The notes under the pieces: model-generated
The model's input: the letters and a program-made list of their open reading frames with translations, nothing else
Databases searched by the model: none
Told to the model about the DNA's origin: nothing
In this document: positions 1-64,000 of the stretch, piece after piece
Position numbering within the stretch: the stretch's first letter is position 1
How the letters are laid out: every line of letters starts with the position of its first letter
Translations under genes and position numbers: made by a program
DNA from: Saccharopolyspora gloriosae
Lineage (GTDB): Bacteria > Actinomycetota > Actinomycetes > Mycobacteriales > Pseudonocardiaceae
NCBI RefSeq assembly: GCF_022828475.1
Contig: NZ_CP059557.1
Coordinates: forward strand, 186,001 to 250,000
DNA length: 64,000 bases
Direction of reading: 5' to 3'

Positions 1-671
1 TGCACGCCTTGGCGCTCGGCGCGGAGTGGATCTGGCTCGGCGACGACGACGGCAGGCCCGCCGACGATCAAGCGCTGGCGACGTTGCTGGACGTGGCGCG
101 CACCCGCAAGCTCGCCGCCGTCTCGCCGGTCGTGGTGAACATCAACCGGCCGGACAAGCTGGCGTTCCCGCTGCGCCGCGGACTCACCTGGAAGCGCCGC
201 CCGGAGGAGCTCAGCGCTCCCGGCGGGGACGCCGACTTCCTGCCGGGCATCGCGTCGTTCTTCAACGGCGCGCTGTTCCGCGCGGCCACCCTGGACGTGG
301 TGGGTGTGCCGGACTACCGCCTGTTCGTCCGGGGTGACGAGGTGGAGCTGCACCGTCGCGTGGTGCGCTCGGGCCTGCCGTTCGGGACGTCGCTCAAGAC
401 GCGGTTCGTGCACCCCGACGGGTCGGACGAGTTCAAGCCGATGCTCGGTGGCCGGTTCCACGCGCAGGACCCGTCGGACGAGAACAAGCGCTACTACACC
501 TACCGCAACCGGGGTTACCTGCTCTCGCAGCCGGGGATGCGCAAGATCGGCGCGTTGGAGTTCCTGCGGTTCGGGCTGTACTTCATCGGCCAGCGCCGCG
601 ATCCGAAGGCGTTCCGCGAGTGGCTCCGCCTGGTCCGCCAGGGACGCAAGGAGCACTTCTTCCGCCGCTGA
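1..671 (+). CDS. glfT1: Galactofuranosyltransferase GlfT1-like, 5'-truncated by window edge
   Basis: The reading frame enters from the left edge (first full codon at base 3) and stops at 669-671, so about 223 C-terminal residues are visible. A GT2-type metal-binding motif, WLGDDDG, lies near the start, and a GDE-x-E segment in the FVRGDEVEL stretch resembles the acceptor-side region of galactofuranosyltransferases. The tail is basic (KEHFFRR). In mycobacteria GlfT1 adds the first galactofuranose residues to the arabinogalactan linker lipid at the inner membrane. Here the gene lies just upstream of emb, gtrA, dprE1 and dprE2, the same cell-wall neighbourhood, and that context is the main reason for preferring GlfT1 over another GT2 enzyme. 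The N-terminus and start are outside the window. Confidence 0.62.
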   Translation, partial: HALALGAEWIWLGDDDGRPADDQALATLLDVARTRKLAAVSPVVVNINRPDKLAFPLRRGLTWKRRPEELSAPGGDADFLPGIASFFNGALFRAATLDVVGVPDYRLFVRGDEVELHRRVVRSGLPFGTSLKTRFVHPDGSDEFKPMLGGRFHAQDPSDENKRYYTYRNRGYLLSQPGMRKIGALEFLRFGLYFIGQRRDPKAFREWLRLVRQGRKEHFFRR

Positions 672-717
672 GCGGGGCGATTCACGTTCCGCCGTCCGGG
701 GTCACCCGATCGTGTCT

Positions 718-760
718 AGCTTATTTGCCACTTGAGTGTCCACTGCGATAGAAGTAAGCT
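718..760 (+). promoter_or_regulatory. Promoter/operator of the HicAB-like pair
   Basis: This AT-rich stretch directly precedes the GTG at 761. An imperfect inverted repeat (AGCTTATT at 718-725, AGTAAGCT at 753-760) brackets a smaller one (CACT-TG-AGTG, 730-739). TTGAGT at 732-737 could be a -35, with TAAGCT (755-760) or TAGAAG (749-754) as the -10. A palindrome overlapping the promoter suits autoregulation by the DNA-binding antitoxin. This is inferred from sequence only. Confidence 0.4.
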
Positions 761-1021
761 GTGGTCAACAAGAAGCTGAAGCCGGCCAAGGTGCTGAGTC
801 TGGCACGCCGTGCGGCCCGCAATGCGAAGACGACGATCCAAGAGATCCCAGGTAGGGGGAAGGGCTCGCATCGGATCTTCGCGGTCTACGACCGGGAAGG
901 TGCCGAAGTGGCCCGGTTCGGTTTAACCGGCCACAACAAAGAGATCTCTTGGCACGTACTCACGCACATCGAGACCGGTTTGGCTCCCATTTTCGGCGAG
1001 AAGTGGCTGGAGGACCGATGA
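761..1021 (+). CDS. HicA-like toxin of a type II toxin-antitoxin pair
   Basis: An 86-residue basic protein with a GTG start directly after the AT-rich promoter. The segment G-K-G-S-H-R (residues 33-38) matches the histidine-bearing GSH core of HicA mRNA interferases and is followed by beta-rich sequence; the C-terminal half (HNKEISWHVLTHIE) is longer than in a minimal HicA. The stop codon overlaps the start of the next gene (ATGA at 1018-1021), the usual toxin-first coupled layout of hicAB. HicA toxins are dsRBD-fold RNases that cleave mRNA until neutralised by HicB. The assignment rests on the GSH motif, the size and the partner. A sister locus at 23.5 kb carries a more canonical HicA. Confidence 0.6.
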   Translation: MVNKKLKPAKVLSLARRAARNAKTTIQEIPGRGKGSHRIFAVYDREGAEVARFGLTGHNKEISWHVLTHIETGLAPIFGEKWLEDR

Positions 1022-1419
1022 GCGCGGAGCAGTTGAGCAGCTACCGAGTGAACGTGAGCCGGGAGGACCGGAGCTGGGTGGCGCACGTCCAGGGCTTGCC
1101 CGCCGGGGCGACCGAGGTCGATCACCTCGAAGAGCTCGACCTCGAGGTTCGAGATCTCATTGCCGGGCTCGCCGATCGGGAGCCGGACTCCTTCCACATC
1201 GACTGGCGCTACCTGCAAGGCGACGTCGAGTACACCCGGCCGGTCGAAGAGCTGCGGCACTGGACGGCGGAGTCCCGGCAGGCGGCGGCGAACGCCGAGC
1301 GGGCTCGGCTGGAGATCATCACGACGCTCCGCTCCGCGGGCCTGAGCCAGCGAGTGATCGCCGAAGTGATCGGAACCTCGCACCAGCGGGTCGCTCAGCT
1401 GATGGCGGAGGCGTCCTGA
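1018..1419 (+). CDS. HicB-like antitoxin with C-terminal helix-turn-helix
   Basis: A 133-residue acidic protein. Residues 9-52 (YRVNVSRED...SWVAHVQGLPAG...LEELDLEVRDLIAGL) have the strand pattern of the partially degraded RNase H fold of HicB antitoxins, with the typical Y-x-V ... G-x-x-A-x-G/T-x-x-E-A-like helix. Residues about 100-130 (SQRVIAEVIGTSHQRVAQL) form a helix-turn-helix suited to binding its own promoter. The ATG overlaps the toxin stop by four bases, so translation is probably coupled. The partner for neutralisation is presumably the 761-1021 product, and the operator the palindrome just upstream. Confidence 0.62.
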   Translation: MSAEQLSSYRVNVSREDRSWVAHVQGLPAGATEVDHLEELDLEVRDLIAGLADREPDSFHIDWRYLQGDVEYTRPVEELRHWTAESRQAAANAERARLEIITTLRSAGLSQRVIAEVIGTSHQRVAQLMAEAS

Positions 1420-1572
1420 GCCCGTCCGGCGGGACGGTCACCGATCGGTCACCGAGCGATCACGGCACACTGAGAGCTGCCTGAGAATCACTCGATCGGG
1501 GCTGCTCATAGCGTCGGCAAACATCTCGAATCGGGCCGCACCGAACGCGCCGGAGGTCCCCGGACCAGCGAC

Positions 1573-1578
1573 TACTAT
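1573..1578 (+). promoter_or_regulatory. -10 box of emb, probable leaderless start
   Basis: TACTAT sits nine bases before the GTG at 1588, so transcription should begin at or next to the start codon. No Shine-Dalgarno sequence is present. Upstream, the block GGTCACCGA-TCGGTCACCGA (about 1436-1455) is a direct repeat that could bind a regulator. Confidence 0.5.
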
Positions 1579-1587
1579 TCTCCAGGC

Positions 1588-4500
1588 GTGCTTAAGGGGC
1601 AGGAAGACAGCAGTCGCAAGGACGACCCACCGGAGTCCTCAGATCAGGCGACGGACTCTCCGGCAGGCCCGACGGCGAACCGGCGCGACCCATCCGCGAA
1701 GCAACTGAGGTGGTTCGCTTCCATCCTGGGGTTACTGGGCGCCGTCCTGGCGATCGCGGTGCCCTTCCTGCCGGTCGACCACGACATCAACACCCTGAGA
1801 TGGCCCACCTCAGAGGGCACCAAGTCGGTCTCGGCGCCGCTGGTGAGCTTCTCGCCCCTGTGGATGAACGCGAACGTGCCGTGCGAATCGGTGCGCAGCG
1901 TCGACGCGCGCACCGACGGCCCGGCGAACCTGCTGAGCACGAACCCGCCGAACTCGGACTACGGCAACCTCACCGGCATGACCTTGCAGGCCGACAACGG
2001 CCAGGTCACCTTGCTGTCCAAGGGGCAGCAGGTCGGCACGGTGCCGGTCCCGGCGGGCGACTGCGCCATCACGGTGCGATCCGATGTCGTCGGCACCAAG
2101 GTGAAGCTCGGCGACGAGACGCTGGCGAACCTGCGCGGTGACCAGCGGCCGCAGCTCACCGGGATCTTCTCCGACATCGACTCGGCCCGCGACGACATCA
2201 ACGGCCTGTCCTTCGAGGCCCGCGTCGACAACCGATACGAGAGCAGCGCGACGCCGATCAAGCTCGCCGTGATCGGTTTGGCGCTGCTGGCCTTCATCGG
2301 CTCCGTGGTGTGCCTGCGGCGCCTGGACGGACGCGCGGGCCGGCGCCCGCCACGCCTGGTGCCGCGCGGCTGGTGGAAGCCGACGCTGCGCGACGTCGCG
2401 GTGTTCGGCTCGCTGATCGTCTGGTGGATCGCGGGCGCGATGACCTCCGACGACGGTTACATCCTCACCATCGCGCGAGCGCGCGAGAGCGCCGGCTACA
2501 TCAGCAACTACTACCGCTGGTTCGCGGTGCCGGAAGCGCCGTTCGGCTGGTTCTACGAGCTGTATTCGATGTGGGTGCAGGTGTCCACGGCGACGCCGTG
2601 GGTGCGGTTGCCCGCGTTGCTGATGGGCTCGGTGAGCTGGCTGCTGATCAGCCGCGAGGTGCTGCCGAGGCTGGGCCAGCAGGTCCGGCGCAGCAACGCC
2701 GCCGGTTGGGCCGCGGCCGCCGTGTTCCTCGCGTTCTGGCTGCCGTTCAACAACGGCCTGCGCGCCGAGCCGGTCATCGCCCTGTTCTCGCTGCTGGCGA
2801 TGTGCGCCGTGGAGCGCGCGGTGGCCACCGGCCGGTTGATGCCCGCGGCGATGGGCCTGGTCGTGGCCGCGCTCGCGCTGGGAGCCGGTCCGCACGGCCT
2901 GGTCGCGGTGCTGCCTTATGTGGCCGCGCTGAAGCCGCTGCTGCGGTTGGTCCGGCAACGAGCCAAGGACTACGGCTGGATACCGGTGCTGGCGCCGATC
3001 GCGGCGTGCGGCCTGATCATTCTCGTCGCGGTGTTCGCGGACCAGACCTGGCAGTCGATCATGGACGCCACGGACCTGCGCACCGAGATCGGTCCGAGCG
3101 AGGACTGGTACCAGGAGCTGAACCGCTACAACCTGCTGTTCAGCCCCACCCCGGACGGTTCGCTGGTGCGCCGGTTCCCGGTGCTGCTGGTGATGCTGTG
3201 CCTGGCGACGTGCGCGGTGATGCTGTTGCGCCGCGGCCGGATCCGGGGCGCGGCGCTCGGCCCGAGCCGCCGCCTGCTGGCCGTGGCCGCGCTGTCGTTC
3301 GTGGCGCTGGCCCTGACCCCCACCAAGTGGTCGCATCACTTCGGCATCTTCGCCGCCGTCGGCGGGGCGCTCGCCGCGTTGACGGCGCTGGCCACGAGCA
3401 GCACGGTGCTGCGCTCGCGGCGCAACCGGGCGGCGTTCTTCTCCGGACTGATGGTGATCTGCGCGTTCGCCTCGACCGGGCCGAACGCGTGGTGGTACGT
3501 CTCAGGCTGGGGCGTGCCGTGGTTCGACAAGGCCCCGTCCGTCGACGGCCACAACGCGAGCACGCTGCTGCTGGGCATCGCGGGCATCGCGGGCATCGTG
3601 GCGTTCATCGAGCACCTGAGACTGGACGAGAAGAACCCGAAGGTCATCGAGAGCGTCGAACCCGGCCGGACCGGGATGGAGAAGCGCAGCCGCGCGCTGC
3701 GACTCGGCACCGCTCCACTGGCGATCATCTGCGCGCTGCTGGTGCTGGGCGAGCTCGCGACCTTCGGCAAGGTCATCCAGAAGCAGGCGGGCAGTTACAG
3801 CCTGGGCATGGACAACATCAAGCAGCTCGCCGGCTCCAGCTGCGGCCTGTCGGACTACGTGTACGTGGAGCCCGACCCGAAGGCGGGCATGTTGGCTGTG
3901 TCGGGGCAGCAGCCCGCGAAGCCGACGCCGGACTTCGAGGTGCCCAAGCGCAACGCCGACGAGGAGAACGGAGAGCAGTACCTGGCGCCGAAGATGGACG
4001 GGTTCCGCAAGCCGGGCCTGCCCGTCGGCGACGGCTCCGATCCGGAGGAACCGGACTGGCGCCCGCCGCACCAGTTCGGCGACGACCAGGCCCCGGTGTG
4101 GGGCAGCTACGACGAGGCGGGCACCGGCACCGGTGAGCTGCGCACCCAGTGGTACGACCTGCCGGAGCGCGCGGCGACGGGCGAGGTGCCGGTGGTGATG
4201 AGCCTGGCGGGCGCCGAGGGCGGCGCGAACGCCCTGGTGCTGGAGTTCGGCCGGGACACCCCGCAGGGCTTCGAGATGATGCACCGGCAGTTCGTCGGGC
4301 AGGGGCCGGCGCCGCAGTGGCGGGACTACCGGTTCACCGTCGGCGGCGAAGCCGAGGGCGCCACGAAGATGCGCGTCGTCGGTGTCGACCAGGCGGTGTC
4401 GCCGAACGGCTGGCTCGCGGTGAGCGCGCCGCGTGCGCCGCAGCTGCAGAACATGACCGACGTCGTCGGCGACGCACCCACGTTCGTGGAGTGGACGGCG

Positions 4501-4911
4501 GCGCTGGTGCATCCGTGCCTGCAGATCTCCGGTATCCGCAACGGTGTCGCCGAGATGCCGCGGTTCCGGGTGGCGGCCGGTGCGGAGGTGCGCGACATCG
4601 GCGCGGGCTGGTCGTCGCCGGACGCGGGCGGCCCGTTCGGCTGGATGAACGTCAGCTCCAGCGTGCGGGAGCTGCCGACCTACATGCGCGGTGACCTGAA
4701 CCGGGATTGGGGTTCGCTCTACGAGGTGGACCCGTACCAGCCGGACGCGTTGCCCGCGGAGGTCGCGATGGACGTGCAGAAGGAGACCCACTCGGGTCTG
4801 TGGACGCCGGGTCCGCTGACGAAGACGGTGGAGTTGCCGGGCGACGTGCCCAGCTCCGACGACCGCAACGACGTCAAAGAACTCGGCGGTGGTGACGAAC
4901 CGCAGCAGTAG
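1588..4911 (+). CDS. emb: Arabinosyltransferase of the EmbA/B/C family
   Basis: This 1107-residue GT-C integral membrane enzyme is the usual length for Emb proteins. It should transfer arabinofuranose from decaprenyl-phosphoryl-arabinose onto arabinogalactan on the outer membrane face, the step inhibited by ethambutol in mycobacteria. A cytosolic N-terminus of about 40 residues is followed by the first membrane helix (SILGLLGAVLAIAV), a periplasmic domain (about 60-210), and a multi-helix core with the catalytic acidic pair TSDDGYI near residue 288. After the last helix (about 705) comes a long extracellular carbohydrate-binding C-terminal domain with tryptophan-rich blocks. Only one emb gene is present here, where mycobacteria have three in tandem. 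The nearby dprE genes supply its donor. The GTG start is set by the -10 box nine bases upstream. Confidence 0.9.
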   Translation: MLKGQEDSSRKDDPPESSDQATDSPAGPTANRRDPSAKQLRWFASILGLLGAVLAIAVPFLPVDHDINTLRWPTSEGTKSVSAPLVSFSPLWMNANVPCESVRSVDARTDGPANLLSTNPPNSDYGNLTGMTLQADNGQVTLLSKGQQVGTVPVPAGDCAITVRSDVVGTKVKLGDETLANLRGDQRPQLTGIFSDIDSARDDINGLSFEARVDNRYESSATPIKLAVIGLALLAFIGSVVCLRRLDGRAGRRPPRLVPRGWWKPTLRDVAVFGSLIVWWIAGAMTSDDGYILTIARARESAGYISNYYRWFAVPEAPFGWFYELYSMWVQVSTATPWVRLPALLMGSVSWLLISREVLPRLGQQVRRSNAAGWAAAAVFLAFWLPFNNGLRAEPVIALFSLLAMCAVERAVATGRLMPAAMGLVVAALALGAGPHGLVAVLPYVAALKPLLRLVRQRAKDYGWIPVLAPIAACGLIILVAVFADQTWQSIMDATDLRTEIGPSEDWYQELNRYNLLFSPTPDGSLVRRFPVLLVMLCLATCAVMLLRRGRIRGAALGPSRRLLAVAALSFVALALTPTKWSHHFGIFAAVGGALAALTALATSSTVLRSRRNRAAFFSGLMVICAFASTGPNAWWYVSGWGVPWFDKAPSVDGHNASTLLLGIAGIAGIVAFIEHLRLDEKNPKVIESVEPGRTGMEKRSRALRLGTAPLAIICALLVLGELATFGKVIQKQAGSYSLGMDNIKQLAGSSCGLSDYVYVEPDPKAGMLAVSGQQPAKPTPDFEVPKRNADEENGEQYLAPKMDGFRKPGLPVGDGSDPEEPDWRPPHQFGDDQAPVWGSYDEAGTGTGELRTQWYDLPERAATGEVPVVMSLAGAEGGANALVLEFGRDTPQGFEMMHRQFVGQGPAPQWRDYRFTVGGEAEGATKMRVVGVDQAVSPNGWLAVSAPRAPQLQNMTDVVGDAPTFVEWTAALVHPCLQISGIRNGVAEMPRFRVAAGAEVRDIGAGWSSPDAGGPFGWMNVSSSVRELPTYMRGDLNRDWGSLYEVDPYQPDALPAEVAMDVQKETHSGLWTPGPLTKTVELPGDVPSSDDRNDVKELGGGDEPQQ

Positions 4912-4924
4912 GCGCAGTGCTGAG

Positions 4925-4958
4925 CGGCCCGCTCGACCGGATCAGGTCGGGCGGGCCG
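4925..4958 (+). terminator. Intrinsic terminator after emb
   Basis: A 14-bp stem with one mismatch (CGGCCCGCTCGACC / GGTCGGGCGGGCCG) and a 6-base loop, followed by TTT, lies 13 bases after the emb stop. Confidence 0.65.
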
Positions 4959-5052
4959 TTTCGCGTCCGCTCAGGGTGAAAACGGTGCGCTGGGCGTCCG
5001 CCGAGGGTGAAAGCGCCTGCCGCCGCAGCGCGTGCGGTGGTGCGCTGGGGGC

Positions 5053-5319
5053 ATGAGTGAGAAGCGACCAGGATTGATCCTGCACTTGGCAGGCGTGTCC
5101 CAACCCCTGCACATCGCGTTGGACGCGACCGAAGCGGAAACGCTCGACGGGCGGCTGGCGGAGCTGATGGGTTCCGGAGGTACGACGTTGCTGACGACCG
5201 CGGACGGCGGCAAATTCGCGGTGAACTTCGCGCACGTGGCCACCGCGCACGTGGAGAGCACGCGCTCGGAGAGCAACGCCTACGGAGCGCCGAACCGCAG
5301 CACGGGTTTCGCGAGCTGA
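5053..5319 (+). CDS. Small conserved-looking protein, function unknown
   Basis: An 88-residue soluble protein, MSEKRPGLILHLAGV at the N-terminus. The ATG at 5053 has a G-rich segment (CTGGGGGC) just upstream and is preferred over the longer in-frame extension. It reads as alternating strands and one helix (LDATEAETLDGRLAELM), then TTLLTTADGGKFAVNFAHVATAHVE, which looks like a small beta-sandwich or a ligand-binding accessory domain. The tail is polar and disordered (SESNAYGAPNRS). No family was recognised. It stands alone between the emb terminator and the bidirectional hairpin at 5405-5434. Confidence 0.55.
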   Translation: MSEKRPGLILHLAGVSQPLHIALDATEAETLDGRLAELMGSGGTTLLTTADGGKFAVNFAHVATAHVESTRSESNAYGAPNRSTGFAS

Positions 5320-5404
5320 GCATCGTCGAGCCGTGCACCGCGTGGAGTGAGCGTCCCCTTCGCCAGGTGGCGGCCGTTCAGTCGAAGGACCGCACCAAGT
5401 GAAC

Positions 5405-5434
5405 GTCCCCTTCGCCCGCGTGGGCGAAGGGGAC
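5405..5434. terminator. Perfect bidirectional hairpin between convergent genes
   Basis: A 13-bp perfect stem (GTCCCCTTCGCCC / GGGCGAAGGGGAC) with a 4-base loop sits midway between the plus-strand small gene (ends 5319) and the minus-strand gtrA (ends 5458). A degenerate copy of the left arm occurs at about 5349-5360. It probably ends transcription from both sides. Confidence 0.6.
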
Positions 5435-5457
5435 ATCGACCTGCTCGGCCGGTGGGG

Positions 5458-5958
5458 TCAGTCGCGGAAGACGACCCACTTCAACATCACGAAGTTGATC
5501 AGAGTGCCGAGGCCCTGGGCGATCACCCAGAACAGCCCGAACTGCCACGCCTCGCGCGCGTCGAACAGGAAGCACAGCAGCTCGTTCGAACCCATGTTCA
5601 CGAAGAACGTGGTCGTGTAGACGATCGCGAACGCCCCGGCCTTGGCCGTGGAGTTGCCGGAGCTGGCACCGCTGAAGGTGAACTTCCGGTTGATCAGGTA
5701 CGAAGCCGTGGTGCCGAGGATGAACGAGATCGACTTCGACAGCCACGTCGGCCACCCGAGCGCGCCGAGCAGCACCGAGTAGGTCCCCGCGTCGATCAGG
5801 GCGCAGAAACCGCCGATGGCCACGAAGCGGAAGAGCTGTTGGAACAGCCCGAGCTTCTTGAGCTCGGTGTCTGTGCCGGATTCGGCCACGGCCACTGGTT
5901 CACCCCAAGTGTCGGCAACGAGTGTCGGTACGGCAGGCCCGGAGGCGGACGACCACAA
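5458..5958 (-). CDS. GtrA-family membrane protein, Rv3789-like
   Basis: 166 residues with four hydrophobic helices ([66 protein letters not shown]) and the GtrA signature N-R-K-F-T-F after helix 2. GtrA proteins move polyprenyl-phosphate sugars across the membrane or scaffold glycosyltransferases. The mycobacterial homologue next to dprE1 has been proposed to act with decaprenyl-phosphoryl-arabinose, and the location here beside dprE1/dprE2 and emb fits. The start is uncertain: the TTG at 5958 follows TACACT (minus strand, 5983-5978), while several later GTG codons would give a protein closer to the usual ~120-140 residues. Confidence 0.8.
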
Positions 5959-6053
5959 GTCGCCCCGAAAAGTGTAGCGGTGAACGTCTGCGGTCCCTGG
6001 TGCGCCTGTGCTAGCGGGGCGCTACCCGCCGGTACCCGGGTGCGCGACGCCGA

Positions 6054-6059
6054 TAGACT
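6054..6059 (+). promoter_or_regulatory. -10 box for leaderless dprE1 operon
   Basis: TAGACT ends seven bases before the GTG at 6067, and no ribosome binding site lies between. This decides the start of the first dprE1 over the much longer upstream open frame. The gtrA promoter diverges from here. Confidence 0.55.
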
Positions 6060-6066
6060 CGGCTGG

Positions 6067-7449
6067 GTGGGATCGGGACAGCACGACCATGCGACCAGCC
6101 GACAAGTCCGGCGACTGACCGGGTGGGGGCGCACGGCGCCGACCTCGGCTCAAGTCGTGAGCACCCCGGACATCGACGTGATCTCGAAGGCGGTCCGTGA
6201 AGCAGGCCCGCGCGGCGTCATCGCCCGCGGCCTCGGCCGCAGCTACGGCGACCCGTCGCAGAACGCGGGCGGCACCGTCATCGACATGACCGCGCTCGAC
6301 CGCGTGCACCAGGTCGACGCGGATGAAGCGACGGTCGTCGTCGACGCCGGTGTTTCGCTGGACACCCTGATGCGCCGCCTGCTGCCGTACGGCCTGTGGA
6401 TCCCGGTGCTGCCGGGCACCCGCCAGGTCACCGTCGGCGGCGCCATCGGTTCCGATATCCACGGCAAGAACCACCACTCGCAGGGTTCGTTCGGCAGTCA
6501 CGTGCTGTCGATGGACCTGCTCACCGCCGACGGTTCGGTGCACACCCTGTCGCCGCAGGGCACGGGCGCGGAACTGTTCTGGGCGACGGTCGGCGGCATG
6601 GGGCTGACCGGGATCATCTTGAAGGCGACGATCCGGCTCAAGCGCGTCGAAACGGCGTACTTCCTGGTCGACAACGTGCAGACGAAGAACCTCGACGAGC
6701 TGATCGAGTACTTCACCGACGGCTCCGACGGCAACTACATCTACTCCGTGGCCTGGTTCGACTCGCTGGCGCGTGGCGAGAACCTGGGTCGCGCCCTGTT
6801 GACCAGGGGGAACTCCGCGACGCTGGAGGACCTGCCGAAGAAGCTGCGCAAGGATCCGTTGAAGTTCAACGCCCCGCAGCTGATGACGGCTCCGCCGCTG
6901 TTCCCGAACGGGCTGGTGAACAAGTACACGATCACCGCCTTCAACGAGGTCTGGTACCGCAAGGCGCCGACGAAGTTCGGGGCGGTGCAGAACATCACCC
7001 AGTTCTTCCACCCGCTCGACCTGGTCGGCGAGTGGAACCGGATCTACGGCCCGAACGGTTTCCTGCAGTACCAGTTCATGGTGCCGTTCGGGCAGGAGTC
7101 GACGTTCCGCCGCTCCATCGACAAGATCAGCGCCAGCGGGCACGTGTCGTTCCTGAACGTGCTCAAGACCTTCGGCCCGGGCAACGAGGCACCGATGTCG
7201 TTCCCGAGCGAGGGCTGGACGCTGACCGTGGACATTCCGATCACGCCCGGTCTCGACCGGCTGTGCCAGGAGCTCGATGAGCTGGTCCTCGACGCGGGCG
7301 GCAGGCTGTACCTCGCCAAGGAGTCGCGGACGTCGGCGGAGATGATCGAGCGGATGTACCCGCGCATCCACGAGTGGCGCAAGATCCGCGCCTCGGTCGA
7401 CCCCGAGGGCGTGTTCCATTCCGACCTGTCCCGGAGGTTGAGCCTGTGA
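6067..7449 (+). CDS. dprE1: Decaprenylphosphoryl-ribose oxidase DprE1, first copy
   Basis: This 460-residue FAD-dependent oxidase should oxidise the 2'-hydroxyl of decaprenyl-phosphoryl-ribose to the keto intermediate, the first half of the epimerisation that makes the only arabinan donor. The FAD-binding half holds GLGRSYGD (about 55-62) and the strongly conserved DIHGKNHHS block (about 130-138) with P-G-T-R-Q-V-T upstream. The substrate-binding half ends in [10 protein letters not shown]. The residue aligned with Mycobacterium Cys387, target of covalent benzothiazinones, is Thr387 here (GWTLTVD). It is first gene of a three-gene operon with 4-base GTGA overlaps. The next gene is a close paralogue, so the pair is a tandem duplication. 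Confidence 0.88.
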
Positions 7450-8810
7450 CCGCAGCGTTGCAGAACCGGAAGCTGATGGGCTGGGCGCGCACCGCGCCGA
7501 CCCACGCTCAGGTGCTGAGCACCCCTGACGTCGACGCCATCGCCCGCGCTGTCCGCGAGGCCGATGAGCGCGGCGTGATCGCCCGCGGCCTCGGCCGCAG
7601 CTACGGCGACGTGTCGCAGAACGCCGGCGGCACCGTCATCGACATGACCGCGCTGAACCGCATCCACGACATCGACCCGGACAAGGCCGTGGTCGACGTG
7701 GACGCGGGCGTGAGCCTGGACCAGCTGATGAAGGCGGCGCTGCCGCACGGCCTGTGGGTCCCGGTGCTGCCGGGCACCCGCCAGGTCACCATCGGCGGGG
7801 CCATCGGCTGCGACATCCACGGCAAGAACCACCACTCGCACGGCAGCTTCGGCAACCACGTGGTGTCGATGGACCTGCTCACCGCCGACGGAGAGGTCCG
7901 CACCCTGACCCCCGACGGGGAGGGTTCGGAGCTGTTCTGGGCGACGGTGGGCGGTGTCGGCCTGACCGGCATCGTGCTGCGCGCGAAGGTGAAGATGAAG
8001 CGCACCGAGAGCGCGTACTTCATCGTCGACGCGGACCGCACGAAGGACCTGGACGAGACGCTGGAGCTGTTCTCCAACGGCTCCGACATGAACTACGACT
8101 ACTCGATGGCGTGGTTCGACGCGATCTCCACCGGCCCGAAGCTGGGCCGTTCGGCGTTCTCCCGCGGCTCGCTGGCGAAGCTCGACGAGCTGCCGCCGAA
8201 GCTGCGCGCCGATCCGCTGAAGTTCGACGCCCCGCAGCTGCTGACCTTCCCGGACGTCTTTCCGAACGGGCTGGCCAACAAGCTGACGTTCAGCACGCTC
8301 AGCGAGGTCTGGTACCGCAAGACGCCGAAGGCCGGTCGTGGCCAGGTGCAGAACCTGACGGCCTTCTACCACCCGCTGGACATGTTCGGCGAGTGGAACC
8401 GCGCCTACGGCTCGAAGGGCTTCCTGCAGTACCAGTTCATCCTGCCGTTCGAGCAGCACGAGGCGCTGCGCACGCTGGTGCAGCGCATCGCGGAGTCCGG
8501 GCACGTGTCGTTCCTGAACGTGCTCAAGCGGATGGGCGACAGCAGCCGCGCGCCGCTGTCGTTCGCGATGCCGGGCTGGACGATCACCGTCGACTTCCCG
8601 ATCAAGGACGGGCTCAGCCGGTTCTGCCAGGAGCTCGACGACCTGGTGCTCGGCGCGGGTGGCCGCCTGTACTTCGCGAAGGACTCGCGCACCACGCCGG
8701 AGATGATCCAGCAGATGTACCCCCGTCTCGACGAGTGGCGCAAGGTGCGCGCCGCCGTCGACCCGCAAGGAATCTTCCACTCCGATCTGTCCCGAAGGTT
8801 GGCCCTGTGA
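7446..8810 (+). CDS. dprE1: Decaprenylphosphoryl-ribose oxidase DprE1, second copy
   Basis: A 454-residue paralogue of the preceding gene, similar along its whole length (by eye roughly two thirds identical). It has the same FAD motif GLGRSYGD, the DIHGKNHHS block and the C-terminus [10 protein letters not shown]. Thr381 occupies the benzothiazinone-cysteine position (GWTITVD). The GTG start overlaps the first copy's stop (GTGA, 7446-7449) and its own stop overlaps dprE2. Because it adjoins dprE2, and its [10 protein letters not shown] segment resembles the mycobacterial one more closely, it may be the main DprE1, with the first copy redundant or serving another polyprenyl-sugar. That division of labour is inference. 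Confidence 0.88.
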
Positions 8811-9568
8811 TCGACGCCGTTGGAAACCCGCAGTCCCTGTTCATCCTCGGTGGTACCTCCGACATCGCGCTGGCGACCGCGGAGCAGTACGCGAACCAGC
8901 GCCCGCTGCGGATCGTGCTGGCCGCGCGCCCGGAGGAGGCCGACCTCGTCGCGGCCGCGGCCGAGCGGCTGCGCAAGACCGGCAGCACGGTCAGCACCAT
9001 CGAGTTCGAGGCAACCGACCCGGAAACGCACGGCGACGTGGTCGAGAAGGCCTTCGCCGACGGTGACATCGACGTCACCCTGGTCGCCTTCGGCGTGCAG
9101 CTCGACAACGAGAAGTGCTGGACGGACCCGGCCGCGGCGCGGCTGACCGCTGAGGTCAACTACGTCGCGCCGATGTCGCTGGGCGTGCACCTGTCGAACA
9201 AGCTGCGCAAGCAGGGCCACGGGCACCTGGTGATGATGGCTTCGCCCGCAGGTGAGCGCGCCCGCCGGACGAACTTCGTCTACGGCTCCGCCAAGGGCGG
9301 CATCGACCTGTTCTACTCCGGCCTGACCTACGCCCTGGAGGGCTCGGGCGTGAAGGTGACGGTCGTGCGCCCGAACTTCGTGAAGACGAAGCTGACCGAA
9401 GGCATGAAGCCCGCCCCGATGGCGCAGACGCCGGAGCAGGTCGGCGCCGCGATCGTCGACGCGGTCCGCAAGGGCAAGGAGTCCATCTGGGTTCCGGGGC
9501 AGATGCGCTGGGTGATGGTCGTGCTGCGGCACCTGCCGCGCGCGATCTTCCGCAAGCTATCGTTCTGA
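8807..9568 (+). CDS. dprE2: Decaprenylphosphoryl-2-keto-erythro-pentose reductase DprE2
   Basis: A 253-residue short-chain dehydrogenase. The nucleotide-binding glycine motif is GGTSDIA (about 14-20), the catalytic pair is Y-G-S-A-K (about 160-164), and the C-terminus is hydrophobic/basic ([16 protein letters not shown]), as in membrane-associated DprE2. It reduces the DprE1 product with NADH to decaprenyl-phosphoryl-arabinose, the donor for Emb. The GTG start overlaps the second dprE1 stop (GTGA), so it is translationally coupled, and the operon ends here with a terminator at 9586-9612. Confidence 0.9.
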
Positions 9569-9585
9569 TCCTGAACGCGTGAGCG

Positions 9586-9612
9586 AGGGCCGCCGGGCAC
9601 ACCGGCGGCCCT
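9586..9612 (+). terminator. Intrinsic terminator of the dprE operon
   Basis: An 11-bp perfect stem (AGGGCCGCCGG / CCGGCGGCCCT), 5-base loop, followed by TTCTC, starts 18 bases after the dprE2 stop. Confidence 0.7.
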
Positions 9613-9644
9613 TTCTCATGCCCGGAGGCGCTGATTCCGCTGGA

Positions 9645-9691
9645 GTCAACGGACCGTTCGCCCAACGAGACCGGACGAACGGTCCGTTCAC
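9645..9691. repeat. Nested-palindrome hairpin repeat, copy 1
   Basis: Arms GTCAACGGACCGTTCG and CGAACGGTCCGTTCAC pair with one mismatch around a 15-base loop. Each arm contains its own odd palindrome, AACGG-A/T-CCGTT. This is the first of three copies within 220 bp between convergent dprE2 and the P450 gene. Confidence 0.75.
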
Positions 9692-9717
9692 CCGGCTTCG
9701 ACGGCGAGCTGATCGGA

Positions 9718-9764
9718 GTGAACGGACCGTTGGTCCAACGGGATTGGGTAAACGGTCCGTTCAC
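9718..9764. repeat. Nested-palindrome hairpin repeat, copy 2
   Basis: Perfect 14-bp arms GTGAACGGACCGTT and AACGGTCCGTTCAC enclose a 19-base loop that itself carries CCAA...TTGG. The arms match those at 32848-32894 exactly. Confidence 0.8.
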
Positions 9765-9824
9765 TCGGAATCGTTGCGCGGCCGACGCTGCTGATCCGGG
9801 CGCGTCGAGCTCGGGGCGGGTGGA

Positions 9825-9866
9825 GTGAACGGACCGTTGGTGGGATTGGGCGAACGGTCCGTTCAC
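9825..9866. repeat. Nested-palindrome hairpin repeat, copy 3
   Basis: The same perfect 14-bp arms as copy 2, with a shorter 14-base loop (GGTGGGATTGGGCG). It lies 67 bases downstream of the P450 stop (minus strand). Confidence 0.8.
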
Positions 9867-9932
9867 TCGGAACCGCTCCGCTGCGCCGCGGCGAGAGGCA
9901 CCGGCCCACCCCCATAGGGCCGCTGCCGCAGG

Positions 9933-11117
9933 TCAACGGGTGCGCAGCGGGAGTTTCCGGACGCCGGTCATGTTCGGGTTCGGCTGGAACTCCGGCGGGT
10001 CGGCGGGGTCGGTGGCCAGTTTCGGGAACCGGTCCAGCAGCAGGTTCAGCGCGACCTTCCCCTCCAGCCGGGCCAGCGGGGCGCCGAGGCAGAAGTGGAT
10101 GCCGCGGCCGAAGCCGAGCTGCGGGTTCGGGTCGCGGGTCGGGTCGAAGACGTTCGGGTCGGCGAATCGCCGCGGATCCCGGTTCGCCGCGGCGACCCAC
10201 ACCAGCAGCGGTTTCTCGGCTGGGATGCGCTGTCCGCCGAGTTCGACCTCGGTGTTGGTGACCCGGCCGATGGCGGCGAACGGGCTGAGGAACCGCAGTG
10301 ATTCCTCGATGACGCCGGGCAGGGTGGAGCGGTCCGCGCGGGCACGGGCCTGGTGCTCGGGGTGGGCGTCGAGGCAGAGCACGGTGTTGCCGAGCAGCAT
10401 CGTGGTGGTGATGTGCCCGGCGATCAGCAGCACGTTGGCGAAGTTGACGACCTCGTCGTGGGTGAGCTTCTCGCCGTCCACTTCGGCCTCGACGAGCTTG
10501 CTGAGCAGGTCTTCGCGCGGCTGCTTGCGGCGTGCGGCGACGTGCTCGCCCAGGTAGTCGGTGAGGTGCCCGACCTGGTCCAGGATCTCCCGCAGTTCGC
10601 GCTGCTGCTCCGGCGTCGGGTCGCTCAGCGACATCCGCGCGTCGCGGGCGAACATCCCGTCCACCCACTTCTTGAACAGGTCGCGGTCGCTGCTGGGCAC
10701 GCCGAGCAGTTCCGCGATGACGATCACCGGCAGCGGATACGCCAGGTCGGCGACGAGTTCCAGCCGATCCGCCCCGTCGACGGCGTCGAGCAGTTCACCG
10801 GTGAGTTCGGCGATGCGCGGTTCGAGCCCGGCGACGACTTTCGGGGTGAAGGCGTGGCTGACGAGTTTGCGCAGCTTGTTGTGCTCCGGCGGGTCCATCC
10901 GCACCAGATTGCCTTCGGCGAACTGCTTGCCCTCCGGGAAGATCCGCGTGGTGTCGGAGGAGTAGGTCACCGGGTCGCTGAGGATCCGCATCGCCTCCGG
11001 ATATCCGTAGACGTTCCAGAACCCGAACGATTCGTCGTAGTGCACGGGGCTGCCGGGTTGTTCGCCGTGCAGCCAGAACTGCGATTCCGATAATCCCCAG
11101 TCTTCGAGCGCGGTCAT
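9933..11117 (-). CDS. Cytochrome P450
   Basis: A 394-residue soluble bacterial P450. The I-helix oxygen-binding motif is A-G-H-I-T-T-T (about 233-239), with His where many families have Asp/Glu; the K-helix is E-E-S-L-R (E-x-x-R); the heme loop is FGRGIHFCLG with the ligand at Cys343. The N-terminus has the SQFWLHGE/WNVYGYPEA layout of CYP107-type enzymes. The ATG has a strong ribosome site (GAAGGGG). It follows tetR on the same strand with a 30-base gap, so tetR and P450 probably form one unit. No ferredoxin gene or obvious pathway partner is nearby, so the substrate is unknown. A truncated relative lies upstream at 11933-12286. Confidence 0.9.
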   Translation of the reverse strand: MTALEDWGLSESQFWLHGEQPGSPVHYDESFGFWNVYGYPEAMRILSDPVTYSSDTTRIFPEGKQFAEGNLVRMDPPEHNKLRKLVSHAFTPKVVAGLEPRIAELTGELLDAVDGADRLELVADLAYPLPVIVIAELLGVPSSDRDLFKKWVDGMFARDARMSLSDPTPEQQRELREILDQVGHLTDYLGEHVAARRKQPREDLLSKLVEAEVDGEKLTHDEVVNFANVLLIAGHITTTMLLGNTVLCLDAHPEHQARARADRSTLPGVIEESLRFLSPFAAIGRVTNTEVELGGQRIPAEKPLLVWVAAANRDPRRFADPNVFDPTRDPNPQLGFGRGIHFCLGAPLARLEGKVALNLLLDRFPKLATDPADPPEFQPNPNMTGVRKLPLRTR

Positions 11118-11147
11118 GATGTCCCCTTCATCAATGTGCGGTGGGTG

Positions 11148-11855
11148 TCACCGGGGGTCGTTCGCCGCGTCCAACGCGTTGAACAGCTCCCGGTAGCCGG
11201 TGATCAGTTCGGTGAGCACCGTGTCGATCCGGTCCGCGACCGCGCGCACCGTCGCCCCGTCCGGTTCGCCCGGCGGTTCGAACGCGTGGCGGATGGTGTG
11301 CGCGAGAGCGTCCGCTTTGCGCTCCCGGTCGATGCCGGGGGGCGCGGGTTTGTAGTCGTCGGCGAGGAAGAACCCGAGCGCCGCCGCGTTGAGCGTGTAG
11401 GCGAGTTCGGGCACGTCGGGGCGTAGCAGTCCGGATTCGGCCAGCAGCGAGAAGAAGCGCTCGTTGGTCGCCTGAATCCACTCGTTGTTGGACCCGTTTC
11501 CACTGGGGCGCTGCCGGAGGTCGCCCAGCATCTCGGCGTCCCCGGTGACCAGCGCCAGCGCCAGCGGCCGCCGGAAGGTCACCAGGTAGGTCAGGCGCAA
11601 CAGCCGGTGCGGGCGAACTTCGTTCGGGTCGTCGCGCAGTCCGCCGCGGATGTCTTCGACGAGCACGATCGACTCGCGTACCAGCAGGCTCTGGAACAGC
11701 GCGATCTTGGTCTTCCAGTGCAGGTAGACGGTGCCCTTGCCGACATGCGCCTGCCGGGCGATGTCGTTGATGGTCACCTTCCGGTAGCCGTGCCGCAGCA
11801 GCAGTTCGCCTGCGGCGTCGAGGATCCGGTCGGCTCGATCGGTGTCGCGGGGCAC
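11148..11855 (-). CDS. TetR-family transcriptional regulator
   Basis: 235 residues from the GTG at 11855, chosen because AGGAGAGG lies seven bases upstream; a longer frame reaches 11894 but has no such site. The N-terminal HTH (RILDAAGELLLRHGYRKVTINDIARQAHVGKGTVYLHWKTK, about residues 8-48) is typical TetR. The C-terminal ligand-binding domain is longer than average, with a helix LAYTLNAAALGFFL that could line the pocket. It sits between a complete and a truncated P450 gene and most likely controls P450 expression from the inverted repeat just upstream. Confidence 0.85.
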   Translation of the reverse strand: MPRDTDRADRILDAAGELLLRHGYRKVTINDIARQAHVGKGTVYLHWKTKIALFQSLLVRESIVLVEDIRGGLRDDPNEVRPHRLLRLTYLVTFRRPLALALVTGDAEMLGDLRQRPSGNGSNNEWIQATNERFFSLLAESGLLRPDVPELAYTLNAAALGFFLADDYKPAPPGIDRERKADALAHTIRHAFEPPGEPDGATVRAVADRIDTVLTELITGYRELFNALDAANDPR

Positions 11856-11901
11856 CTGGTGTCCTCTCCTGCGCCGGGCCTGCGGCCCGACCACTTCTGT
11901 T

Positions 11902-11937
11902 CGTGACCGGATTTGCTCATCTGGTCATATGGTCACG
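11902..11937. promoter_or_regulatory. Candidate TetR operator
   Basis: An inverted repeat CGTGACC (11902-11908) ... GGTCACG (11931-11937) overlaps a tight direct repeat TGGTCA-TA-TGGTCA (11922-11935). It lies 50-80 bases upstream of the tetR start in an otherwise AT-richer gap, the position expected for autoregulation. Confidence 0.45.
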
Positions 11938-12286
11938 CTAGACTCGCTCGCGACACTCGACAAGCCCCTTTCCGGCGGGCGTCTTGAGAAGGGTTCGTGC
12001 CGGTGATCGCGATCTTTCGCCCCGGGGCCACGATCTTGCGCAGCTTCGTGTGCTCCGGCGGATCCAGCTGCACCGGATCTCCCACCACGAACTCCCGCAT
12101 CCGCGGGTACAGGCGGGTCGTGTTCGAGGAGTACGTCGCGGGATCGCCGAGCACTTCCAACGCCTCCGCGTGGCCGTACACATTCCAGCTCCCCGATTCG
12201 GGGTCGGGCAGCACCGGGGCGGACGGTCGTTCACCGCGCATCCAGAACTGCGAGTCCGGTGGTCCCTGATGTTCGATCGCGGACAT
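11933..12286 (-). pseudogene. Truncated cytochrome P450 (N-terminal fragment)
   Basis: From the ATG at 12286 this frame encodes about 86 residues closely matching the N-terminus of the intact P450 at 9933-11117 (DSQFWMRGE, SWNVYGHAEALEVLGDP, YSSNTTR, LDPPEHTKLRKIV). The homology then breaks off and about 30 unrelated residues follow to a stop. The I-helix, ExxR and heme cysteine are all missing, so it cannot be an active P450. It looks like the survivor of a P450 duplication flanking tetR in which everything after the substrate-proximal N-terminus was deleted. Confidence 0.8.
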
Positions 12287-12664
12287 CGAATCACCTTGGC
12301 CTCGAAGGTCGGCGCGGATTTCCGCCGAACCCAAGATCTGCGGAATCAGCGCGCAAGATGTCGAGCGATTTCGCCGTGAGCAATGCGTTCCGCAGTTGAA
12401 TTCAGTAGTTGATATCCCGAGGGAAGATCGCGGAGGCCGTCTCTCTTCGCAGTTCATGGGCGATCTCTCCGCTGGATGTGCAAGATCCTGTTTCGCTGAC
12501 GGTGAACGCTGTGTGACCGGCGGGGAGTCACGCCGACTTTGGCTCACTCGGAAGGGCGACATCATGGTGTCTGACCTGCCTGGAGCCGCCCCACCAGCGC
12601 GCGTTCACCCGACAGGAGGGCTAACTTCGAGGGTCACCTGAGATGTCGCGAGAAGGGAGCCGTC
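12287..12664. other. Intergenic region, nothing recognised
   Basis: 378 bases between the P450 fragment and the small antitoxin-like gene. It is AT-richer than its surroundings (GAATTCAGTAGTTGATATC near 12400). A plus-strand open frame at 12396-12641 has no ribosome site and no recognisable family. The final bases hold the ribosome binding site of the next gene. Confidence 0.4.
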
Positions 12665-12853
12665 ATGGGACTCGGCAGCCTCAAGGACAAGCTGATGAAC
12701 ATGGGCAAGCAACACAGCGACAAGGTCGAACAGGGCATCGAAAAGGGAAGTGACGCAGTCAAGAAGAAGTTCGGCCACGAGCAGCAGATCGACCAGGCCG
12801 CCGAGAAGGGCAAAGACTACTTCCGCAATCAAGACTCAGGGCCGCCACAGTAG
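12665..12853 (+). CDS. Small Rv0909/MT0933-type antitoxin-like protein
   Basis: 62 residues, highly charged and helical, with MGLGSLKDKLMNMGKQHSDK, V-E-Q-G-I-E-K-G-S-D-A-V, and a final A-A-E-K-G-K-D-Y-F. This resembles the MT0933-like antitoxin family of short actinobacterial proteins, many of which are orphans. A strong ribosome site (AGAAGGGAG) precedes the ATG. No toxin-sized partner follows; the gene ends at the hairpin 12937-12971. An alternative is a CsbD-like stress protein of low complexity, like the one at 16732. Confidence 0.55.
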   Translation: MGLGSLKDKLMNMGKQHSDKVEQGIEKGSDAVKKKFGHEQQIDQAAEKGKDYFRNQDSGPPQ

Positions 12854-12936
12854 TCAATGCTCCGCTGCGCGGCCGAAGCCGACCGGCGGGACCTAGCGAG
12901 GGTGGTCCCGGACCAGGTGGTGGCCGGCAGCTCCCT

Positions 12937-12971
12937 GGAAAGGGGCCGTCCGTAACGGACGGCCCCTTTCC
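12937..12971 (+). terminator. Perfect 16-bp hairpin terminator
   Basis: GGAAAGGGGCCGTCCG and CGGACGGCCCCTTTCC pair perfectly around TAA, followed by CTTT. It lies 84 bases after the small antitoxin-like gene and just before the structured repeat element. Confidence 0.75.
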
Positions 12972-13000
12972 CTTTGGTCGGGCTCGTTTTGCTTGGTGGG

Positions 13001-13260
13001 TCGGGTGGCGGAACCTCAGTTGGTCTCTCGCTGCGGGATCTTTTTCCCTAGTGGCTCCGCCACGAGGGAAAAAGCTGTCCTCGCGAGAGACCAACTGAGA
13101 ACCCGCCGGTGGTCGGCTTCTTGACGTGGGCTATGTGCTTCGCACATACAGGCACGGCTTCGCCGTCAGGCACGGCTTCGCCGTCAGGCACGGCTTCGCC
13201 GCTAGGCACGGCTTCGCCGCTAGGTACGGCCTTCGGGCGCGAGGCAGGCGGGATTCGGCG
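13001..13260. repeat. Structured covarying repeat element, copy A
   Basis: An outer 17-bp perfect stem (13015-13031 with 13083-13099) encloses a second stem (13041-13054 with 13060-13073, 13 of 14 paired) built on T5-CCCT/AGGG-A5. Next come a conserved spacer (AACCCGCCGGT ... GACGTGGGCT), a 7-bp hairpin (TATGTGC-TTC-GCACATA, 13133-13149) and four tandem 18-base GGC-TTC-GCC mini-hairpins. A second copy in inverted orientation lies at 61180-61430. The outer stem differs at four positions between copies and each is compensated. It sits between convergent genes (stops 12853 and 13352). It is either a transcribed 3' structure or a DNA cruciform element; I do not recognise it as a named family. Confidence 0.75.
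13149..13225. repeat. Tandem 18-base mini-hairpin array
   Basis: Four near-identical units of CAGGCACGGCTTCGCCGT type (last letters GTCA or GCTA), each able to fold as ACGGC-TTC-GCCGT, then a fifth degenerate unit (TACGGCCTTCGGGC). The array belongs to the tail of structured element A. The corresponding part of copy B has related GGGCTTCGCC hairpins but not a regular array. Confidence 0.7.
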
Positions 13261-13351
13261 TTGAGTCTTCGGGGCGCTTGGGAAATTGATCGCGCAGTGA
13301 GGGGCCAGCTGAGGTCCGTCCCCACGCGCCCGAGCAAAAGGAGCCCGTCCT

Positions 13352-14551
13352 TCAGGCTCGGATTGCGAGGGCCATGCCTTGGCCTACGCCTACCGATGCT
13401 GCGGCTATGCCGAGGCCGCCGCCTCGGTGGCGTAGGTGGCGGCACAGGTCCAGGACTATGCGCGGCATGGAGGCGCCCAGGGGGTGGCCGTAGGCGAGGG
13501 CGCCGCCGTGCACGTTGACTCGTTCGCGTTCGACTCCGGGGAGGTATTCGAGGACGGCGAGCACTACCGCCGCGAAGGTCTCGTTGATCTCCCACAGGTC
13601 CACTTCGGCCGCGGTGACGTCGAGTTTGCGCAGCAGCGCGCGGATCGCGGGGACCGCGGAGAGCGCGAAGTGGTGCGGGTCGGTGCCGGTGCTCGCCGAG
13701 CCCACCAGCTCGCCCCACGGCCGCACGCCGAGCTGTTCGGCCTGTGCTTCGCTGCCGATCAGCGCGGCAAGCGCCCCGTCCGACAGCGGCGCCGAGTTCC
13801 CCACCGTCACCGGCCCGTCGGGCGAGAACACCGGCCCGAGCTTGCCGAGTTTGCGCAGGTCCGTGTCGGGGCGCACCGATTCGTCCCGTCGCACCACCGT
13901 CCCGTCTGGTGCGGTCACGGGGAACGTGAAGCCGTCATGCAGCCCGGCGTCCCACGCGGCGGCCGCCCGGCGATGCGAGCGCAGCGCGCAGCCGTCCAGC
14001 TGGTCGCGGGTGATGCCGAGGTCGAGCGCGGTCCGCTCCGCGGCGTGCCCGAGCGGCACCGTCCACGCCGAGGGCATCCGCGGGTTCACCAGCCGCCAGC
14101 CCGCGGCGGTGGACGCCGTCTCCATCCGGTCCGGCATGGCCCGGTCGGCGCGGGGCACCACGAACGGCGCGCGGCTCATGCCCTCCACCCCGCCCGCGAT
14201 GAGCAGTTCGGCCTCGTCGGCTTTGACCGCTCGCGCCGCCTGCACCAGGGCTTCTCCGCCGGAAGCGCAGAGCCGGTTCACGGTGACGCCGGGAACGGTC
14301 GTGGGCAGGCCCGCCAGCAACGCCGCCATCCGCGCCACGTTGCGGTTCTCCTCGCCCGCGCCGTTGGTGTTGCCGTAGAGCACGTCCTCGACCCGCGCCG
14401 GATCGAGCCGCCCGCTGCCCTCCGGGCCGTGCCTGCGCACCAGCTCGGTGAGGGGGAGGGCGGCGAGGTCGTCGACGCGGATCGCCGACAGCGCACCCCG
14501 GTAACGGCCGAACGGGGTGCGGGCGGCGTCGAGGACGTAGGCGCGGGCCAT
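13352..14551 (-). CDS. Thiolase (acetyl-CoA C-acyltransferase family), CxG cysteine replaced
   Basis: A 399-residue thiolase-fold protein. The acylated nucleophile is in place (VNRLCASGG, Cys95), as are N-E-T-F-A and the G-H-P motif (AYGHPLGAS). In the C-terminal CxG motif the general-base cysteine is replaced: the segment IAAASVGVGQG has Ser386 where A-T-x-C-I-G-G-G-Q-G has Cys. Family knowledge predicts thiolysis or condensation of 3-ketoacyl-CoA in fatty-acid or aromatic degradation, but the substitution may lower or change activity. The last ~25 codons also use rare ATA/GTA/GCA codons unlike the body of the gene. No other beta-oxidation gene is adjacent. Confidence 0.82.
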   Translation of the reverse strand: MARAYVLDAARTPFGRYRGALSAIRVDDLAALPLTELVRRHGPEGSGRLDPARVEDVLYGNTNGAGEENRNVARMAALLAGLPTTVPGVTVNRLCASGGEALVQAARAVKADEAELLIAGGVEGMSRAPFVVPRADRAMPDRMETASTAAGWRLVNPRMPSAWTVPLGHAAERTALDLGITRDQLDGCALRSHRRAAAAWDAGLHDGFTFPVTAPDGTVVRRDESVRPDTDLRKLGKLGPVFSPDGPVTVGNSAPLSDGALAALIGSEAQAEQLGVRPWGELVGSASTGTDPHHFALSAVPAIRALLRKLDVTAAEVDLWEINETFAAVVLAVLEYLPGVERERVNVHGGALAYGHPLGASMPRIVLDLCRHLRHRGGGLGIAAASVGVGQGMALAIRA

Positions 14552-14601
14552 GGCTCAATGCTGACCGAACGGGTGGCGCCGTTAAAGGTCCGCGCGGGGG
14601 C

Positions 14602-15576
14602 CTATTCGGTCGCGGGGAGTTCCACGGTGGCGCTGTTGTCGTCGAGCGCGGTGATCCGCCCGCCGCGTTCGCTGAGATCGCGCAGTTTGCGCAGGTCACG
14701 GTCGCCGCGCAGTGGCACCGTGGTGCTCTTGCGCCCACCGCTGCCGAGCTGGTCGAGCTCACTGCGGGCGGCGTGGCCACCGTCGACGGTGGTCTTCAAC
14801 GCCCCGGAGGAGGCGAGGGAGCCACGCGCCGCGCCGAGCCTGCCCAGCGCGTCGTCGACGGCGTCGAGCAGCGCGACCCGGTTCCCCTCGGTCATCGCCC
14901 GCACCAATTCCGGTTCGGAGGCGGCGACGCGCGTGGCGTCGCGGAACGACCCGGCGGCCAGCGACAACGCGAGCGGCCCGCCGTCGGCGCCGACGGCGGC
15001 GAGGATGTTCGCGAACACGTGCGGCAGGTGCGAGATGCGGGCGACAGCCGAGTCGTGCTCGGCGGCGGACACGGCCACGACGTGCGCGCCGCAGTCCAGC
15101 GCGAGTTCGGCGGCATCGCGCCACGCGCCGAGCGTGGTGCCGTCCTCCACGGCCACGGCCCACGGCGAACCCTGGAACAAGTCGGCGGCTCCGGCGGCCC
15201 ACCCGGAGGACGCGGTGCCCGCCATCGGATGCCCACCGGCGTACCGGGCGCCGGGCAGCAGGCTGCGAACCTCGGCGTCCACCGGGTCCTTCACGCTGAT
15301 CACGTCGGTGAGCCGCGCCTCCGGCGCCTGCCAGGCGATCTTGCGCAGCACGTCGCGCACCGCGGTCACCGGGGTGGCGATGACGATGAGCGCGTCCTCG
15401 TCCGCGGCACGGCGCAGCGCGTCCTCGATGCCGGTGACCTCGTAGCCCTCGTCGCCTGCTCTGACGGCGTCGTCCGCTCCGGCGGTGGCGCCCCAACCGG
15501 GGCGCCCGGCGGCGGTGGCGGCGCGCAGCACCGAGCCACCGATCAATCCCAATCCGATCACGCACACGGCACGCAT
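14602..15576 (-). CDS. tyrA: Prephenate dehydrogenase
   Basis: 324 residues from the ATG at 15576 (MRAVCVIGLGLIGGS, a textbook NAD(P)-binding Rossmann start). It has the GGHPMAG block (about 119-125) and the H-L-P-H-V-F-A helix of TyrA-type dehydrogenases that turn prephenate into 4-hydroxyphenylpyruvate for tyrosine. The C-terminal ~80 residues are extra and polar, without a recognisable ACT domain. A longer frame upstream is ignored because it would precede the Rossmann strand. It ends 50 bases upstream of the thiolase start on the same strand, so co-transcription is possible, and diverges from the tadA pair. Confidence 0.88.
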   Translation of the reverse strand: MRAVCVIGLGLIGGSVLRAATAAGRPGWGATAGADDAVRAGDEGYEVTGIEDALRRAADEDALIVIATPVTAVRDVLRKIAWQAPEARLTDVISVKDPVDAEVRSLLPGARYAGGHPMAGTASSGWAAGAADLFQGSPWAVAVEDGTTLGAWRDAAELALDCGAHVVAVSAAEHDSAVARISHLPHVFANILAAVGADGGPLALSLAAGSFRDATRVAASEPELVRAMTEGNRVALLDAVDDALGRLGAARGSLASSGALKTTVDGGHAARSELDQLGSGGRKSTTVPLRGDRDLRKLRDLSERGGRITALDDNSATVELPATE

Positions 15577-15699
15577 GAGCACATCCTGCCCGACTCCGGT
15601 AGGTGCGTGGACCACCCGGTCGTGCGGTTCGACACCCCCGAACGCGGTGCTGAAGGTCACGAGCGCGCAATAGTGCTTTCGGGTGGCACCGGCACGCTC

Positions 15700-15705
15700 T
15701 ACGGT
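15700..15705 (+). promoter_or_regulatory. -10 box for leaderless tadA unit
   Basis: TACGGT ends seven bases before the ATG at 15713 and there is no ribosome site between them. Confidence 0.4.
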
Positions 15706-15712
15706 TGGTCGC

Positions 15713-16201
15713 ATGACAGGGCAGGAGCCGGTCGCGGGCTTCGCCGTTGCCGTTGTTCGTGAGGACGGCCGGTGGCGGTGCAGCGCGTTGGACGGTTCGG
15801 TATTGGGTGGGCTCGACGCCACGATCACGGCGTTGCGCGACTTGCGCTCCACCGGCGCGGTGTTCGGCATGTGCAATGTGGATGACGAGTTCTTCGTGCT
15901 GATCCGCCCGATTCCCGGCGGGGTGGACCTGCTGCTCTCGGATGCGGCGGCGGCGCTGGACTACGACATCGCCGCCGATGTGCTGGATCTGCTGCGCGCG
16001 GACCCGCCGGACGAGGACGACGACGAGGTGTGGCCGGAGGGCAATCTGTCGATCCTCACCGACATCGGCCTGCCCGAGGGCGAACTCCTGGTGATCATCG
16101 AAGAGGTCGACCTGTACCCGGACGAGCAGCTGGAGATGATCGCTCAGCGCTGCGGTTTCGGGGAGCAGTTCGCCGGCGTGCTGGAGAAGCTGGACCAGTG
16201 A
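15713..16201 (+). CDS. tRNA adenosine deaminase-associated protein
   Basis: 162 residues, acidic, with the family's pattern of an N-terminal antiparallel sheet (GFAVAVVREDGRWRCSALD), a central F-x-V-L-I-R-P-x-P-G-G stretch, an Asp/Glu run near residue 105 (DPPDEDDDEVWPEGN) and a C-terminal helix. Actinobacteria nearly always keep this gene directly upstream of tadA, as here, with a 4-base GTGA overlap. Its biochemical role is not established; the coupling suggests it works with or stabilises the deaminase. Confidence 0.8.
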   Translation: MTGQEPVAGFAVAVVREDGRWRCSALDGSVLGGLDATITALRDLRSTGAVFGMCNVDDEFFVLIRPIPGGVDLLLSDAAAALDYDIAADVLDLLRADPPDEDDDEVWPEGNLSILTDIGLPEGELLVIIEEVDLYPDEQLEMIAQRCGFGEQFAGVLEKLDQ

Positions 16202-16656
16202 CGGCCCGCGACACCGAATTGGTGCGCGCGGCGCTGCAGGTCGCTCCCGGCGCGTTGACCACCGGTGACGTGCCGATCGGCGCGGTCGTGGCGGCCCCGG
16301 ACGGTTCGATCCTGGCGCGCGAGCACAACCGGCGCGAGGCGTCGGCCGACCCGACCGCGCACGCGGAGATCTTGGCGCTGCGCGCGGCGGCCCGTGCCTG
16401 GGGCGACGGCTGGCGCCTGTCGGAGTGCACGCTGGCGGTCACCGTCGAGCCGTGCACGATGTGCGCGGGCGCGTTGGTGCTGTCGCGGGTGAGCCGCCTG
16501 GTGTTCGGCGTCTGGGAACCGCGCACGGGAGCCGTCGGCTCGCTGTGGGACGTGGTGCGGGACCGCCGCGGCAACCACCGGCCGGAGGTCGTCGGCGGCG
16601 TGCTGGCCGACGAGTGCGCCGCGTTGCTGGAAGGTTTTTTCCACGGCCATCGGTGA
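16198..16656 (+). CDS. tadA: tRNA-specific adenosine deaminase
   Basis: 152 residues of the cytidine-deaminase fold with both zinc motifs: T-A-H-A-E (catalytic Glu) and E-P-C-T-M-C-A-G. TadA deaminates A34 to inosine in tRNA-Arg(ACG) to allow wobble decoding. The C-terminal helix E-C-A-A-L-L-E-G-F-F is typical. The GTG start overlaps the preceding gene's stop. Directly after the stop a GGTGAGG-TG-CCTCACC palindrome (16652-16667) could be a short terminator stem or a binding site for the csbD promoter. Confidence 0.92.
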   Translation: MTARDTELVRAALQVAPGALTTGDVPIGAVVAAPDGSILAREHNRREASADPTAHAEILALRAAARAWGDGWRLSECTLAVTVEPCTMCAGALVLSRVSRLVFGVWEPRTGAVGSLWDVVRDRRGNHRPEVVGGVLADECAALLEGFFHGHR

Positions 16657-16731
16657 GGTGCCTCACCCATGCGTGATGACGGATCATCCTGGGTAGTCCG
16701 ACGGTGACGAACTCTGCGGAAGGAGTCACCC

Positions 16732-16974
16732 ATGGGTGTGTTCGACAAGGTCAAGCACCAAGCTCAGCAGCTGACCGGCCGGGCCAAGGAGGCCACGGGC
16801 AGCGCGACCGGCAACGACGAACTCCGCGACGCCGGCAAGCGCGACCAGACCGAAGGCAAGGTCAAGGAGACCGGACAGGACGTCAAGGACAAGGCCGCCG
16901 GCGCGGTGCAGGACGTCCAGGACAAGTTCAAAGGCTCCGGCGGCGGCGAGACCGGCGGTTCCGCTGATCGCTGA
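16732..16974 (+). CDS. CsbD-family stress-response protein
   Basis: An 80-residue, very hydrophilic, Lys/Asp/Gly-rich protein starting MGVFDKVKHQAQQLTGRAKEA, then GKRDQTEGKVKETGQDVKDKA: the repeated helix pattern of CsbD proteins, which accumulate under general stress. A strong GGAAGGAG site precedes the ATG. The gene is monocistronic, followed by tRNA-Ser. The molecular role of CsbD is unknown. Confidence 0.82.
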   Translation: MGVFDKVKHQAQQLTGRAKEATGSATGNDELRDAGKRDQTEGKVKETGQDVKDKAAGAVQDVQDKFKGSGGGETGGSADR

Positions 16975-17018
16975 CCCCGTCTTCGGATGCCGAACAGGCG
17001 TCCAGTAGCCTTGTCGGC

Positions 17019-17106
17019 GGTAGCGTGTCCGAGCGGCCTAAGGAGCGCGCCTCGAAAGCGCGTGAGGTGAGAGCCTCCGTGGGTTCGAATCCCACCGCTA
17101 CCGCCA
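17019..17106 (+). tRNA. tRNA-Ser(CGA), CCA encoded
   Basis: An 88-base class II tRNA. The acceptor GGTAGCG pairs with CGCTACC, the anticodon loop is CTCGAAA (anticodon CGA), a long variable arm follows (GTGAGGTGAGAGCCTCC), and the T-arm is GTGGGTTCGAATCCCAC. The 3' CCA is encoded in the DNA at 17104-17106. Confidence 0.95.
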
Positions 17107-17107
17107 C

Positions 17108-17144
17108 GAAGAGCCGGTCCCCTCCACGAGGGGACCGGCTCTTC
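17108..17144 (+). terminator. Terminator of tRNA-Ser(CGA)
   Basis: A perfect 17-bp stem (GAAGAGCCGGTCCCCTC / GAGGGGACCGGCTCTTC) with a 3-base loop begins one base after the tRNA CCA. It also faces the minus-strand ABC-F gene end at 17179, so it may work in both directions. Confidence 0.75.
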
Positions 17145-17178
17145 GACGTTCAGTCCCAGTTGGCTGTTCAGACGGGTT

Positions 17179-18882
17179 CTAACGCTCCGGCCGGGCCGTC
17201 TCGTCCACGTCGTTGTCCGGTTCCGATGCGGACCCGGCAGCGTCCGCCGACCTGATCGGCCCGAGGTGCAGGTGTGGCCAGTCGGCAGTGTCGCGCAGCA
17301 GCCGGCGGTCGTGACTGGCGACGACGACGGCGGCCGGGGTCCGGGACAGGGCGGCGGTCAGCTCCTCGACCAATGTGATCGACAGGTGATTGGTGGGCTC
17401 GTCCAGCAGGACGGCGTGCGGTCGTGCTGCCAGCAGCAACGCCAGGTCCAGTCGCCGCTGCTGGCCGATGGACAGCTCGGTGACGGACTTGGCCGCGTCC
17501 CGGGCGTCGAGCAGCCCCAGGGAGGTGAACGGCACTCGTTCGGACTCGTCGATTCGGCCGGAACCGATGAGCTCGCCGATCATCGTGTCGTAGACCTCGA
17601 TGGCTCGGCGCCGGGACGGAGCCGGTGATTCCTGGGTGAGCAGCCCGATGCGGGCGTTGTGCTTGTGGTGAGCGGTGCCCGAGGTCGGTTCGGTCCTGCC
17701 CGCCAGCACGGACAGCAGTGTCGACTTGCCCGCACCGTTGGGGCCGGCGATCACGAGGCGTCCGCCGGTTCGCAGCAGCACCGTGGCCGGTTCGTCGATG
17801 CGGCCGGCCACGCGGACGTCGTCGCAGCGCACCAAGGTCGTTCCGGGTTTCACCGCCGGTTCCGGGAGCTGGAACCGGCGCGGTGGCGGCGGGACGTCTA
17901 CGACGTGCGCTTCGAGGTCTTCTCGGCGCCGGTGCACGGCGCGGACCAAGCCGGGTGCTCGGGTGGCGCGGGTGTGCTTGCCCGTTCCCTTTCCCGGACG
18001 CCACCCGGTGGAAAGCCGGTTCTGCGCTGCGGAGAGATCGTCGGCGAGGCGTTGCCGTTCGTTCTGCTGCGCCGAATGCTCCGCCTCCCAACGATCCCGT
18101 TCCGCCGCGTGCCCGGCGCGGTATCCGGCGTAGCCGCCACCGTAGGTGCGGGGCCTGCCGTCCCGGCTCGGGTCGAGGTCGAGCACCGTGCGGACGACGT
18201 CGGCGAGCAACCTGCGGTCGTGGCTGACGAGCACCGCACCGCCCGGGTGGGCGCGCAGGCGTTCCGTCAGGTGTTCGAGCCCGTCGGCGTCGAGGTGGTT
18301 CGTCGGCTCGTCCAGCAGCAACAGGTCGTGGCCCGCGCCGAGCAGGCACGCGAGCCGGATCCGGTAGCGCTGCCCGACGGACAGGGTGGCGAGCACGCGG
18401 GAGCGGTCGTCGACGGCGCCGAGCGCCGCCAGCGACATGTCGACACGGCGATCCGCGTCCCACGCGTCGAGTGATTCGGCGGCGGCCAGCGCGGTCGCGA
18501 ACCGGTCTTCGCTCCCTGGGCGTTGTTCGGTGAGCGCGGCGGTCGCCGCCTCGAACTCGTGCAGTGCCGTGCGGACTCCGGTGAGCTCGACGTCGATGAG
18601 GTCTCCCACGGATCGTTGCGCACCGACCGGCATCTCCTGGTCGGCGACTCCGATGGAGCCGCTGCGGTGCACCGCGCCGGAATCCGGGGTGAGCCGCCCG
18701 GCGAGTACCTGCAGCAGGGTGGTCTTGCCGCGCCCGTTCTCCCCGACGATCCCGAGCCGGTCACCGGCGGAGACGGTCAGGTCCACACCGGACAGCACGG
18801 GGTGACCACCTCGTGCGAGGTGGACGTCGGTGGCGGCGAGGTGGGCTCGTGCGCGGGTGAGCCGCGCAGGGCTGGTGGACAT
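17179..18882 (-). CDS. ABC-F family ATPase, possible ribosome-protection type
   Basis: 567 residues from the ATG at 18882, which has a GGAGGAAG ribosome site. Two ABC domains lack any membrane part: Walker A GENGRGKTT and GPNGAGKST, Walker B LLLLDEPTNHLD and VLLDEPTNHLS, with D-H-D/SHDRRLL switch histidines in both. The signatures are LSVGQ and LSIGQ instead of LSGGQ. The linker between domains (about 300-370) is rich in Gln/Arg and forms the part that reaches into the ribosome in ABC-F proteins. Such proteins either tune translation (EttA type) or protect the ribosome from macrolides, lincosamides or pleuromutilins. The non-LSGGQ signatures and the 320-base leader hint at the second, but this is inference. 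Confidence 0.85.
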   Translation of the reverse strand: MSTSPARLTRARAHLAATDVHLARGGHPVLSGVDLTVSAGDRLGIVGENGRGKTTLLQVLAGRLTPDSGAVHRSGSIGVADQEMPVGAQRSVGDLIDVELTGVRTALHEFEAATAALTEQRPGSEDRFATALAAAESLDAWDADRRVDMSLAALGAVDDRSRVLATLSVGQRYRIRLACLLGAGHDLLLLDEPTNHLDADGLEHLTERLRAHPGGAVLVSHDRRLLADVVRTVLDLDPSRDGRPRTYGGGYAGYRAGHAAERDRWEAEHSAQQNERQRLADDLSAAQNRLSTGWRPGKGTGKHTRATRAPGLVRAVHRRREDLEAHVVDVPPPPRRFQLPEPAVKPGTTLVRCDDVRVAGRIDEPATVLLRTGGRLVIAGPNGAGKSTLLSVLAGRTEPTSGTAHHKHNARIGLLTQESPAPSRRRAIEVYDTMIGELIGSGRIDESERVPFTSLGLLDARDAAKSVTELSIGQQRRLDLALLLAARPHAVLLDEPTNHLSITLVEELTAALSRTPAAVVVASHDRRLLRDTADWPHLHLGPIRSADAAGSASEPDNDVDETARPER

Positions 18883-19203
18883 TGCTTCCTCCGAGCACGA
18901 CGGCGCGACCCGTCGGGCGGGGATGCGCATCGTCGTGAGTGCGATGTGACGGCGGATGTGAACAGCCACGGCTCGGGGCTGATGCCCGGAGCCGGCTGGG
19001 CCGTCGTCCTCAGAGGAAGTAGTGGTATCGCACGTCGGCAAGCTAACAGGCCGGGAGCCTGGAGCACCAGCGGTTTTCCGCCGAAGCGGCGGCAGCGGAC
19101 GGCGTCGGTGGCCCCGGGTCTCGCGGCGCCGAGGCGGACTTGTTGTGGACGTCAGCGCGCGTTCCCGGGTGGAGCGGTCGATGGTGTGTTCGTGTTGCCG
19201 GTT
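18883..19203. other. Leader/intergenic region upstream of the ABC-F gene
   Basis: 321 bases between the minus-strand lysR stop (19204) and the ABC-F start. On the minus strand a TTGCCG...GATACC pair around 19050-19025 may be a promoter. ABC-F resistance genes often have attenuator leaders of this length, but I found no convincing leader peptide or terminator/antiterminator pair here. Confidence 0.3.
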
Positions 19204-20043
19204 TCAGAGTTCCGTGGCGATGCGGACGAAGTTCGCGACGGCGCGGGAGCGGCACTGCGGGGGCCACGCGATCAGGGTGCTGACCGGATGCGCGTCGACG
19301 ACGGGGACGGTGGCCAGGTCGTCGCGCACGGCGTCGCGGACGGACTCGGGCAGCACGGTCGTGGTCCGGCCGAGGCCGATCAGTTGCAGCAGCTGGGCGT
19401 GGCCGTGGATCTCCGGTCCGGGGCCGGGGGCGTAGCGACCGGCGGCGTCCGGCCAGCGGGCCATGGGGAGATCCGGCTGCGAGGTGATCTCGGCCAGCGT
19501 CAGCTCGTCGCGCGTGCTGAGCGGGTGCCCGGCGGGCAGCACCGCCACTTGGTTCTCGGTGTGCAGGGTTTCGGTGTCGAAGCCGCTGATGTCGTCGTGG
19601 GGCAGGTGCAGCAGTGCCACGTCCGCCCGCCCGTCCCGCAGCGTCGGTGCCTGCTCGCCGATGCCGCAGAGCAGCACTTCGACCTGAACGGCGTCCGGTT
19701 CGGCGGCGTACCGGTGGAGCAGTTTCGTCAGCAGCTCGGCGGACGCTTCCGCTTTGGTGACGACGACGATGCCGCCTCCGCTCGCGGCGGTTCGCCGGGT
19801 GCGGCGTTCAGCGGCTTCGACGGCGCCGATCGCCGCCCTGCCCTCGTGGAGCAGCACCACACCGGCATCGGTCAACGTCACGCCCCGGCTGTTGCGTTCC
19901 AGCAGGGTGAGTCCGAGCCGCCGTTCCAACTGCTGGATCGCCCGGGACAGCGGCGGCTGCGCCATGCCGAGCCGGTGCGCGGCCCGGCCGAAGTGTTCCT
20001 CTTCGGCCACCGCCACGAAATAGCGCAGCTCTCGGATCTCCAC
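19204..20043 (-). CDS. LysR-family transcriptional regulator
   Basis: 279 residues. The N-terminal winged HTH is MEIRELRYFVAVAEEEHFGRA ... QPPLSRAIQQLERRLG (residues 1-60), followed by a linker helix and a two-lobe periplasmic-binding-like effector domain (about 90-279). It is divergently transcribed from the SDR gene at 20125, with an ideal LysR palindrome eight bases upstream of its own start, so it very probably autoregulates and controls the SDR. The effector is unknown. Confidence 0.9.
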   Translation of the reverse strand: MEIRELRYFVAVAEEEHFGRAAHRLGMAQPPLSRAIQQLERRLGLTLLERNSRGVTLTDAGVVLLHEGRAAIGAVEAAERRTRRTAASGGGIVVVTKAEASAELLTKLLHRYAAEPDAVQVEVLLCGIGEQAPTLRDGRADVALLHLPHDDISGFDTETLHTENQVAVLPAGHPLSTRDELTLAEITSQPDLPMARWPDAAGRYAPGPGPEIHGHAQLLQLIGLGRTTTVLPESVRDAVRDDLATVPVVDAHPVSTLIAWPPQCRSRAVANFVRIATEL

Positions 20044-20050
20044 CCTTCGA

Positions 20051-20069
20051 CGATACCCGCGCGGTATCG
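20051..20069. promoter_or_regulatory. LysR-type operator between lysR and SDR
   Basis: A perfect interrupted palindrome CGATACC-CGCGC-GGTATCG contains ATAC-N7-GTAT, the T-N11-A form of LysR boxes. It is the only strong palindrome in the 81-base divergent gap. Confidence 0.7.
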
Positions 20070-20124
20070 CCGGGAACCCGTTCGGTGTTGGCCGTCAGAG
20101 GAGGTCCGGACGCACGATCCGGGT

Positions 20125-20841
20125 ATGGCTGAAAAGAAGGTCGCGCTGGTCACGGGCGCGAACAAGGGCATCGGGTACGAGATCGCGGCGGGCCTCGGCG
20201 AGCTCGGCTGGCGGGTCGGCGTCGGCGCCAGGGACGACGGCCGGCGGCAGGGTGCGGTCGAGGAACTCCGCGCCGCGGGGGTCGACGCGTTCGGCGTCCC
20301 GCTCGACGTGACCGACGCGGCGAGCGTTGTGGCCGCCGCGGCCCGGCTGGAGCAGGAAGGCGGGCTCGACGTGCTGGTGAACAACGCCGCCATCACCGGC
20401 GGGATCCCGCAGGAACCGACCTCGGTGGGTCCCGACACGATCCGCGCGGTCGTCGACACCAACGTGATCGGCGTGGTCCGGGTGACCAACGAGATGCTGC
20501 CGCTGCTGCGCCGCTCCACCGCGCCGCGGATCGTGAACATGTCCAGCGGTGTCGGCTCGCTGACCAGGCAGTCCGATCCGGCGGGGGAGAGCGGGCCGAT
20601 TTCGGCCGCGTACGCGCCGTCGAAGTCGTTCCTGACGGCCGTGACGGTGCAGTACGCCAAGGAACTGCGGGACACGCCGATCCTGGTCAACGCGGGCTGC
20701 CCGGGTTTCGTGGCGACCGACTTGAACGGTTTCCGCGGTCACCGCACTCCGCGGCAGGGCGCCGCGATCGAACTGGCCACGTTGCCCGCCGACGGCCCGT
20801 CCGGCGGCATCTTCGACGACGCCGGGGTGGTGCCGTGGTGA
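20125..20841 (+). CDS. Short-chain dehydrogenase/reductase
   Basis: A 238-residue classical SDR. The cofactor motif is T-G-A-N-K-G-I-G (10-17), with D-V-T-D after strand 3, N-N-A-A in place of NNAG, an active-site serine in N-M-S-S-G-V-G and the catalytic Y-A-P-S-K. The TGANKGIG form and the E-P-T-S insert resemble plant/bacterial carbonyl reductase-like SDRs that use NADPH. It is transcribed away from lysR across a LysR operator, so it is probably induced by that regulator's ligand. The substrate cannot be told from sequence. Confidence 0.88.
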   Translation: MAEKKVALVTGANKGIGYEIAAGLGELGWRVGVGARDDGRRQGAVEELRAAGVDAFGVPLDVTDAASVVAAAARLEQEGGLDVLVNNAAITGGIPQEPTSVGPDTIRAVVDTNVIGVVRVTNEMLPLLRRSTAPRIVNMSSGVGSLTRQSDPAGESGPISAAYAPSKSFLTAVTVQYAKELRDTPILVNAGCPGFVATDLNGFRGHRTPRQGAAIELATLPADGPSGGIFDDAGVVPW

Positions 20842-21029
20842 GGCCGATTCGCTGTGCCTGCACCGTTTTTGACGTTGGGGCCGGGTTCGCCCCGGAGCTG
20901 AGCGAAGGGGAGGAGCTCGCCGTCCGTTCGGGCGATGATGATCTTTCCGGGCACTGTGGAGGGTGGCGGCGCCCTAGGTTCCGCAGCGAGGAGTTCACTG
21001 GAATTCCGGAACTGAGAAGGATCTTCTTG

Positions 21030-21251
21030 GTGAAGCGCAGTGCTCTGCTCCTGGTGTCGGCCGTCGTCGGCATGCTCGCCATCGCCGGACCGGCCTCGGC
21101 CGCCGCCCCGACGTACTACCGCACCTATCCGTCGCACGACTTGGCCGCCAAGGCGTGCGACGCGGGCAAGCGGCAGGGCCGGTGGTCGAGCTGCACCTAC
21201 CGGCCCGCGGAGACCGGCCCGAACCCGCCGGTCGAACTGTGGGTCGCGTGA
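21030..21251 (+). CDS. Small secreted two-cysteine protein
   Basis: 73 residues with a clear Sec signal peptide (basic MKR-type start, hydrophobic SALLLVSAVVGMLAIAG, cleavage after A-S-A near residue 25). The mature part is ~48 residues with two cysteines about 16 apart (K-A-C-D and S-S-C-T), aromatic residues and a proline-rich tail; one disulphide is likely. The GTG at 21030 has AGAAGG nine bases upstream. No family was recognised. Small exported proteins of this shape are common in filamentous actinomycetes. Confidence 0.6.
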   Translation: MKRSALLLVSAVVGMLAIAGPASAAAPTYYRTYPSHDLAAKACDAGKRQGRWSSCTYRPAETGPNPPVELWVA

Positions 21252-21317
21252 TTCGCCGCTGAAGCGGACCGGTCGGCGTGGTTCCCCCGGCACCACGCGC
21301 GGTGGTGCCTCCTTTCG

Positions 21318-21400
21318 CCCACCGGTGGGAGGGGCCGTTCACTCCACCGGCGGCACCGGGTGAGTGCCTCCCACTCCCATTGGTCCAATGGGCCGTTCAC
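21318..21400. repeat. Pair of palindrome + GGCCGTTCAC elements
   Basis: Two related modules in tandem. CCCACCGGTGGG (21318-21329) is followed by GGGGCCGTTCAC, and CCCATTGGTCCAATGGG (21376-21392) overlaps GGCCGTTCAC (21391-21400). The CCGTTCAC end is shared with the nested-palindrome repeats and with the hairpin at 30735-30795, so they may form one repeat superfamily. Confidence 0.5.
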
Positions 21401-21544
21401 CAGGTTCGGCGCATTCGTGTAGTGGCATCCCGGGGGCGGGGTCGCTGCGGGTTCTCCGGGTGGTCATCGGAAACGGGCGCATGCGTCATGCGCGGGCGGT
21501 AGCGTCGGCGATCAGTGTGATCGTCGACTGCTGGGGGTACGGGC

Positions 21545-23341
21545 GTGCACGGATCGTCTAGGGCGCTGGCCGGGATGTTGGCCGCGGCCGGTGTGCTGGT
21601 GGTGGCGCCGGGTTCGGCGGTGGCGGCCGAGGTGCGGATTCACGACGTCCAAGGCGCGGGGCGGGTTTCTCCGCTGCTGGGACGGGCCGTCACCGGTGTT
21701 CCGGGCGTGGTGACGGGGATCCGCACCACCGGTACGTCACCGGGTTTCTGGTTCCAGGACCCGAATCCGGATGGTGATCCGCGCACCAGCGAAGGCCTGT
21801 TCGTCTACACCCCGGACGAGGCGCCGCGGGTCGCGGTGGGCGATGCGGTGACGGTGTCCGGCACCGTCGCCGAGTACTACGCGGTCGGTGAGGGCGAACA
21901 GCCGGACACCACGCCGAACCAGTCGGTCACCGAGCTCTCCGGCGCCACCTGGCAGGTCACGGGCACCGCACCGGTCCCGGCGGCGGAGCCGATCACCCCG
22001 GCCTCGGTTCCGGAGGTGTACGCGCCGGACGGTGAGCTGGACGCGCTGCCGTTGGACCCGGCCCGGTTCGCGCTGGACTTCTACGAGTCCCGCGAGCACA
22101 TGAACATCGCCGTCGAGGACGCCCGCGTGGTGGGGCCGACGGATTCCTACGGCGCGCTCACCGTCACGTCGAAACCGCGGCAGAACGCCGGCGACCGCGG
22201 CACCACCACCTACACCGGCTACGACCAGCAGAACTCGGGCCGGTTGAAGGTGGAACCAGTGGGCGCACCGGTCCCGGCGGCGAACGTCGGCGATCAGCTG
22301 GCCGGGCGCACCGAAGGCCCGCTGGACTACAGCCGCTTCGGCGGCTACCTGCTGGCGGCGACGACGCTGGGCGAGCACCGGCCCGTCGGGGTGCGCCCGG
22401 AGGTGACCCGGCCGCAGGCCGAGGACGAGCTGGCGGTGGCGACCTACAACGTCGAGAACCTCTCCGCGGCCGACGAGCAGGGCGAGTTCGACCGCCTCGC
22501 CCACGGCGTGACCACGAACCTGGCCGCGCCGGACGTGATCTCGCTGGAGGAAGTGCAGGACAACACCGGTGCCGCCGATGACGGTGTGGTCGCCGCGGCT
22601 CGGACGCTCGGCCGGTTCGCCGACGCGATCGAGGCGGCGGGCGGGCCGCGCTACGAGTGGCGGCAGATCGACCCGGTCGACGGCGCCGACGGCGGTGAGC
22701 CGGGCGGCAACATCCGGGTGGCGTTCCTGTTCAACCCGGCCCGGGTGTCCTTTGTGGATCGACCTGGTGGGGATGCGGGAACTCCGGTGGAGGCCGTCGA
22801 ATCCGGTGAGCACGCGGGTCTGAGCGTCTCGCCCGGCCGGATCGAGCCGGGCGACGAGGCGTGGCGGGCGAGCCGCAAACCCCTGGTCGGCGAGTTCTCC
22901 TTCCGCGGCGAGCCGGTGTTCGTGGTGGCGAACCACTTCAACTCGAAGGGCGGCGATGAGCCGCTGCACGGCCGTTCCCAGCCGCCGGCGCGGAGTTCGG
23001 AGCAGCAGCGGACCGCGCAGGCCGAGCTGGTGCGCGGGCTCGTCGCCGACCTGACGGCGATCGACCCGCAGGCGAAGGTCCTGGTCACCGGCGACCTCAA
23101 CGACTTCGACTTCTCCCCGGCGGTGGCCCGGCTGGCGGAGGGGGCGCTGCTGTCGCTGCCGTCGGCCGCGCTGCCGCCGACCGAGCGCTACAGCTACGTC
23201 TACGAGGGCAACGCCCAAGCCCTCGACCACATCCTCACCAGCCCCGGCGTCGGCGAGGCCGACTACGACGTCGTCCACATCAACGCCGAATTCGCCGACC
23301 AGGCCAGCGACCACGACCCCCAACTCATCCGGGTCCGGTGA
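21545..23341 (+). CDS. Secreted endonuclease/exonuclease/phosphatase-family nuclease
   Basis: 598 residues. The signal peptide spans about 1-28 (LAGMLAAAGVLVVAPGSAVAA). An N-terminal OB-fold/lamin-like half (about 30-280) with P-G-F-W-F-Q-D is typical of ExeM/NucH-type extracellular nucleases. The C-terminal DNase I-like domain (about 295-598) shows TYNVENLS (Asn), EEVQD (metal Glu), V-V-A-N-H-F-N-S-K-G (His), T-G-D-L-N-D and A-S-D-H-D-P (catalytic His), so the active site looks intact. It should be exported and degrade extracellular DNA for nutrients or biofilm release. GTG start; monocistronic. Confidence 0.88.
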   Translation: MHGSSRALAGMLAAAGVLVVAPGSAVAAEVRIHDVQGAGRVSPLLGRAVTGVPGVVTGIRTTGTSPGFWFQDPNPDGDPRTSEGLFVYTPDEAPRVAVGDAVTVSGTVAEYYAVGEGEQPDTTPNQSVTELSGATWQVTGTAPVPAAEPITPASVPEVYAPDGELDALPLDPARFALDFYESREHMNIAVEDARVVGPTDSYGALTVTSKPRQNAGDRGTTTYTGYDQQNSGRLKVEPVGAPVPAANVGDQLAGRTEGPLDYSRFGGYLLAATTLGEHRPVGVRPEVTRPQAEDELAVATYNVENLSAADEQGEFDRLAHGVTTNLAAPDVISLEEVQDNTGAADDGVVAAARTLGRFADAIEAAGGPRYEWRQIDPVDGADGGEPGGNIRVAFLFNPARVSFVDRPGGDAGTPVEAVESGEHAGLSVSPGRIEPGDEAWRASRKPLVGEFSFRGEPVFVVANHFNSKGGDEPLHGRSQPPARSSEQQRTAQAELVRGLVADLTAIDPQAKVLVTGDLNDFDFSPAVARLAEGALLSLPSAALPPTERYSYVYEGNAQALDHILTSPGVGEADYDVVHINAEFADQASDHDPQLIRVR

Positions 23342-23488
23342 GCGACCGCCCGATTGTCGTTGCGCTGCACCGAAATCACCCTTCGATCAGGTGGCGCCAC
23401 TCAAGGGCACGAGATCTGCGTGCCGATACGAGGGTGATCAGAGTTTCGCCGTGATGCGGGTATCTCACCGCGCGCGAGAGGATCGCCA

Positions 23489-23688
23489 TTGCCGTTCAAA
23501 CTTGGGGAGTTACTCAAATGGATCGAGGCGGACGGCTGGGTGCTGAAGCGAACGCGTGGCAGTCACCGTCAGTACCAGCACCCGGCCAAGTCGGGGAAGG
23601 TGACGGTAGCTGGAAAGCCCAGCGATACGTTCACCCGCGCACCGAGGCGAGCATCCTGAGGCAGGCTGGACTCGATCGGAGGCCGTAG
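23489..23688 (+). pseudogene. hicA: hicA toxin gene with a frameshift
   Basis: From TTG 23489 the frame reads L-P-F-K-L-G-E-L-L-K-W-I-E-A-D-G-W, then RTRGSHRQYQHP and GKVTVAGKPSD: canonical HicA with the GSHRQ active histidine. At AGCGATACGTTCACC (23621-23635) the sequence leaves frame and stops at 23657-23659. In the next frame the expected HicA end continues: V-H-P-R-T-E-A-S-I-L-R-Q-A-G-L-D, stopping at 23686-23688 against the hicB start. Adding one base (GATGAC for GATAC) would restore the full consensus. Either the toxin is inactivated by a 1-base deletion, a frameshift is used, or the base is a sequencing error. Confidence 0.8.
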
Positions 23689-23906
23689 TGAGCGAATATC
23701 TCGTGCTCGTCGAGCGGGACGACCAGGGCGGTTTCAGTGCGTGGGTTCCCGACCTCCCCGGAGTCGCCGCGGCCGCAGCCACTTATGAGGAGTGCGTCCT
23801 GCTCATGCGTGAGGCCGTCGAGTTCCACCTGGAAGGAATTCGCGAAGACGGTGACGTGATCCCGGCGCCGACCGTGGTAGGTGCGGTGACCATCGAAGCG
23901 GCCTGA
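23688..23906 (+). CDS. hicB: HicB-family antitoxin
   Basis: 72 residues. It has the HicB pattern YLVLVERDDQGGFSAWVPDLPG ... A-A-A-A-T-Y-E-E-C-V-L-L-M-R-E-A-V-E-F-H-L-E, the partial RNase H-like fold that caps HicA. No C-terminal DNA-binding domain is present, so it is the short HicB form. The GTG overlaps the last base of the (frameshifted) hicA. With hicA broken, this may be an orphan antitoxin. A terminator follows at 23922. Confidence 0.85.
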   Translation: MSEYLVLVERDDQGGFSAWVPDLPGVAAAAATYEECVLLMREAVEFHLEGIREDGDVIPAPTVVGAVTIEAA

Positions 23907-23921
23907 ACCGACGTCGCGAAT

Positions 23922-23954
23922 CGAGCCCCGGTGTGCTGTGCACACCGGGGCTCG
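23922..23954 (+). terminator. Terminator of hicAB
   Basis: A perfect 14-bp stem (CGAGCCCCGGTGTG / CACACCGGGGCTCG) with a 5-base loop, followed by TTG, lies 15 bases after the hicB stop. Confidence 0.75.
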
Positions 23955-24089
23955 TTGCCACGCGGGGTCGTCCCGTCCTTGCGAATCCGATCTTCAGGCT
24001 GGGTCGCGGTTCCCGGAACTTCCAGTGGCCCCTACTGGGTGTCACTCAAAGTGAGTACGCTGTGGTCGCTGGGTGACGAAGGGGGAGTT

Positions 24090-24152
24090 ATGGGGCAGCC
24101 GAAGCGGGACGTGTCGAAAGGTGAAGTGCAGGAGCTGGGCGACTCGGCCTAG
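24090..24152 (+). CDS. Possible 20-residue small protein
   Basis: The ATG follows an excellent ribosome site (GAAGGGGGAG, six-base spacing). The frame gives MGQPKRDVSKGEVQELGDSA and stops with TAG. Upstream, ACTCA-AAG-TGAGT (24046-24058) is a small palindrome in an AT-richer patch that could be promoter or operator. There is no family match. The strength of the ribosome site in an otherwise empty 340-base gap is the only argument. Confidence 0.3.
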   Translation: MGQPKRDVSKGEVQELGDSA

Positions 24153-24294
24153 GGGCGTCGCGGTGGGGATCTTCGGGCGGCCTGAGCCGGGGCCGTGACG
24201 GTGCTCGGTGGGCACCGCGCACCGCGGACCGAACCCGCCGCGAACGCGGAAAGGCCCGTTCGCGTAGCGGGGGCGCAACTGAGACCCGCACGAA

Positions 24295-24329
24295 AGAGGG
24301 CCGGGCACCTGATCGGTGCCCGGCCCTCT
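24295..24329 (-). terminator. Terminator of tRNA-Ser(GGA)
   Basis: A perfect 15-bp stem (AGAGGGCCGGGCACC / GGTGCCCGGCCCTCT) with a 5-base loop, followed on the minus strand by TTTCG, begins six bases beyond the tRNA 3' end. Confidence 0.75.
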
Positions 24330-24335
24330 GACCTG

Positions 24336-24421
24336 CGGAGGATACGGGATTCGAACCCGTGAGGGCTATTAACCCAACACGATTTCCAATCGTGCGCCTT
24401 AGGCCGCTCGGCCAATCCTCC
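24336..24421 (-). tRNA. tRNA-Ser(GGA)
   Basis: An 86-base class II tRNA on the minus strand. The acceptor GGAGGAT pairs with ATCCTCC, the anticodon loop is TTGGAAA (anticodon GGA), there is a long variable arm, and the T-arm is ACGGGTTCGAATCCCGT. CCA is not encoded, unlike the tRNA-Ser(CGA) at 17019. Confidence 0.95.
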
Positions 24422-24510
24422 ACGCGGAAGTGTACGTGAGGCCGATGATCAGTCCGTGCAGGGGTACCCCGCGCGTTGACCTGCGGCGTCGAAGATCGGC
24501 GTCGTCCGGA

Positions 24511-25449
24511 TCAGAGCGAACGCAGCACCCTGATCCGGTCCTGCTGGGAGCGCCGCGACACGTCGGCGTCGGGCACGGCGCCCTCGAACGCGTGCGGGCA
24601 GCCCGGTCGCACGTGCAGTTCCACCGGGGTGCCCGCGGCGGCGAGCCTGCGGGCGTACTCGATGTTCTCGTCCCGGAAGATGTCGAGGTCGCCGACGTCC
24701 ACGAACGCCGGGGGCAGTCCGCTGAGGTCCTCGGCCCGCGCGGGCGCGGCGGTGGCGGGAACGTCCGAGGTGCCCACGCGGTCACCGAGCAGAGCCTGCC
24801 AGCCGGTGAAGTTCCGGTCGTGGGACCAGGTCGCGAGCGCTTCCAGCGCCGGGTCCGGTTCGGTGTTGCGGTCGTCGAGCATGGCGTAGATGAGGATCTG
24901 CCGGGCGACGGGCAGTCCGCGTTCCCGCGCGAGCAGGGTGGCGCCCGCGGCCAGTCCGCCGCCGGCGCTCTCGCCCATGATCGCGATGCGGGCGGGGTCG
25001 ACGCCGAGTTCGGCGGCGTGTTCGTGCAGCCAGGCGACGCCCGCGTAGGCGTCCTCGACGGGCGCCGGGTGCGGGTGTTCGGGTGCGGCCCGGTAGTCCA
25101 CGGCGAGCACCGGAATCCCGCAGGCCGCGGCGAACCGGGCTGCTTGCGGCATGCACAGGTCGACGTCGCCGAAGACCATTCCGCCGCCGTGCAACCACAC
25201 CACGGCTGAGCCGGGCTGCTCCCCGTCGTTGGTGAGCCACCGCAGCCCGATCTCGGTGCCGTCGGCGCTCTGCACCTTGAAGTCGGCCCTGGACACGCCC
25301 GGCACCGGTGGCAGGTCGGCGAGCCCGGCCATGGCGGATTCGATCTGCCGCCGGATCGCCAGCGCGTCACCGCGAGCTTCGGGCGCGGGGCGGTTCGCGA
25401 AGTACGCCTCCATCGCGGGTTTCAGTTCGGGGTCCAGTTCGAGCGGCAC
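24511..25449 (-). CDS. Alpha/beta-hydrolase esterase of the HSL family
   Basis: 312 residues. The oxyanion motif is H-G-G-G (WLHGGGMVFGD, about 85-95), the nucleophile is in G-E-S-A-G-G (Ser about 159), the acid is Asp in D-I-F-R-D-E and the histidine in C-P-H-A-F-E. This is the hormone-sensitive-lipase/acetyl-hydrolase group acting on short-chain esters or lactones. No signal peptide, so cytoplasmic. It stands alone next to the tRNA. The substrate is unknown. Confidence 0.88.
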   Translation of the reverse strand: MPLELDPELKPAMEAYFANRPAPEARGDALAIRRQIESAMAGLADLPPVPGVSRADFKVQSADGTEIGLRWLTNDGEQPGSAVVWLHGGGMVFGDVDLCMPQAARFAAACGIPVLAVDYRAAPEHPHPAPVEDAYAGVAWLHEHAAELGVDPARIAIMGESAGGGLAAGATLLARERGLPVARQILIYAMLDDRNTEPDPALEALATWSHDRNFTGWQALLGDRVGTSDVPATAAPARAEDLSGLPPAFVDVGDLDIFRDENIEYARRLAAAGTPVELHVRPGCPHAFEGAVPDADVSRRSQQDRIRVLRSL

Positions 25450-25583
25450 GGCGTCCTCGGCTTTCCATCGGCGTTGGAGCCGAGCCTAGGCGCCGCCCCC
25501 GACGAGCCCGGCTGGTTCCGCCGCTCACCCGAGCGTTGACGGCCCGGTGAGCAGGCGGTTCAGCTCGCGGCTTAGCCGAGCGA

Positions 25584-25970
25584 TCAACCGGCGAAGTGCA
25601 TCAGTTCCCAGACGTGGCCGTCGATGTCCTGGAAGCTGCCGCCGTACATCGGCCCCATTTCCGTCGACGGTTTCCACGGTTCGCCACCTGCTTCGATGGC
25701 TTTGGCGATGATGCCGTCGACCTCGTCTCGGGTGTCGACGCTGAGACAGTTGATCACTTCGGTGGTGGTCGTGGCGTCGCTGATGTCGCCGTTGATGAAC
25801 TCGGCGAAGCGGTCGTGCTCCAGCAGCATCACGAAGATGTTCTCGTCGATGCGCACGCAGACCGTGTTCTCGTCGCAGAAGTCGTCGTTGAAGCCGAAGC
25901 CGAGCGCGGCGAAGAAGGCCCTCGACTTCTGGGCGTCCTTGACCGGCAGGTTCACGAAGATCATGGGCAT
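25584..25970 (-). CDS. VOC-superfamily (glyoxalase/bleomycin-resistance) protein
   Basis: 128 residues from the ATG at 25970, which has AGGAGG six bases upstream. Starts MPMIFVNLPVKDAQKSRAFF, with F-F-A-A-L-G-F and the C-terminal G-x-x-F-Q-D-I-D-G-H-V-W-E-L-M motif of paired beta-alpha-beta-beta-beta units. This subgroup (N-L-P-V-K-D start) consists of glyoxalase-like proteins often annotated as lactoylglutathione lyase-like; metal ligands other than the C-terminal Glu are not clear. Function is unassigned. Confidence 0.82.
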   Translation of the reverse strand: MPMIFVNLPVKDAQKSRAFFAALGFGFNDDFCDENTVCVRIDENIFVMLLEHDRFAEFINGDISDATTTTEVINCLSVDTRDEVDGIIAKAIEAGGEPWKPSTEMGPMYGGSFQDIDGHVWELMHFAG

Positions 25971-26059
25971 GGCGGACCTCCTGGGAGCTCTGACTCGCGT
26001 TCCACCGGGTAGACCCCGAGCGGCCGCGGAACTCATCGGATACCCGGCGCAGAAGCCGG

Positions 26060-26338
26060 TCACCGCCCGAACCGCCCGCCCTTGATCCCGTCGAGGAACG
26101 CGGCGAAGGCCTCGTTGCCGAAGGCCAGGATCGGGCTGTCTTCGCCGAGCTTGGAATCCCGGATGCCTGCAAGTGTTCCGTCGAACGCGACTTCGACGCA
26201 GATGCCGCCACTGCCGTTGCTGTAACTGGACTTCCGCCAGTCGGTAAACGAGCCCGGGATCACGGCGACCTCGACGCAGTTGTCGTTTCCGCTGCTGTGG
26301 CTGGACTTCCGCCAGGTGGCCGTGGGCGGGTGGATCAT
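26060..26338 (-). CDS. Tandem DUF397 protein
   Basis: 92 residues comprising two DUF397 units in series. A short first unit (WRKSSHSSGNDNCVEVAV, 9-26) lacks the second half. A complete second unit (WRKSSYSNGSGGICVEVAF ... G-I-R-D-S-K ... A-F-A-A-F-L-D-G-I-K) follows. DUF397 proteins are small partners of XRE-DUF5753 regulators in actinomycetes, and such a regulator (now headless) lies immediately upstream on the same strand with a 15-base gap. The ATG has AAGGAG. The partial duplication is unusual. Confidence 0.85.
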   Translation of the reverse strand: MIHPPTATWRKSSHSSGNDNCVEVAVIPGSFTDWRKSSYSNGSGGICVEVAFDGTLAGIRDSKLGEDSPILAFGNEAFAAFLDGIKGGRFGR

Positions 26339-26353
26339 GAGGGTGCTCCTTGG

Positions 26354-26905
26354 TCAGTCGCTTAAGTCGTCCGCGATAGCGCCCATGAGGGTGACTGACG
26401 CTTCCTGATCGAGTGCGACTTTCTGCAATGCCTCGAAGGTCATGTTATAGGCGTTGACCTCGTCCGGTTCCTCCAAGCAGATGCTTCTGGTGAGGCTGTC
26501 GAGGTAGACGACGTCACCGAAGTGCCTCTCGGCGAACGACAGCATGGTGAACGAGGAACCCATGCCCGGATACGTTCCGATTCCCGCCTGGACGACTTGG
26601 ATCGCAACGTTGTCCTGGGCGGAAAGTTCGATCAGGTGGCGGATCTGCCGCTGCATGATGGAGGCGCCGCCGACTCCTTGGTGGAGCGCGGGTTCCCAGA
26701 TGACCGCCTCCGCGTGAAGCGCCGCCTCGCCTCGCAAGCGTTCTTGCCGACGAGCCCGCACCTGCGCTCGAAGGTCAGTGGTCTCACCGTTCGCACGCGG
26801 CAGGGCCGTGTCGCCGAGCGCTTTCGAGTAGTCCTCGATTTGCAGCAGCCCGGGGATGAGGTCGGCTGCCGCGAGGTCGGCTGGATCTTCGGCCTCGGCG
26901 CGTGA
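26354..26905 (-). pseudogene. XRE-DUF5753 regulator lacking its HTH domain
   Basis: An open frame encodes a nearly complete DUF5753 domain. From about 26895 down it reads D-L-I-P-G-L-L-Q-I-E-D-Y-S-K-A-L, then RARRQERL, VIWEPALHQGVGG, and VVQAGIGTYPGMGSSF to the stop at 26354. The ~100-residue N-terminal XRE helix-turn-helix expected in this family is absent: homology ends near 26905, exactly where the plus-strand gene at 26902 begins, and no start codon lies upstream in frame. The first usable start is GTG 26761 inside the domain. It appears to be a 5'-deleted relic whose DUF397 partner survives. Confidence 0.75.
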
Positions 26906-27189
26906 AACCGAAACCGTTGCTGCCGATGACCTGGCGCTACGAACCGGCGCCTCCGGACGAGGGCTACACGTTCCGCTGGGGCCGGGGCTCCGGAGTGATC
27001 ACCGTGCATCGCGGTGACGTGCGCGGCACGCACGGCGACGAAACGCTGCTCGACACCGTGCGGATCGGCCGCGACCGGGCCGACGACCGGGACCTGCGGC
27101 TCGAAGCGCGCCGCTGGCTCAAAACCAAGGCCGCTGAAATGCGAAAAGCCGCCCACGAAGGGCGGCTGGGAAAGCCCGGTCCGGCGTGA
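26902..27189 (+). CDS. Hypothetical protein
   Basis: 95 residues from GTG 26902 (or 86 from ATG 26929). Starts MKPKPLLPMTWRYEPAPPDEGYTFRWG, then a strand-rich G-S-G-V-I-T-V-H-R-G-D stretch and a basic helical end (RRWLKTKAAEMRKAAHEGR). No family was recognised. It begins at the point where the minus-strand regulator homology is cut off, so the rearrangement that removed the HTH may have brought this gene in. No clear ribosome site. Confidence 0.5.
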   Translation: MKPKPLLPMTWRYEPAPPDEGYTFRWGRGSGVITVHRGDVRGTHGDETLLDTVRIGRDRADDRDLRLEARRWLKTKAAEMRKAAHEGRLGKPGPA

Positions 27190-27259
27190 CTTACCCCGAC
27201 AGCGCCGGGCCGTCCGGGCCGGTCGGTGCGAGTGCCCCCGCGCCGACCGGCTTCGGGGC

Positions 27260-27925
27260 TCAGGACTCGATGTTCAAGCAGGCCGCGCGGCCGCCCGCCT
27301 TGCCGGCCTGGCCGGCGGCGGTGTTCGTGTTGGACTCCTCGTGGATCACGATCGACTTCGGCGCGCGCTCGCCGGTGATGCCGAACGGCACGCTCGCCGA
27401 GGAGTTGCCCGCGCCCTGGGCGTCGGTCTGCAGGTCGAGCCAGATCTCGTTCTGCGGGTTGGCGTACGCCGGGTCCGTGGACGGGCTCTCCGGCGAAGCG
27501 GCCGGGTCCTGCTTGTTCTGGAAGTGCGGTCCCGCCGCGTCGCCCGTCGGGCCGCAGGCGTTGACGTGCGCGTGCACCGCGTAACCGCGGTTCGGCTGCA
27601 AGCCGGTGACCTTGAAGTTCACCGTCGTCGACTGCTCGGAGCCCTCGACGGTGGCGGTGGCTTTCGCTCCCGCAGGCGCGAGCGCCGGGTTGTAGGTGAA
27701 CGCCCCGCCCTGGCCGCCGGGCTGCGCGAGCGTGCCTTCGAACGAACCGGCCTTCGCGTCGCCGCCACCGGTCTGCGTCTGCTCCGCAGGCGGCGGAGGC
27801 GTGCCCGGGCCGGGCGGCTCGGAGGACGGTTCACCAGGAGGCGTGCACGCGGTCAGAGCTAGGGCCGCGACGGCGCTGCCGAGCACGAGGACCCGGCGAC
27901 CGGCAAAAGAGATCCGCAGAGACAT
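27260..27925 (-). CDS. sodC: Cu/Zn superoxide dismutase-like lipoprotein without zinc ligands
   Basis: 221 residues from ATG 27925 (a second in-frame ATG is at 27937). Lipobox A-L-T-A-C near residue 27, then a Pro/Ser/Gln spacer. The SOD core has the copper ligands: H-A-H in AVHAHVNACG, the bridging His of G-P-H-F, and V-I-H-E late in the chain, plus the active-site Arg in G-G-R-A-A-C. The two histidines and aspartate that bind zinc in classical SodC are missing; the region reads A-Y-A-N-P-Q-N-E-I-W-L-D-L. This fits a copper-only SOD-like, surface-anchored protein. Activity is likely but unproven. Confidence 0.78.
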   Translation of the reverse strand: MSLRISFAGRRVLVLGSAVAALALTACTPPGEPSSEPPGPGTPPPPAEQTQTGGGDAKAGSFEGTLAQPGGQGGAFTYNPALAPAGAKATATVEGSEQSTTVNFKVTGLQPNRGYAVHAHVNACGPTGDAAGPHFQNKQDPAASPESPSTDPAYANPQNEIWLDLQTDAQGAGNSSASVPFGITGERAPKSIVIHEESNTNTAAGQAGKAGGRAACLNIES

Positions 27926-28032
27926 GCAGCAGATCATGCCCGAAACAGGCGAAACAGGCGATCACCGACCCAGGTGGCGGGACGTGACAACGACTCGGAT
28001 GGGGGAGTGTTCCCGGCGCCGGAGCGGACGCG

Positions 28033-28038
28033 TTAGAC
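28033..28038 (+). promoter_or_regulatory. -10 box of the SRP RNA gene
   Basis: TAGACT ends five bases before the expected 5' end of the SRP RNA. The -35 region is not obvious. Confidence 0.5.
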
Positions 28039-28042
28039 TCTT

Positions 28043-28135
28043 GGCGGGACTCCGTGCGGCGTCCATCCTGTGAACTCCCCCAGGGCCGGAAGGCAGCAAG
28101 GGTAAGCGGGCTCTGGCGGGTGCACGGGGTCCCGC
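28043..28135 (+). ncRNA. ffs: Small signal recognition particle RNA (4.5S type)
   Basis: About 93 bases. The ends pair as a long hairpin (GCGGGACTCCGTGC with GCACGGGGTCCCGC) and the conserved apical domain is present: CAGGGCCGGAAGGCAGCAAGG with its GGAA tetraloop and the asymmetric AGCA/ACC-type internal loop that binds Ffh. Location immediately upstream of dnaX is the usual actinobacterial arrangement. Confidence 0.93.
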
Positions 28136-28192
28136 TTACTTTCCCCGGCCGCCGCACTCGGCATCCCGATCCGGGCTGTCGGTGCCACCGCG

Positions 28193-28198
28193 TAGGGT
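28193..28198 (+). promoter_or_regulatory. -10 box for leaderless dnaX
   Basis: TAGGGT ends seven bases before the GTG at 28206, with no ribosome site between. This favours GTG 28206 over the in-frame codon at 28182. Confidence 0.45.
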
Positions 28199-28205
28199 TT
28201 CGACC

Positions 28206-30659
28206 GTGGCGCTCGCCCTTTACCGCAAGTACCGTCCGGCGACCTTCGCTGAGGTCGTCGGCCAAGAGCACGTCACCGAACCGCTGCGCACCGCACTGTC
28301 GGCGCAGCGCATCAACCACGCGTACCTGTTCTCCGGGCCGCGCGGCTGCGGCAAGACCTCCAGCGCGCGCATCCTCGCCCGGTCGTTGAACTGCGTCCAA
28401 GGCCCCACGCCCGACCCGTGCGGTGAGTGCGACTCGTGCGTGGCGCTCGCCCCGGAAGGCTCCGGCAGCGTTGACGTCGTCGAACTCGACGCCGCCAGCC
28501 ACGGTGGCGTCGACGACACCCGCGAACTGCGCGACCGGGCCTTCTTCGCGCCCGCCCAATCGCGGTACCGGATTTTCATCATCGACGAGGCCCACATGGT
28601 CACCACGCAGGGCTTCAACGCCCTGCTGAAGATCGTCGAAGAGCCCCCTGACCACCTCATCTTCGTGTTCGCCACCACCGAACCGGACAAGGTGCTCACC
28701 ACCATCCGGTCCCGGACGCACCACTACCCGTTCCGGCTGATGCCGCCCGGCGTCATGCGGGAACTGCTCGAACGCATCTGCGGCGACGAAGGCGTGCAGG
28801 TCGAACCGGCCGTGTACCCGCTGGTGATCCGCGCTGGCGGCGGCTCGGCGCGGGACACGCTCAGCGTGCTCGACCAGCTGCTCGCCGGAGCGGGTGCGGA
28901 AGGCGTCACCTACGAGCGGGCCGTGGCGCTGCTCGGCGTCACCGACGTGGCGCTGATCGACGACATGGTCGACGCGCTCGCCGCCGGAGACGGCGGATCG
29001 GTGTACGGCACCGTGGACAGGCTCGTCGAAGCCGGGCACGATCCGCGCCGTTTCGCCTCCGACCTGCTCGACCGGCTGCGCGACCTCGTGCTGCTGCACG
29101 CCGTGCCCGAGGCGGGCACTCGCGGACTCATCGACACCGCGGGCGACGAGCTCACCAAGATGCAGAGCCAGACCGAGCAGCTCGGCGCGGCCACGCTGTC
29201 GCGGTACGCGGAGATCGTGCACACCGGGCTGCAGGACATGCGCGGCGCCACCGCGCCCCGGCTGCTGCTGGAACTGCTGTGCGCGCGGATGATGCTGCCG
29301 ACCGTGTCCGAGTCGGAAAGCGCCCTGCTGCAACGGATCGAGCAGGTCGAGCGGCGGATGACGCTGGCGCCACCGGCCGGTTCGGGAGCTCCCGCTGAGG
29401 GCGCGGCGGCTGGGGCTGCTCCTGCGGGCGGCGGGGAACCCACGGCGGAGTCGGCTCCGGGCGGACGTCGCGTGTTCCAGCGGCCCAGCGACCGGCAGGC
29501 GGCCGGTGGCTCCGATGGGACAGGCGACCGGCAGGCGGCGACCGGGCGGCCGCAGGCCGCGAGCGGGACCGCCGAGCAGCGGCCCGCGAACGGGCAGCAG
29601 GCTGCGGCTGCGCAGCAACCCTCGAACGAGCAGCAGGTCACAGGCGGGCAGCGGCCCTCGAGCGAGCAACAACCCACAGGCGGGCAGCGGCCCTCGAACG
29701 AGCAACAGGCTGCCGCCGAGCAGCGGCCCGCGGGCGAGCAGCGCGCCCCGGAGAACGAGCAACCGGACCGTCGGTCGCAGGCGCCCGCAGCCAGTGGTCA
29801 ACAGCCGACCGAGGCCGATGCAGGCGGGGACGGCGCAGGTCAACAAGCCCCGAGCGCGCCTGCCGCCGCGGGGCGTGAGCAACCGGCTTCCCCCGCCGCG
29901 CCGCCGCAGTCCGAACCGTCCGAACCCGCCGTCGCCTCTCCGGGCGCCGCGCATTCCACGGGCTTCGGCGCCGCTGACGTGCGCCGGGTGTGGGCGGACC
30001 TGCTGCGTGCCGTCGCGCAGCGCAACCGGCCCACGCAGGCGCTGCTGCTCAACGCCACGGTGCACGACTACGTCGACGGCACGCTGGTGCTGACGATGCC
30101 CACTTCCGGGCTGGTGAAGCAGTTCGCGCAGCAGCGCCGCATCGACTTCGTGCGCGAGGCGATGAGCGACGTGCTCGGCGGATCGGGAGCGGACTACGAG
30201 GTGCGGTGCGTCGAAGCCGGTTCCGCGCCGGCGCCGCAACGCCCCGCGGCCTCCGCGCAGAACTCGGCTCCGAAAGAACCGCCGCCGCCCGCAGCCCCGC
30301 CGACCTACAGCCGTCCGAGCGCCGCCCGCCAAGCGCAGGCTCAGCAACCCGGCTCGGACCCCGGTAACGGTGGTGACCAGCGCAAATCCGCTCCCGCGCG
30401 TCCATCCAACGGGAACGGTGGCCGGGCGCGTTCGTCCTCAGACGACATCCCGCCGCCGCCCGAGCCGCCGCCGGAGGACGAGCCTCCGCCGGAAGACGCG
30501 CCGCCGCCCGCGCCGCCGCAGGACGATGAGGACGAGGAATCCATGATCGCCGGCTCCTCCCCGGCCTCAGCGGCCGAAGCGGCCCCGCGCCGCGACCGGG
30601 AGGAAGAGGCCGTCGAGCTCTTCGCCGCCGAACTCGGCGCCCGCAAGATCGAAGACTGA
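28206..30659 (+). CDS. dnaX: DNA polymerase III subunits gamma/tau
   Basis: 817 residues. The AAA+ clamp-loader ATPase occupies about 1-230: Walker A G-P-R-G-C-G-K-T-S-S (45-54), zinc module N-C-V-Q-G...C-G-E-C-D-S-C, Walker B I-I-D-E-A-H, and sensor motifs; helical domains II-III run to about 390. A Gln/Pro/Ala-rich disordered linker (about 400-575) contains repeated Q-R-P-S-N/S-E-Q-Q units. A conserved tau-type domain follows (DVRRVWADLLRAV ... Q-F-A-Q-Q-R-R), then an acidic proline tail. DnaX loads the sliding clamp and holds the replisome together. The linker repeats are longer than in most relatives. Confidence 0.93.
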   Translation: MALALYRKYRPATFAEVVGQEHVTEPLRTALSAQRINHAYLFSGPRGCGKTSSARILARSLNCVQGPTPDPCGECDSCVALAPEGSGSVDVVELDAASHGGVDDTRELRDRAFFAPAQSRYRIFIIDEAHMVTTQGFNALLKIVEEPPDHLIFVFATTEPDKVLTTIRSRTHHYPFRLMPPGVMRELLERICGDEGVQVEPAVYPLVIRAGGGSARDTLSVLDQLLAGAGAEGVTYERAVALLGVTDVALIDDMVDALAAGDGGSVYGTVDRLVEAGHDPRRFASDLLDRLRDLVLLHAVPEAGTRGLIDTAGDELTKMQSQTEQLGAATLSRYAEIVHTGLQDMRGATAPRLLLELLCARMMLPTVSESESALLQRIEQVERRMTLAPPAGSGAPAEGAAAGAAPAGGGEPTAESAPGGRRVFQRPSDRQAAGGSDGTGDRQAATGRPQAASGTAEQRPANGQQAAAAQQPSNEQQVTGGQRPSSEQQPTGGQRPSNEQQAAAEQRPAGEQRAPENEQPDRRSQAPAASGQQPTEADAGGDGAGQQAPSAPAAAGREQPASPAAPPQSEPSEPAVASPGAAHSTGFGAADVRRVWADLLRAVAQRNRPTQALLLNATVHDYVDGTLVLTMPTSGLVKQFAQQRRIDFVREAMSDVLGGSGADYEVRCVEAGSAPAPQRPAASAQNSAPKEPPPPAAPPTYSRPSAARQAQAQQPGSDPGNGGDQRKSAPARPSNGNGGRARSSSDDIPPPPEPPPEDEPPPEDAPPPAPPQDDEDEESMIAGSSPASAAEAAPRRDREEEAVELFAAELGARKIED

Positions 30660-30734
30660 CGGCTCCCGCTCACCCCCGCACCGCCTCCGTCGGCTGCGCG
30701 CCTCGTCAGGTGGATGTGGCCTTCGCCCGGTCGC

Positions 30735-30795
30735 ACCGGTCAAAGGAGCCGTTCACCAGGTGCGGTCCGTCGAGTGAACGGTCCCTTTGACCGGT
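30735..30795. terminator. Long bidirectional hairpin between dnaX and the oligopeptidase
   Basis: A 22-bp stem with two adjacent mismatches: ACCGGTCAAAGGAGCCGTTCAC pairs with GTGAACGGTCCCTTTGACCGGT around a 17-base loop. It lies 75 bases after dnaX and 93 bases after the converging minus-strand peptidase. The GTGAACGG/CCGTTCAC part matches the dispersed palindromic repeats. Confidence 0.65.
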
Positions 30796-30888
30796 CTTAG
30801 CGGGCGACGGAGGCATTCACCCGACGAGCTCTGCTCAGGTGAGAGACCCGGCTCCGGTGAGGAGCTCGGGGCAGGCGACGGGGTCGGG

Positions 30889-32700
30889 TCAGGTGAGGTG
30901 GCGGGCGAGGAAAGCCAAGGCGCGCGGGTAGGCGTCGAGGCGGTTGGAGCGTTTCGCCAGGCCATGGCCCTCGTCGTCGAACACGAGCAGTTCGCACTCG
31001 ACGCCGTTGCGGCGCACCGCCTCCGCGAGCTGCTCCGCCTCCGACAGCGGCACCCGCGGATCGTTCGCACCGTGGATCACGAACAGCGGCGCGGAAATCT
31101 CGTCCACGTGCGTCAGCGGCGATGCCTCCCGCAGGAACTCGGCGTCCTCGGCCAGCGAGCCGTACTCCCGCTCCCGATGCGCCCGCCGGTACGGCGAGGT
31201 GTTCTCCAGGAACGTCACCAGCGAGGAGATGCCCACGATGTCGACCCCGGCGGCCCAACGCTGCGGCTGGAACGCCAACCCGGCCAGCACCATGTACCCG
31301 CCGTAGGAACCGCCCCACAACGCCGACCGCGCCGGGTCGAGCCCCAGCTGCGGAAGCCACTCGTGCAACGCCGCCAAATCCTCGACCGAATCCAGCCGCT
31401 TGCGCCCGTCATCGGCGCTGTACCAGCGCTTTCCGTAGCCGGTGGAGCCGCGCACGTTCGGCACCAGCACCGTGTGCCCCTGCGCGGCCAGTGCTTGCAC
31501 GACGGGGTTGAACGTGCGCACCGACTGGCCCTCCGGGCCGCCGTGGATCATCAGCACGGACGAACCGGTGGGCTCCGCGGGTTCGTACACGAAACAGGGC
31601 ACCTCGGCGCCGTCGGAGGCGGCCACTCGGTGCACCGTCGGCGACGCGAGGCGTTCACCGGCGAGCGCGGCCGCCGAGTTCGTCATCGCGATCGGCGTCT
31701 CCCGCTCCACGTCGATCACCAGCACGTCGCCCGGTACCTCCGGCGAACTGTACGAGAGGGCGATGATTCGCGAATCCGGTGACCACACCGGGGAAGGCAG
31801 CGGGAACGAACACCAGCCGTCGCCGGGCAGCGGCACCGAACGCCGCAACTCCCCGGTGCGCGCGTCGTGCAGCGCGAGCCGACCGGCGCCGTCCTCGTTG
31901 GCCTGCACCAGCAGCGTGCGGCCGTCCGGGGACAGCCAGCCCAGCAGGTCGTGCTCCTCGGAGGTCACCAGCCAGGTGCGTTCCCCCGTGCGCGGATCGA
32001 TGCGGGCCACGCCGACGTGGTCCCGGTCCGCGTTGGTGCTCACGACAAGCCCGGAATCGTCGGGCAGCCAGCGGATGTGCGTGCTGCGGGTGTGCTCGCC
32101 GGGGCCGGTGAGCGGCCGGAGCCGTTCGTCGTAGGTGGCCGGCATCGTGTCGACCAGCATGATCCGGTCCGACATCGGCCGGTCGCCGGGCAGCGTCAGC
32201 GCCAGGTAGTGGCTGTCGGGGGAGGCGACGACCTCTTGCACCATGCCGCCGCCGTTGTAGACGACGATTTCCTCGCCGGTGAAGGCGCTGCGGATGACCA
32301 CGTCGAAGTCGACCCCGTTGCGCCGGTTCGTGGAGTACACGAGCCTGCCGGGCAGCACGTCGAGCAGCCGGTGCACGTATCGCGAGTCGCGCACCAGCGG
32401 TTGCAGGTCGCCGAGCTCGGCGGGCCGGGACCAGCGGCGGTCCAGGCGCATCATCGACAGCTGGCCGCGTTCGTTGCCGCCGGTGTCGTGCTGGATGATC
32501 GCCGCTCGCTCACCGGGCAGGTAGCGGCCGGTGACGGCGCCGGACAAGGCGGTGAGCGCCGTGGCGCGGCCGTTCGGGGACAACTCCACGAGCTGGGTAG
32601 AGCCCGATTCGTCGGATCCGGCGAGCACGCGTCCCGCCTCGTCCACGTCGAACGCCCGCCAGCCCGCCAGTTCCAGCAACCGCACCATGTCCACCGCCAT
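30889..32700 (-). CDS. S9-family prolyl oligopeptidase-like peptidase
   Basis: 603 residues. A seven-bladed propeller-like N-terminal half (repeating T-x-x-x-W-L-S-P-D-G/ W-S-P-D-S-R units, about 20-340) precedes a C-terminal alpha/beta-hydrolase with nucleophile G-G-S-Y-G-G-Y-M (Ser about 467), Asp in A-N-D-P-R-V-P and His in D-E-G-H-G-L. The ATG start has no signal peptide, so it is cytoplasmic and probably trims short proline- or acyl-peptides. It converges on dnaX. Confidence 0.9.
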
Positions 32701-32847
32701 GCGCTCACCTTGTCACGCACACCCCGCCCGGTGATCGACCGGTAGGTGATGATCAACACCTGGATCGTTGCGGTGGTCAGCGGTGCCCGAGCGTCCTGAT
32801 GGTGGAGCCCGGCGCACCGCGGAACCGACGAGCGCAGCGGGCTGCGA

Positions 32848-32894
32848 GTGAACGGACCGTTTGCCCAATCGGGTTGGACGAACGGTCCGTTCAC
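32848..32894. repeat. Nested-palindrome hairpin repeat, copy 4
   Basis: Perfect arms GTGAACGGACCGTT (32848-32861) and AACGGTCCGTTCAC (32881-32894) enclose a 19-base loop with CCAA...TTGG. Unlike copies 1-3 it lies between divergent genes (oligopeptidase and ybaB). The rest of the 407-base gap holds a small GTGCCCG-GTT-CGGGCAC hairpin (32988-33004) and the ybaB leader. Confidence 0.8.
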
Positions 32895-33107
32895 TCCGGT
32901 TGGAGCCCGGGTGGCGGGTGGGAAGGGGGCGGGGGACATGCCGGGTGGTTGCGCCGGGGGGTGGCGGGGCACGACTACGCTGGTGGTGTGCCCGGTTCGG
33001 GCACGTGCCCACGCTGGGTTCGGACCGGTCACGTGACCGGAACGCCGGGCTCGATCGCCACGCGGCGAACTCCAGCGGTGACCAAGAACAGCTCTGGGAG
33101 GACCACG

Positions 33108-33455
33108 GTGCAACCGGGTGGCCAGCCGAACATGCAGCAGATCATGGAACAGGCGCAGCAGATGCAGCAGCAGCTGATGACCGCGCAGCAGGAACTCGCC
33201 AACGCGGAGGCCACCGGCACCGCGGGCGGCGGACTGGTGACGGCGGTGGTCAGCGGCACGGGCGAGCTCACGTCGATCAACATCGACCCGAAGGCCGCCG
33301 ACCCCGAGGACACCGAGACCCTCTCGGACCTGGTGGTGGCCGCGGTGCGCGACGCGAACCGCGCGGCGCAGGAGCTGCAAGCCGAGAAGATGGGTCCGGT
33401 GACCGGCGCCCTCGGCGGTCAGGGACTGGGCGGCCTCGGCCTGCCCGGCATGTGA
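33108..33455 (+). CDS. ybaB: YbaB/EbfC nucleoid-associated protein
   Basis: 115 residues from GTG 33108, chosen for GGGAGGA seven bases upstream and because homologues begin M-Q-P-G-G; an open frame extends further 5' but is not needed. A long N-terminal helix rich in Gln/Met ([20 protein letters not shown]), the conserved G-x-V-x-V-x-x-G-x-G-E-L strand block, I-D-P-K, and a Gly/Leu-rich tail. YbaB dimers bind DNA and sit in an operon with recR almost everywhere, as here (13-base gap). Confidence 0.92.
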
Positions 33456-33468
33456 CGGAGAGTTCACC

Positions 33469-34065
33469 GTGTACGAAGGTCCGGTCCAGGACTTGATCGA
33501 CGAGCTGGGCAGGCTGCCCGGCATCGGTCCGAAGAGCGCCCAGCGCCTCGCCTTCCACCTGCTGGCGGCGGAACCGGCGGACGTGACCCGGCTGCAGGAA
33601 GTGCTGCAGAAGGTCAAGGAAGGCGTGATGTTCTGCGAGATCTGCGGCAACGTCTCCGAGCAGGAGAAGTGCCGCATCTGCCAGGACGCTCGCCGAGATG
33701 CCGCGCTGGTGTGCGTGGTGGAGGAGCCCAAGGACGTGCTCGCGGTGGAACGCACCCGCGAGTTCAAGGGCCGCTACCACGTGCTCGGCGGTGCGCTGGA
33801 TCCGTTGTCGGGCATCGGGCCGGACCAGCTCCGGGTGCGGCAGCTGCTGACGCGCATCGGCACCGACGAGATCACCGAGGTGATCATCGCGACGGACCCG
33901 AACACCGAGGGAGAGGCCACGGCGACGTACCTGGTGCGGATGCTGCGGGACTTCCCCGGTTTGAACGTGACGCGACTGGCCTCGGGCCTGCCGATGGGCG
34001 GTGACCTGGAGTTCGCCGACGAGCTGACGCTGGGTCGCGCGCTGTCCGGGCGTCGCTCGATGTGA
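33469..34065 (+). CDS. recR: Recombination mediator protein RecR
   Basis: 198 residues. An N-terminal helix-hairpin-helix ([11 protein letters not shown]), a four-cysteine zinc finger (C-E-I-C ... C-R-I-C, about 56-72), and a Toprim domain starting V-C-V-V-E-E-P and including [11 protein letters not shown], are all intact. With RecF/RecO it loads RecA at gaps. Co-transcribed with ybaB; GTG start with GGAGAG upstream. Confidence 0.94.
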
Positions 34066-34123
34066 GCGCTGGTGGACGGGGTGCATGTCCCGCCCACGCG
34101 GTGCGATGAGCGGTGGAACGGGG

Positions 34124-34987
34124 ATGAGCGAGTTCCGGGCGGCCGCCGCCGAGGCGGCCGCGCACGTCCGCGCGGCTTCGGCGCGGCTCGGCGGGGTGCG
34201 GATGGTGGCGGTGGACGGGCCGTCGGGCTCCGGCAAGTCGACGTTCGCCGATCTGCTGGTCTCTTGCTTGTCCGAGCCTGTCCCAGAGCCACCAGCGCCG
34301 GGATCGCCCGTTCCAGAACCGCCTGCCCAGGGATCGTCCGTTCCGGAACACTCCGTTCCGGAACACCTTGATTCGGAACGACCGGCTCGGGAACGGCTCG
34401 CTCGGGGACGACCCGCTCCGGAACAGCCCGCTCCGGAACAGCCCGCTCCGGAACAGCTCGCTCGGGAACGGCCCGCTCGGGAACGGCTCACTCGGGAACG
34501 GCCCGCTCCGGAACGACCCGCCTCAGAGCGACCCGCCCCGAAATCGTGGGGCAGCGCAGGCCTCGCCCCGGTGCGGCTCATTCGCACCGATGACTTCGCC
34601 ACCTGGGACGAGCCCGTCGAGTGGTGGCCGCGGTTGCGGGACGGCGTGCTCGAACCGTTGCGGCTGGGCCGCCCCGGGAGCTACCTGCGCACGGAGTGGC
34701 CGGGCGGGCGGCCGGTTCTCGGAGCCCGAGTCGAGGTGGCGGTACCGGAGATCCTGGTGCTGGAAGGGGTTTCCGCCGCCCGCGCTGAAGTCGCGCCCTA
34801 TCTGTCCACTGTGGTCTGGGTGGAGGCTGCGGAGGCGCTGCGGCTGGAGCGCGCCGTCGCACGCGACGGCGAAGCCTCCCGCGCGGAGCTGTCCCGCTGG
34901 CAGCGCTTCGAGCGAGCCTGGTTCGCCGCCGACCGCACCCGAGTCCGCGCCGACATCCGCGTGTCGCCGCACGGACCGCTCGACTGA
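34124..34987 (+). CDS. Uridine/nucleoside kinase-like P-loop protein with repeat insert
   Basis: 287 residues from ATG 34124. Walker A G-P-S-G-S-G-K-S-T (31-39) is followed by the helix TFADLLVSCL. Residues about 47-143 are then a hydrophilic low-complexity insert of pentapeptides (A-P-E-Q-P, A-R-E-R-P, L-A-R-E-R type) encoded by ~15-base repeats. The kinase fold resumes with L-I-R-T-D-D-F-A-T-W-D-E-P (lid/substrate Asp pair), W-W-P-R-L, and V-L-E-G-V-S-A. Actinobacterial uridine kinase-like proteins share this order without the insert. The insert falls where a nucleotide-binding helix leads to strand 2, probably forming a surface loop. Catalytic function is inferred from the fold. Confidence 0.75.
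   Translation: MSEFRAAAAEAAAHVRAASARLGGVRMVAVDGPSGSGKSTFADLLVSCLSEPVPEPPAPGSPVPEPPAQGSSVPEHSVPEHLDSERPARERLARGRPAPEQPAPEQPAPEQLARERPARERLTRERPAPERPASERPAPKSWGSAGLAPVRLIRTDDFATWDEPVEWWPRLRDGVLEPLRLGRPGSYLRTEWPGGRPVLGARVEVAVPEILVLEGVSAARAEVAPYLSTVVWVEAAEALRLERAVARDGEASRAELSRWQRFERAWFAADRTRVRADIRVSPHGPLD
34262..34550. repeat. In-gene ~15-base tandem repeat array
   Basis: A run of imperfect units around GCTC(C/G)GGAAC(A/G)GC(C/T)C, cleanest at 34395-34520, including three consecutive GCTCCGGAACAGCCC-type copies. All three plus-strand frames stay open across it. It encodes the kinase insert. Confidence 0.8.
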
Positions 34988-35343
34988 TCCCCGCGCTCGC
35001 AGAATTCGATCTTCTGCCGGTGCTGGTTTCCGGAATCTCGCCGCGCTCGTGGTCCCGTTGAACGGGCTCGTATTCATTGCGCCGTCCGGGTTAATTCATT
35101 CCGCCTGAATCCGCGCCCCGGACGCGCACGGATCGCACGAGGTCGGCGGACGTGCCCGGTCCGCAACAGCCCGCCTGGCGAAAGCGATCGCCGGATTCCC
35201 AGTATTTCCCGGAAGCTGCGGGAAAAAGAAGTGCACAAAGCGTGCCCGAGTAGCGAGATCGTAACCTGAACTACTCCAATGGAAGGGCGAAGCGGACTAC
35301 TGTTCTCATCAATTTGAGACTTGAGACACACCGAGGTGCTTAG
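34988..35343. other. Promoter region of the oligopeptide transporter
   Basis: 356 bases with no gene, AT-richer than the genome (GTTAATTCATTCCG near 35089; CTCATCAATTTGAGACTTGAGAC near 35306). It probably holds the operon promoter and an operator; TTGAGAC repeats at 35313-35325 could be a binding site. GAGGTG upstream of 35344 is a modest ribosome site. Confidence 0.4.
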
Positions 35344-37032
35344 ATGAGAGCTCCGTCGAGGCCGCTCCGCTCAACCAGCGTCCGGCGCCGGGTCGCGATC
35401 GCGGGAATCACCTGCGCATTAGCGGTTTCAGCCGCCGGATGCGCCGAATCGCAGCGCGGCGAAGGCGGCGGTGAGGGCGGCAGCCTCACCTTCGGAGCCG
35501 CCGGCGCCCCGGACCTGTTCGACCCCTTCTACGCATCCGACGGTGAGACGTTCCGGGTGACCCGCCAGATCATGGAGGGCCTCGTCGGGTTCAAGGAAGG
35601 CACCGCGGACGTCGAGCCGGAACTCGCCGAAAGCTGGGAACCCAGTCCCGACGGCAAGACCTGGACGTTCCACCTGCGCGAGGGCGTGAAGTTCCACGAC
35701 GGCACCGACTTCAACGGCGAGGCCGTCTGCAAGAACTTCGAGCGCTGGTACAACCAGACCGGGGCGGGCCAGAACAACGCCCTGTCGTACTACTGGATCG
35801 AGAACTTCGGCGGCTTCGCCGACGGCGCGAAGCCCTCGCTGTACGCGTCGTGCGAATCCCCGGACGCCGCCACCGCCACGGTGCACCTGACGCGGGCGAC
35901 CTCGAAGTTCCCCGACCTGCTGGGGCTTCCGTCGTTCAGCATGCAGTCCCCGGCCGCGATGGAGCAGTACCAGGCCAACGACGTGCGCGCGGAGGGCGAC
36001 AGCTTCGCCTATCCCGAATACGCGAAGTCGCACCCGACGGGCACCGGGCCGTTCGAGTTCGTGTCCTACGACCAGGGCAACGCCGCGATCCGGTTGGAGC
36101 GCAACGACGAGTACTGGGGCGAGAAGGCGAAGCTGAACGACCTCACGTTCCGGATCATCCCGGATGAGACGACGCGCAAACAGGAACTCGAATCCGGCGG
36201 CATCGACGCCTACGACTTTCCCAACGCCGCCGACCTGAAGGCGCTGCGCGACGCGGGCAACCAGGTCGAGGTCCGCGACCCGTTCAACATCATGTACCTG
36301 GGCATCACGCAGAAGAACAACCCGGCGCTGCGGGACCTGCGGGTCCGCCAGGCGCTGGCGCACGCGGTGGATCGGGAGAACCTGGTCAAGGCGAACCTGC
36401 CGGAAGGCGCCGAGGTCGCCAAGGAGTTCTACCCCGAGACCGTCGACGGCTACGCCCAGGACGTGCGGGAATACCCGCACGATCCGGCCCGTGCCAAGCA
36501 GCTGCTCGCCGAGGCCGGGGCCTCGGACCTGACGCTGAACTTCTACTGGCCCGCCGAGGTCACCCGGCCGTACATGCCGGACCCGCAGGGCATCTTCAAC
36601 GCGCTCGCCGAAGACCTCCGCGAAGCGGGGATCACGGTGAACGCGGTGAGCAAACCGTGGAACGGCGGCTACATCGACGACGTGGACAACGCCCGCGCCG
36701 ACGTGTTCCTGCTGGGCTGGACCGGTGACTACAACACGCCGGACAACTTCATCGGCACCTTCTTCGGCACCCCGGAAAACCGCTTCTACACCGGGGCCTC
36801 CCCGTGGGGCGAGCAGCTCGCGACGGAACTCAGGGCCGCCGACGCCGAACCGGACGAGCCTCGCCGCAACGCGCTCTACCAGGAGATCAACCGCAAGCTG
36901 CTCAGCGAGTACCTGCCCGCCGTGCCGCTGTCGCATTCGCCGCCGGCGATCGTGGTCAGCGAGCGGGTGCAGGGCCTGGTGCCGTCGCCGCTGACCGCTG
37001 AGGAGTTCGCCGGGGTCAGCGTCACCGGCTGA
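35344..37032 (+). CDS. ABC peptide transporter substrate-binding lipoprotein
   Basis: 562 residues of the SBP_bac_5 (DppA/OppA) family. Lipobox A-A-G-C at about residue 31-34 after a twin-arginine-containing basic start (RRRVAIAG). Family landmarks are W-x-x-S-x-D-G-x-x-x-x-F-x-L-R-x-x-V-x-F-H-D-G, G-T-G-P-F, and L-R-V-R-Q-A-L-A-H-A-V-D-R. It captures peptides (or occasionally nickel or sugars) outside the membrane and delivers them to the permeases encoded next. First gene of a five-gene operon. Confidence 0.9.
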   Translation: MRAPSRPLRSTSVRRRVAIAGITCALAVSAAGCAESQRGEGGGEGGSLTFGAAGAPDLFDPFYASDGETFRVTRQIMEGLVGFKEGTADVEPELAESWEPSPDGKTWTFHLREGVKFHDGTDFNGEAVCKNFERWYNQTGAGQNNALSYYWIENFGGFADGAKPSLYASCESPDAATATVHLTRATSKFPDLLGLPSFSMQSPAAMEQYQANDVRAEGDSFAYPEYAKSHPTGTGPFEFVSYDQGNAAIRLERNDEYWGEKAKLNDLTFRIIPDETTRKQELESGGIDAYDFPNAADLKALRDAGNQVEVRDPFNIMYLGITQKNNPALRDLRVRQALAHAVDRENLVKANLPEGAEVAKEFYPETVDGYAQDVREYPHDPARAKQLLAEAGASDLTLNFYWPAEVTRPYMPDPQGIFNALAEDLREAGITVNAVSKPWNGGYIDDVDNARADVFLLGWTGDYNTPDNFIGTFFGTPENRFYTGASPWGEQLATELRAADAEPDEPRRNALYQEINRKLLSEYLPAVPLSHSPPAIVVSERVQGLVPSPLTAEEFAGVSVTG

Positions 37033-37103
37033 CCAGGCGGGGCCGGACGCGCCGCACGACTCCCGTCCGGCCCCGAACTCCAAGACCGCTCAACGGGGGA
37101 CGC

Positions 37104-38114
37104 TTGCTCCGCTACACGATCCGGCGACTGGCCCAGCTGGTGCTCGTCGTCTTCGTCCTGTCCATGTTGCTGTTCGGCTGGTTGCGCATGCTGCCCGGCG
37201 GGCCGGTTTCGGCGCTGCTCGGTGACCGCGCCACCCCGGAAGCCCGCGCCCAGCTGGAATCGCAGCTCGGCCTCGACCAGCCGATCTGGGTGCAATACGG
37301 GAAGTTCCTGCTGCGCGCGCTCACCGGCGACTTCGGCACCTCCACCGGCGTGGAGCGGGGATCGCCCGCGTTGGAGGTCTTCCTGACCCGGTTCCCCGCC
37401 ACCATCGAGCTCTCCTTGCTGGCGCTGCTGCTGGCCGTGGCCATCGGCATCCCGCTCGGGTACCTCGCGGCACGCAGGCGCGGCGGCTGGTGGGACAACA
37501 TCAGCATCACGTGGTCGCTGGTCGGGGTCGCGGTGCCGGTGTTCTTCCTGGCGTTCCTGCTGAAGTTCGTGTTCGCCGTGCAGCTCGGCGTGCTGCCCGC
37601 ATCGGGCAGGCAGGACACCGCGATCCAGGCCACCCACATCACCGGCTTCTACATCCTCGACGGGCTGCTGACCCGCGAGTGGGACGCGTCGTGGAACGCG
37701 TTCGTGCACCTCGTGCTGCCCGCGATCGCGCTGTCGACCATCCCGTTCGCGGTGATCTTCCGGATCACCAGGGCGGCGGTGCTCGACGTGCTCGACGAGG
37801 ACTACGTGCGCACCGCCCGCGCGAAAGGCCTCAGCGCCATGGTCATCCGCGGCAGGCACGTGCTGCACAACGCGATGCTCCCGGTGGTCACCACGATCGG
37901 CCTGCAGACCGGCGCGTTGCTGGCGGGCGCGGTGCTGACCGAGCGGGTGTTCAACATCGCGGGCATCGGGCAGGCCGTCGCCGTCGGCTTCGAACGCAAG
38001 GACTTCCCGGTGCTGCAAGTGGTGATCCTCGCGGCAGCGATGGTGTACGTGCTGGTCAACCTGCTCGTCGACCTCTCGTACGCGCTGATCGACCCCAGAT
38101 TGCGGGCGAGGTGA
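37104..38114 (+). CDS. Peptide ABC transporter permease, DppB type
   Basis: 336 residues with six transmembrane helices. First helix L-V-L-V-V-F-V-L-S-M-L-L-F-G, the DppB hallmark M-L-P-G-G-P, and the EAA loop near E-D-Y-V-R-T-A-R-A-K-G-L that docks on the ATPases. TTG start with GGGGGA closely upstream. Pairs with the DppC-type permease two bases downstream. Confidence 0.9.
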   Translation: MLRYTIRRLAQLVLVVFVLSMLLFGWLRMLPGGPVSALLGDRATPEARAQLESQLGLDQPIWVQYGKFLLRALTGDFGTSTGVERGSPALEVFLTRFPATIELSLLALLLAVAIGIPLGYLAARRRGGWWDNISITWSLVGVAVPVFFLAFLLKFVFAVQLGVLPASGRQDTAIQATHITGFYILDGLLTREWDASWNAFVHLVLPAIALSTIPFAVIFRITRAAVLDVLDEDYVRTARAKGLSAMVIRGRHVLHNAMLPVVTTIGLQTGALLAGAVLTERVFNIAGIGQAVAVGFERKDFPVLQVVILAAAMVYVLVNLLVDLSYALIDPRLRAR

Positions 38115-38116
38115 CC

Positions 38117-39049
38117 ATGACGACCCCCACCACGCGCAAGACGCGCATCGACGAGCTCGCCGACTCGGCACCGGACGTCGGGGTGAGCCTGATCGCCTCC
38201 GCGTGGCGGCGGGTGCGGCGCAGCCCCGTGTTCCTCGTCGGCGCCACCATCATCGGCCTGTTCGTGCTGCTGGCGCTGTCGGCGCCGCTGCTCGCTCCAC
38301 ACGATCCGGGGCTGCACCTGCTGGAGAACCAGGTGTCCCGCGCGGAGAACACGATTCCGCCCGCACAGCCCGGACATCCGCTCGGCGGCGACCAGTACGG
38401 CCGGGACCTGTTCTCCCGGTTGCTGCTCGGCTCGCAGCAGACGCTGCTGGTGGCACTGCTGGCCACGGTGATCGGGCTCGGCGGCGGCATGGTGCTCGGG
38501 GTGCTGGCCGGGGCGTTCGGCGGCTGGGTGGATTCGCTGGTGATGCGAGCCGTGGACGTGCTGTTGTCGGTGCCGTCGCTGCTGCTGGCCGTGTCCATCG
38601 GGGCGTTGTTCGAGCAGCAGAGCCAGTTCACGGTGATCCTGGCCGTGGCGATCGTGCAGGTGCCGATCTTCGGCAGGTTGCTGCGCGGCACGATGCTCGC
38701 GCAGCGCGCCAGCGATCACGTGCTGGCCGCGCGGGCGCTGGGCGTGCGGGAGAGCGCCATCGTGTTCCGGCACATGCTGCCCAACGCGCTCGGCCCGGTC
38801 GTCGTGCAGGCCACGCTGGTGCTGGCGGTGGCGATCATCGACGCGGCCGCGCTGTCGTTCCTCGGGCTCGGCGCCGCCGACGACTCGGTCCCGGAGTGGG
38901 GCCAGATGCTGGGCGGTGCGCAGGACGTCATCGACTCGCATCCGCAGCTGGCGTTCTGGCCCGCGGGCTGCATCATCCTCGTCGCGCTCGGATTCACCCT
39001 GGTCGGCGAGTCGTTGCGGGACGCCCTGGACCCGAAGCGGCGACGTTGA
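38117..39049 (+). CDS. Peptide ABC transporter permease, DppC type
   Basis: 310 residues, six helices. A cytoplasmic N-terminus, helix FLVGATIIGLFVLLALSAPL, the DppC landmark H-P-L-G-G-D-Q-Y-G-R-D-L-F-S-R, the EAA loop (A-A-R-A-L-G-V-R-E), and late A-A-L-S-F-L-G-L-G. ATG two bases after the DppB stop, so translation is coupled. It lacks an extra domain. Confidence 0.9.
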   Translation: MTTPTTRKTRIDELADSAPDVGVSLIASAWRRVRRSPVFLVGATIIGLFVLLALSAPLLAPHDPGLHLLENQVSRAENTIPPAQPGHPLGGDQYGRDLFSRLLLGSQQTLLVALLATVIGLGGGMVLGVLAGAFGGWVDSLVMRAVDVLLSVPSLLLAVSIGALFEQQSQFTVILAVAIVQVPIFGRLLRGTMLAQRASDHVLAARALGVRESAIVFRHMLPNALGPVVVQATLVLAVAIIDAAALSFLGLGAADDSVPEWGQMLGGAQDVIDSHPQLAFWPAGCIILVALGFTLVGESLRDALDPKRRR

Positions 39050-39080
39050 TCGCCGACCTTCCCGTGTGAGGACCTCGGAT

Positions 39081-40079
39081 ATGGCATTGCTGGAAGTCCG
39101 CGACCTGTCGGTGGTGTTCGCGCGCCGAGGTGAGCCGCCGATGACGGCCGTCGACGGCATCTCCTTCGACGTCGAACCCGGCCGCACCGTCGGCCTGGTC
39201 GGGGAGTCCGGGTGCGGCAAGTCGGTGACCTCACTGGCGATCATGGGCCTGCTGCCGCAGCGCGGCGCGGAAGTGAGCGGCTCGGTGCGCTTCGACGGCA
39301 CGGAACTGCTGACGCTCGGCAAGAAGGAGCTCGATCAGCGGCGCGGGCGGGATCTGAGCATGGTGTTCCAGGACCCGCTGAGCTCGCTGAACCCGGTGGT
39401 GCCCATCGGGTTGCAGGTCTCCGAGGTGATCGAGCGCCACCGCGGCCTGAGCCGCAAGCAGGCGATGCCGGAGTCCTCGGATCTGCTGCGCCGAGTGGGA
39501 ATTCCGGATCCGACGCGGCGGCTCAAGGAGTACCCGCACCAGCTCTCCGGCGGGATGCGGCAGCGCGCGCTGATCGCGATGGCCCTGGCGTGCCGGCCGC
39601 GGCTGCTCATCGCCGACGAGCCGACGACGGCGCTGGACGTGACGATCCAGGCGCAGATCCTGAACCTGCTGGCGACACTCGTCGCCGACACCGACACGGC
39701 ACTGATCATGATCACGCACGATCTGGGCGTGGTGGCCGGATTGTGCGACGAGGTCAACGTGCTCTACGCGGGCCGCGTCGTGGAACGAGCCACCCGCCAC
39801 GAGCTGTTCGCCCGGCCGCGCCACCCCTACACCTCCGGGCTGCTGGCCTCGGTGCCCCGGCTGGATTCGCCGCGCGGGCAACGGCTTTCGCCGATCCGCG
39901 GGTCGGTGAACGACAACATCCCGTGGGACACCGGTTGCGCGTTCTGCCCGCGCTGCCCGAACGCGCTGGAGAAATGCGAACAGGAATCGCCGGACGTGAG
40001 CATCGACGTGGGGGCGCGGTTGCTGCGCTGCCACAACCCGGTCCGGGAGAACACCGTGAGCACCGCGGAGCTGTCATGA
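39081..40079 (+). CDS. Peptide ABC transporter ATPase, DppD type
   Basis: 332 residues. Walker A G-E-S-G-C-G-K-S (41-48), Q-loop V-F-Q-D-P, signature L-S-G-G-M-R-Q-R, Walker [13 protein letters not shown], switch His in I-T-H-D-L-G. The C-terminal oligopeptide domain contains the C-x-x-C-P-x-x-x-x-x-C pattern ([14 protein letters not shown]) that binds a metal cluster in DppD/DppF proteins. Overlaps the next gene by ATGA. Confidence 0.92.
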
Positions 40080-41191
40080 CGAACGAATTCACCGGCCCGC
40101 ACGATGCCGCCGGAGAGTCACCGGAGCCGATCGAGGACTCCGCCGAAGTGCTGGTCGAGGTCACCGACCTCGCCGTGCACTTCCCGATCAAGCGCGGCGT
40201 GGTGCTGGACCGCACCGTCGGCCACGTCTACGCCGTCGACGGGGTGTCGCTGAGCATCCGGCGCGGTGAAACCTACGGCCTCGTCGGTGAATCCGGCTGC
40301 GGAAAGTCCACATTGGGCAGAGCGCTGCTGCGACTGGAGAAGCCCACCGCGGGCCGCGTCGTGTTCGACGGCACCGACCTGTCCGGCATGAAGGGCGAGC
40401 CGCTGCGCCGGATGCGCCGCCGGATGCAGATGGTCTTCCAAGACCCGCTGTCCTCGTTGGACCCTCGGCAGTCGGTGGAGTCGCTGCTGGTGGAAGGGAT
40501 GCGGGCGCACGGTCTGGATCAGGGCCGCGAGTCCACCGCCGCTCGACTGCGGGAACTGCTCACCGCGGTCGGCCTGCCGGTGTCGGCGCTGCGCAAGTAC
40601 CCGCACGAGTTCTCCGGCGGGCAGCGCCAGCGCATCGGCATCGCACGGGCGCTGGCGGTGGGGCCGGACCTGATCGTCGCCGACGAGCCGGTCTCCGCGC
40701 TCGACGTGTCGGTGCAGGCGCAGGTCGTCAACCTGCTCGAAGACCTCCAGGGCGAGTTCGGGCTGACGTACCTCGTAATCGCGCACGACCTCGCCGTGGT
40801 GCGCCACATCGCCGACCGGGTCGGCGTGATGTACCTCGGCGGACTCGTCGAAGAGGCGACCTCCGACGCGCTCTACGTCGAACCGCTGCATCCGTACACC
40901 CGCGCGCTGCTGTCGGCGGTGCCCGTGCCGGATCCGGAGGTGGAGGACGGCCGCGAGCAGATCCTGCTCTCCGGCGATCTCCCTTCGCCCGCCGCGCCGC
41001 CGCCGGGCTGCCGGTTCCACACCCGCTGCCCGTGGAGCCGTCCCGGACGCTGCGACGCGGAACGCCCCGAATTCCGCACGCTCACCGACGGCCACCGCGT
41101 CGCCTGCCACTACGCCGAAGACATCCGCGACGGCGTCCTGCAGCCGACCACCACCGAAACCCCGCGCCTCACCCCGCAAGCGGCGACCTGA
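40076..41191 (+). CDS. Peptide ABC transporter ATPase, DppF type
   Basis: 371 residues. Walker [10 protein letters not shown] (about 77-85), Q-loop [11 protein letters not shown], signature F-S-G-G-Q-R-Q-R, Walker [13 protein letters not shown], switch His in I-A-H-D-L-A. C-terminal cysteines (C-R-F-H-T-R-C-P...R-C-D) match the DppF cluster motif. Forms the heterodimeric motor with the preceding DppD. The operon ends here and converges on the EamA gene 16 bases away. Confidence 0.92.
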
Positions 41192-41207
41192 CTCGGACCG
41201 GGGGCGA

Positions 41208-42131
41208 TCAGGCGGGGCGTGCGGGTTCTGGTTCGGGGGTGGTGGTCGGCCGGCGGGGTGTGGAGCGGGGCGGGAGGCTGCCCAGGAGCACTCCGGCGAT
41301 GACGATCAAGCCCGCGAGCAGCTCGATCGGGTGCGGGCGCTCGCCCAGGATCAGCCACGCCGAACTCACTCCGACGATCGGTACCAGCAGTGAGAACGGG
41401 GCGACCGTGCTCGCCGGGTAGCGCGCCATCAGCGTCGTCCAGATGCCCGAGCCGAGCACCGTCGCCAGCGCCGCGGTGAACGCCAGCCCGCCCAGCGCGG
41501 CCCAGCCGGTGGCGGAGGTGACCGAGCCGACGAGCGCTCGCCAGCCGAGGCTCGGACCTTCGACCAGCGCGGACAGCGCGAACATCGGCAGCGGCGGCAC
41601 GATCGACATCCACAGCGTCAAGCGCAGCGGATGCGGCGCCTTCGCCTGGCGGCTGCACAGGTTCCCGAACGCCCAGCCGAGCGCTCCGCACAACGTCAGC
41701 ACCACCGGCAGCAGTGCCGCCGCCTGCGACCGGTGCCAGCCGATGACGACCATGCCGAGCACGGCCACGACGATGCCGACGGCCTGCCGCGCCCGGATCT
41801 TCTCCCCCAGCAGCACCCCGCCCAGCAGCACCGTGAACGGTGCCGACGCCTGCAGCACCAGTGAGGCGAGTCCCGTCGGCATCCCGGCATCGAGCGCCAG
41901 GAACAGGAATGCGAACTGCAGGGTGCCGAAGCCGAGCCCGTAGCCCAGCAGCCACCGCCACCGCACCGCCGGACGCGGCACCAGCAGCAGCGTCGGCACC
42001 GCGATCACCGCGAAGCGCAGCCCGGCGAAGAACATCGGCGGGAACTGCCGCAGCGAGAAGTCGATGGCGATGAAGTTGATCCCCCACAGGACGGCCACGA
42101 ACACGGCGAGGAGACGGTCTCTGGCGTTCAC
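41208..42131 (-). CDS. EamA-family (DMT) transporter
   Basis: 307 residues from GTG 42131 (V-N-A-R-D-R-L-L-A-V-F; relatives start at this point; a TTG 12 codons upstream is possible). Ten hydrophobic helices in two EamA repeats, W-G-I-N-F-I-A-I in helix 1 and L-G-E-K at the repeat boundary. EamA proteins export amino acids or small metabolites. It is divergent from lysR at 42204; the LysR next door likely controls it, as in many amino-acid exporter pairs. Confidence 0.87.
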   Translation of the reverse strand: MNARDRLLAVFVAVLWGINFIAIDFSLRQFPPMFFAGLRFAVIAVPTLLLVPRPAVRWRWLLGYGLGFGTLQFAFLFLALDAGMPTGLASLVLQASAPFTVLLGGVLLGEKIRARQAVGIVVAVLGMVVIGWHRSQAAALLPVVLTLCGALGWAFGNLCSRQAKAPHPLRLTLWMSIVPPLPMFALSALVEGPSLGWRALVGSVTSATGWAALGGLAFTAALATVLGSGIWTTLMARYPASTVAPFSLLVPIVGVSSAWLILGERPHPIELLAGLIVIAGVLLGSLPPRSTPRRPTTTPEPEPARPA

Positions 42132-42203
42132 GTCTCCGAGCGTGCGCGGCTCGTTTGTGAAGGACAAGCAATATTGTCTGCATTATCCATGTAGTTTTGC
42201 TTC

Positions 42204-43100
42204 ATGGAAGTACGGAGGTTGCGGTTGCTGCGCGAGCTGGCCGACCGGGGCACGGTGACCGCGGTCGCGAAGGCCTTGGACTACACGCCCTCCGCGGTCT
42301 CCCAGCAGATCAGGGCGTTGCAGGCGGAGGCGGGCGTGCCGCTGACCGAACCCGCCGGGCGGGGCCTGCGGCTCACCGATGCGGGATGGGCGCTGGTGAC
42401 CAGGGCCGATGAGGTGCTCGCCGCGATGGACCGGATGGACGCGGAGCTCAACAGCTTCCGGTCCGCGCCGCGCGGCACCGTGCGGTTGGCGATGTTCCCG
42501 TCCGGCGCGCTGCTGGTGCTGCCCGGGCTGCTGCGGCGGCTGACGGCCGAACCGCAACTGCGCCTGGAGTTCCGGGACGTCGACATGACCTCGGCGGAGA
42601 TTCCGGCGCTGCTCGCGGACTTCGACGTCGTCGTGACCCACCGGGATGACCACGCGCCGCCGTTCGACGCGGCCCGGATGGAGATCACCTCGCTGTACCG
42701 CGAACCGCTGGACGTGGCACTGCCCCCGGGACATCGGCTGTCCGGGAACGCGCGGGTGGAACTCACCGAGCTGGCGGGGGAGCCGTGGATCGGCGTCAAC
42801 GTCGGCTTTCCCGTCGACGACGTGCTGCGCTCGCTGGCGGTGCGCACCGGGACCCGGCCGGAGGTGGTGCAGCGGGTCAACGACTTCCGCATCACCGAGG
42901 CGCTGGTGGCGGCCGGGCACGGGGTGGCCCTGCTGCCGCGCTACCTGGTGGACAACCCGAACCTGGTGATGCGCCCGCTCGCCGGGGTCCGCGCCGGCCG
43001 CAACATCGAGGCCCTCACCCGCCGAGGAGCCACGGGACGTCCCGCCGTCCACGCCGTCCTCAACGCACTCCGAGCAGAATCCACGGTCCTCACCACCTGA
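42204..43100 (+). CDS. LysR-family transcriptional regulator
   Basis: 298 residues. HTH MEVRRLRLLRELADRGTVTA ... S-A-V-S-Q-Q-I-R-A-L-Q at 1-42, then the two-lobed effector domain. The start is ATG 42204. The 72-base divergent gap with eamA is AT-rich (GCAATATTG at 42169-42177, TTATCCATG), the place for both promoters and the LysR site, although no perfect T-N11-A palindrome stands out. An ArgP/LysG-like exporter regulator is one possibility. Confidence 0.88.
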   Translation: MEVRRLRLLRELADRGTVTAVAKALDYTPSAVSQQIRALQAEAGVPLTEPAGRGLRLTDAGWALVTRADEVLAAMDRMDAELNSFRSAPRGTVRLAMFPSGALLVLPGLLRRLTAEPQLRLEFRDVDMTSAEIPALLADFDVVVTHRDDHAPPFDAARMEITSLYREPLDVALPPGHRLSGNARVELTELAGEPWIGVNVGFPVDDVLRSLAVRTGTRPEVVQRVNDFRITEALVAAGHGVALLPRYLVDNPNLVMRPLAGVRAGRNIEALTRRGATGRPAVHAVLNALRAESTVLTT

Positions 43101-43130
43101 TCCGGGGTGGACGCGATGTCGCGCTCGGGG

Positions 43131-44732
43131 TCAGGGGGTGTGGTGCTCCTCGGCCCAGCGGGCGATGGCGGCGACTTCGTCGGCGTGGGCCGGGAGGGTG
43201 TCGTCGGTGATGCTCACGACGGGGATGTGGCCGGGGCGCACCACGTCCGCGGGGCGCGGTACGAAACCCTTCTCGTGCACGCCGGTGCTGCCCAGTCCCG
43301 GGGTGCCCTCCGCGAGGTGCCCGGTGGTGCGCGCGTACCGCGTCAGCACCTGCGGTGACCGCAGGTCACGGTCCACGCCGAACCACTGCTGGCTCAGCGG
43401 GAAGATGCCGGACAACGCGTCCCACCAGCCCTCCGCGGCCAGCAGCAGGTCCGGATGCCGCCCCCGCAGCTGCTCGGCGAGCCTGCGGTAGCCGTCCACC
43501 AGCTCGTACCGCGGATCGTTGAACCAGTAGCCGACGGTGTCGAAGAACGCCGCGTCCACGCCGAACTCCCGCACGATCGCCGACACGGATTCGACCAGGT
43601 GCGCCCGAAATCCGGGCTCACCCGGGTTGAGGAACACCTGATCGCCCTCACCGGTGCGGTCCCCGTCCCAGTCGGGCCGGTTGAGCAGTTCCACGTAGCG
43701 CCCGGTGTCGTTCTGGAACACCGAACTCCGCCAATCCGCGTACTGCGTGACGTTGGCGCCGTGCCCGCCGAACATCGGCATCAGCCGCACGCCGAGTCCG
43801 CGGGCCGCCTCGGTGAGCTCGCGAAACCCTTGCGCCCCACCGAGGTCCGCGCCGGGCCGGTAGTGCGGGTAGTCGTGGTAGTAGCGACCTTCCCAGCCGG
43901 GCAGGTACGCCAGCACCCGGTGCGGCTCGATGTGCGAGGTGACGAAGCGCAGCGCCTCGGCCATGGCGGGGAAGGTGTTGAACACGTGCCCCGTCCAGTG
44001 CTGCCCGTGCAGCGTGACGACCAGCGCGATGTCCCGCAGCCAGCTCGGCACGTCGCGCCGCCGCTCCCACGGTTGAAGCCGGTGCGCCCGCTCCACGAAG
44101 GACAGATGCTCGTCGAGGTCGCCGTCGGGCGCGGAGACGTTGCGGTGCAACAGGATCGACGGCACCTGGTACCGGTGCGCCCGCGCGGAGGCGGCGGGCA
44201 CGTGCACCAGCTCGACGATCCGGCCGGGCGCGTACGCGGGCCGGTGCACGTGCAGGATCTGCCGTCGCACCAACGGATCCCGCACGCTGAGCGTGAGATC
44301 ACCGCTGGCCGCCCACGGAGTCGCCCAGTCCGGGCCGGGGTATTCGAGTTGGAATCGCCTGCCGTCCGCGCCGTGCTCCTGCCCGCGCGCGGTGTTCGCC
44401 GCCCACCAGGTCCGCTCGGGAAGCCCGGTGATCAGGAGTTTCACCGCTTTCACCGGTTCCGGGTGCCGGACGGAGATGGACCATTCGGTGCGATCGCCGC
44501 GCTGGTGCACGGTGATGTCGGCGCCGCCTTCGGCCGTGCGCTGCTGCCCGAGCAGCGCGAGCCGCTCGCAGTGCAGCCGCCCGTCGTGGAACCGCGTGCT
44601 CGCCGCGTCGAGGCCGTAACCGTTGTCGGTGGTGAAGATCTGCACGGCCCAACGAACGTCACCGGACTCGCCGGGCAGCGGGAAGTACGGATCGCGGGGG
44701 TCGAAGCTCAGGTCCGCGTCGATCAGGGCCAT
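43131..44732 (-). CDS. TIM-barrel glycoside hydrolase-like protein
   Basis: 533 residues, no signal peptide. An N-terminal beta-sandwich (about 1-170, with W-A-V-Q-I-F-T-T-D-N-G-Y-G) precedes a TIM barrel containing G-W-E-G-R-Y-Y-H-D-Y-P, L-M-P-M-F-G-G-H-G, D-A-A-F-F-D-T-V-G-Y (candidate catalytic Asp) and L-L-L-A-A-E-G-W-W-D-A-L (candidate acid Glu). This is the layout of DUF6259-like and alpha-galactosidase-superfamily glycosidases. A cytoplasmic enzyme acting on imported oligosaccharide is plausible; the specific family was not identified. Confidence 0.65.
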   Translation of the reverse strand: MALIDADLSFDPRDPYFPLPGESGDVRWAVQIFTTDNGYGLDAASTRFHDGRLHCERLALLGQQRTAEGGADITVHQRGDRTEWSISVRHPEPVKAVKLLITGLPERTWWAANTARGQEHGADGRRFQLEYPGPDWATPWAASGDLTLSVRDPLVRRQILHVHRPAYAPGRIVELVHVPAASARAHRYQVPSILLHRNVSAPDGDLDEHLSFVERAHRLQPWERRRDVPSWLRDIALVVTLHGQHWTGHVFNTFPAMAEALRFVTSHIEPHRVLAYLPGWEGRYYHDYPHYRPGADLGGAQGFRELTEAARGLGVRLMPMFGGHGANVTQYADWRSSVFQNDTGRYVELLNRPDWDGDRTGEGDQVFLNPGEPGFRAHLVESVSAIVREFGVDAAFFDTVGYWFNDPRYELVDGYRRLAEQLRGRHPDLLLAAEGWWDALSGIFPLSQQWFGVDRDLRSPQVLTRYARTTGHLAEGTPGLGSTGVHEKGFVPRPADVVRPGHIPVVSITDDTLPAHADEVAAIARWAEEHHTP

Positions 44733-44828
44733 GAGCGCTCCCGGTGGCTCGGAAGTCCGTTCAGGAGCCCTTTTGGTCAGCGGCGGTTCCGCTGTGCGAC
44801 CAGCTGCGCAGCTCTCTGCGGGGACTTC

Positions 44829-45041
44829 TCAGGACGGTTCGGTGTACGTCGAAACCTTGTCCAGCAGCGCCGCGAAGTCGTCCGCCTCGTCCGCCTCGAA
44901 GATCAACGTGTCGCCGGGCGGGAGTACGACGGCCACCCGATCGCCCATGACCAGGATCGACACGGTGCGATTCTCGCCGCTGGAGTCGCGGCAGGGAATC
45001 CGCCATCGGAGGTCATCGCTGTGGTCATCGGTCGGCAGCAT
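44829..45041 (-). CDS. Small hypothetical protein
   Basis: 70 residues from ATG 45041 (a longer form to 45128 is open). M-L-P-T-D-D-H-S-D-D-L-R-W-R-I-P-C then strands V-S-I-L-V-M-G-D-R-V-A-V-V-L-P-P-G-D-T and a helix E-A-D-D-F-A-A-L-L-D-K-V. This small alpha/beta shape resembles the orphan accessory proteins found with XRE-DUF5753 regulators, but no family is assigned. 96 bases upstream of the glycosidase-like gene on the same strand. Confidence 0.45.
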   Translation of the reverse strand: MLPTDDHSDDLRWRIPCRDSSGENRTVSILVMGDRVAVVLPPGDTLIFEADEADDFAALLDKVSTYTEPS

Positions 45042-45659
45042 GTCGTCCAGTCCACCTCGGGCTTGGTTCGGGTGCCAGTCAAGCAATGGCTGACTGAACC
45101 GCGCGCGGCGCGAAGCGACAAGTGGCATCGACCGATCGAGTGGCGATCGTGATCAACTTTACGGACGGCGGCGGTGACGGCGGGCGTCCGGCGCGGGAAA
45201 GCGGCCGGCCCCGACAGGCCCCGTGGCCTACCGGCCGCTCTCCCGGATTTCCCCAGGGGTGAGTCTGATCACAACAACCTTTTGCTGCTCCGGCATTTTC
45301 CCCCTTCATGATCGACCGCCACTACCTCCTTTAGTCGAGTCGGGTACTGATCGTGACGACCTGTTCGGTGGTCGGAGGTCGGTCATAAGGCGGAACGGAT
45401 GGACGTTCTAATTGCGCCGGATGATGTCTCGTCACGCTATGTGCCAGCGAAACAGCCGGTCATGGCGCCGACCGTGCGGTTTCGAATCATCGTCGGCGGC
45501 CCGCTTTTCGGCGAGTGCGTGAACGCGCGAGCACGAACCGTGATTCCTGGTGAAATTGCGTCATTTCACACGGATGGATGGGCTCAGCGCGTTCGGTGCG
45601 GAAAGGTGGACTGGACCTGAGGGAGGCGCCCGGTCAGCGCGCTCCGGCGGGGACGTTCG
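45042..45659. other. Long intergenic region, no gene recognised
   Basis: 618 bases between divergent genes. It contains AT-rich patches (GATCAACTTTACGG near 45151; ATTTTCCCCCTTCATGATC near 45295) that may hold promoters for both sides. Plus-strand open frames at 45223-45411 and 45399-45620 have no ribosome site or family resemblance. Confidence 0.35.
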
Positions 45660-46913
45660 GTGAGTGTTCGAGGAGTGCGGTTGATCGACCGGGTGACGCC
45701 CGCGGTGACGGCGATCTGGTGCGGTGCCGTGCTCGCGGTGCTGCTGTTCGTGCCGTTCGTGGCCCGCGAGTACCGCTGGCGCGGCGAAGTCGGTGCGGGG
45801 CGGATGCTGGTCGTGCTCGGTTTCGTCGTGCACTCGTGGTCGCTGATGACGTACACGTTGCTGCCGCTGCCCGCCGTGACGCCGGGTTTCTGCGCCGATC
45901 CGGGCGAGTACGCCGCGCAGCTGGAGCCGCTGCACTTCCTCGCGAATTTCCGCGCGGGCACCGGGGGATTCGGCGACCTGGTGCGGGATCCGATGGTGGG
46001 ACAGGTGCTGCTGAACGTGGCGCTGTTCGTCCCGCTGGGCATGTTCGTGCGGCACCTGTTCCGCGCGGGCAGGCTCAGCACCATCGGGATCGGTTTCGCC
46101 GTATCGCTGCTGATCGAGTCGACGCAGCTCACCGGCGTGTGGTTCGTGTACCCGTGCGCGTACCGGCTGTTCGACGTGGACGATCTGCTGGCGAACACGG
46201 CGGGCGCGACCTTCGGCCTGCTGCTCGCGCCGGTGCTGGACCTGGTCGGCGGCCGGGCGGCGACGCGCCAGTCCACGCCGCGCCGGGTGACGGCGCCGCG
46301 GCGGCTGCTCGGCATGGCGTGCGACGTGGCGGCCGTGGTGCTCACCGGCGTCGCCCTGCACGGCGGGGTCGTGGCGGTGATGGTGTTCGCCGGTGCCCAG
46401 TCGGTGGCGTTGCCGGAGCCGGTGGAGGCGCTGCTCAACGCGTGGCTGCCCGGAATCCTGGTGCTGCTCGTCCCGACGCTGGTCGGCAGTGGCGGCACGT
46501 TGGGTCAGCGCGCGGTGCTGCTGCGGCCCGCGCTGCCGGACGGTTCGCTGCCCGCGAAGGCCCGGCTGCTGTGTAGGTTGTTGTTCGGCAGCGGCCAGTA
46601 CGCGCTGCTGGTCGGTTTCGCCGACATCGGCCCTTCCGAGGTGAACCGGTTCGCCATCGGATTCGCACTGCTCACCGCGCTGGCGGTGAGCTTCACCTCG
46701 CGGAACCGGGGAATCTCCGCCTGGATCACCGGTCTGTCCATCATGGACACCCGGATGCCGCGATCCAAGTTCCGCAGGCGCAAGGGAGACCGGTTCACCC
46801 AGGGCGAGACCATCCTCGTCGGCAGCCTCCCCACCTTCGAGCGCGGCGCCCGCGACCTCCGCGGCCTCGTCGACACCCGAGGGATCGGAGCCCACCGCCG
46901 ACAGGACCACTGA
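45660..46913 (+). CDS. VanZ-family/RDD-like membrane protein
   Basis: 417 residues. The N-terminal half (about 15-200) is VanZ-like: four helices with N-V-A-L-F-V-P-L-G-M-F, E-S-T-Q-L-T-G and D-V-D-D-L-L-A-N-T-A-G-A, the conserved VanZ blocks. The C-terminal half (about 215-380) has helices L-L-G-M-A-C-D-V-A-A-V-V-L-T-G and G-F-A-L-L-T-A-L-A-V-S-F-T resembling RDD-type membrane domains, then a basic tail. VanZ was first linked to teicoplanin resistance; most homologues are uncharacterised envelope proteins. Start GTG 45660. Confidence 0.8.
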   Translation: MSVRGVRLIDRVTPAVTAIWCGAVLAVLLFVPFVAREYRWRGEVGAGRMLVVLGFVVHSWSLMTYTLLPLPAVTPGFCADPGEYAAQLEPLHFLANFRAGTGGFGDLVRDPMVGQVLLNVALFVPLGMFVRHLFRAGRLSTIGIGFAVSLLIESTQLTGVWFVYPCAYRLFDVDDLLANTAGATFGLLLAPVLDLVGGRAATRQSTPRRVTAPRRLLGMACDVAAVVLTGVALHGGVVAVMVFAGAQSVALPEPVEALLNAWLPGILVLLVPTLVGSGGTLGQRAVLLRPALPDGSLPAKARLLCRLLFGSGQYALLVGFADIGPSEVNRFAIGFALLTALAVSFTSRNRGISAWITGLSIMDTRMPRSKFRRRKGDRFTQGETILVGSLPTFERGARDLRGLVDTRGIGAHRRQDH

Positions 46914-46920
46914 ACGGCGA

Positions 46921-47160
46921 GTGCTGCCCCTCCGAAAAGTTCTTGCGGGCGGGTTACCGCGCGACCGGCGCACCGGCGGCGGCGAGTGCGCCGAGGGCGG
47001 CGACCTCCCCGCAGGCGCCGCAGTACGGGACTCGAAGGACCGGGCCGCCGGGCACTTCGCCGTCGATCGTCCACAGTGGTCGAACCGTCTCGTCGCCATC
47101 GAACGCGGCGACTTCGAGCACTGCACGCGAGCGCGGCTACCGCTCCACGAGGTGAGACGT
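46921..47160 (+). pseudogene. Probable decayed DUF397 gene
   Basis: The frame from GTG 46921 contains L-R-K-V-L-A-G-G, G-G-G-E-C-A-E, and D-L-P-A-G-A-A-V-R-D-S-K-D-R ... Q-W-S-N-R-L-V-A-I-E-R-G-D-F-E, which parallels the DUF397 consensus (W-R-K-S-S-Y-S..., C-V-E-V-A-D-L-P, V-R-D-S-K-D, W-x-x-F-L-x-x-I-K-x-G-x-F). The Trp of the first motif is gone and the frame runs on into unrelated sequence and the leuA terminator. There is no XRE partner beside it. It overlaps nothing essential. Confidence 0.5.
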
Positions 47161-47227
47161 TCGTGGTTCGTCCGCTCCATGCGCTCGTCGGGACGGTCGC
47201 CGTGCCGTGGTCCGGCGCCCCTGACCG

Positions 47228-47276
47228 CGAAAAGCCGCGCCCGCACACCGGTTTCGGGCGCGGGCGCGGCTTTTCG
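47228..47276. terminator. Bidirectional terminator downstream of leuA
   Basis: A perfect 16-bp stem (CGAAAAGCCGCGCCCG / CGGGCGCGGCTTTTCG) with a 17-base loop lies 18 bases beyond the leuA stop. T-runs flank it on both strands, so it can also stop plus-strand transcripts. Confidence 0.7.
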
Positions 47277-47293
47277 CCAGGTTCAGCGCGGGG

Positions 47294-49114
<1,821 letters not shown>

Positions 49115-49138
49115 TCAGACGACCGACAGGTTGCTACC

Positions 49139-49175
49139 CCGCGACGAGGGGCCGGCCTAACTGACCCCGTCGCGG
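49139..49175 (-). promoter_or_regulatory. leuA leader stem-loop
   Basis: On the minus strand CCGCGAC-GGGG and CCCC-(TC)-GTCGCGG form an 11-bp stem with a two-base bulge; its 5' arm overlaps the end of the leader peptide and its 3' arm lies between leader and leuA. Ribosome stalling on the leucine codons would change its folding. No U-run follows, so the exact attenuation mode is uncertain. Confidence 0.55.
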
Positions 49176-49201
49176 CGAAGAAGCAGGAGAACGCGTGCCA
49201 C
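49157..49201 (-). CDS. leuA leader peptide
   Basis: A 14-residue frame from GTG 49201 reads M-A-R-V-L-L-L-L-R-R-D-G-V-S and stops at TAG (49159-49157). Four consecutive leucine codons (CTC CTG CTT CTT) include two that are rare in this GC-rich genome. It begins 117 bases upstream of leuA and overlaps a strong stem. This is the hallmark of ribosome-mediated attenuation of leucine biosynthesis. Confidence 0.75.
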   Translation of the reverse strand: MARVLLLLRRDGVS

Positions 49202-49307
49202 GTCCGCCAGGTTAACCGCACCGGGTGCCCGCGACGCAACCCGCTATCCCACATGGTGGTCGAGCGGCGACCGCCATGCGGCGGAATGCCCTGGGCTCGG
49301 GCACGGG

Positions 49308-49313
49308 CAGACT
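49308..49313 (+). promoter_or_regulatory. -10 box for leaderless small membrane protein gene
   Basis: CAGACT ends seven bases before the ATG at 49321. Compare CACACT at the same distance from its paralogue at 49705. Confidence 0.4.
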
Positions 49314-49320
49314 GGGGATC

Positions 49321-49602
49321 ATGGCTGCGAATAAGGGGCGGTCCGGCATCGCCACCCTGATCAACGGCGCGGGCTTCGTGCTCGCCGTCATCCTGGTGCT
49401 GCACCTCGTGCTGGTGCTGTTCGATCTTCCCAGCGAGAACGGGCTGGCCGAGTCGGTGGGCAACGCCGCCGAGCCGCTCGCCCTGTTCTTCCCCGGTTTG
49501 ATCCAGACGACCAACGCGCAGCTCCAGCTGCTGTTCGACTACGGCCTGGCCGCCGCCTTCTGGGTGCTCGTGGCCAGCCTCCTCGCCCGGGTCTTCGGCT
49601 GA
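49321..49602 (+). CDS. Small two-helix membrane protein, paralogue 1
   Basis: 93 residues, two transmembrane helices (about 15-37, F-V-L-A-V-I-L-V-L-H-L-V-L-V-L-F, and 72-91, A-A-A-F-W-V-L-V-A-S-L-L-A) joined by an extracellular-like loop S-E-N-G-L-A-E-S-V...F-F-P-G-L-I-Q. It shares the helix-loop-helix layout and motifs (V-L-H-V/L-V-L, A-E/Q-P-L-A-L, R-V-F-G/RAFG end) with the protein at 49705. Function unknown; the Y-G-L-A-A-A-F-W ending is typical of actinobacterial small membrane proteins of this kind. Confidence 0.7.
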   Translation: MAANKGRSGIATLINGAGFVLAVILVLHLVLVLFDLPSENGLAESVGNAAEPLALFFPGLIQTTNAQLQLLFDYGLAAAFWVLVASLLARVFG

Positions 49603-49691
49603 GCGCGACCGGTGGAGTTCGCGCGGTGAGCGCAGGTCACGAGCAGGCTACGGCGGCTACCCGGCGGTAGTTTTCCGGGCTCATCGCGTGT

Positions 49692-49697
49692 CACACT
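49692..49697 (+). promoter_or_regulatory. -10 box for leaderless small membrane protein gene 2
   Basis: CACACT ends seven bases before the ATG at 49705. Confidence 0.4.
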
Positions 49698-49704
49698 TCC
49701 GGGC

Positions 49705-50091
49705 ATGTCGGAGAACGTCGGTGGAACGACCACCGGTGAGCAGGACGGCGACCGGCCCAACGGAGGGCGACGGCGGCTGCGCAAGTCGTCCGACTGGGCG
49801 AAGGTCCGCGCGCAGGTCGTCGGAGTGCTCGCCTCGGTGGTCCGCTGGATCGGCACGCTCGCCGCGCTGGTGCTCACGGTGCACGTGGTGCTCACCGTCG
49901 GCGGAGCCAACCCGGACAACGGGATCACCCGGTTCGTGGCCGACTGGTCCCAGCCGCTCGCGCTCGGATTCTCGAACCTCTTCACGCCGGAGAACCCGCA
50001 GCTGGCCGTGCTGGTGAACTTCGGCATCGCGGCGGTGTTCTGGTTGATCATCACATCGATCGCGGTCCGGATCATCAGAGCCTTCGGCTGA
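49705..50091 (+). CDS. Small two-helix membrane protein, paralogue 2
   Basis: 128 residues. A charged, probably cytoplasmic N-terminal extension (about 1-40, rich in Gly/Asp/Arg) precedes the same two-helix module as the upstream gene: W-I-G-T-L-A-A-L-V-L-T-V-H-V-V-L-T-V-G-G, the loop N-P-D-N-G-I-T-R-F-V-A-D-W-S-Q-P-L-A-L, and F-G-I-A-A-V-F-W-L-I-I-T-S. Evidently a tandem duplication with an added N-terminus. Each copy has its own leaderless promoter, so they may be expressed at different times. Confidence 0.72.
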   Translation: MSENVGGTTTGEQDGDRPNGGRRRLRKSSDWAKVRAQVVGVLASVVRWIGTLAALVLTVHVVLTVGGANPDNGITRFVADWSQPLALGFSNLFTPENPQLAVLVNFGIAAVFWLIITSIAVRIIRAFG

Positions 50092-50230
50092 CCCCGACCC
50101 GGTGATGTGATGCACCGCAACGTGTGATGCTTGCACGGAGCTGAACCACCAGCGGCGAAGTGGCGTGACAATGCACGCACTCAGCCGCTCGGCGTGGAGC
50201 GCGGATTCCCCACCAGCGAGAGGGATGTGC

Positions 50231-52120
50231 GTGACACGGACCGAAACGCTCGCCGCACCCACCAGGTACTCGCGCGCACTGCTGCCCGCGTGGCTGTTGC
50301 GGATGTTGCGACCCGCTCCGCTGCCGCTGGACTGGACGCGCATCGTGGCCGCGGCGATGGGCATCGGCGGCCCCACCCTCTTCGGCATCGCGCTGGACCG
50401 GCTCGACGAGGCGGTGCTCGTCTCGGTCGGTGCGCTGTGCGCCAGCTTCTCCGACCTCACCGGCTCCTACCGGTACCGGATCCGCCGCGTCGGGCTCACC
50501 GTGCTCACCGGTGGATTCGGGTTCGCGGTCGGCGCGTTGGCGCCGACCCAGCTGGGGGCCGCCGTCGTGGTCGTCGCGGTCGCGATTCCCTCCGTGCTCT
50601 CCAGCCGCGTCAACGATCTGTGCGCGGCGGCGGGCGCGCAGATGCTCACGTTCTGCGTCGTGGCCACCGGACACGTCACGGCGGGCATTCCCGTCGGAGA
50701 ACAGATCGTGTGGTTCGTCGCCGGGGAGATCCTGCTGCTGGTGATGGTCGCAGCGACCTGGCCGTTCCGGCGGGCCGCCCCGGCGCGAGGCGCGGTGGCG
50801 CGGGTCTTCGAGGCGTTGCTGAAACTGTTCGACGCCGCCGGGACCGACGCCGCGATCACCGCCCGGCAGGACCTCACGAAAGCTCTCGACAGCGCGCACG
50901 ACATCCTCGTCGGCGGTGCCTCCATCTCCCGGAGCCGAGTGCACGACCGGCTGTACGTGATCCTGACCCGCGCCACGCCCGTCGTGGAGGCCTCGGTGGC
51001 GCTCGCGCACGCCGGGATCCGGCCCGCCGATCCCACTCTTGATGCCATGCGCACCATCGCGCGCTGCGTGCGGGACGGCACGACCGTGCCGCCCTACCGG
51101 CCCACCGCCTCGGGCTCGATCATGGTGCACGCGCTGGACCAGGGGCTCGTCGACCTCATCGACTCCTGGCGCCGCGCCAAGGAGGCCGACGTGCCGGACT
51201 TCCGGGAACGGCTCGGTGCGTGGGAGCGGCTCCGGTTGTGGCGCAGCAACATCAGCATCGGCCGCACCGGGTGGCTGCTGACGCTGCGCATGGTGCTGTG
51301 CCTCGCCGTCGCCGAAGGCATCGGGATCGCCTTGCAGTTCCAGAACTCGTACTGGATCGCGATGACCGTGGCGCTGGTGCTCAAACCCAACTCCGGTTCC
51401 GTGTTCGCCCGCACCGTGCTGCGCGGCATCGGCTCACTGGTCGGCGTGCTCATCGCCGGACTCGTGATGCTGGCGGTGCCCTCCGGCTGGGGGCTCGCGA
51501 TCGCGACCGTGCTGGTCGCCGCGTTCGTGCCGGAAGCGCTCAGCAGGCACTACGGGCTGTTCACCATGGTCGTCACGATGATCGTGCTGCTGCAGATGCA
51601 CCAGAGCGACCTGTTCGTGGAGCAGCTGCCCCGGGTGCGGCTGGTGGACTCGCTGCTGGGGTGCGCGCTCGTGCTCGTCATCGGGTACCTGATGTGGCCA
51701 TCGGGACGCAGCCCGGCGTTGGCGGGCAGGCTCGCCGACGCGGTCGACACCGTCTCCGAGTACGTGTCGTTGTCCATGGCCGGACGCGTCCAAGGGCGCT
51801 CCGCGCTGCGCCGCCGCACCTACCGGGAACTGTCCGACCTGCGTACCGCGTTGCAGCAGCAGCTGATGGAGCCCGCCGCGGTGGGCCGGACCGCCGAAGT
51901 GTGGTGGCCGTCGATCATCGTGCTGGAACGGCTGGTGGACGCCGCGACCGAACGCGCGCTGCTGATCGAGCGCGGCGGCGACGACCTGCGGCTGGAGCAC
52001 ACGCAGCGCATCGTCTCGACGATGCGCAGCGCCGCCCGCCAGCTGCGCATCCAGCCCGACGCCCCGGCTCACACCCTGCGCAACAGGCTCACCGACGTTT
52101 ACACCGAAGTCGTGTCCTGA
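50231..52120 (+). CDS. FUSC-family membrane transporter
   Basis: 629 residues from GTG 50231 (GAGAGGG six bases upstream; ATG 50225 is also in frame). Two membrane blocks of about six helices each (first from about residue 35, MGIGGPTLFGIAL ... D-L-T-G-S-Y-R; second from about 350, L-R-M-V-L-C-L-A-V-A-E-G-I-G) are separated by cytoplasmic helical regions. This is the fusaric-acid-resistance/aromatic-acid exporter architecture (AaeB, YccS-like). It probably exports aromatic acids or related stress compounds. Its 3' end overlaps the antisense 51-residue frame by 32 bases. Confidence 0.85.
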   Translation: MTRTETLAAPTRYSRALLPAWLLRMLRPAPLPLDWTRIVAAAMGIGGPTLFGIALDRLDEAVLVSVGALCASFSDLTGSYRYRIRRVGLTVLTGGFGFAVGALAPTQLGAAVVVVAVAIPSVLSSRVNDLCAAAGAQMLTFCVVATGHVTAGIPVGEQIVWFVAGEILLLVMVAATWPFRRAAPARGAVARVFEALLKLFDAAGTDAAITARQDLTKALDSAHDILVGGASISRSRVHDRLYVILTRATPVVEASVALAHAGIRPADPTLDAMRTIARCVRDGTTVPPYRPTASGSIMVHALDQGLVDLIDSWRRAKEADVPDFRERLGAWERLRLWRSNISIGRTGWLLTLRMVLCLAVAEGIGIALQFQNSYWIAMTVALVLKPNSGSVFARTVLRGIGSLVGVLIAGLVMLAVPSGWGLAIATVLVAAFVPEALSRHYGLFTMVVTMIVLLQMHQSDLFVEQLPRVRLVDSLLGCALVLVIGYLMWPSGRSPALAGRLADAVDTVSEYVSLSMAGRVQGRSALRRRTYRELSDLRTALQQQLMEPAAVGRTAEVWWPSIIVLERLVDAATERALLIERGGDDLRLEHTQRIVSTMRSAARQLRIQPDAPAHTLRNRLTDVYTEVVS

Positions 52121-52244
52121 GCGGCGCCCGCTCGGTGCGCACCTGGTCCGCGAAACAGTCCACAGTGGCCAGGTCGAGCAGGCGTGCCGCCGACCTCGGG
52201 TCGCCGAGACCGCGCCACCTGACCCTGATGCGGAACGAGCTCAC
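52089..52244 (-). CDS. Small ORF coupled to the kynureninase-like gene
   Basis: 51 residues. GTG 52244 overlaps the stop of the preceding gene in a GTGA quartet, the coupling seen throughout this window. Sequence begins V-S-S-F-R-I-R-V-R-W-R-G-L, then L-L-D-L-A-T-V-D-C-F-A-D-Q-V, which has the amphipathic look of a real strand-helix, and ends basic (R-L-R-C-K-R-R). Its last 32 bases are antisense to the FUSC gene end. No family is recognised. The overlap could be fortuitous. Confidence 0.35.
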   Translation of the reverse strand: MSSFRIRVRWRGLGDPRSAARLLDLATVDCFADQVRTERAPLRTRLRCKRR

Positions 52245-53380
52245 GGCCCTACGCGCTCCGCGAGATCCCGCAGCACGGCCCGCAACTGGTCGGCGGCTTC
52301 CCACACCTCGGCGTAGCGCAGCCACGTCGGCGCGAAGCTGAACCGCATCGTGGTGGGTTCCGCGAGGTCCACGATCACGCCGCGCGACAGCAACTCCTGG
52401 GCGACGTAGTGGGCGTGGCGATGGGTCACGCAGACGTGGGCGCCGCGGGATCCCCCGGTCACCGGGACCGGCGCCACCTCCGCGGGCAGCTCCTGCAGGC
52501 AGCGCAGGAAGAACGTGGCCAGCCCCGCCGATTTCGTGGCCAGCGCGGCGGGCGTCGCGCCGCTCATCGCCGCCAGCCCGGCGCGCAGATCCGAGATCGC
52601 GAACGTCGGCGGCATCGCCGAGAACGGCCCGCACCGCCGCGTGCCGGCAAGCTCCTCGCCCCGCTGCTGCGCGGTGAACGAGTAACCCGGAGAGCCGGAA
52701 CCGCCACCGAGGTAGCGATAGCCGCAGCCGACGGCGAAATCCGCCTCCCACGACCGCAGCTCGACCCGCACCGCGCCGGCGGAATGGCTCAGGTCCCACA
52801 ACGACAACGCGCCGTGCCGATGCGCCTCGGCGGTGATCGACGCCGCGTCGCGCACCGCACCGGAGAGCGGATCGACGTGCGACAGCGCGAGAACCGCGAC
52901 TTCCTCGTCGAGCTGCGCGGGCAAGTCGGTCACGTCGTCGATCATGCGCAGCGTGCAGCCTGCGAAATCGGCGGCCGACCGCGCCAGGTAGTGATCCGCG
53001 GCGAAGCAGTTGCGCCCCACCGCCAGCACGCGCCGCTCGGGACGCAGCGCCGCGGCGGAGCGCAAGCCGTTGAACAGGTTCATCGACGCCGAATCGGCGA
53101 CCGAGACCTCCGCGGGCAGCGCTCCGATCAACGGTGCGACGGCGGAGGCGGCGAGCCGGGCCTGCCTGCGCAGGCCGTCGTCGAACTGCGGCCAGCCGGT
53201 GTGGTCCCAGCGGTGCTCCACGAACTCCCGCAGGCGCGCGGAAGTCGACCTCGGCCGCAGTCCGCCGCTGGTGCCGTCGAGCCGGACCATCCCGCCGGGC
53301 AGGGAGTAGTGGGCGCGCAAGGTGGCAAGCTCGTCGGCGCGGTCCAGCGCCTCCGCGGCCACTCTTGTGCTCGTCCACAC
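52241..53380 (-). CDS. Kynureninase-like fold-type I protein lacking the PLP lysine
   Basis: 379 residues resembling kynureninase: H-R-W-D-H-T-G-W near residue 56, A-D-S-A-S-M-N-L-F-N, L-S-H-V-D-P-L-S-G, and W-D-L-S-H-S-A-G with the cofactor Asp. In the motif that should read G-C-G-Y-K-Y-L-N-G-G-P-G, this protein has G-C-G-Y-R-Y-L-G-G-G-S-G: Arg222 (CGC) replaces the Schiff-base lysine. The G-W-x-G-H segment of true kynureninases is also not found. It is therefore unlikely to perform normal PLP chemistry and may be a pseudoenzyme or use the fold differently. Flanked by two small ORFs on the same strand. No other kynurenine-pathway gene is nearby. Confidence 0.75.
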   Translation of the reverse strand: MWTSTRVAAEALDRADELATLRAHYSLPGGMVRLDGTSGGLRPRSTSARLREFVEHRWDHTGWPQFDDGLRRQARLAASAVAPLIGALPAEVSVADSASMNLFNGLRSAAALRPERRVLAVGRNCFAADHYLARSAADFAGCTLRMIDDVTDLPAQLDEEVAVLALSHVDPLSGAVRDAASITAEAHRHGALSLWDLSHSAGAVRVELRSWEADFAVGCGYRYLGGGSGSPGYSFTAQQRGEELAGTRRCGPFSAMPPTFAISDLRAGLAAMSGATPAALATKSAGLATFFLRCLQELPAEVAPVPVTGGSRGAHVCVTHRHAHYVAQELLSRGVIVDLAEPTTMRFSFAPTWLRYAEVWEAADQLRAVLRDLAERVGP

Positions 53381-53389
53381 GAGTGAGAT

Positions 53390-53563
53390 TCATACCTCAT
53401 TGATCGACTCCGCGTCACTGCCCCGTCCACCTGTCGAACCGGCGGCGCACCCCGCCGACGGGTTGTTCTCCCACGTCACGGGACTGTCCGAGGCGATGGG
53501 CTCGAAGTGGAAAATGTCAGGTGAACGGCGGAGTTGACTGGACCAATTTCGAAAAAGGGACAT
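53390..53563 (-). CDS. Possible 57-residue peptide upstream of the kynureninase-like gene
   Basis: From ATG 53563 the frame starts M-S-L-F-R-N-W-S-S-Q-L-R-R-S-P-D-I-F-H-F, continues with E-P-I-A-S-D-S and W-E-N-N-P, has a single Cys in a small-residue stretch (S-A-G-C-A-A-G-S-T-G-G) and ends E-S-I-N-E-V. The stop lies nine bases before GTG 53380 and a G-rich ribosome-like site (GGCGGGTGG) abuts the ATG. Third-position GC is about two thirds, lower than its neighbours, especially in the first 16 codons. It could be a small effector or precursor peptide, or merely promoter DNA that stays open. Confidence 0.3.
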   Translation of the reverse strand: MSLFRNWSSQLRRSPDIFHFEPIASDSPVTWENNPSAGCAAGSTGGRGSDAESINEV

Positions 53564-53610
53564 CCACCCGCCGTCGGAACGACTCGGGACAGGACCGCTC
53601 GCCTCACGGG

Positions 53611-54225
53611 TCAGAACTGCGGAGTGCCCCACCGCTCGGTGAACACCAGCTCCGCCAGCGGACGCCGGGAACGCGGCGCGTGCTCCTTCTCCCGCAACCG
53701 ATCCGGCATCCGGTCCGAGGAACCGAGCCGGCCCACCGCGATCGCCACCACCGGCTCGTAACCCGCCGGTACGCCGAACTCGGCACGCACGGCCTCCCGG
53801 TCGAAACCGGCCATCTGGTGGGCCGCGAAACCCTCGGCGACCGCCTGCAGCACCAGGTTCTGCGTCGCCAGCGCCACGCCGTACTCGCCGTAGGGCACCG
53901 GCTCGCCCTCGTCGTCGAGGGTCCGGGCGACGCCGATCGCCAGCGCCGAAGCCGACTCCGCCCAGCCCCGGTTGCCACGGGACAACGTGGCGTGGATCCG
54001 GTCGAACATCGGCTCGCCCCGGCGCCCAGCGAGGAACCGCGCGGGCTGCGTGTTGCCCCAGGAAGGCGCCCAGCGCGCCGCCTCGAACAACGCCCGGAAC
54101 TCCGCGTCGTTGAGCTCTGCGTCCGGATCCAGCGCACGGGGGCTCCACCGGGACGCCAGCAGCGGATGCAGCGGCACGGACGAATCCGCCCATTTCCCGT
54201 CCGGCACCTCGAAATCCTCGGTCAC
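53611..54225 (-). CDS. Nitroreductase-family protein
   Basis: 204 residues. FMN-binding pattern near the N-terminus (S-R-W-S-P-R-A-L-D ... R-W-A-P-S-W-G-N-T-Q-P), the central L-A-T-Q-N-L-V-L-Q-A-V-A-E-G helix, and R-K-P/R-R-P-L-A-E-L-V end. Such flavoproteins reduce nitro, quinone or enone substrates with NAD(P)H. GTG start. Ends 47 bases upstream of the 57-residue frame on the same strand, so co-transcription is possible. Confidence 0.88.
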   Translation of the reverse strand: MTEDFEVPDGKWADSSVPLHPLLASRWSPRALDPDAELNDAEFRALFEAARWAPSWGNTQPARFLAGRRGEPMFDRIHATLSRGNRGWAESASALAIGVARTLDDEGEPVPYGEYGVALATQNLVLQAVAEGFAAHQMAGFDREAVRAEFGVPAGYEPVVAIAVGRLGSSDRMPDRLREKEHAPRSRRPLAELVFTERWGTPQF

Positions 54226-54311
54226 GACTCAGTCCTTCCAGTGGGACTTGCGTAGTGGAGCACTCAGGCGCTCCGCCGCGGACAAGACACGGATCAAAAC
54301 TAGTGGCGGAG

Positions 54312-55553
54312 TCAGATCGCGTACTCCCACGCCGTCAGGGAATACGCGCCGAACCAGGCGCCGAAGCACACCAGCAGCACCGCCGAGCACACCGCCGTCG
54401 TCGCCCGCCGGTGCGCCAGCCCGATCGCCACCGGGATCAGCAGCGGGAACGCGGGCAGCATCAGCCGCACCTTCGAGTACATCAACCCGTCCGAGCCGAG
54501 GTCCATCGCCAGCACCGCGAACGCGAACAGCACCAGCGGCCACGGCATCCGGGAGCGCACGCACAGCACCAGCAGCACCAGCGCGGTCAGCACGATCCAG
54601 ACGGTGAACGTCTCCAGCACCGACTTGTACTGCGTCAACGACTCGATCATGAACTTGCCGGTGGCGAAGCCGCCGTCGAACGCCGTGGACCAGCCGCGCT
54701 GCTGCAGCGTGAAGTAGCCGCCCAGCGAACCGGTCTGCAACGCCACCCAGCCCACGTACAGCGCCAAACCCGACGGGGCGAGCACCGCGCCCAGCAGCGG
54801 CCGCCACCCGTCCTTGCGCTGGAACAGCGCGACCAGCGCCGCGAGGCCCACCACGCCGATCAACGCCGTCGCCGTCGGTCGCACCAGCCCAGAGGCCGCG
54901 CAGCACAGCCCGGCGAGCAGCCAGTTCCGCTCCAGCACCCCGACCAGCGCCCACACGGCCAGCGCGCAGAACAACGCCTCCGAGTACGCCATCGACAACG
55001 TCACCGCCATCGGGGAGGCCGCGAACAGCACCACCAGCAGCAGCCCCACGCCTGCCGTGCCGTCCACCGCGCGCCCGATGCGGAACAGGCCGTACGCGGC
55101 GACGATGCCCGCGATGAGGCTCACCGTGACCGCGGCCCCGGCCGAGCTGAACCCGGGGGCCGCGTCGAGCAGCCGCACCAGCATCGGATAGCCGGGGAAG
55201 AACGCCAGTGGCGTCTCCGGATTCCGGTTCCCGTGGCCGTCGACCATGCTGTTCGCGACGCCGCCGTAACCGTGCGTGGCGATCTCCAGGTACCACTCGC
55301 CGTCCCACGCGCTGAGGTTGTCCGACAACGCTTCGTCGTTGGCCGCGGAGAGCCAGGCCAGCACCAGCAGACCGAACAGCCGGATTGCGAGGTAAACCAC
55401 ACCGGGTGCCAGGAAGGACCACCGGGCACCCAGCTCTGCGACCCGGTCGCGAGCCTGCTCCCACCGTCGTTCGACGGGACGTTCTTGCTGGTCGTCCGCC
55501 CTGTTCCCGTCTTGGGAACGTTGCGGCCCGACCGCCTCCGGAGTGGTGGACAA
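54312..55553 (-). CDS. PIG-V-like membrane mannosyltransferase
   Basis: 413 residues with about ten transmembrane helices after a 45-residue polar N-terminus. The PIG-V/Mannosyl_trans2 hallmark W-D-G-E-W-Y-L-E-I-A-T-H-G-Y-G (about 83-97) with F-F-P-G-Y-P-M follows the first helix. These GT-C enzymes use a polyprenyl-phosphate mannose donor to modify envelope lipids or glycans. The start is uncertain (TTG 55553). It is the upstream gene of the minus-strand group running to the kynureninase-like gene. Confidence 0.8.
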   Translation of the reverse strand: MSTTPEAVGPQRSQDGNRADDQQERPVERRWEQARDRVAELGARWSFLAPGVVYLAIRLFGLLVLAWLSAANDEALSDNLSAWDGEWYLEIATHGYGGVANSMVDGHGNRNPETPLAFFPGYPMLVRLLDAAPGFSSAGAAVTVSLIAGIVAAYGLFRIGRAVDGTAGVGLLLVVLFAASPMAVTLSMAYSEALFCALAVWALVGVLERNWLLAGLCCAASGLVRPTATALIGVVGLAALVALFQRKDGWRPLLGAVLAPSGLALYVGWVALQTGSLGGYFTLQQRGWSTAFDGGFATGKFMIESLTQYKSVLETFTVWIVLTALVLLVLCVRSRMPWPLVLFAFAVLAMDLGSDGLMYSKVRLMLPAFPLLIPVAIGLAHRRATTAVCSAVLLVCFGAWFGAYSLTAWEYAI

Positions 55554-55578
55554 ACCGCTCCTCCGCCCTTGTCGACAA

Positions 55579-55862
55579 ACCGGCCTGACAGGTTAGTCGT
55601 CAGTCACGGCTATGGGTCTGGGCGGTAACGGTTCGGTAGGCTGGCGCAGCAGCGGAGCGACCAGTCAGGGACCGCTCGACCAGCCAGGTCGAAGCTGCTT
55701 CTCGCTGGTCGCGGGGCTCCCCGGGCTCGCCGATCAACTCGGCGTGACCGCGCTGGTGCTCTTCGTCCACCGGCGTCAGTGCGGGACAAACCCCCGCACC
55801 CGGGACGACCGCTTCCTCCGGGCACCCATACCCGAGGAACGGCGCGAGGAGGTTAGTTTCAC
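55579..55862 (+). promoter_or_regulatory. lysC promoter and long 5' leader
   Basis: A TAGGCT -10 candidate at 55637-55642 would give a leader of about 210 bases. It includes a GTGCGGG-ACAAAC-CCCGCAC hairpin (55777-55796) and ends with GAGGAGG ten bases before GTG 55863. I checked for a lysine riboswitch pattern and did not see one. Confidence 0.4.
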
Positions 55863-57128
55863 GTGGCGCTCGTCGTCCAGAAGTACGGCGGTTCCTCGCT
55901 GGAAAGTGCCGACCGGATCAAAAAGGTCGCCGAACGCATCGTGGAGACCCGCAAAGCGGGCAATGACGTGGTCGTCGTGTGCTCGGCGATGGGTGACACC
56001 ACCGACGAGATGCTCGACTTGGCTCAGCGGGTCAACCCCGCCCCGCCGGAGCGTGAGCTGGACATGCTGCTCACCGCGGGGGAGCGGATCTCGAACGCGC
56101 TCGTCGCGATGGCCGTGGAGGCGCTCGGCGAGCAGGCCCGCTCGTTCTCCGGTTCGCAGGCCGGGGTGATCACCACCTCGGCGCACCAGAACGCGCGGAT
56201 CATAGACGTGACCCCCGGCCGGGTGCAGGAAGCGCTCGCCGAGGGGCAAGTGGTGCTCGTCGCCGGATTCCAAGGCGTAGCGCAGGACACCAAGGACATC
56301 ACCACGCTCGGCCGTGGGGGTTCGGACACGACGGCCGTCGCCGTCGCGGCGGCCATGAACGCCGACGTGTGCGAGATCTACACCGACGTCGACGGTGTCT
56401 ACACCGCCGACCCGCGGATCGTGCCGGACGCGAAGCACCTGGAGCACGTCACCTACGAGGAGATGCTGGAGCTGGCCGCGACCGGCGCGAAGGTGCTGCA
56501 CCTGCGCGCGGTCGAGTACGCCCGTCGCTACGGCGTCCCCCTGCACGTCCGCTCGTCGTACTCACCCAAGCCCGGAACGCTCATTTCCGGCTCAGTGGAG
56601 GATCTTTCCGTGGAACAGGCGATGATCACCGGCGTCGCGCACGACCGGTCGGAGGCCAAGGTCACCGTGCGCGGTGTGCCGGACAACCGAGGCGTCGCGG
56701 GCAAGATCTTCCGCGTGGTCGCCGATGCCGAGGTCGACATCGACATGGTGTTGCAGAACGTCTCGGGCAGCTCCTCGGGGCGCACGGACATCACGTTCAC
56801 CGTCTCCCGCGACAACGGGGCCGAGGCGGTCGCGGAGCTGGAGAAGATCAAGTCCGAGGTCGGCTTCGAAGAGGTCGTCTACGACGACAACGTCGGCAAG
56901 GTTTCGCTGGTCGGCGCGGGGATGCGTTCGCACCCCGGCGTGACGGCGACGTTCTGCGAGGCGCTGTCCAACGCGGGTGTGAACATCGAGATCATCAACA
57001 CCTCGGAGATCCGCATTTCGGTGCTGATCCGGGACACCCAGCTGGAGGACGCGGTGCGTGCGCTGCACGGCGCCTTCGATCTCGGTGGCGACGAAGAGGC
57101 CGTCGTGTACGCGGGGAGTGGTCGCTGA
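55863..57128 (+). CDS. lysC: Aspartate kinase
   Basis: 421 residues. Kinase motif K-Y-G-G-S-S (7-12), F-Q-G and [10 protein letters not shown] in the amino-acid kinase domain, and two C-terminal ACT domains (about 265-421) for feedback by lysine/threonine, ending with the S-E-I-R-I-S-V-L-I segment. First step of the lysine/methionine/threonine/diaminopimelate pathway; asd follows with an ATGA overlap. A second in-frame start is available for the small regulatory subunit (see 56610). Confidence 0.95.
56597..56612 (+). promoter_or_regulatory. Internal ribosome site and start for the LysC beta subunit
   Basis: GGAGG at 56597-56601 is eight bases before an in-frame GTG at 56610 ([11 protein letters not shown]). 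In corynebacteria and mycobacteria the beta subunit of the alpha2beta2 enzyme starts at this position within lysC. The product would be 172 residues of ACT domains. Confidence 0.6.
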
Positions 57129-58180
57129 TGGCTCCCACCGTTGCGATCGTCGGCGCCACCGGTGCCGTCGGCACCGTCATGATCGACATCATCAACAACC
57201 GCGAATCCGTGCCGTGGGGCGAGATCCGGTTGATCGCGTCCGCGCGCTCGGCGGGCAAGAAGATCACCGTGCGCGGGCAGGAGAACACCGTCGTCGAGCT
57301 CGCCCCGGAGGCGTTCGACGGCGTGGACATCGTGCTGTTCGACGTGCCGGACGAGATCTCCGCCGAGTGGGCGCCGATCGCCGTCGAGCGCGGCGCGATC
57401 GCCGTGGACAACTCGGGCGCGTTCCGGATGGACCCCGAGGTGCCGCTGGTGGTGCCGGAGGTCAACCCGGAGAAGGTGCACGAGCGGCCGCGCGGCATCA
57501 TCGCGAACCCGAACTGCACGACGCTGTCGATGATGGCCGCGCTCGGTGCGCTGCACCACGAGTTCGGGCTCAAGGAACTGGTCGTGTCCTCCTACCAGGC
57601 CGCTTCCGGCGCAGGTCAGGAAGGCATCGACCGGCTCTACGCGGAGATCGAGGCGCTGGCGGGCAAGCAGGTCGGCTCGCGGGGCGGCGACGTCGCGGAG
57701 GCGCTGGCCGCGGCCGGGTTGCCCGAGGAGACGCCGTTCAAGGCTCCGCTGGCGCTGAACGTGGTGCCGTGGGCGGGGTCGCGCAAGGACGACGGCTGGA
57801 CCTCGGAGGAGCTGAAGGTCCGCAACGAGTCCCGCAAGATCCTGGGCATCTCGGACCTGAAGGTCTCCGCGACCTGCGTGCGGGTGCCGGTGGTGACGAC
57901 GCACTCGCTGGCCGTGCACGCGGTCTTCGAGCGCGAGGTCAGCGTCGCCGAGGCGCACCGGGTGTTCGAGGCGCAGTCCTCGATCGTGCTGCAGGACGAC
58001 CCGGACAAGCTGGAGTTCCCTACGCCGGCGGCCGTCGTGGGCGCCGAGCCGACCTACGTCGGGCGGGTGCGGCAGGCGCTGGACTTCACGAACACGCTGG
58101 ACTTCTTCGTGTGCGGCGACAACCTGCGCAAGGGCGCGGCGCTGAACACCTACGAGATCGCCGAGACGCTGGTGAAGTGA
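57128..58180 (+). CDS. asd: Aspartate-semialdehyde dehydrogenase
   Basis: 350 residues. N-terminal G-A-T-G-A-V-G nucleotide loop, catalytic Cys130 in N-P-N-C-T-T, the Q-A-A-S-G-A-G segment, and the late His in V-T-T-H-S-L. It reduces aspartyl phosphate, made by the overlapping lysC, to the semialdehyde branch point. A terminator follows. Confidence 0.95.
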
Positions 58181-58198
58181 CCTCGGACCGGTCCTGAC

Positions 58199-58232
58199 GG
58201 GCGCCTTCCTCCTGGCCGGGAGGGAGGCGCCC
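58199..58232 (+). terminator. Terminator of lysC-asd
   Basis: A 14-bp stem with one G-T pair (GGGCGCCTTCCTCC / GGAGGGAGGCGCCC), 6-base loop, followed by TTCTATT, 18 bases after the asd stop. Confidence 0.75.
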
Positions 58233-58327
58233 TTCTATTGTCACGAAGAGGTGGGATCGCAAGCCGAACAGGTGATCTTCGAACCGACTTGATCGAGCTG
58301 CTGTTGGGCCGAGCCGATGGTGGAGGT

Positions 58328-58900
58328 ATGTCCGTGATGAGTTGGCCCGATCACTTGCTGACCCTGGAGGAGTTCGACCGCCTCCCCGAGGACAACTCGC
58401 GGCGCTACGAACTCCAGGAAGGCGTCCTCCAGGTGTCCCCGAAGGCAGCGGCTGTTCACCAGCGCCTCATCAAGCGACTGACGGCGGCTTTGGACGCGCA
58501 ACTTCCAGCGGAGTGGGAGGCGATGCAGGACGTGGAGGTCGTAGTCGGCACCAGCTTCCCTCCGACCGTCCGAATCCCCGACGCGATCTTGGCATCCACC
58601 CAAGCGTTCGACGTGAATCCGAATCGGCTGAATGCCACTGATGTCGCGCTCGCGGTCGAAGTCATCTCTCCTGGTTCGCGCCGCATCGATCGGCTTACGA
58701 AGGTGCAGGAGTACGCGCAAGCCGGCATCCCGCACTACTGGGTCTTCGACATCGACACGTCTGTGACGTTTACCGCGCTTCGGCTCGGCGAAGGTGGCTA
58801 CGAGTCAGGCTTCGAAGGCGGCGGGATGTTCAAAACCGACAGCCCATTCGAGTTCGCCGTCGATCTGTCTTCACTCGTAGTGCGCGGGCCAGGACGTTGA
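58328..58900 (+). CDS. Uma2-family putative endonuclease
   Basis: 190 residues from ATG 58328 (ATG 58337 is also possible; GGTGGAGG lies upstream of both). The DUF820/Uma2 pattern is complete: T-L-E-E-F-D-R-L-P-E-D, R-Y-E-L-Q-E-G-V-L, V-R-I-P-D-A-I-L-A, V-A-L-A-V-E-V-I-S-P-G-S (catalytic Asp/Glu) and Y-A-Q-A-G-I-P-H-Y-W-V. These restriction-endonuclease-fold proteins occur in multiple copies in actinomycetes and cyanobacteria; their targets are unknown. Confidence 0.87.
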   Translation: MSVMSWPDHLLTLEEFDRLPEDNSRRYELQEGVLQVSPKAAAVHQRLIKRLTAALDAQLPAEWEAMQDVEVVVGTSFPPTVRIPDAILASTQAFDVNPNRLNATDVALAVEVISPGSRRIDRLTKVQEYAQAGIPHYWVFDIDTSVTFTALRLGEGGYESGFEGGGMFKTDSPFEFAVDLSSLVVRGPGR

Positions 58901-58961
58901 TCGTTATCACCGTCCCATCCGGGGCGTAGGTGCGCGGTTCCGGCCCGGTTAGGTTGGAGTC

Positions 58962-60440
58962 ATGAGCTCCGCAGCGGTCGTTCTCGGCATTGATCTCGGT
59001 ACCACCGCCACGAAGGTCGTGGCCGCGACCAGCGGCGCCGAGGTGCTGCACCAGACCGAGCGCGGATATCCGCTGCGGACCGATGAGACGGGCGAGGCTA
59101 CGCAGGATCCGCGGCGGGTGCGGGACGCGGCGATCGAGGCGCTCACCGAATGCGTGACCTGGGCTCGCGAGCAGGGCCACGAGGTGCGGGCGTTGTCGTT
59201 CAGCACCGCCATGCACACCTTGGTCGGGCTGGACTCGGCCGGGGAACCGGTGACACCGGCGTTCAACTGGGCCGACACCCGGGCCGCCGAGGTCGCGAAG
59301 CGGTTGCGCGCCGACGAGTCCGGCTCGGCCGCCGAGCTGCACCGCGCCACCGGCACTCCGGTGCACACCCAGTCGGTGATGGTGAAGCTCGCCTGGCTGA
59401 CCGGGTCGCGCACCGCCCTCATCGCTGGCGTCGAGCGCTGGTGCGCGTTGAAGGACTACGTGTTCGGCGCCTTCGTCGACGAATTCGTGACGGACTACTC
59501 GCTGGCCTCCGGCAGCGGTCTGCAGGACATGTACGCCCTGGCCTGGCACGAGCCCGCGCTGTCGGTGGCGGGAGTGCGCGCCGAGCAGCTGCCCGAGATC
59601 AAGGCGCCGACCGACACGCTGCCGCTGACGGCACGGACGGCCGAGGCCACCGGGCTGCCCGAGGGCTTGCCGGTGGTGCTCGGGGGCGGCGACGGGCCGC
59701 TCGCGAACCTCGGAGTCGGCGCCACGAGCCCGGGGGTGGCGGCGCTGTCGCTCGGGACCAGCGGGGCGCTGCGGGTGGTGCGGGAACGGCCCGGCGTCGA
59801 CGACGCGTGCCGCACCTTCAGCTACGCCCTCGCCGACGGTCTCTGGGTGATCGGGGGCGCGGTGAGCAACGGTGCCGTCGTGGGGCAGTGGGCGGCCGAC
59901 ACGTTCGGCGTCGACGTCGCCGACCTGCTCGACGAGGCGCTGGCGGTCGATCCCGGCGCGGACGGGTTGATGGCCCTGCCGTACCTGCTGGGGGAGCGGG
60001 CGCCGTGGTGGGAACCGGGGCTGACCGGGGCGTTCGTGGGGCTGCGCAGGTCGCACGGGCGGGCCGAGATGACCCGGGCGGTCGTTGAAGGAGTGGCGCA
60101 GCAGCTGGCGCTGGTGAAGGAAGCGGTGCACGACGCCGGCGCGAACGTGCGCTCCATCCGGGCGACCGGAGGAGGGTTCCGCAGCGAGGTGTGGGCCACC
60201 GCGATCTCCGCGGCACTGGGCATGGAGCTGGAGCTCGCCGAGAGCAGCGGCGGGTCCGGGCTGGGCGCGGTGCTCCTGGGCTGGCGGGCGCTGGGCGAAC
60301 TCGACTCCCTGGAGTCGGCCTCTGACCTGGTCCGGCCGGAACGCGTCGTGGCACCGGACGCCGAGGCGACCGAGCTGTTCGCCCGCAGGCGCCCGCTCGT
60401 TGATCAACTGCACCGGGCGCTGCGCGCTCTGGAGATCTGA
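58962..60440 (+). CDS. FGGY-family carbohydrate kinase, gluconokinase-like
   Basis: 492 residues. N-terminal phosphate loop G-I-D-L-G-T-T-A-T-K, substrate region S-F-S-T-A-M-H-T-L-V-G (close to gluconokinase, where the MH pair is typical), and F-N-W-A-D-T-R. The C-terminal half has L-G-T-S-G-A-L and the FGGY-like A-T-G-G-G-F-R-S. It phosphorylates a sugar or sugar acid, most likely gluconate. TAGGTT at 58950-58955 seven bases before the ATG suggests leaderless transcription. No transporter adjoins it. Confidence 0.82.
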   Translation: MSSAAVVLGIDLGTTATKVVAATSGAEVLHQTERGYPLRTDETGEATQDPRRVRDAAIEALTECVTWAREQGHEVRALSFSTAMHTLVGLDSAGEPVTPAFNWADTRAAEVAKRLRADESGSAAELHRATGTPVHTQSVMVKLAWLTGSRTALIAGVERWCALKDYVFGAFVDEFVTDYSLASGSGLQDMYALAWHEPALSVAGVRAEQLPEIKAPTDTLPLTARTAEATGLPEGLPVVLGGGDGPLANLGVGATSPGVAALSLGTSGALRVVRERPGVDDACRTFSYALADGLWVIGGAVSNGAVVGQWAADTFGVDVADLLDEALAVDPGADGLMALPYLLGERAPWWEPGLTGAFVGLRRSHGRAEMTRAVVEGVAQQLALVKEAVHDAGANVRSIRATGGGFRSEVWATAISAALGMELELAESSGGSGLGAVLLGWRALGELDSLESASDLVRPERVVAPDAEATELFARRRPLVDQLHRALRALEI

Positions 60441-60551
60441 GCACCTGCTCGTCCGGTCATCGGGGAGATCGCCGAGCAACGACCGGCCGAGCAATCGCTG
60501 AGGTTCCGCCGCCCGGCGGCTCGGGTCGCTCGAACCCGGCGTCTGATTTTT

Positions 60552-60582
60552 TTGACTGGTTCCAGTTTGTTCGTGGCATACT
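60552..60582 (+). promoter_or_regulatory. Promoter of the fur gene
   Basis: TTGACT (60552-60557) and CATACT (60577-60582, 19-base spacing) or GGCATA (17) in a markedly AT-rich patch, directly before ATG 60591. The overlapping GCATACTGATATGC (60576-60589) is palindromic and may be where Fur binds itself; the transcript would have almost no leader. Confidence 0.5.
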
Positions 60583-60590
60583 GATATGCG

Positions 60591-61124
60591 ATGACACCGA
60601 GCAGCAGGCCCGAGGTCGGGCGCGCCGAATTCGCGGACGGCCACGCGGTGGCCCTCCGGGATCGGTTGCGCGCTGCCGGGCTGCGGGCCACGAAACCGCG
60701 CGTCGCGGTGCTGACGTGGCTGGCGGGGCATCCGCACTCGACCGCCGATCAAGCGGTGAGCGCGGTGCGGCCCGAACTCGGCGGAGTGTCCACCCAGGCC
60801 GTCTACGACGTGCTGCGCGCCTGTACCGCGGCCGGGCTGCTGCGGCGGATCGAACCGGCCGGTCACCCGGCCCGATTCGAGGCGCGGACCGCTGACAACC
60901 ACCACCACCTGGTCTGCAGGCACTGCGGCCGGACCGAGGACATCGACTGCGCGCACGGCACCGCGCCATGCCTGAGCCCGGCGCACTCCGCCGGCTACGC
61001 GGTGGACGAGGCCGAAGTCGTGTTCTGGGGCGTGTGCCCGGACTGCCGCACCGCCGCACCTTCCGGCGATCAGCTCGCCGACCCGAACCGGGGCGCCCGA
61101 TCCGGCAACGCCCCTGGCCGCTGA
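60591..61124 (+). CDS. Fur-family metalloregulator
   Basis: 177 residues. N-terminal winged helix (L-R-A-A-G-L-R-A-T-K-P-R-V-A-V-L) and dimerisation half with H-H-H-L-V-C-R-H-C-G-R-T-E-D-I-D-C, the metal-binding His/Cys cluster, and a second C-x-x-C (C-P-D-C) near the end. The form resembles FurA/CatR-type regulators that control catalase genes and respond to peroxide and iron, but no catalase or peroxidase gene is adjacent. Strong own promoter; followed by a hairpin and structured element B. Confidence 0.88.
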   Translation: MTPSSRPEVGRAEFADGHAVALRDRLRAAGLRATKPRVAVLTWLAGHPHSTADQAVSAVRPELGGVSTQAVYDVLRACTAAGLLRRIEPAGHPARFEARTADNHHHLVCRHCGRTEDIDCAHGTAPCLSPAHSAGYAVDEAEVVFWGVCPDCRTAAPSGDQLADPNRGARSGNAPGR

Positions 61125-61141
61125 CTGCGGCTCCCACCACA

Positions 61142-61177
61142 GGATCCAGGCCCGGCCCGAAACCCGGGCCTGGATCC
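61142..61177 (+). terminator. Hairpin after fur
   Basis: A perfect 14-bp stem (GGATCCAGGCCCGG / CCGGGCCTGGATCC) with an 8-base loop, 17 bases after the fur stop and just before structured element B, mirroring the hairpin next to element A. Confidence 0.65.
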
Positions 61178-61179
61178 GA

Positions 61180-61430
61180 GGGAAGCGACGGACTGCTTCG
61201 CGGCGAAGCCGTGCAGTAGGGCGGCGAAGCCCGCGAAGGGCGGCGAAGCCCCGCCTGCCTTGCGGCCGGAGGCCGTGCCTGTATGTGCGAAGCACACAGC
61301 CCACGTCACAAAGCCGCTCACCGGCGGGTTCTCAGTGGCTTCCTCGCGAGGACGGCCTTTTCCCTCGTGGCGCGGAGCCACTAGGGAAAAAGATCCCGCA
61401 GCGAGGAAGCCACTGAGGTTCCGCTACCCG
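61180..61430. repeat. Structured covarying repeat element, copy B (inverted relative to A)
   Basis: The outer stem CTCAGTGGCTTCCTCGC (61331-61347) pairs perfectly with 61401-61417. The inner stem TTTTCCCT...AGGGAAAA (61358-61371 with 61377-61390) has one mismatch. The reverse complement matches copy A through GCGGAACCTCAG, GGGATCTTTTTCCCTAGTGGCTCCG, GAACCCGCCGGTG, GACGTGGGCT and GTGCTTCGCACATACAGGCAC. It lies between convergent fur (ends 61124) and a minus-strand dynamin gene (ends 61461). The mini-hairpin tail is present but irregular. Confidence 0.75.
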
Positions 61431-61460
61431 GACACCTCAGAAAAGGAGAAACCGGCCGAC

Positions 61461-62936
61461 TCAGTGAACCCGTGAAGCGATCAGGCGTTCGCAGCTGCGG
61501 AGCACCACTCGGACCGCTTCGAGGTGCGCGCGGTCGTGCAGCGGGTTCACCGCTTGGTCCCGCCAGCGCGCCAGCGCGGCCCCGGCCTCCTCGGCCAAGA
61601 TCGACTCCAGGGTGTCCGGCTCCTGGCCCAGCCGCGAGGCCGCGTCCTGGCCCTGCGCGCCCAGCAGTCGCCGTGCCTCGTTCTGCAGCGGGCGGGGGAA
61701 GCTCAGCTGGCCGGACTGCAACGCCGACAGCAGCCGCATCTCCTCCCACTCGGGCGCGTTCGATAGCAACCGCTCGAACTCCCCGCGCAGCTGCTGCACG
61801 CCGGGGCGCGGATTCGCCCGCAGCACCATGTCCACCGCCAGCAGCACCGATCGCGCGCGCAGCACGTCCTGCCGTTCGATGAACTGCTGGTGTACCGCCT
61901 CCTGCAGATCGTTGAGCCTGCTCGCCTCCAGCAGCGTGGCGCTGAGCCGCTTCTGATCCGTGATGCCCTCGGCGAGGGCGGTGAACGCCTGGGCCAGGCC
62001 GAACCGTCCGAAACGGTCCATCAGGTCCTGGCGCACGCTCGGCGGCACCGACTCCGGCGTGGGGTTGTTGGAGAACCGGTCGGACGACAGCAGCAATGTC
62101 TCCAACGCCTTCTCCGGCAACTGCCGCAGGTTGATCAGCGCCGCGAGATCCGCTTCGGTGAACGTGGCCGCCGCCTGCCCCAGCAAGCCGATCACCGGGA
62201 TCGAGTACTGGGTGAACGACCGCACCGCCGGGTCGTCGCGGAACCGCAACGCGATCCGCTCGGCCGCCGCCACCGCGCCGCTGCCCCCGTTGCCCATCTC
62301 ATCGGCGCGGGAGAACGTGATGATCGTGTTGATCGGGGCGCGCCGCGCGAGCTGCAACTCGTGCACCGACTGCAAGAACTGCACGTCGGTCTGCTGCGGG
62401 TAGCGGGTCAGGTACAGCAGCGCGTCCGCCTCGGACAGGATCTGCGCCAGCGCCGACCGCCCCGTGTCCTGCATCGCGGAGGAGGAGACCCCGGGCGTCT
62501 CCAGCAGCGTGATGGCCTGCAGGCCCGGCGCGGGAGCCTCGATCACCAGCCGCGACACCTCGTCCGGCCGCCACCGCTGCAGATCGCGAATCGTGTTCGT
62601 GTCCAGCGTCGTCACCGGTACGTTCTGCACCGCCCCGTGCGGGGTGTGCACGGTGATCCGGGGTTCCGGGCCGTACTGGTAGAAGGTGTTGACCTGCGTG
62701 CTCTCCTCGGCATCGGTCGGCGCGAGCCGCTGGCCCACCAGCGCGTTGATCAGCGTCGACTTGCCGGATTTGACCCGCCCGCTGACCGCGATGCGCAACG
62801 GCTGGTCCAGCCGTTCCAGCCGCCCGCGCAACCAGGCGGAGGTGCGCGGATCGTCCCGGTAGAACGTCATGGTGCGGATCAGCAGCGCACGGGACCGCTC
62901 CAGCAGGTCGCCCTGGGGGACGTCGGGCCGGCTCAT
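61461..62936 (-). CDS. Bacterial dynamin-like GTPase, IniA/DynA type (downstream subunit)
   Basis: 491 residues from ATG 62936. GTPase motifs are G1 G-R-V-K-S-G-K-S-T (about 53-61), G3 E-T-P-G-V and G4 F-S-R-A-D-E, with a long helical C-terminal half (about 250-491) of stalk type. No strong membrane helix. It overlaps the upstream dynamin gene by ATGA, so the two are made together, like IniA/IniC in mycobacteria and DynA/DynB in Streptomyces, which remodel membrane at division septa or under envelope stress. Its 3' end faces the structured element B. Confidence 0.82.
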   Translation of the reverse strand: MSRPDVPQGDLLERSRALLIRTMTFYRDDPRTSAWLRGRLERLDQPLRIAVSGRVKSGKSTLINALVGQRLAPTDAEESTQVNTFYQYGPEPRITVHTPHGAVQNVPVTTLDTNTIRDLQRWRPDEVSRLVIEAPAPGLQAITLLETPGVSSSAMQDTGRSALAQILSEADALLYLTRYPQQTDVQFLQSVHELQLARRAPINTIITFSRADEMGNGGSGAVAAAERIALRFRDDPAVRSFTQYSIPVIGLLGQAAATFTEADLAALINLRQLPEKALETLLLSSDRFSNNPTPESVPPSVRQDLMDRFGRFGLAQAFTALAEGITDQKRLSATLLEASRLNDLQEAVHQQFIERQDVLRARSVLLAVDMVLRANPRPGVQQLRGEFERLLSNAPEWEEMRLLSALQSGQLSFPRPLQNEARRLLGAQGQDAASRLGQEPDTLESILAEEAGAALARWRDQAVNPLHDRAHLEAVRVVLRSCERLIASRVH

Positions 62937-64000
62937 GCCGCGGTGATGCGGTTCGCGGTCAGCATTCCGGCACGCCTGCGCAACAGCGAGAGCTCTTCGA
63001 GTTTCCGGCGGATCTCGCGCGCCCGGTCCTCGCGGTCGACGGCGCTGCGTTCGGCGATGCGCTTGATGCTCTGGATTTCCTTGCTGATCTCCAACTGCGC
63101 TTCCTCGGTGAGCTGGGTGAAGTGCTGGTGCAGCGCGCGATGCGTGGCCCGGATGCCGTCCTTGGCCTCCTTGTTCACGTGGAACACGACGTGCTCCACG
63201 TAGCGCTGCGCGGTCGTCTTGGCCTCGGCTTGGCGGCGGCGCAGCCGGGCATCCGTCTCCTCGTTGAGGCTGCGGCTGCCCAGCAGCAGACCCGCGGAGA
63301 TGGACACGACGTTCAGCAGCGGCAACCCGATCTGGCTGGTGATCAGGCCGAACATGAGCACGCCGCCGTAGGAGCCGCGCAGCCCGGTCAGCACTTGATC
63401 GAGCCGTTTGTACACGCCGTTGCTGGGTTTTTTCAACGGTGTCACCTGGCCGAACGGGTCCGGGATGGGGATCTGTTCGATGCGCGGGCGGATGCTGGGG
63501 TGCTCGCGCAGGAATTCGTCTGTGACCCGGTCGCGCAGCTGTTCGCGGCGGAGGTCGAGCCAGGTGAAGTTCTCCTCGATGGCGGTCGCGAGCGCGCCGT
63601 CGAGCCATTCCACGAAGTCGTCCCAGACGGTCACCGGGTCGGCTTCTTCGAGGGTGTCGCCGATCTGGTTGGTGATGGCCCAGCTGCGTTCGCGGAAGTC
63701 GAACTCGATGTCGGCGAACAGTTCGCCGATGCCGTCGCTGAGGGTCTTCTGCCAGCGTCCGGTGATCCGCCGCAGATCTTCGGAGCGGCGTTGGGCGGTT
63801 TCCAGTTCGATCAACGTTTCCGCGGCGGTTCGCGGACTTTGTCCGGTGAGTTCCGCTTTCAGCGTTTCGCTGAGTTCGTCGACGGCGTCGGCGACGTTCT
63901 GCGCCACGAGCCGGCGGGTGAGCTGATCGTGCTGGCCGAGTGCTTCGCCGCGCAGATATTCGACGAGCTGGGGAAAACCGGATTCGGTGTTGAGCGTGGT
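62933..64000 (-). CDS. Bacterial dynamin-like GTPase (upstream subunit), 5' end outside window
   Basis: About 355 C-terminal residues are visible (open through 64000, entering as L-N-T-E-S-G-F-P-Q-L-V-E-Y). The visible part is the helical stalk plus a hydrophobic paddle, GGVLMFGLITSQIGLPLLNV (about 130 residues before the end), that inserts in membrane, then charged coiled-coil. The GTPase domain lies beyond the window, so the dynamin assignment relies on the paddle, the coiled coil and the partner gene. Its stop overlaps the start of the downstream GTPase (ATGA at 62933-62936). Confidence 0.72.
   Translation of the reverse strand, partial: TTLNTESGFPQLVEYLRGEALGQHDQLTRRLVAQNVADAVDELSETLKAELTGQSPRTAAETLIELETAQRRSEDLRRITGRWQKTLSDGIGELFADIEFDFRERSWAITNQIGDTLEEADPVTVWDDFVEWLDGALATAIEENFTWLDLRREQLRDRVTDEFLREHPSIRPRIEQIPIPDPFGQVTPLKKPSNGVYKRLDQVLTGLRGSYGGVLMFGLITSQIGLPLLNVVSISAGLLLGSRSLNEETDARLRRRQAEAKTTAQRYVEHVVFHVNKEAKDGIRATHRALHQHFTQLTEEAQLEISKEIQSIKRIAERSAVDREDRAREIRRKLEELSLLRRRAGMLTANRITAA

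Follow-up and report, generated by a model that had tools for sequence, protein, structure and literature searches.

The composite hairpin element in the window most likely belongs to the MITEs of the IS1031 type (IS5 family), because intact relatives share an 18-nt end with a 974-bp IS5-family IS that duplicates TNA. Taken as a whole, we consider it probable that the MITE transposed into TNA triplets, TGA included, and that its hairpin cassettes were overwritten between copies. The window is the whole stretch of DNA analyzed, 64,000 nt at positions 186001-250000 of the 6.88-Mb Saccharopolyspora gloriosae genome (G000), and it holds two copies, A and B (Table 1). Intact copies measure about 240 bp. 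Their first end repeat is separated by ~38 nt from the 97-nt hairpin, which is followed by a linker, by the mini-hairpin CAGCGGC-TTC-GCCGCTG and by the second end repeat. Six same-genus genomes are named G000-G005, of which G001 is a sister species with 89% identity; G017 and G018 are other genomes of the family that carry the element.

Table 1. Features of copies A and B, in window coordinates.
Feature	Position	Strand	Evidence or remark
Copy A conserved hairpin, 97 nt	13009..13105	+	Profile match, 99.9 bits; element in + orientation
Copy A outer stem, 5' arm, 17 bp	13015..13031	+	Variable block 13020-13027
Copy A outer stem, 3' arm	13083..13099	+	Perfect complement of 13015-13031; variable block 13087-13094
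Copy A linker and mini-hairpin TATGTGC-TTC-GCACATA	13106..13148 (mini-hairpin 13132-13148)	+	Sequence
Copy A tail, GGC-TTC-GCC mini-hairpins	13149..~13250	+	Right boundary approximate
Perfect terminator-like hairpin 5' of copy A, outside the element	~12942..12966	+	Sequence
Copy B conserved hairpin, 99 nt	61325..61423	-	Profile match, 91.9 bits
Copy B linker, mini-hairpin TGTGTGC-TTC-GCACATA and tail	61185..61324	-	Sequence; right boundary approximate
TGA stop of the gene upstream of copy B	61461..61463	-	ORF 61461-63608; ~38 nt before the hairpin

Both loci carried the composite that the sequence-only reading had described, with its stems, linker, mini-hairpin and tail. Copy A (13005-13250, z = -5.7) and copy B (61185-61430, z = -4.8) each folded better than 200 of 200 shuffled sequences. 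By sequence, a T5/A5 stem lies inside the 17-bp outer stem of copy A and is followed by the linker; variants of the TATGTGC-TTC-GCACATA mini-hairpin were found 3' of the other family hairpins listed. The variable blocks of copies A and B, TTGGTCTC and TGGCTTCC, differed at four positions, and all four were matched on the opposite arm, as had been reported. The separate perfect hairpin noticed beside copy A was indeed present. It is terminator-like and has a counterpart at the orthologous place in G001. The GGC-TTC-GCC tail arrays (window 13149-13250, and the long tails in G000 and G001) varied in number and mostly accompanied the T5 inner stem. Their opposite strand reads GCGAAGC, which we take to be a hyperstable DNA mini-hairpin.

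No named family had been recognized from the sequence, and Rfam gave the same answer, with no match to the hairpin at the gathering score. Only an SRP RNA and a tRNA reached the threshold in the window (bacterial small SRP RNA at 28043-28139, tRNA gene at 24336-24421). Three sub-threshold matches of the hairpin to miRNA families were taken as chance matches to a long hairpin. The window also held a separate repeat of ~50 bp (32847-32899), which had many matches in G001, G002 and G003 and some in G005, often several consecutively.

The element had been presented as a two-copy structure, and searches of the genome and its relatives showed that it is not. A BLAST search of G000 gave 366 candidates; all 40 that were scored spanned the hairpin, with query coverage from 174 to 246 of 246. 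When up to two mismatches were allowed, a 14-base core pattern matched 260 + 278 times in G000 (538), versus 22 + 18 (40) for the reversed control. A strict pattern across both arms matched 82 times on the forward and 82 times on the reverse strand, versus 0 + 0 for the control. The profile search found 31 copies in 464 kb and 54 copies in 864 kb of G000. Extrapolated from the profile and core-pattern counts, the genome carries roughly 430-500 copies. Among the 100 strict copies listed of 164, the intervals 0-2.43, 2.43-3.98 and 3.98-4.95 Mb contained 68, 8 and 24, so that such copies were about five times rarer in the middle interval than in the remaining listed range.

Related genomes also carried the element. 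A search with the DNA query matched 12 of 60 genomes (own genome included), among them all six searched same-genus genomes. Exact matches to the strict pattern were found in 30 of 249 sampled Pseudonocardiaceae genomes, and control matches were zero in every genome; the other 219 are not thereby proved empty, because the strict pattern misses copies (it found 182 in G000). The same survey gave 293 copies in G001 and 98 in G003. The genera named among the matches listed, 80 of at least 120 stretches, were Saccharopolyspora, Amycolatopsis, Sciscionella, Halopolyspora, Halosaccharopolyspora and a Pseudonocardia. Saccharopolyspora belongs to Pseudonocardiaceae, and the other five are presumably members as well. 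Viral contigs had no exact match to one strict pattern, and on this basis a phage origin of the element was dropped.

The sites themselves indicated mobility. G000 and G001 were collinear, with 89% identity across the compared region. For 51 G000 copies, 28 intervals were occupied in both genomes, 18 were empty in G001 and 5 were unplaced; of the 46 sites that could be determined, 18 thus had no copy in the sister species. For 12 cases, the filled and the empty form of the intergenic region were set side by side. A smaller comparison used G003, in which 2 of the 27 G000 sites that could be determined carried the element. Flank similarity at some shared sites was due to a common upstream repeat (for example at 280490 and 339974). 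This second conserved repeat (TTTAGTGATTACTTCCAGGGCTCG or variants) stood directly 5' of some hairpins in both species, at 280490, 339974 and 481028 of the concatenated G000 sequence (window start = 1) and at no fewer than six G001 copies.

Intact relatives in G001 were 226-256 bp long and had the terminal inverted repeats GCCTGTCTTTGATCTTG. Allowing up to three mismatches, this end motif exceeded its reversed control in G001 (105 versus 7), G018 (55 versus 4), G017 (56 versus 6) and G002 (38 versus 7), and was near background in G000 (22 versus 13). When 94 short-tail copies were simply scanned for terminal repeats, the signal was weak (19 versus 8 for the control); it was clear only with the exact end motif. 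Thirteen elements with paired ends were examined in G001; eight measured 226-256 bp, and the other five were deletion forms 65-119 bp long. When the ends were extended by two nucleotides each, identical TNA flanks were seen in 3 of the 13 (TCA, TGA and TGA); this offset was picked after inspecting the 13 elements, and 10 of them had no perfect duplication. The other six offsets gave identical flanks in 0, 0, 0, 0, 1 and 0 of the 13. In four further elements the two flanks differed by one base, and at least one of them was TNA.

The terminal inverted repeats were shared with an autonomous IS. In G018, which is of another genus, a 974-bp IS had an end identical to that of the element over 18 nt, with the same two-nucleotide offset. 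Of the eight copies of this IS examined, seven had identical TNA duplications and all eight had TNA on both sides. Its 285-aa protein matched the NCBIfam IS5 family, and a 192-aa part of it matched DDE_Tnp_1. Six related IS copies occurred in G017; the four examined were 950 bp long with perfect ends GTGCCTGTTTTTGATC, and each had a TNA duplication. All four (L326, L336, L341 and L344) lay inside CTCAG/CTGAG next to the hairpin foot motif, indicating that the hairpin itself is a transposon target. One of them adjoined an apparent second IS end. In G001, the elements at L321 and L322 were next to, or within, a hairpin-like stretch belonging to another copy, at CTGA, an arrangement that suggests nested insertion.

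PMC12016507 describes members of the IS1031 subgroup as preferring TNA targets, and for one of them, ISLrh, it gives GAACCTGTCTAGTATCT as the end and TGA as an insertion site. The ISLrh end is visibly similar to the ends found here. From the TNA target and this similarity, we infer that the element belongs with the IS1031 subgroup. Insertion into TNA would duplicate the triplet, and the element would probably be moved in trans by an IS5-family transposase. At E 1e-30, no homologue of the G018 transposase was found in G000-G005, G019, G031 or G035; the element-bearing genomes with one were G018, G017 and G010. Presence of the transposase did not track the element (3 of 12 element-bearing genomes versus 7 of 48 others). 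An inward-facing end-motif pair spanning 2.93 kb in G018 was considered as an autonomous element and dropped, because its ORFs resembled unrelated proteins by eye (RNase PH, nucleotide pyrophosphatase and a membrane protein). The 974-bp IS lies in that stretch too, next to a different end motif. Among the three guesses offered from the sequence (a 3'-end RNA element, a bidirectional insulator or terminator, and a non-autonomous repeat), the last is the one supported, by the copy number, the empty sites in the sister species, the terminal repeats in related genomes and the matching IS. A terminator or insulator role is possible.

A REP or REPIN mobilized by a RAYT (Y1) transposase would also be repeated and palindromic. 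A GTRG motif, which we take to be the RAYT motif, often stood 5' of the stem, and Y1_Tnp matches occurred in 4 of 12 element-bearing genomes (G004, G005, G010 and G017). REPINs share the high copy number, the extragenic position, the palindromic form and the compensatory changes, as described in PMC3116915. Against this, G000, G001, G002, G003 and G018, the five genomes richest in candidates, had no match to Y1_Tnp (PF01797), and RAYT was rejected as the mover on this account. The terminal repeats with TNA duplication also suggest a DDE enzyme. We regard this origin as very improbable.

The position of the element relative to genes was surveyed in parts of three genomes (G000, 864 kb; G001, 800 kb; G003, 400 kb), with gene calls from a custom GC3-based ORF script. 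After score and completeness cut-offs, 116 of the 119 profile matches entered the gene-orientation count and 114 the stop-distance count. A same-strand stop lay 15-50 nt before the hairpin start in 68 of 114 copies, versus 5.6% for random intergenic positions, and the gap was typically ~38 nt. The other 46 copies had no assigned same-strand stop upstream; stops were missed at some elements because of the GC3-based gene calls. The element-associated stops were TGA in 65 of 68 cases, versus 1317 of 1575 overall, and were preceded by T in 20 of 68, versus 92 of 1575 overall. In tandem gene pairs, 37 copies were co-oriented with the genes and 11 were opposite. Copies A and B had been placed between convergent gene ends. 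This held for 51 of 116 copies, and was part of a stricter rule, a hairpin ~38 nt after a stop, which copy B follows and copy A does not. The left end adjoined the stop in 67 copies and the right end in 11 (n = 114), a bias that symmetric TNA insertion does not account for; among short-tail copies the numbers were 36 and 10 (n = 56).

TGA is a TNA triplet, so a TNA target would account for docking at TGA stops, and the position after TGA fits such a target without any selection. The possibility that TGA is part of the element was rejected, because TGA or an aligned stop was also present in the empty alleles. Duplication of TNA at a TGA stop would leave the gene with an intact stop, so that insertions would be tolerated and persist.

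The location directly after a stop, the bottom-strand bias and a variable stem with fixed structure would also be expected of an ssDNA recombination site of the integron attC kind, in which a folded bottom strand behind a gene has a variable stem. attC sites have R boxes, RYYYAAC and GTTRRRY, that pair. Judged by eye against this definition, the hairpin had no paired R boxes, as its fold puts AAC opposite AAC and not AAC opposite GTT. Its copies are dispersed instead of lying in cassette arrays, and the terminal repeats and TNA duplications also speak against such a site. We regard an attC-like site as very improbable.

The pairing of the hairpin was analyzed across copies. In an alignment of 86 sequences, two-sided changes occurred at 16 of 28 consensus pairs. 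For a 29-pair structure, 90.7% of cells were paired versus 75.6% after shuffling, and 416 cells had two-sided changes versus 138. Pairing fell to 39-51% when the partner was slid by 1-3 columns. One short helix close to the loop was weakly supported (52% paired). Conserved letters were found in the foot and in the internal loop (GAGGACAGC opposite GATCCCGSA), and those of the internal loop were kept across genera. The apical part of the hairpin was wholly or partly inverted relative to other copies at G000:925186 and 3714286.

Mismatches were examined for strand bias in elements that matched the profile end to end (239 of 283), after removal of duplicates and of four elements in which under 10 of the 17 stem pairs were Watson-Crick. 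In the orientation of the sequence-only reading, 128 unique arm pairs had 99 A.C, 37 G.T and 48 other mismatches; the excess of A.C over G.T had p = 1e-7, with arm pairs that are not phylogenetically independent. A.C mismatches become wobbles when read on the opposite strand, that is, antisense to the upstream gene. On this strand, the AAC/AAC foot reads G.U, U.U and U.G. A.C versus G.T showed no clear bias in G000 (12 versus 16), G001 (4 versus 2) and NFXS83 (12 versus 8), whereas the bias was strong in Amycolatopsis (17 versus 0) and the remaining set (59 versus 14), together 76 versus 14. Of the two strands, the antisense one had the more stable fold in 35 of 46 distinct elements in G001, 20 of 35 in G000 and 111 of 129 elsewhere. 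Because of the cross-genus covariation and the wobble tolerance of the antisense strand outside the young copies of this genus, pairing appears to be under selection on one strand in most of the family. The young copies in this genus look neutral as to pairing.

Within this genus, the stem changed in blocks. The 8-bp variable block occurred as discrete types, with 9 perfect types in G000 and 16 in G001 in the sampled regions. In the 28 shared intervals, all 26 pairs that could be scored had different blocks, with a mean difference of 3.85 positions. Random G000-G001 pairs differed by 3.67 positions and were identical in 2.6% of cases; since shared pairs differed as much as random ones, the block retained no trace of orthology. 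Three of the 26 pairs differed at a single position, indicating that stepwise change also occurs. Eight of the 28 shared pairs were in opposite orientation. For 15 shared pairs, left-flank similarity was above the 99th percentile of unrelated pairs, and 14 of these had the same orientation. Nine of the 15 were equal in length; their 59 inner nucleotides differed by 0-3 in eight pairs and by 28 in the ninth. In the pair 326276/324641, the terminator and flank were the same and the inner part was identical, and the block was TGAGCCTC in one and GTGTCTTC in the other. The commonest block was CGCCCTCC in G018 (10 of 16) and TCGGGGTC in the three g61 genomes (12 of 21), both among the matches listed. 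Arms that were chimeras of two perfect types were rare: there were 4 in the 124 distinct elements from genomes other than G000, G001 and G003, and two further ones in the 100 listed G000 copies.

Exchange of whole units from copy to copy explains this turnover and the four compensated differences between copies A and B. Within a genome, whole hairpin cassettes would be replaced by those of other copies, with gene conversion as the most likely mechanism. Such overwriting would create a species-specific pool of stem types, and 'compensated' differences would arise in one step. Re-insertion at the same place is an alternative to exchange, chiefly for the pairs in opposite orientation. The four matched changes had been read as a sign of selection on base pairing. 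On their own they do not prove it, because stem blocks differ as units between copies that are nearly identical elsewhere; selection on pairing is instead supported by the family-wide covariation and strand bias.

The arms might also be kept alike with no selection on pairing, by intramolecular template switching within the palindrome or by conversion of whole units, which would give compensation free of function. This would be consistent with the lack of a clear strand bias in G000, G001 and NFXS83, with the chimeric arms and with the inverted apical loops of the two copies listed. The 76 A.C versus 14 G.T mismatches outside these three sets would not result from repair alone, and the letters of the internal loop were kept across genera. 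We view this explanation as possible but rather unlikely.

Alternatively, selection could have placed a 3'-end RNA element of the host behind genes, as a terminator, a barrier to transcription or a processing site, with mobility that is ancient or incidental. The tight spacing after stops, the co-orientation in tandem gene pairs, the cross-genus covariation and the strand-specific wobble bias outside the young copies of this genus are in line with it. So is the finding that hairpins in G000 are mostly still paired (identical block arms in 24 of 35 distinct elements) though their ends are near background. However, 18 of 46 sites were empty in the sister species, 219 of 249 family genomes had no exact match to the strict pattern, the wobble-tolerant strand is antisense to the upstream gene, and the TGA position fits a TNA target without selection. 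We consider such a host element possible but rather unlikely.

To our knowledge, IS5-type transposases do not require a hairpin, so the covariation of the hairpin must have a different origin. The folded strand antisense to the upstream gene may have a selected role. The hairpin could have become domesticated: the antisense strand would form, at the 3' ends of hundreds of genes, a structured RNA or ssDNA that is read by a factor, genome-wide conversion would keep the species-specific stem pools, and the folded unit would outlast the decayed transposon ends. We consider this scenario unlikely, if conceivable.

With hundreds of copies per genome, a near-fixed distance to the stop and orthologous sites with swapped stems, the element is a natural experiment on one folded unit. 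It can reveal how fast repeats are homogenized in bacteria, how transposons escape harm through stop-codon targets and when a transposon hairpin turns into a selected RNA. It also calls for caution, as compensated differences between two repeat copies need not mean site-by-site compensatory evolution.

MIRU of mycobacteria is an actinobacterial repeat said to insert at DTGA stop codons in gene orientation. By this description it resembles the element in its insertion site, and we know of no MIRU with the hairpin or ends of the element. Literature searches on MIRU at DTGA stops and on REP in Pseudonocardiaceae found no paper. Searches on Saccharopolyspora inverted repeats, Amycolatopsis MITEs, stem-loops and IS5/IS1031/REP gave no title or abstract on this element among the matches listed. 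REPINs and REPs with RAYT are similar as extragenic palindromes of high copy number with compensatory changes (PMC3116915). The element differs from REPINs in its DDE-type ends, probable TNA duplication, much longer hairpin and conserved internal loop, and in the missing Y1_Tnp match in the five candidate-richest genomes. IS elements insert into REPs, according to PMC1525189, and the four G017 IS5 copies in the hairpin foot are comparable to this. The main text of a review of prokaryotic MITEs (PMC10969869) does not contain 'hairpin', 'stop codon' or 'gene conversion'. MITEs and the IS1031 subgroup of IS5 are alike in being short, non-coding and present in hundreds of copies, with IS-like terminal repeats and, probably, a 3-bp TNA target (PMC12016507). 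Unlike IS1031-type MITEs, the element has a 97-nt hairpin with cross-genus covariation, a wobble bias on one strand and stem blocks that turn over unit by unit. The best reading is that the element is a MITE of the IS1031 type, set apart by a covarying 97-nt hairpin whose stem blocks turn over as units.
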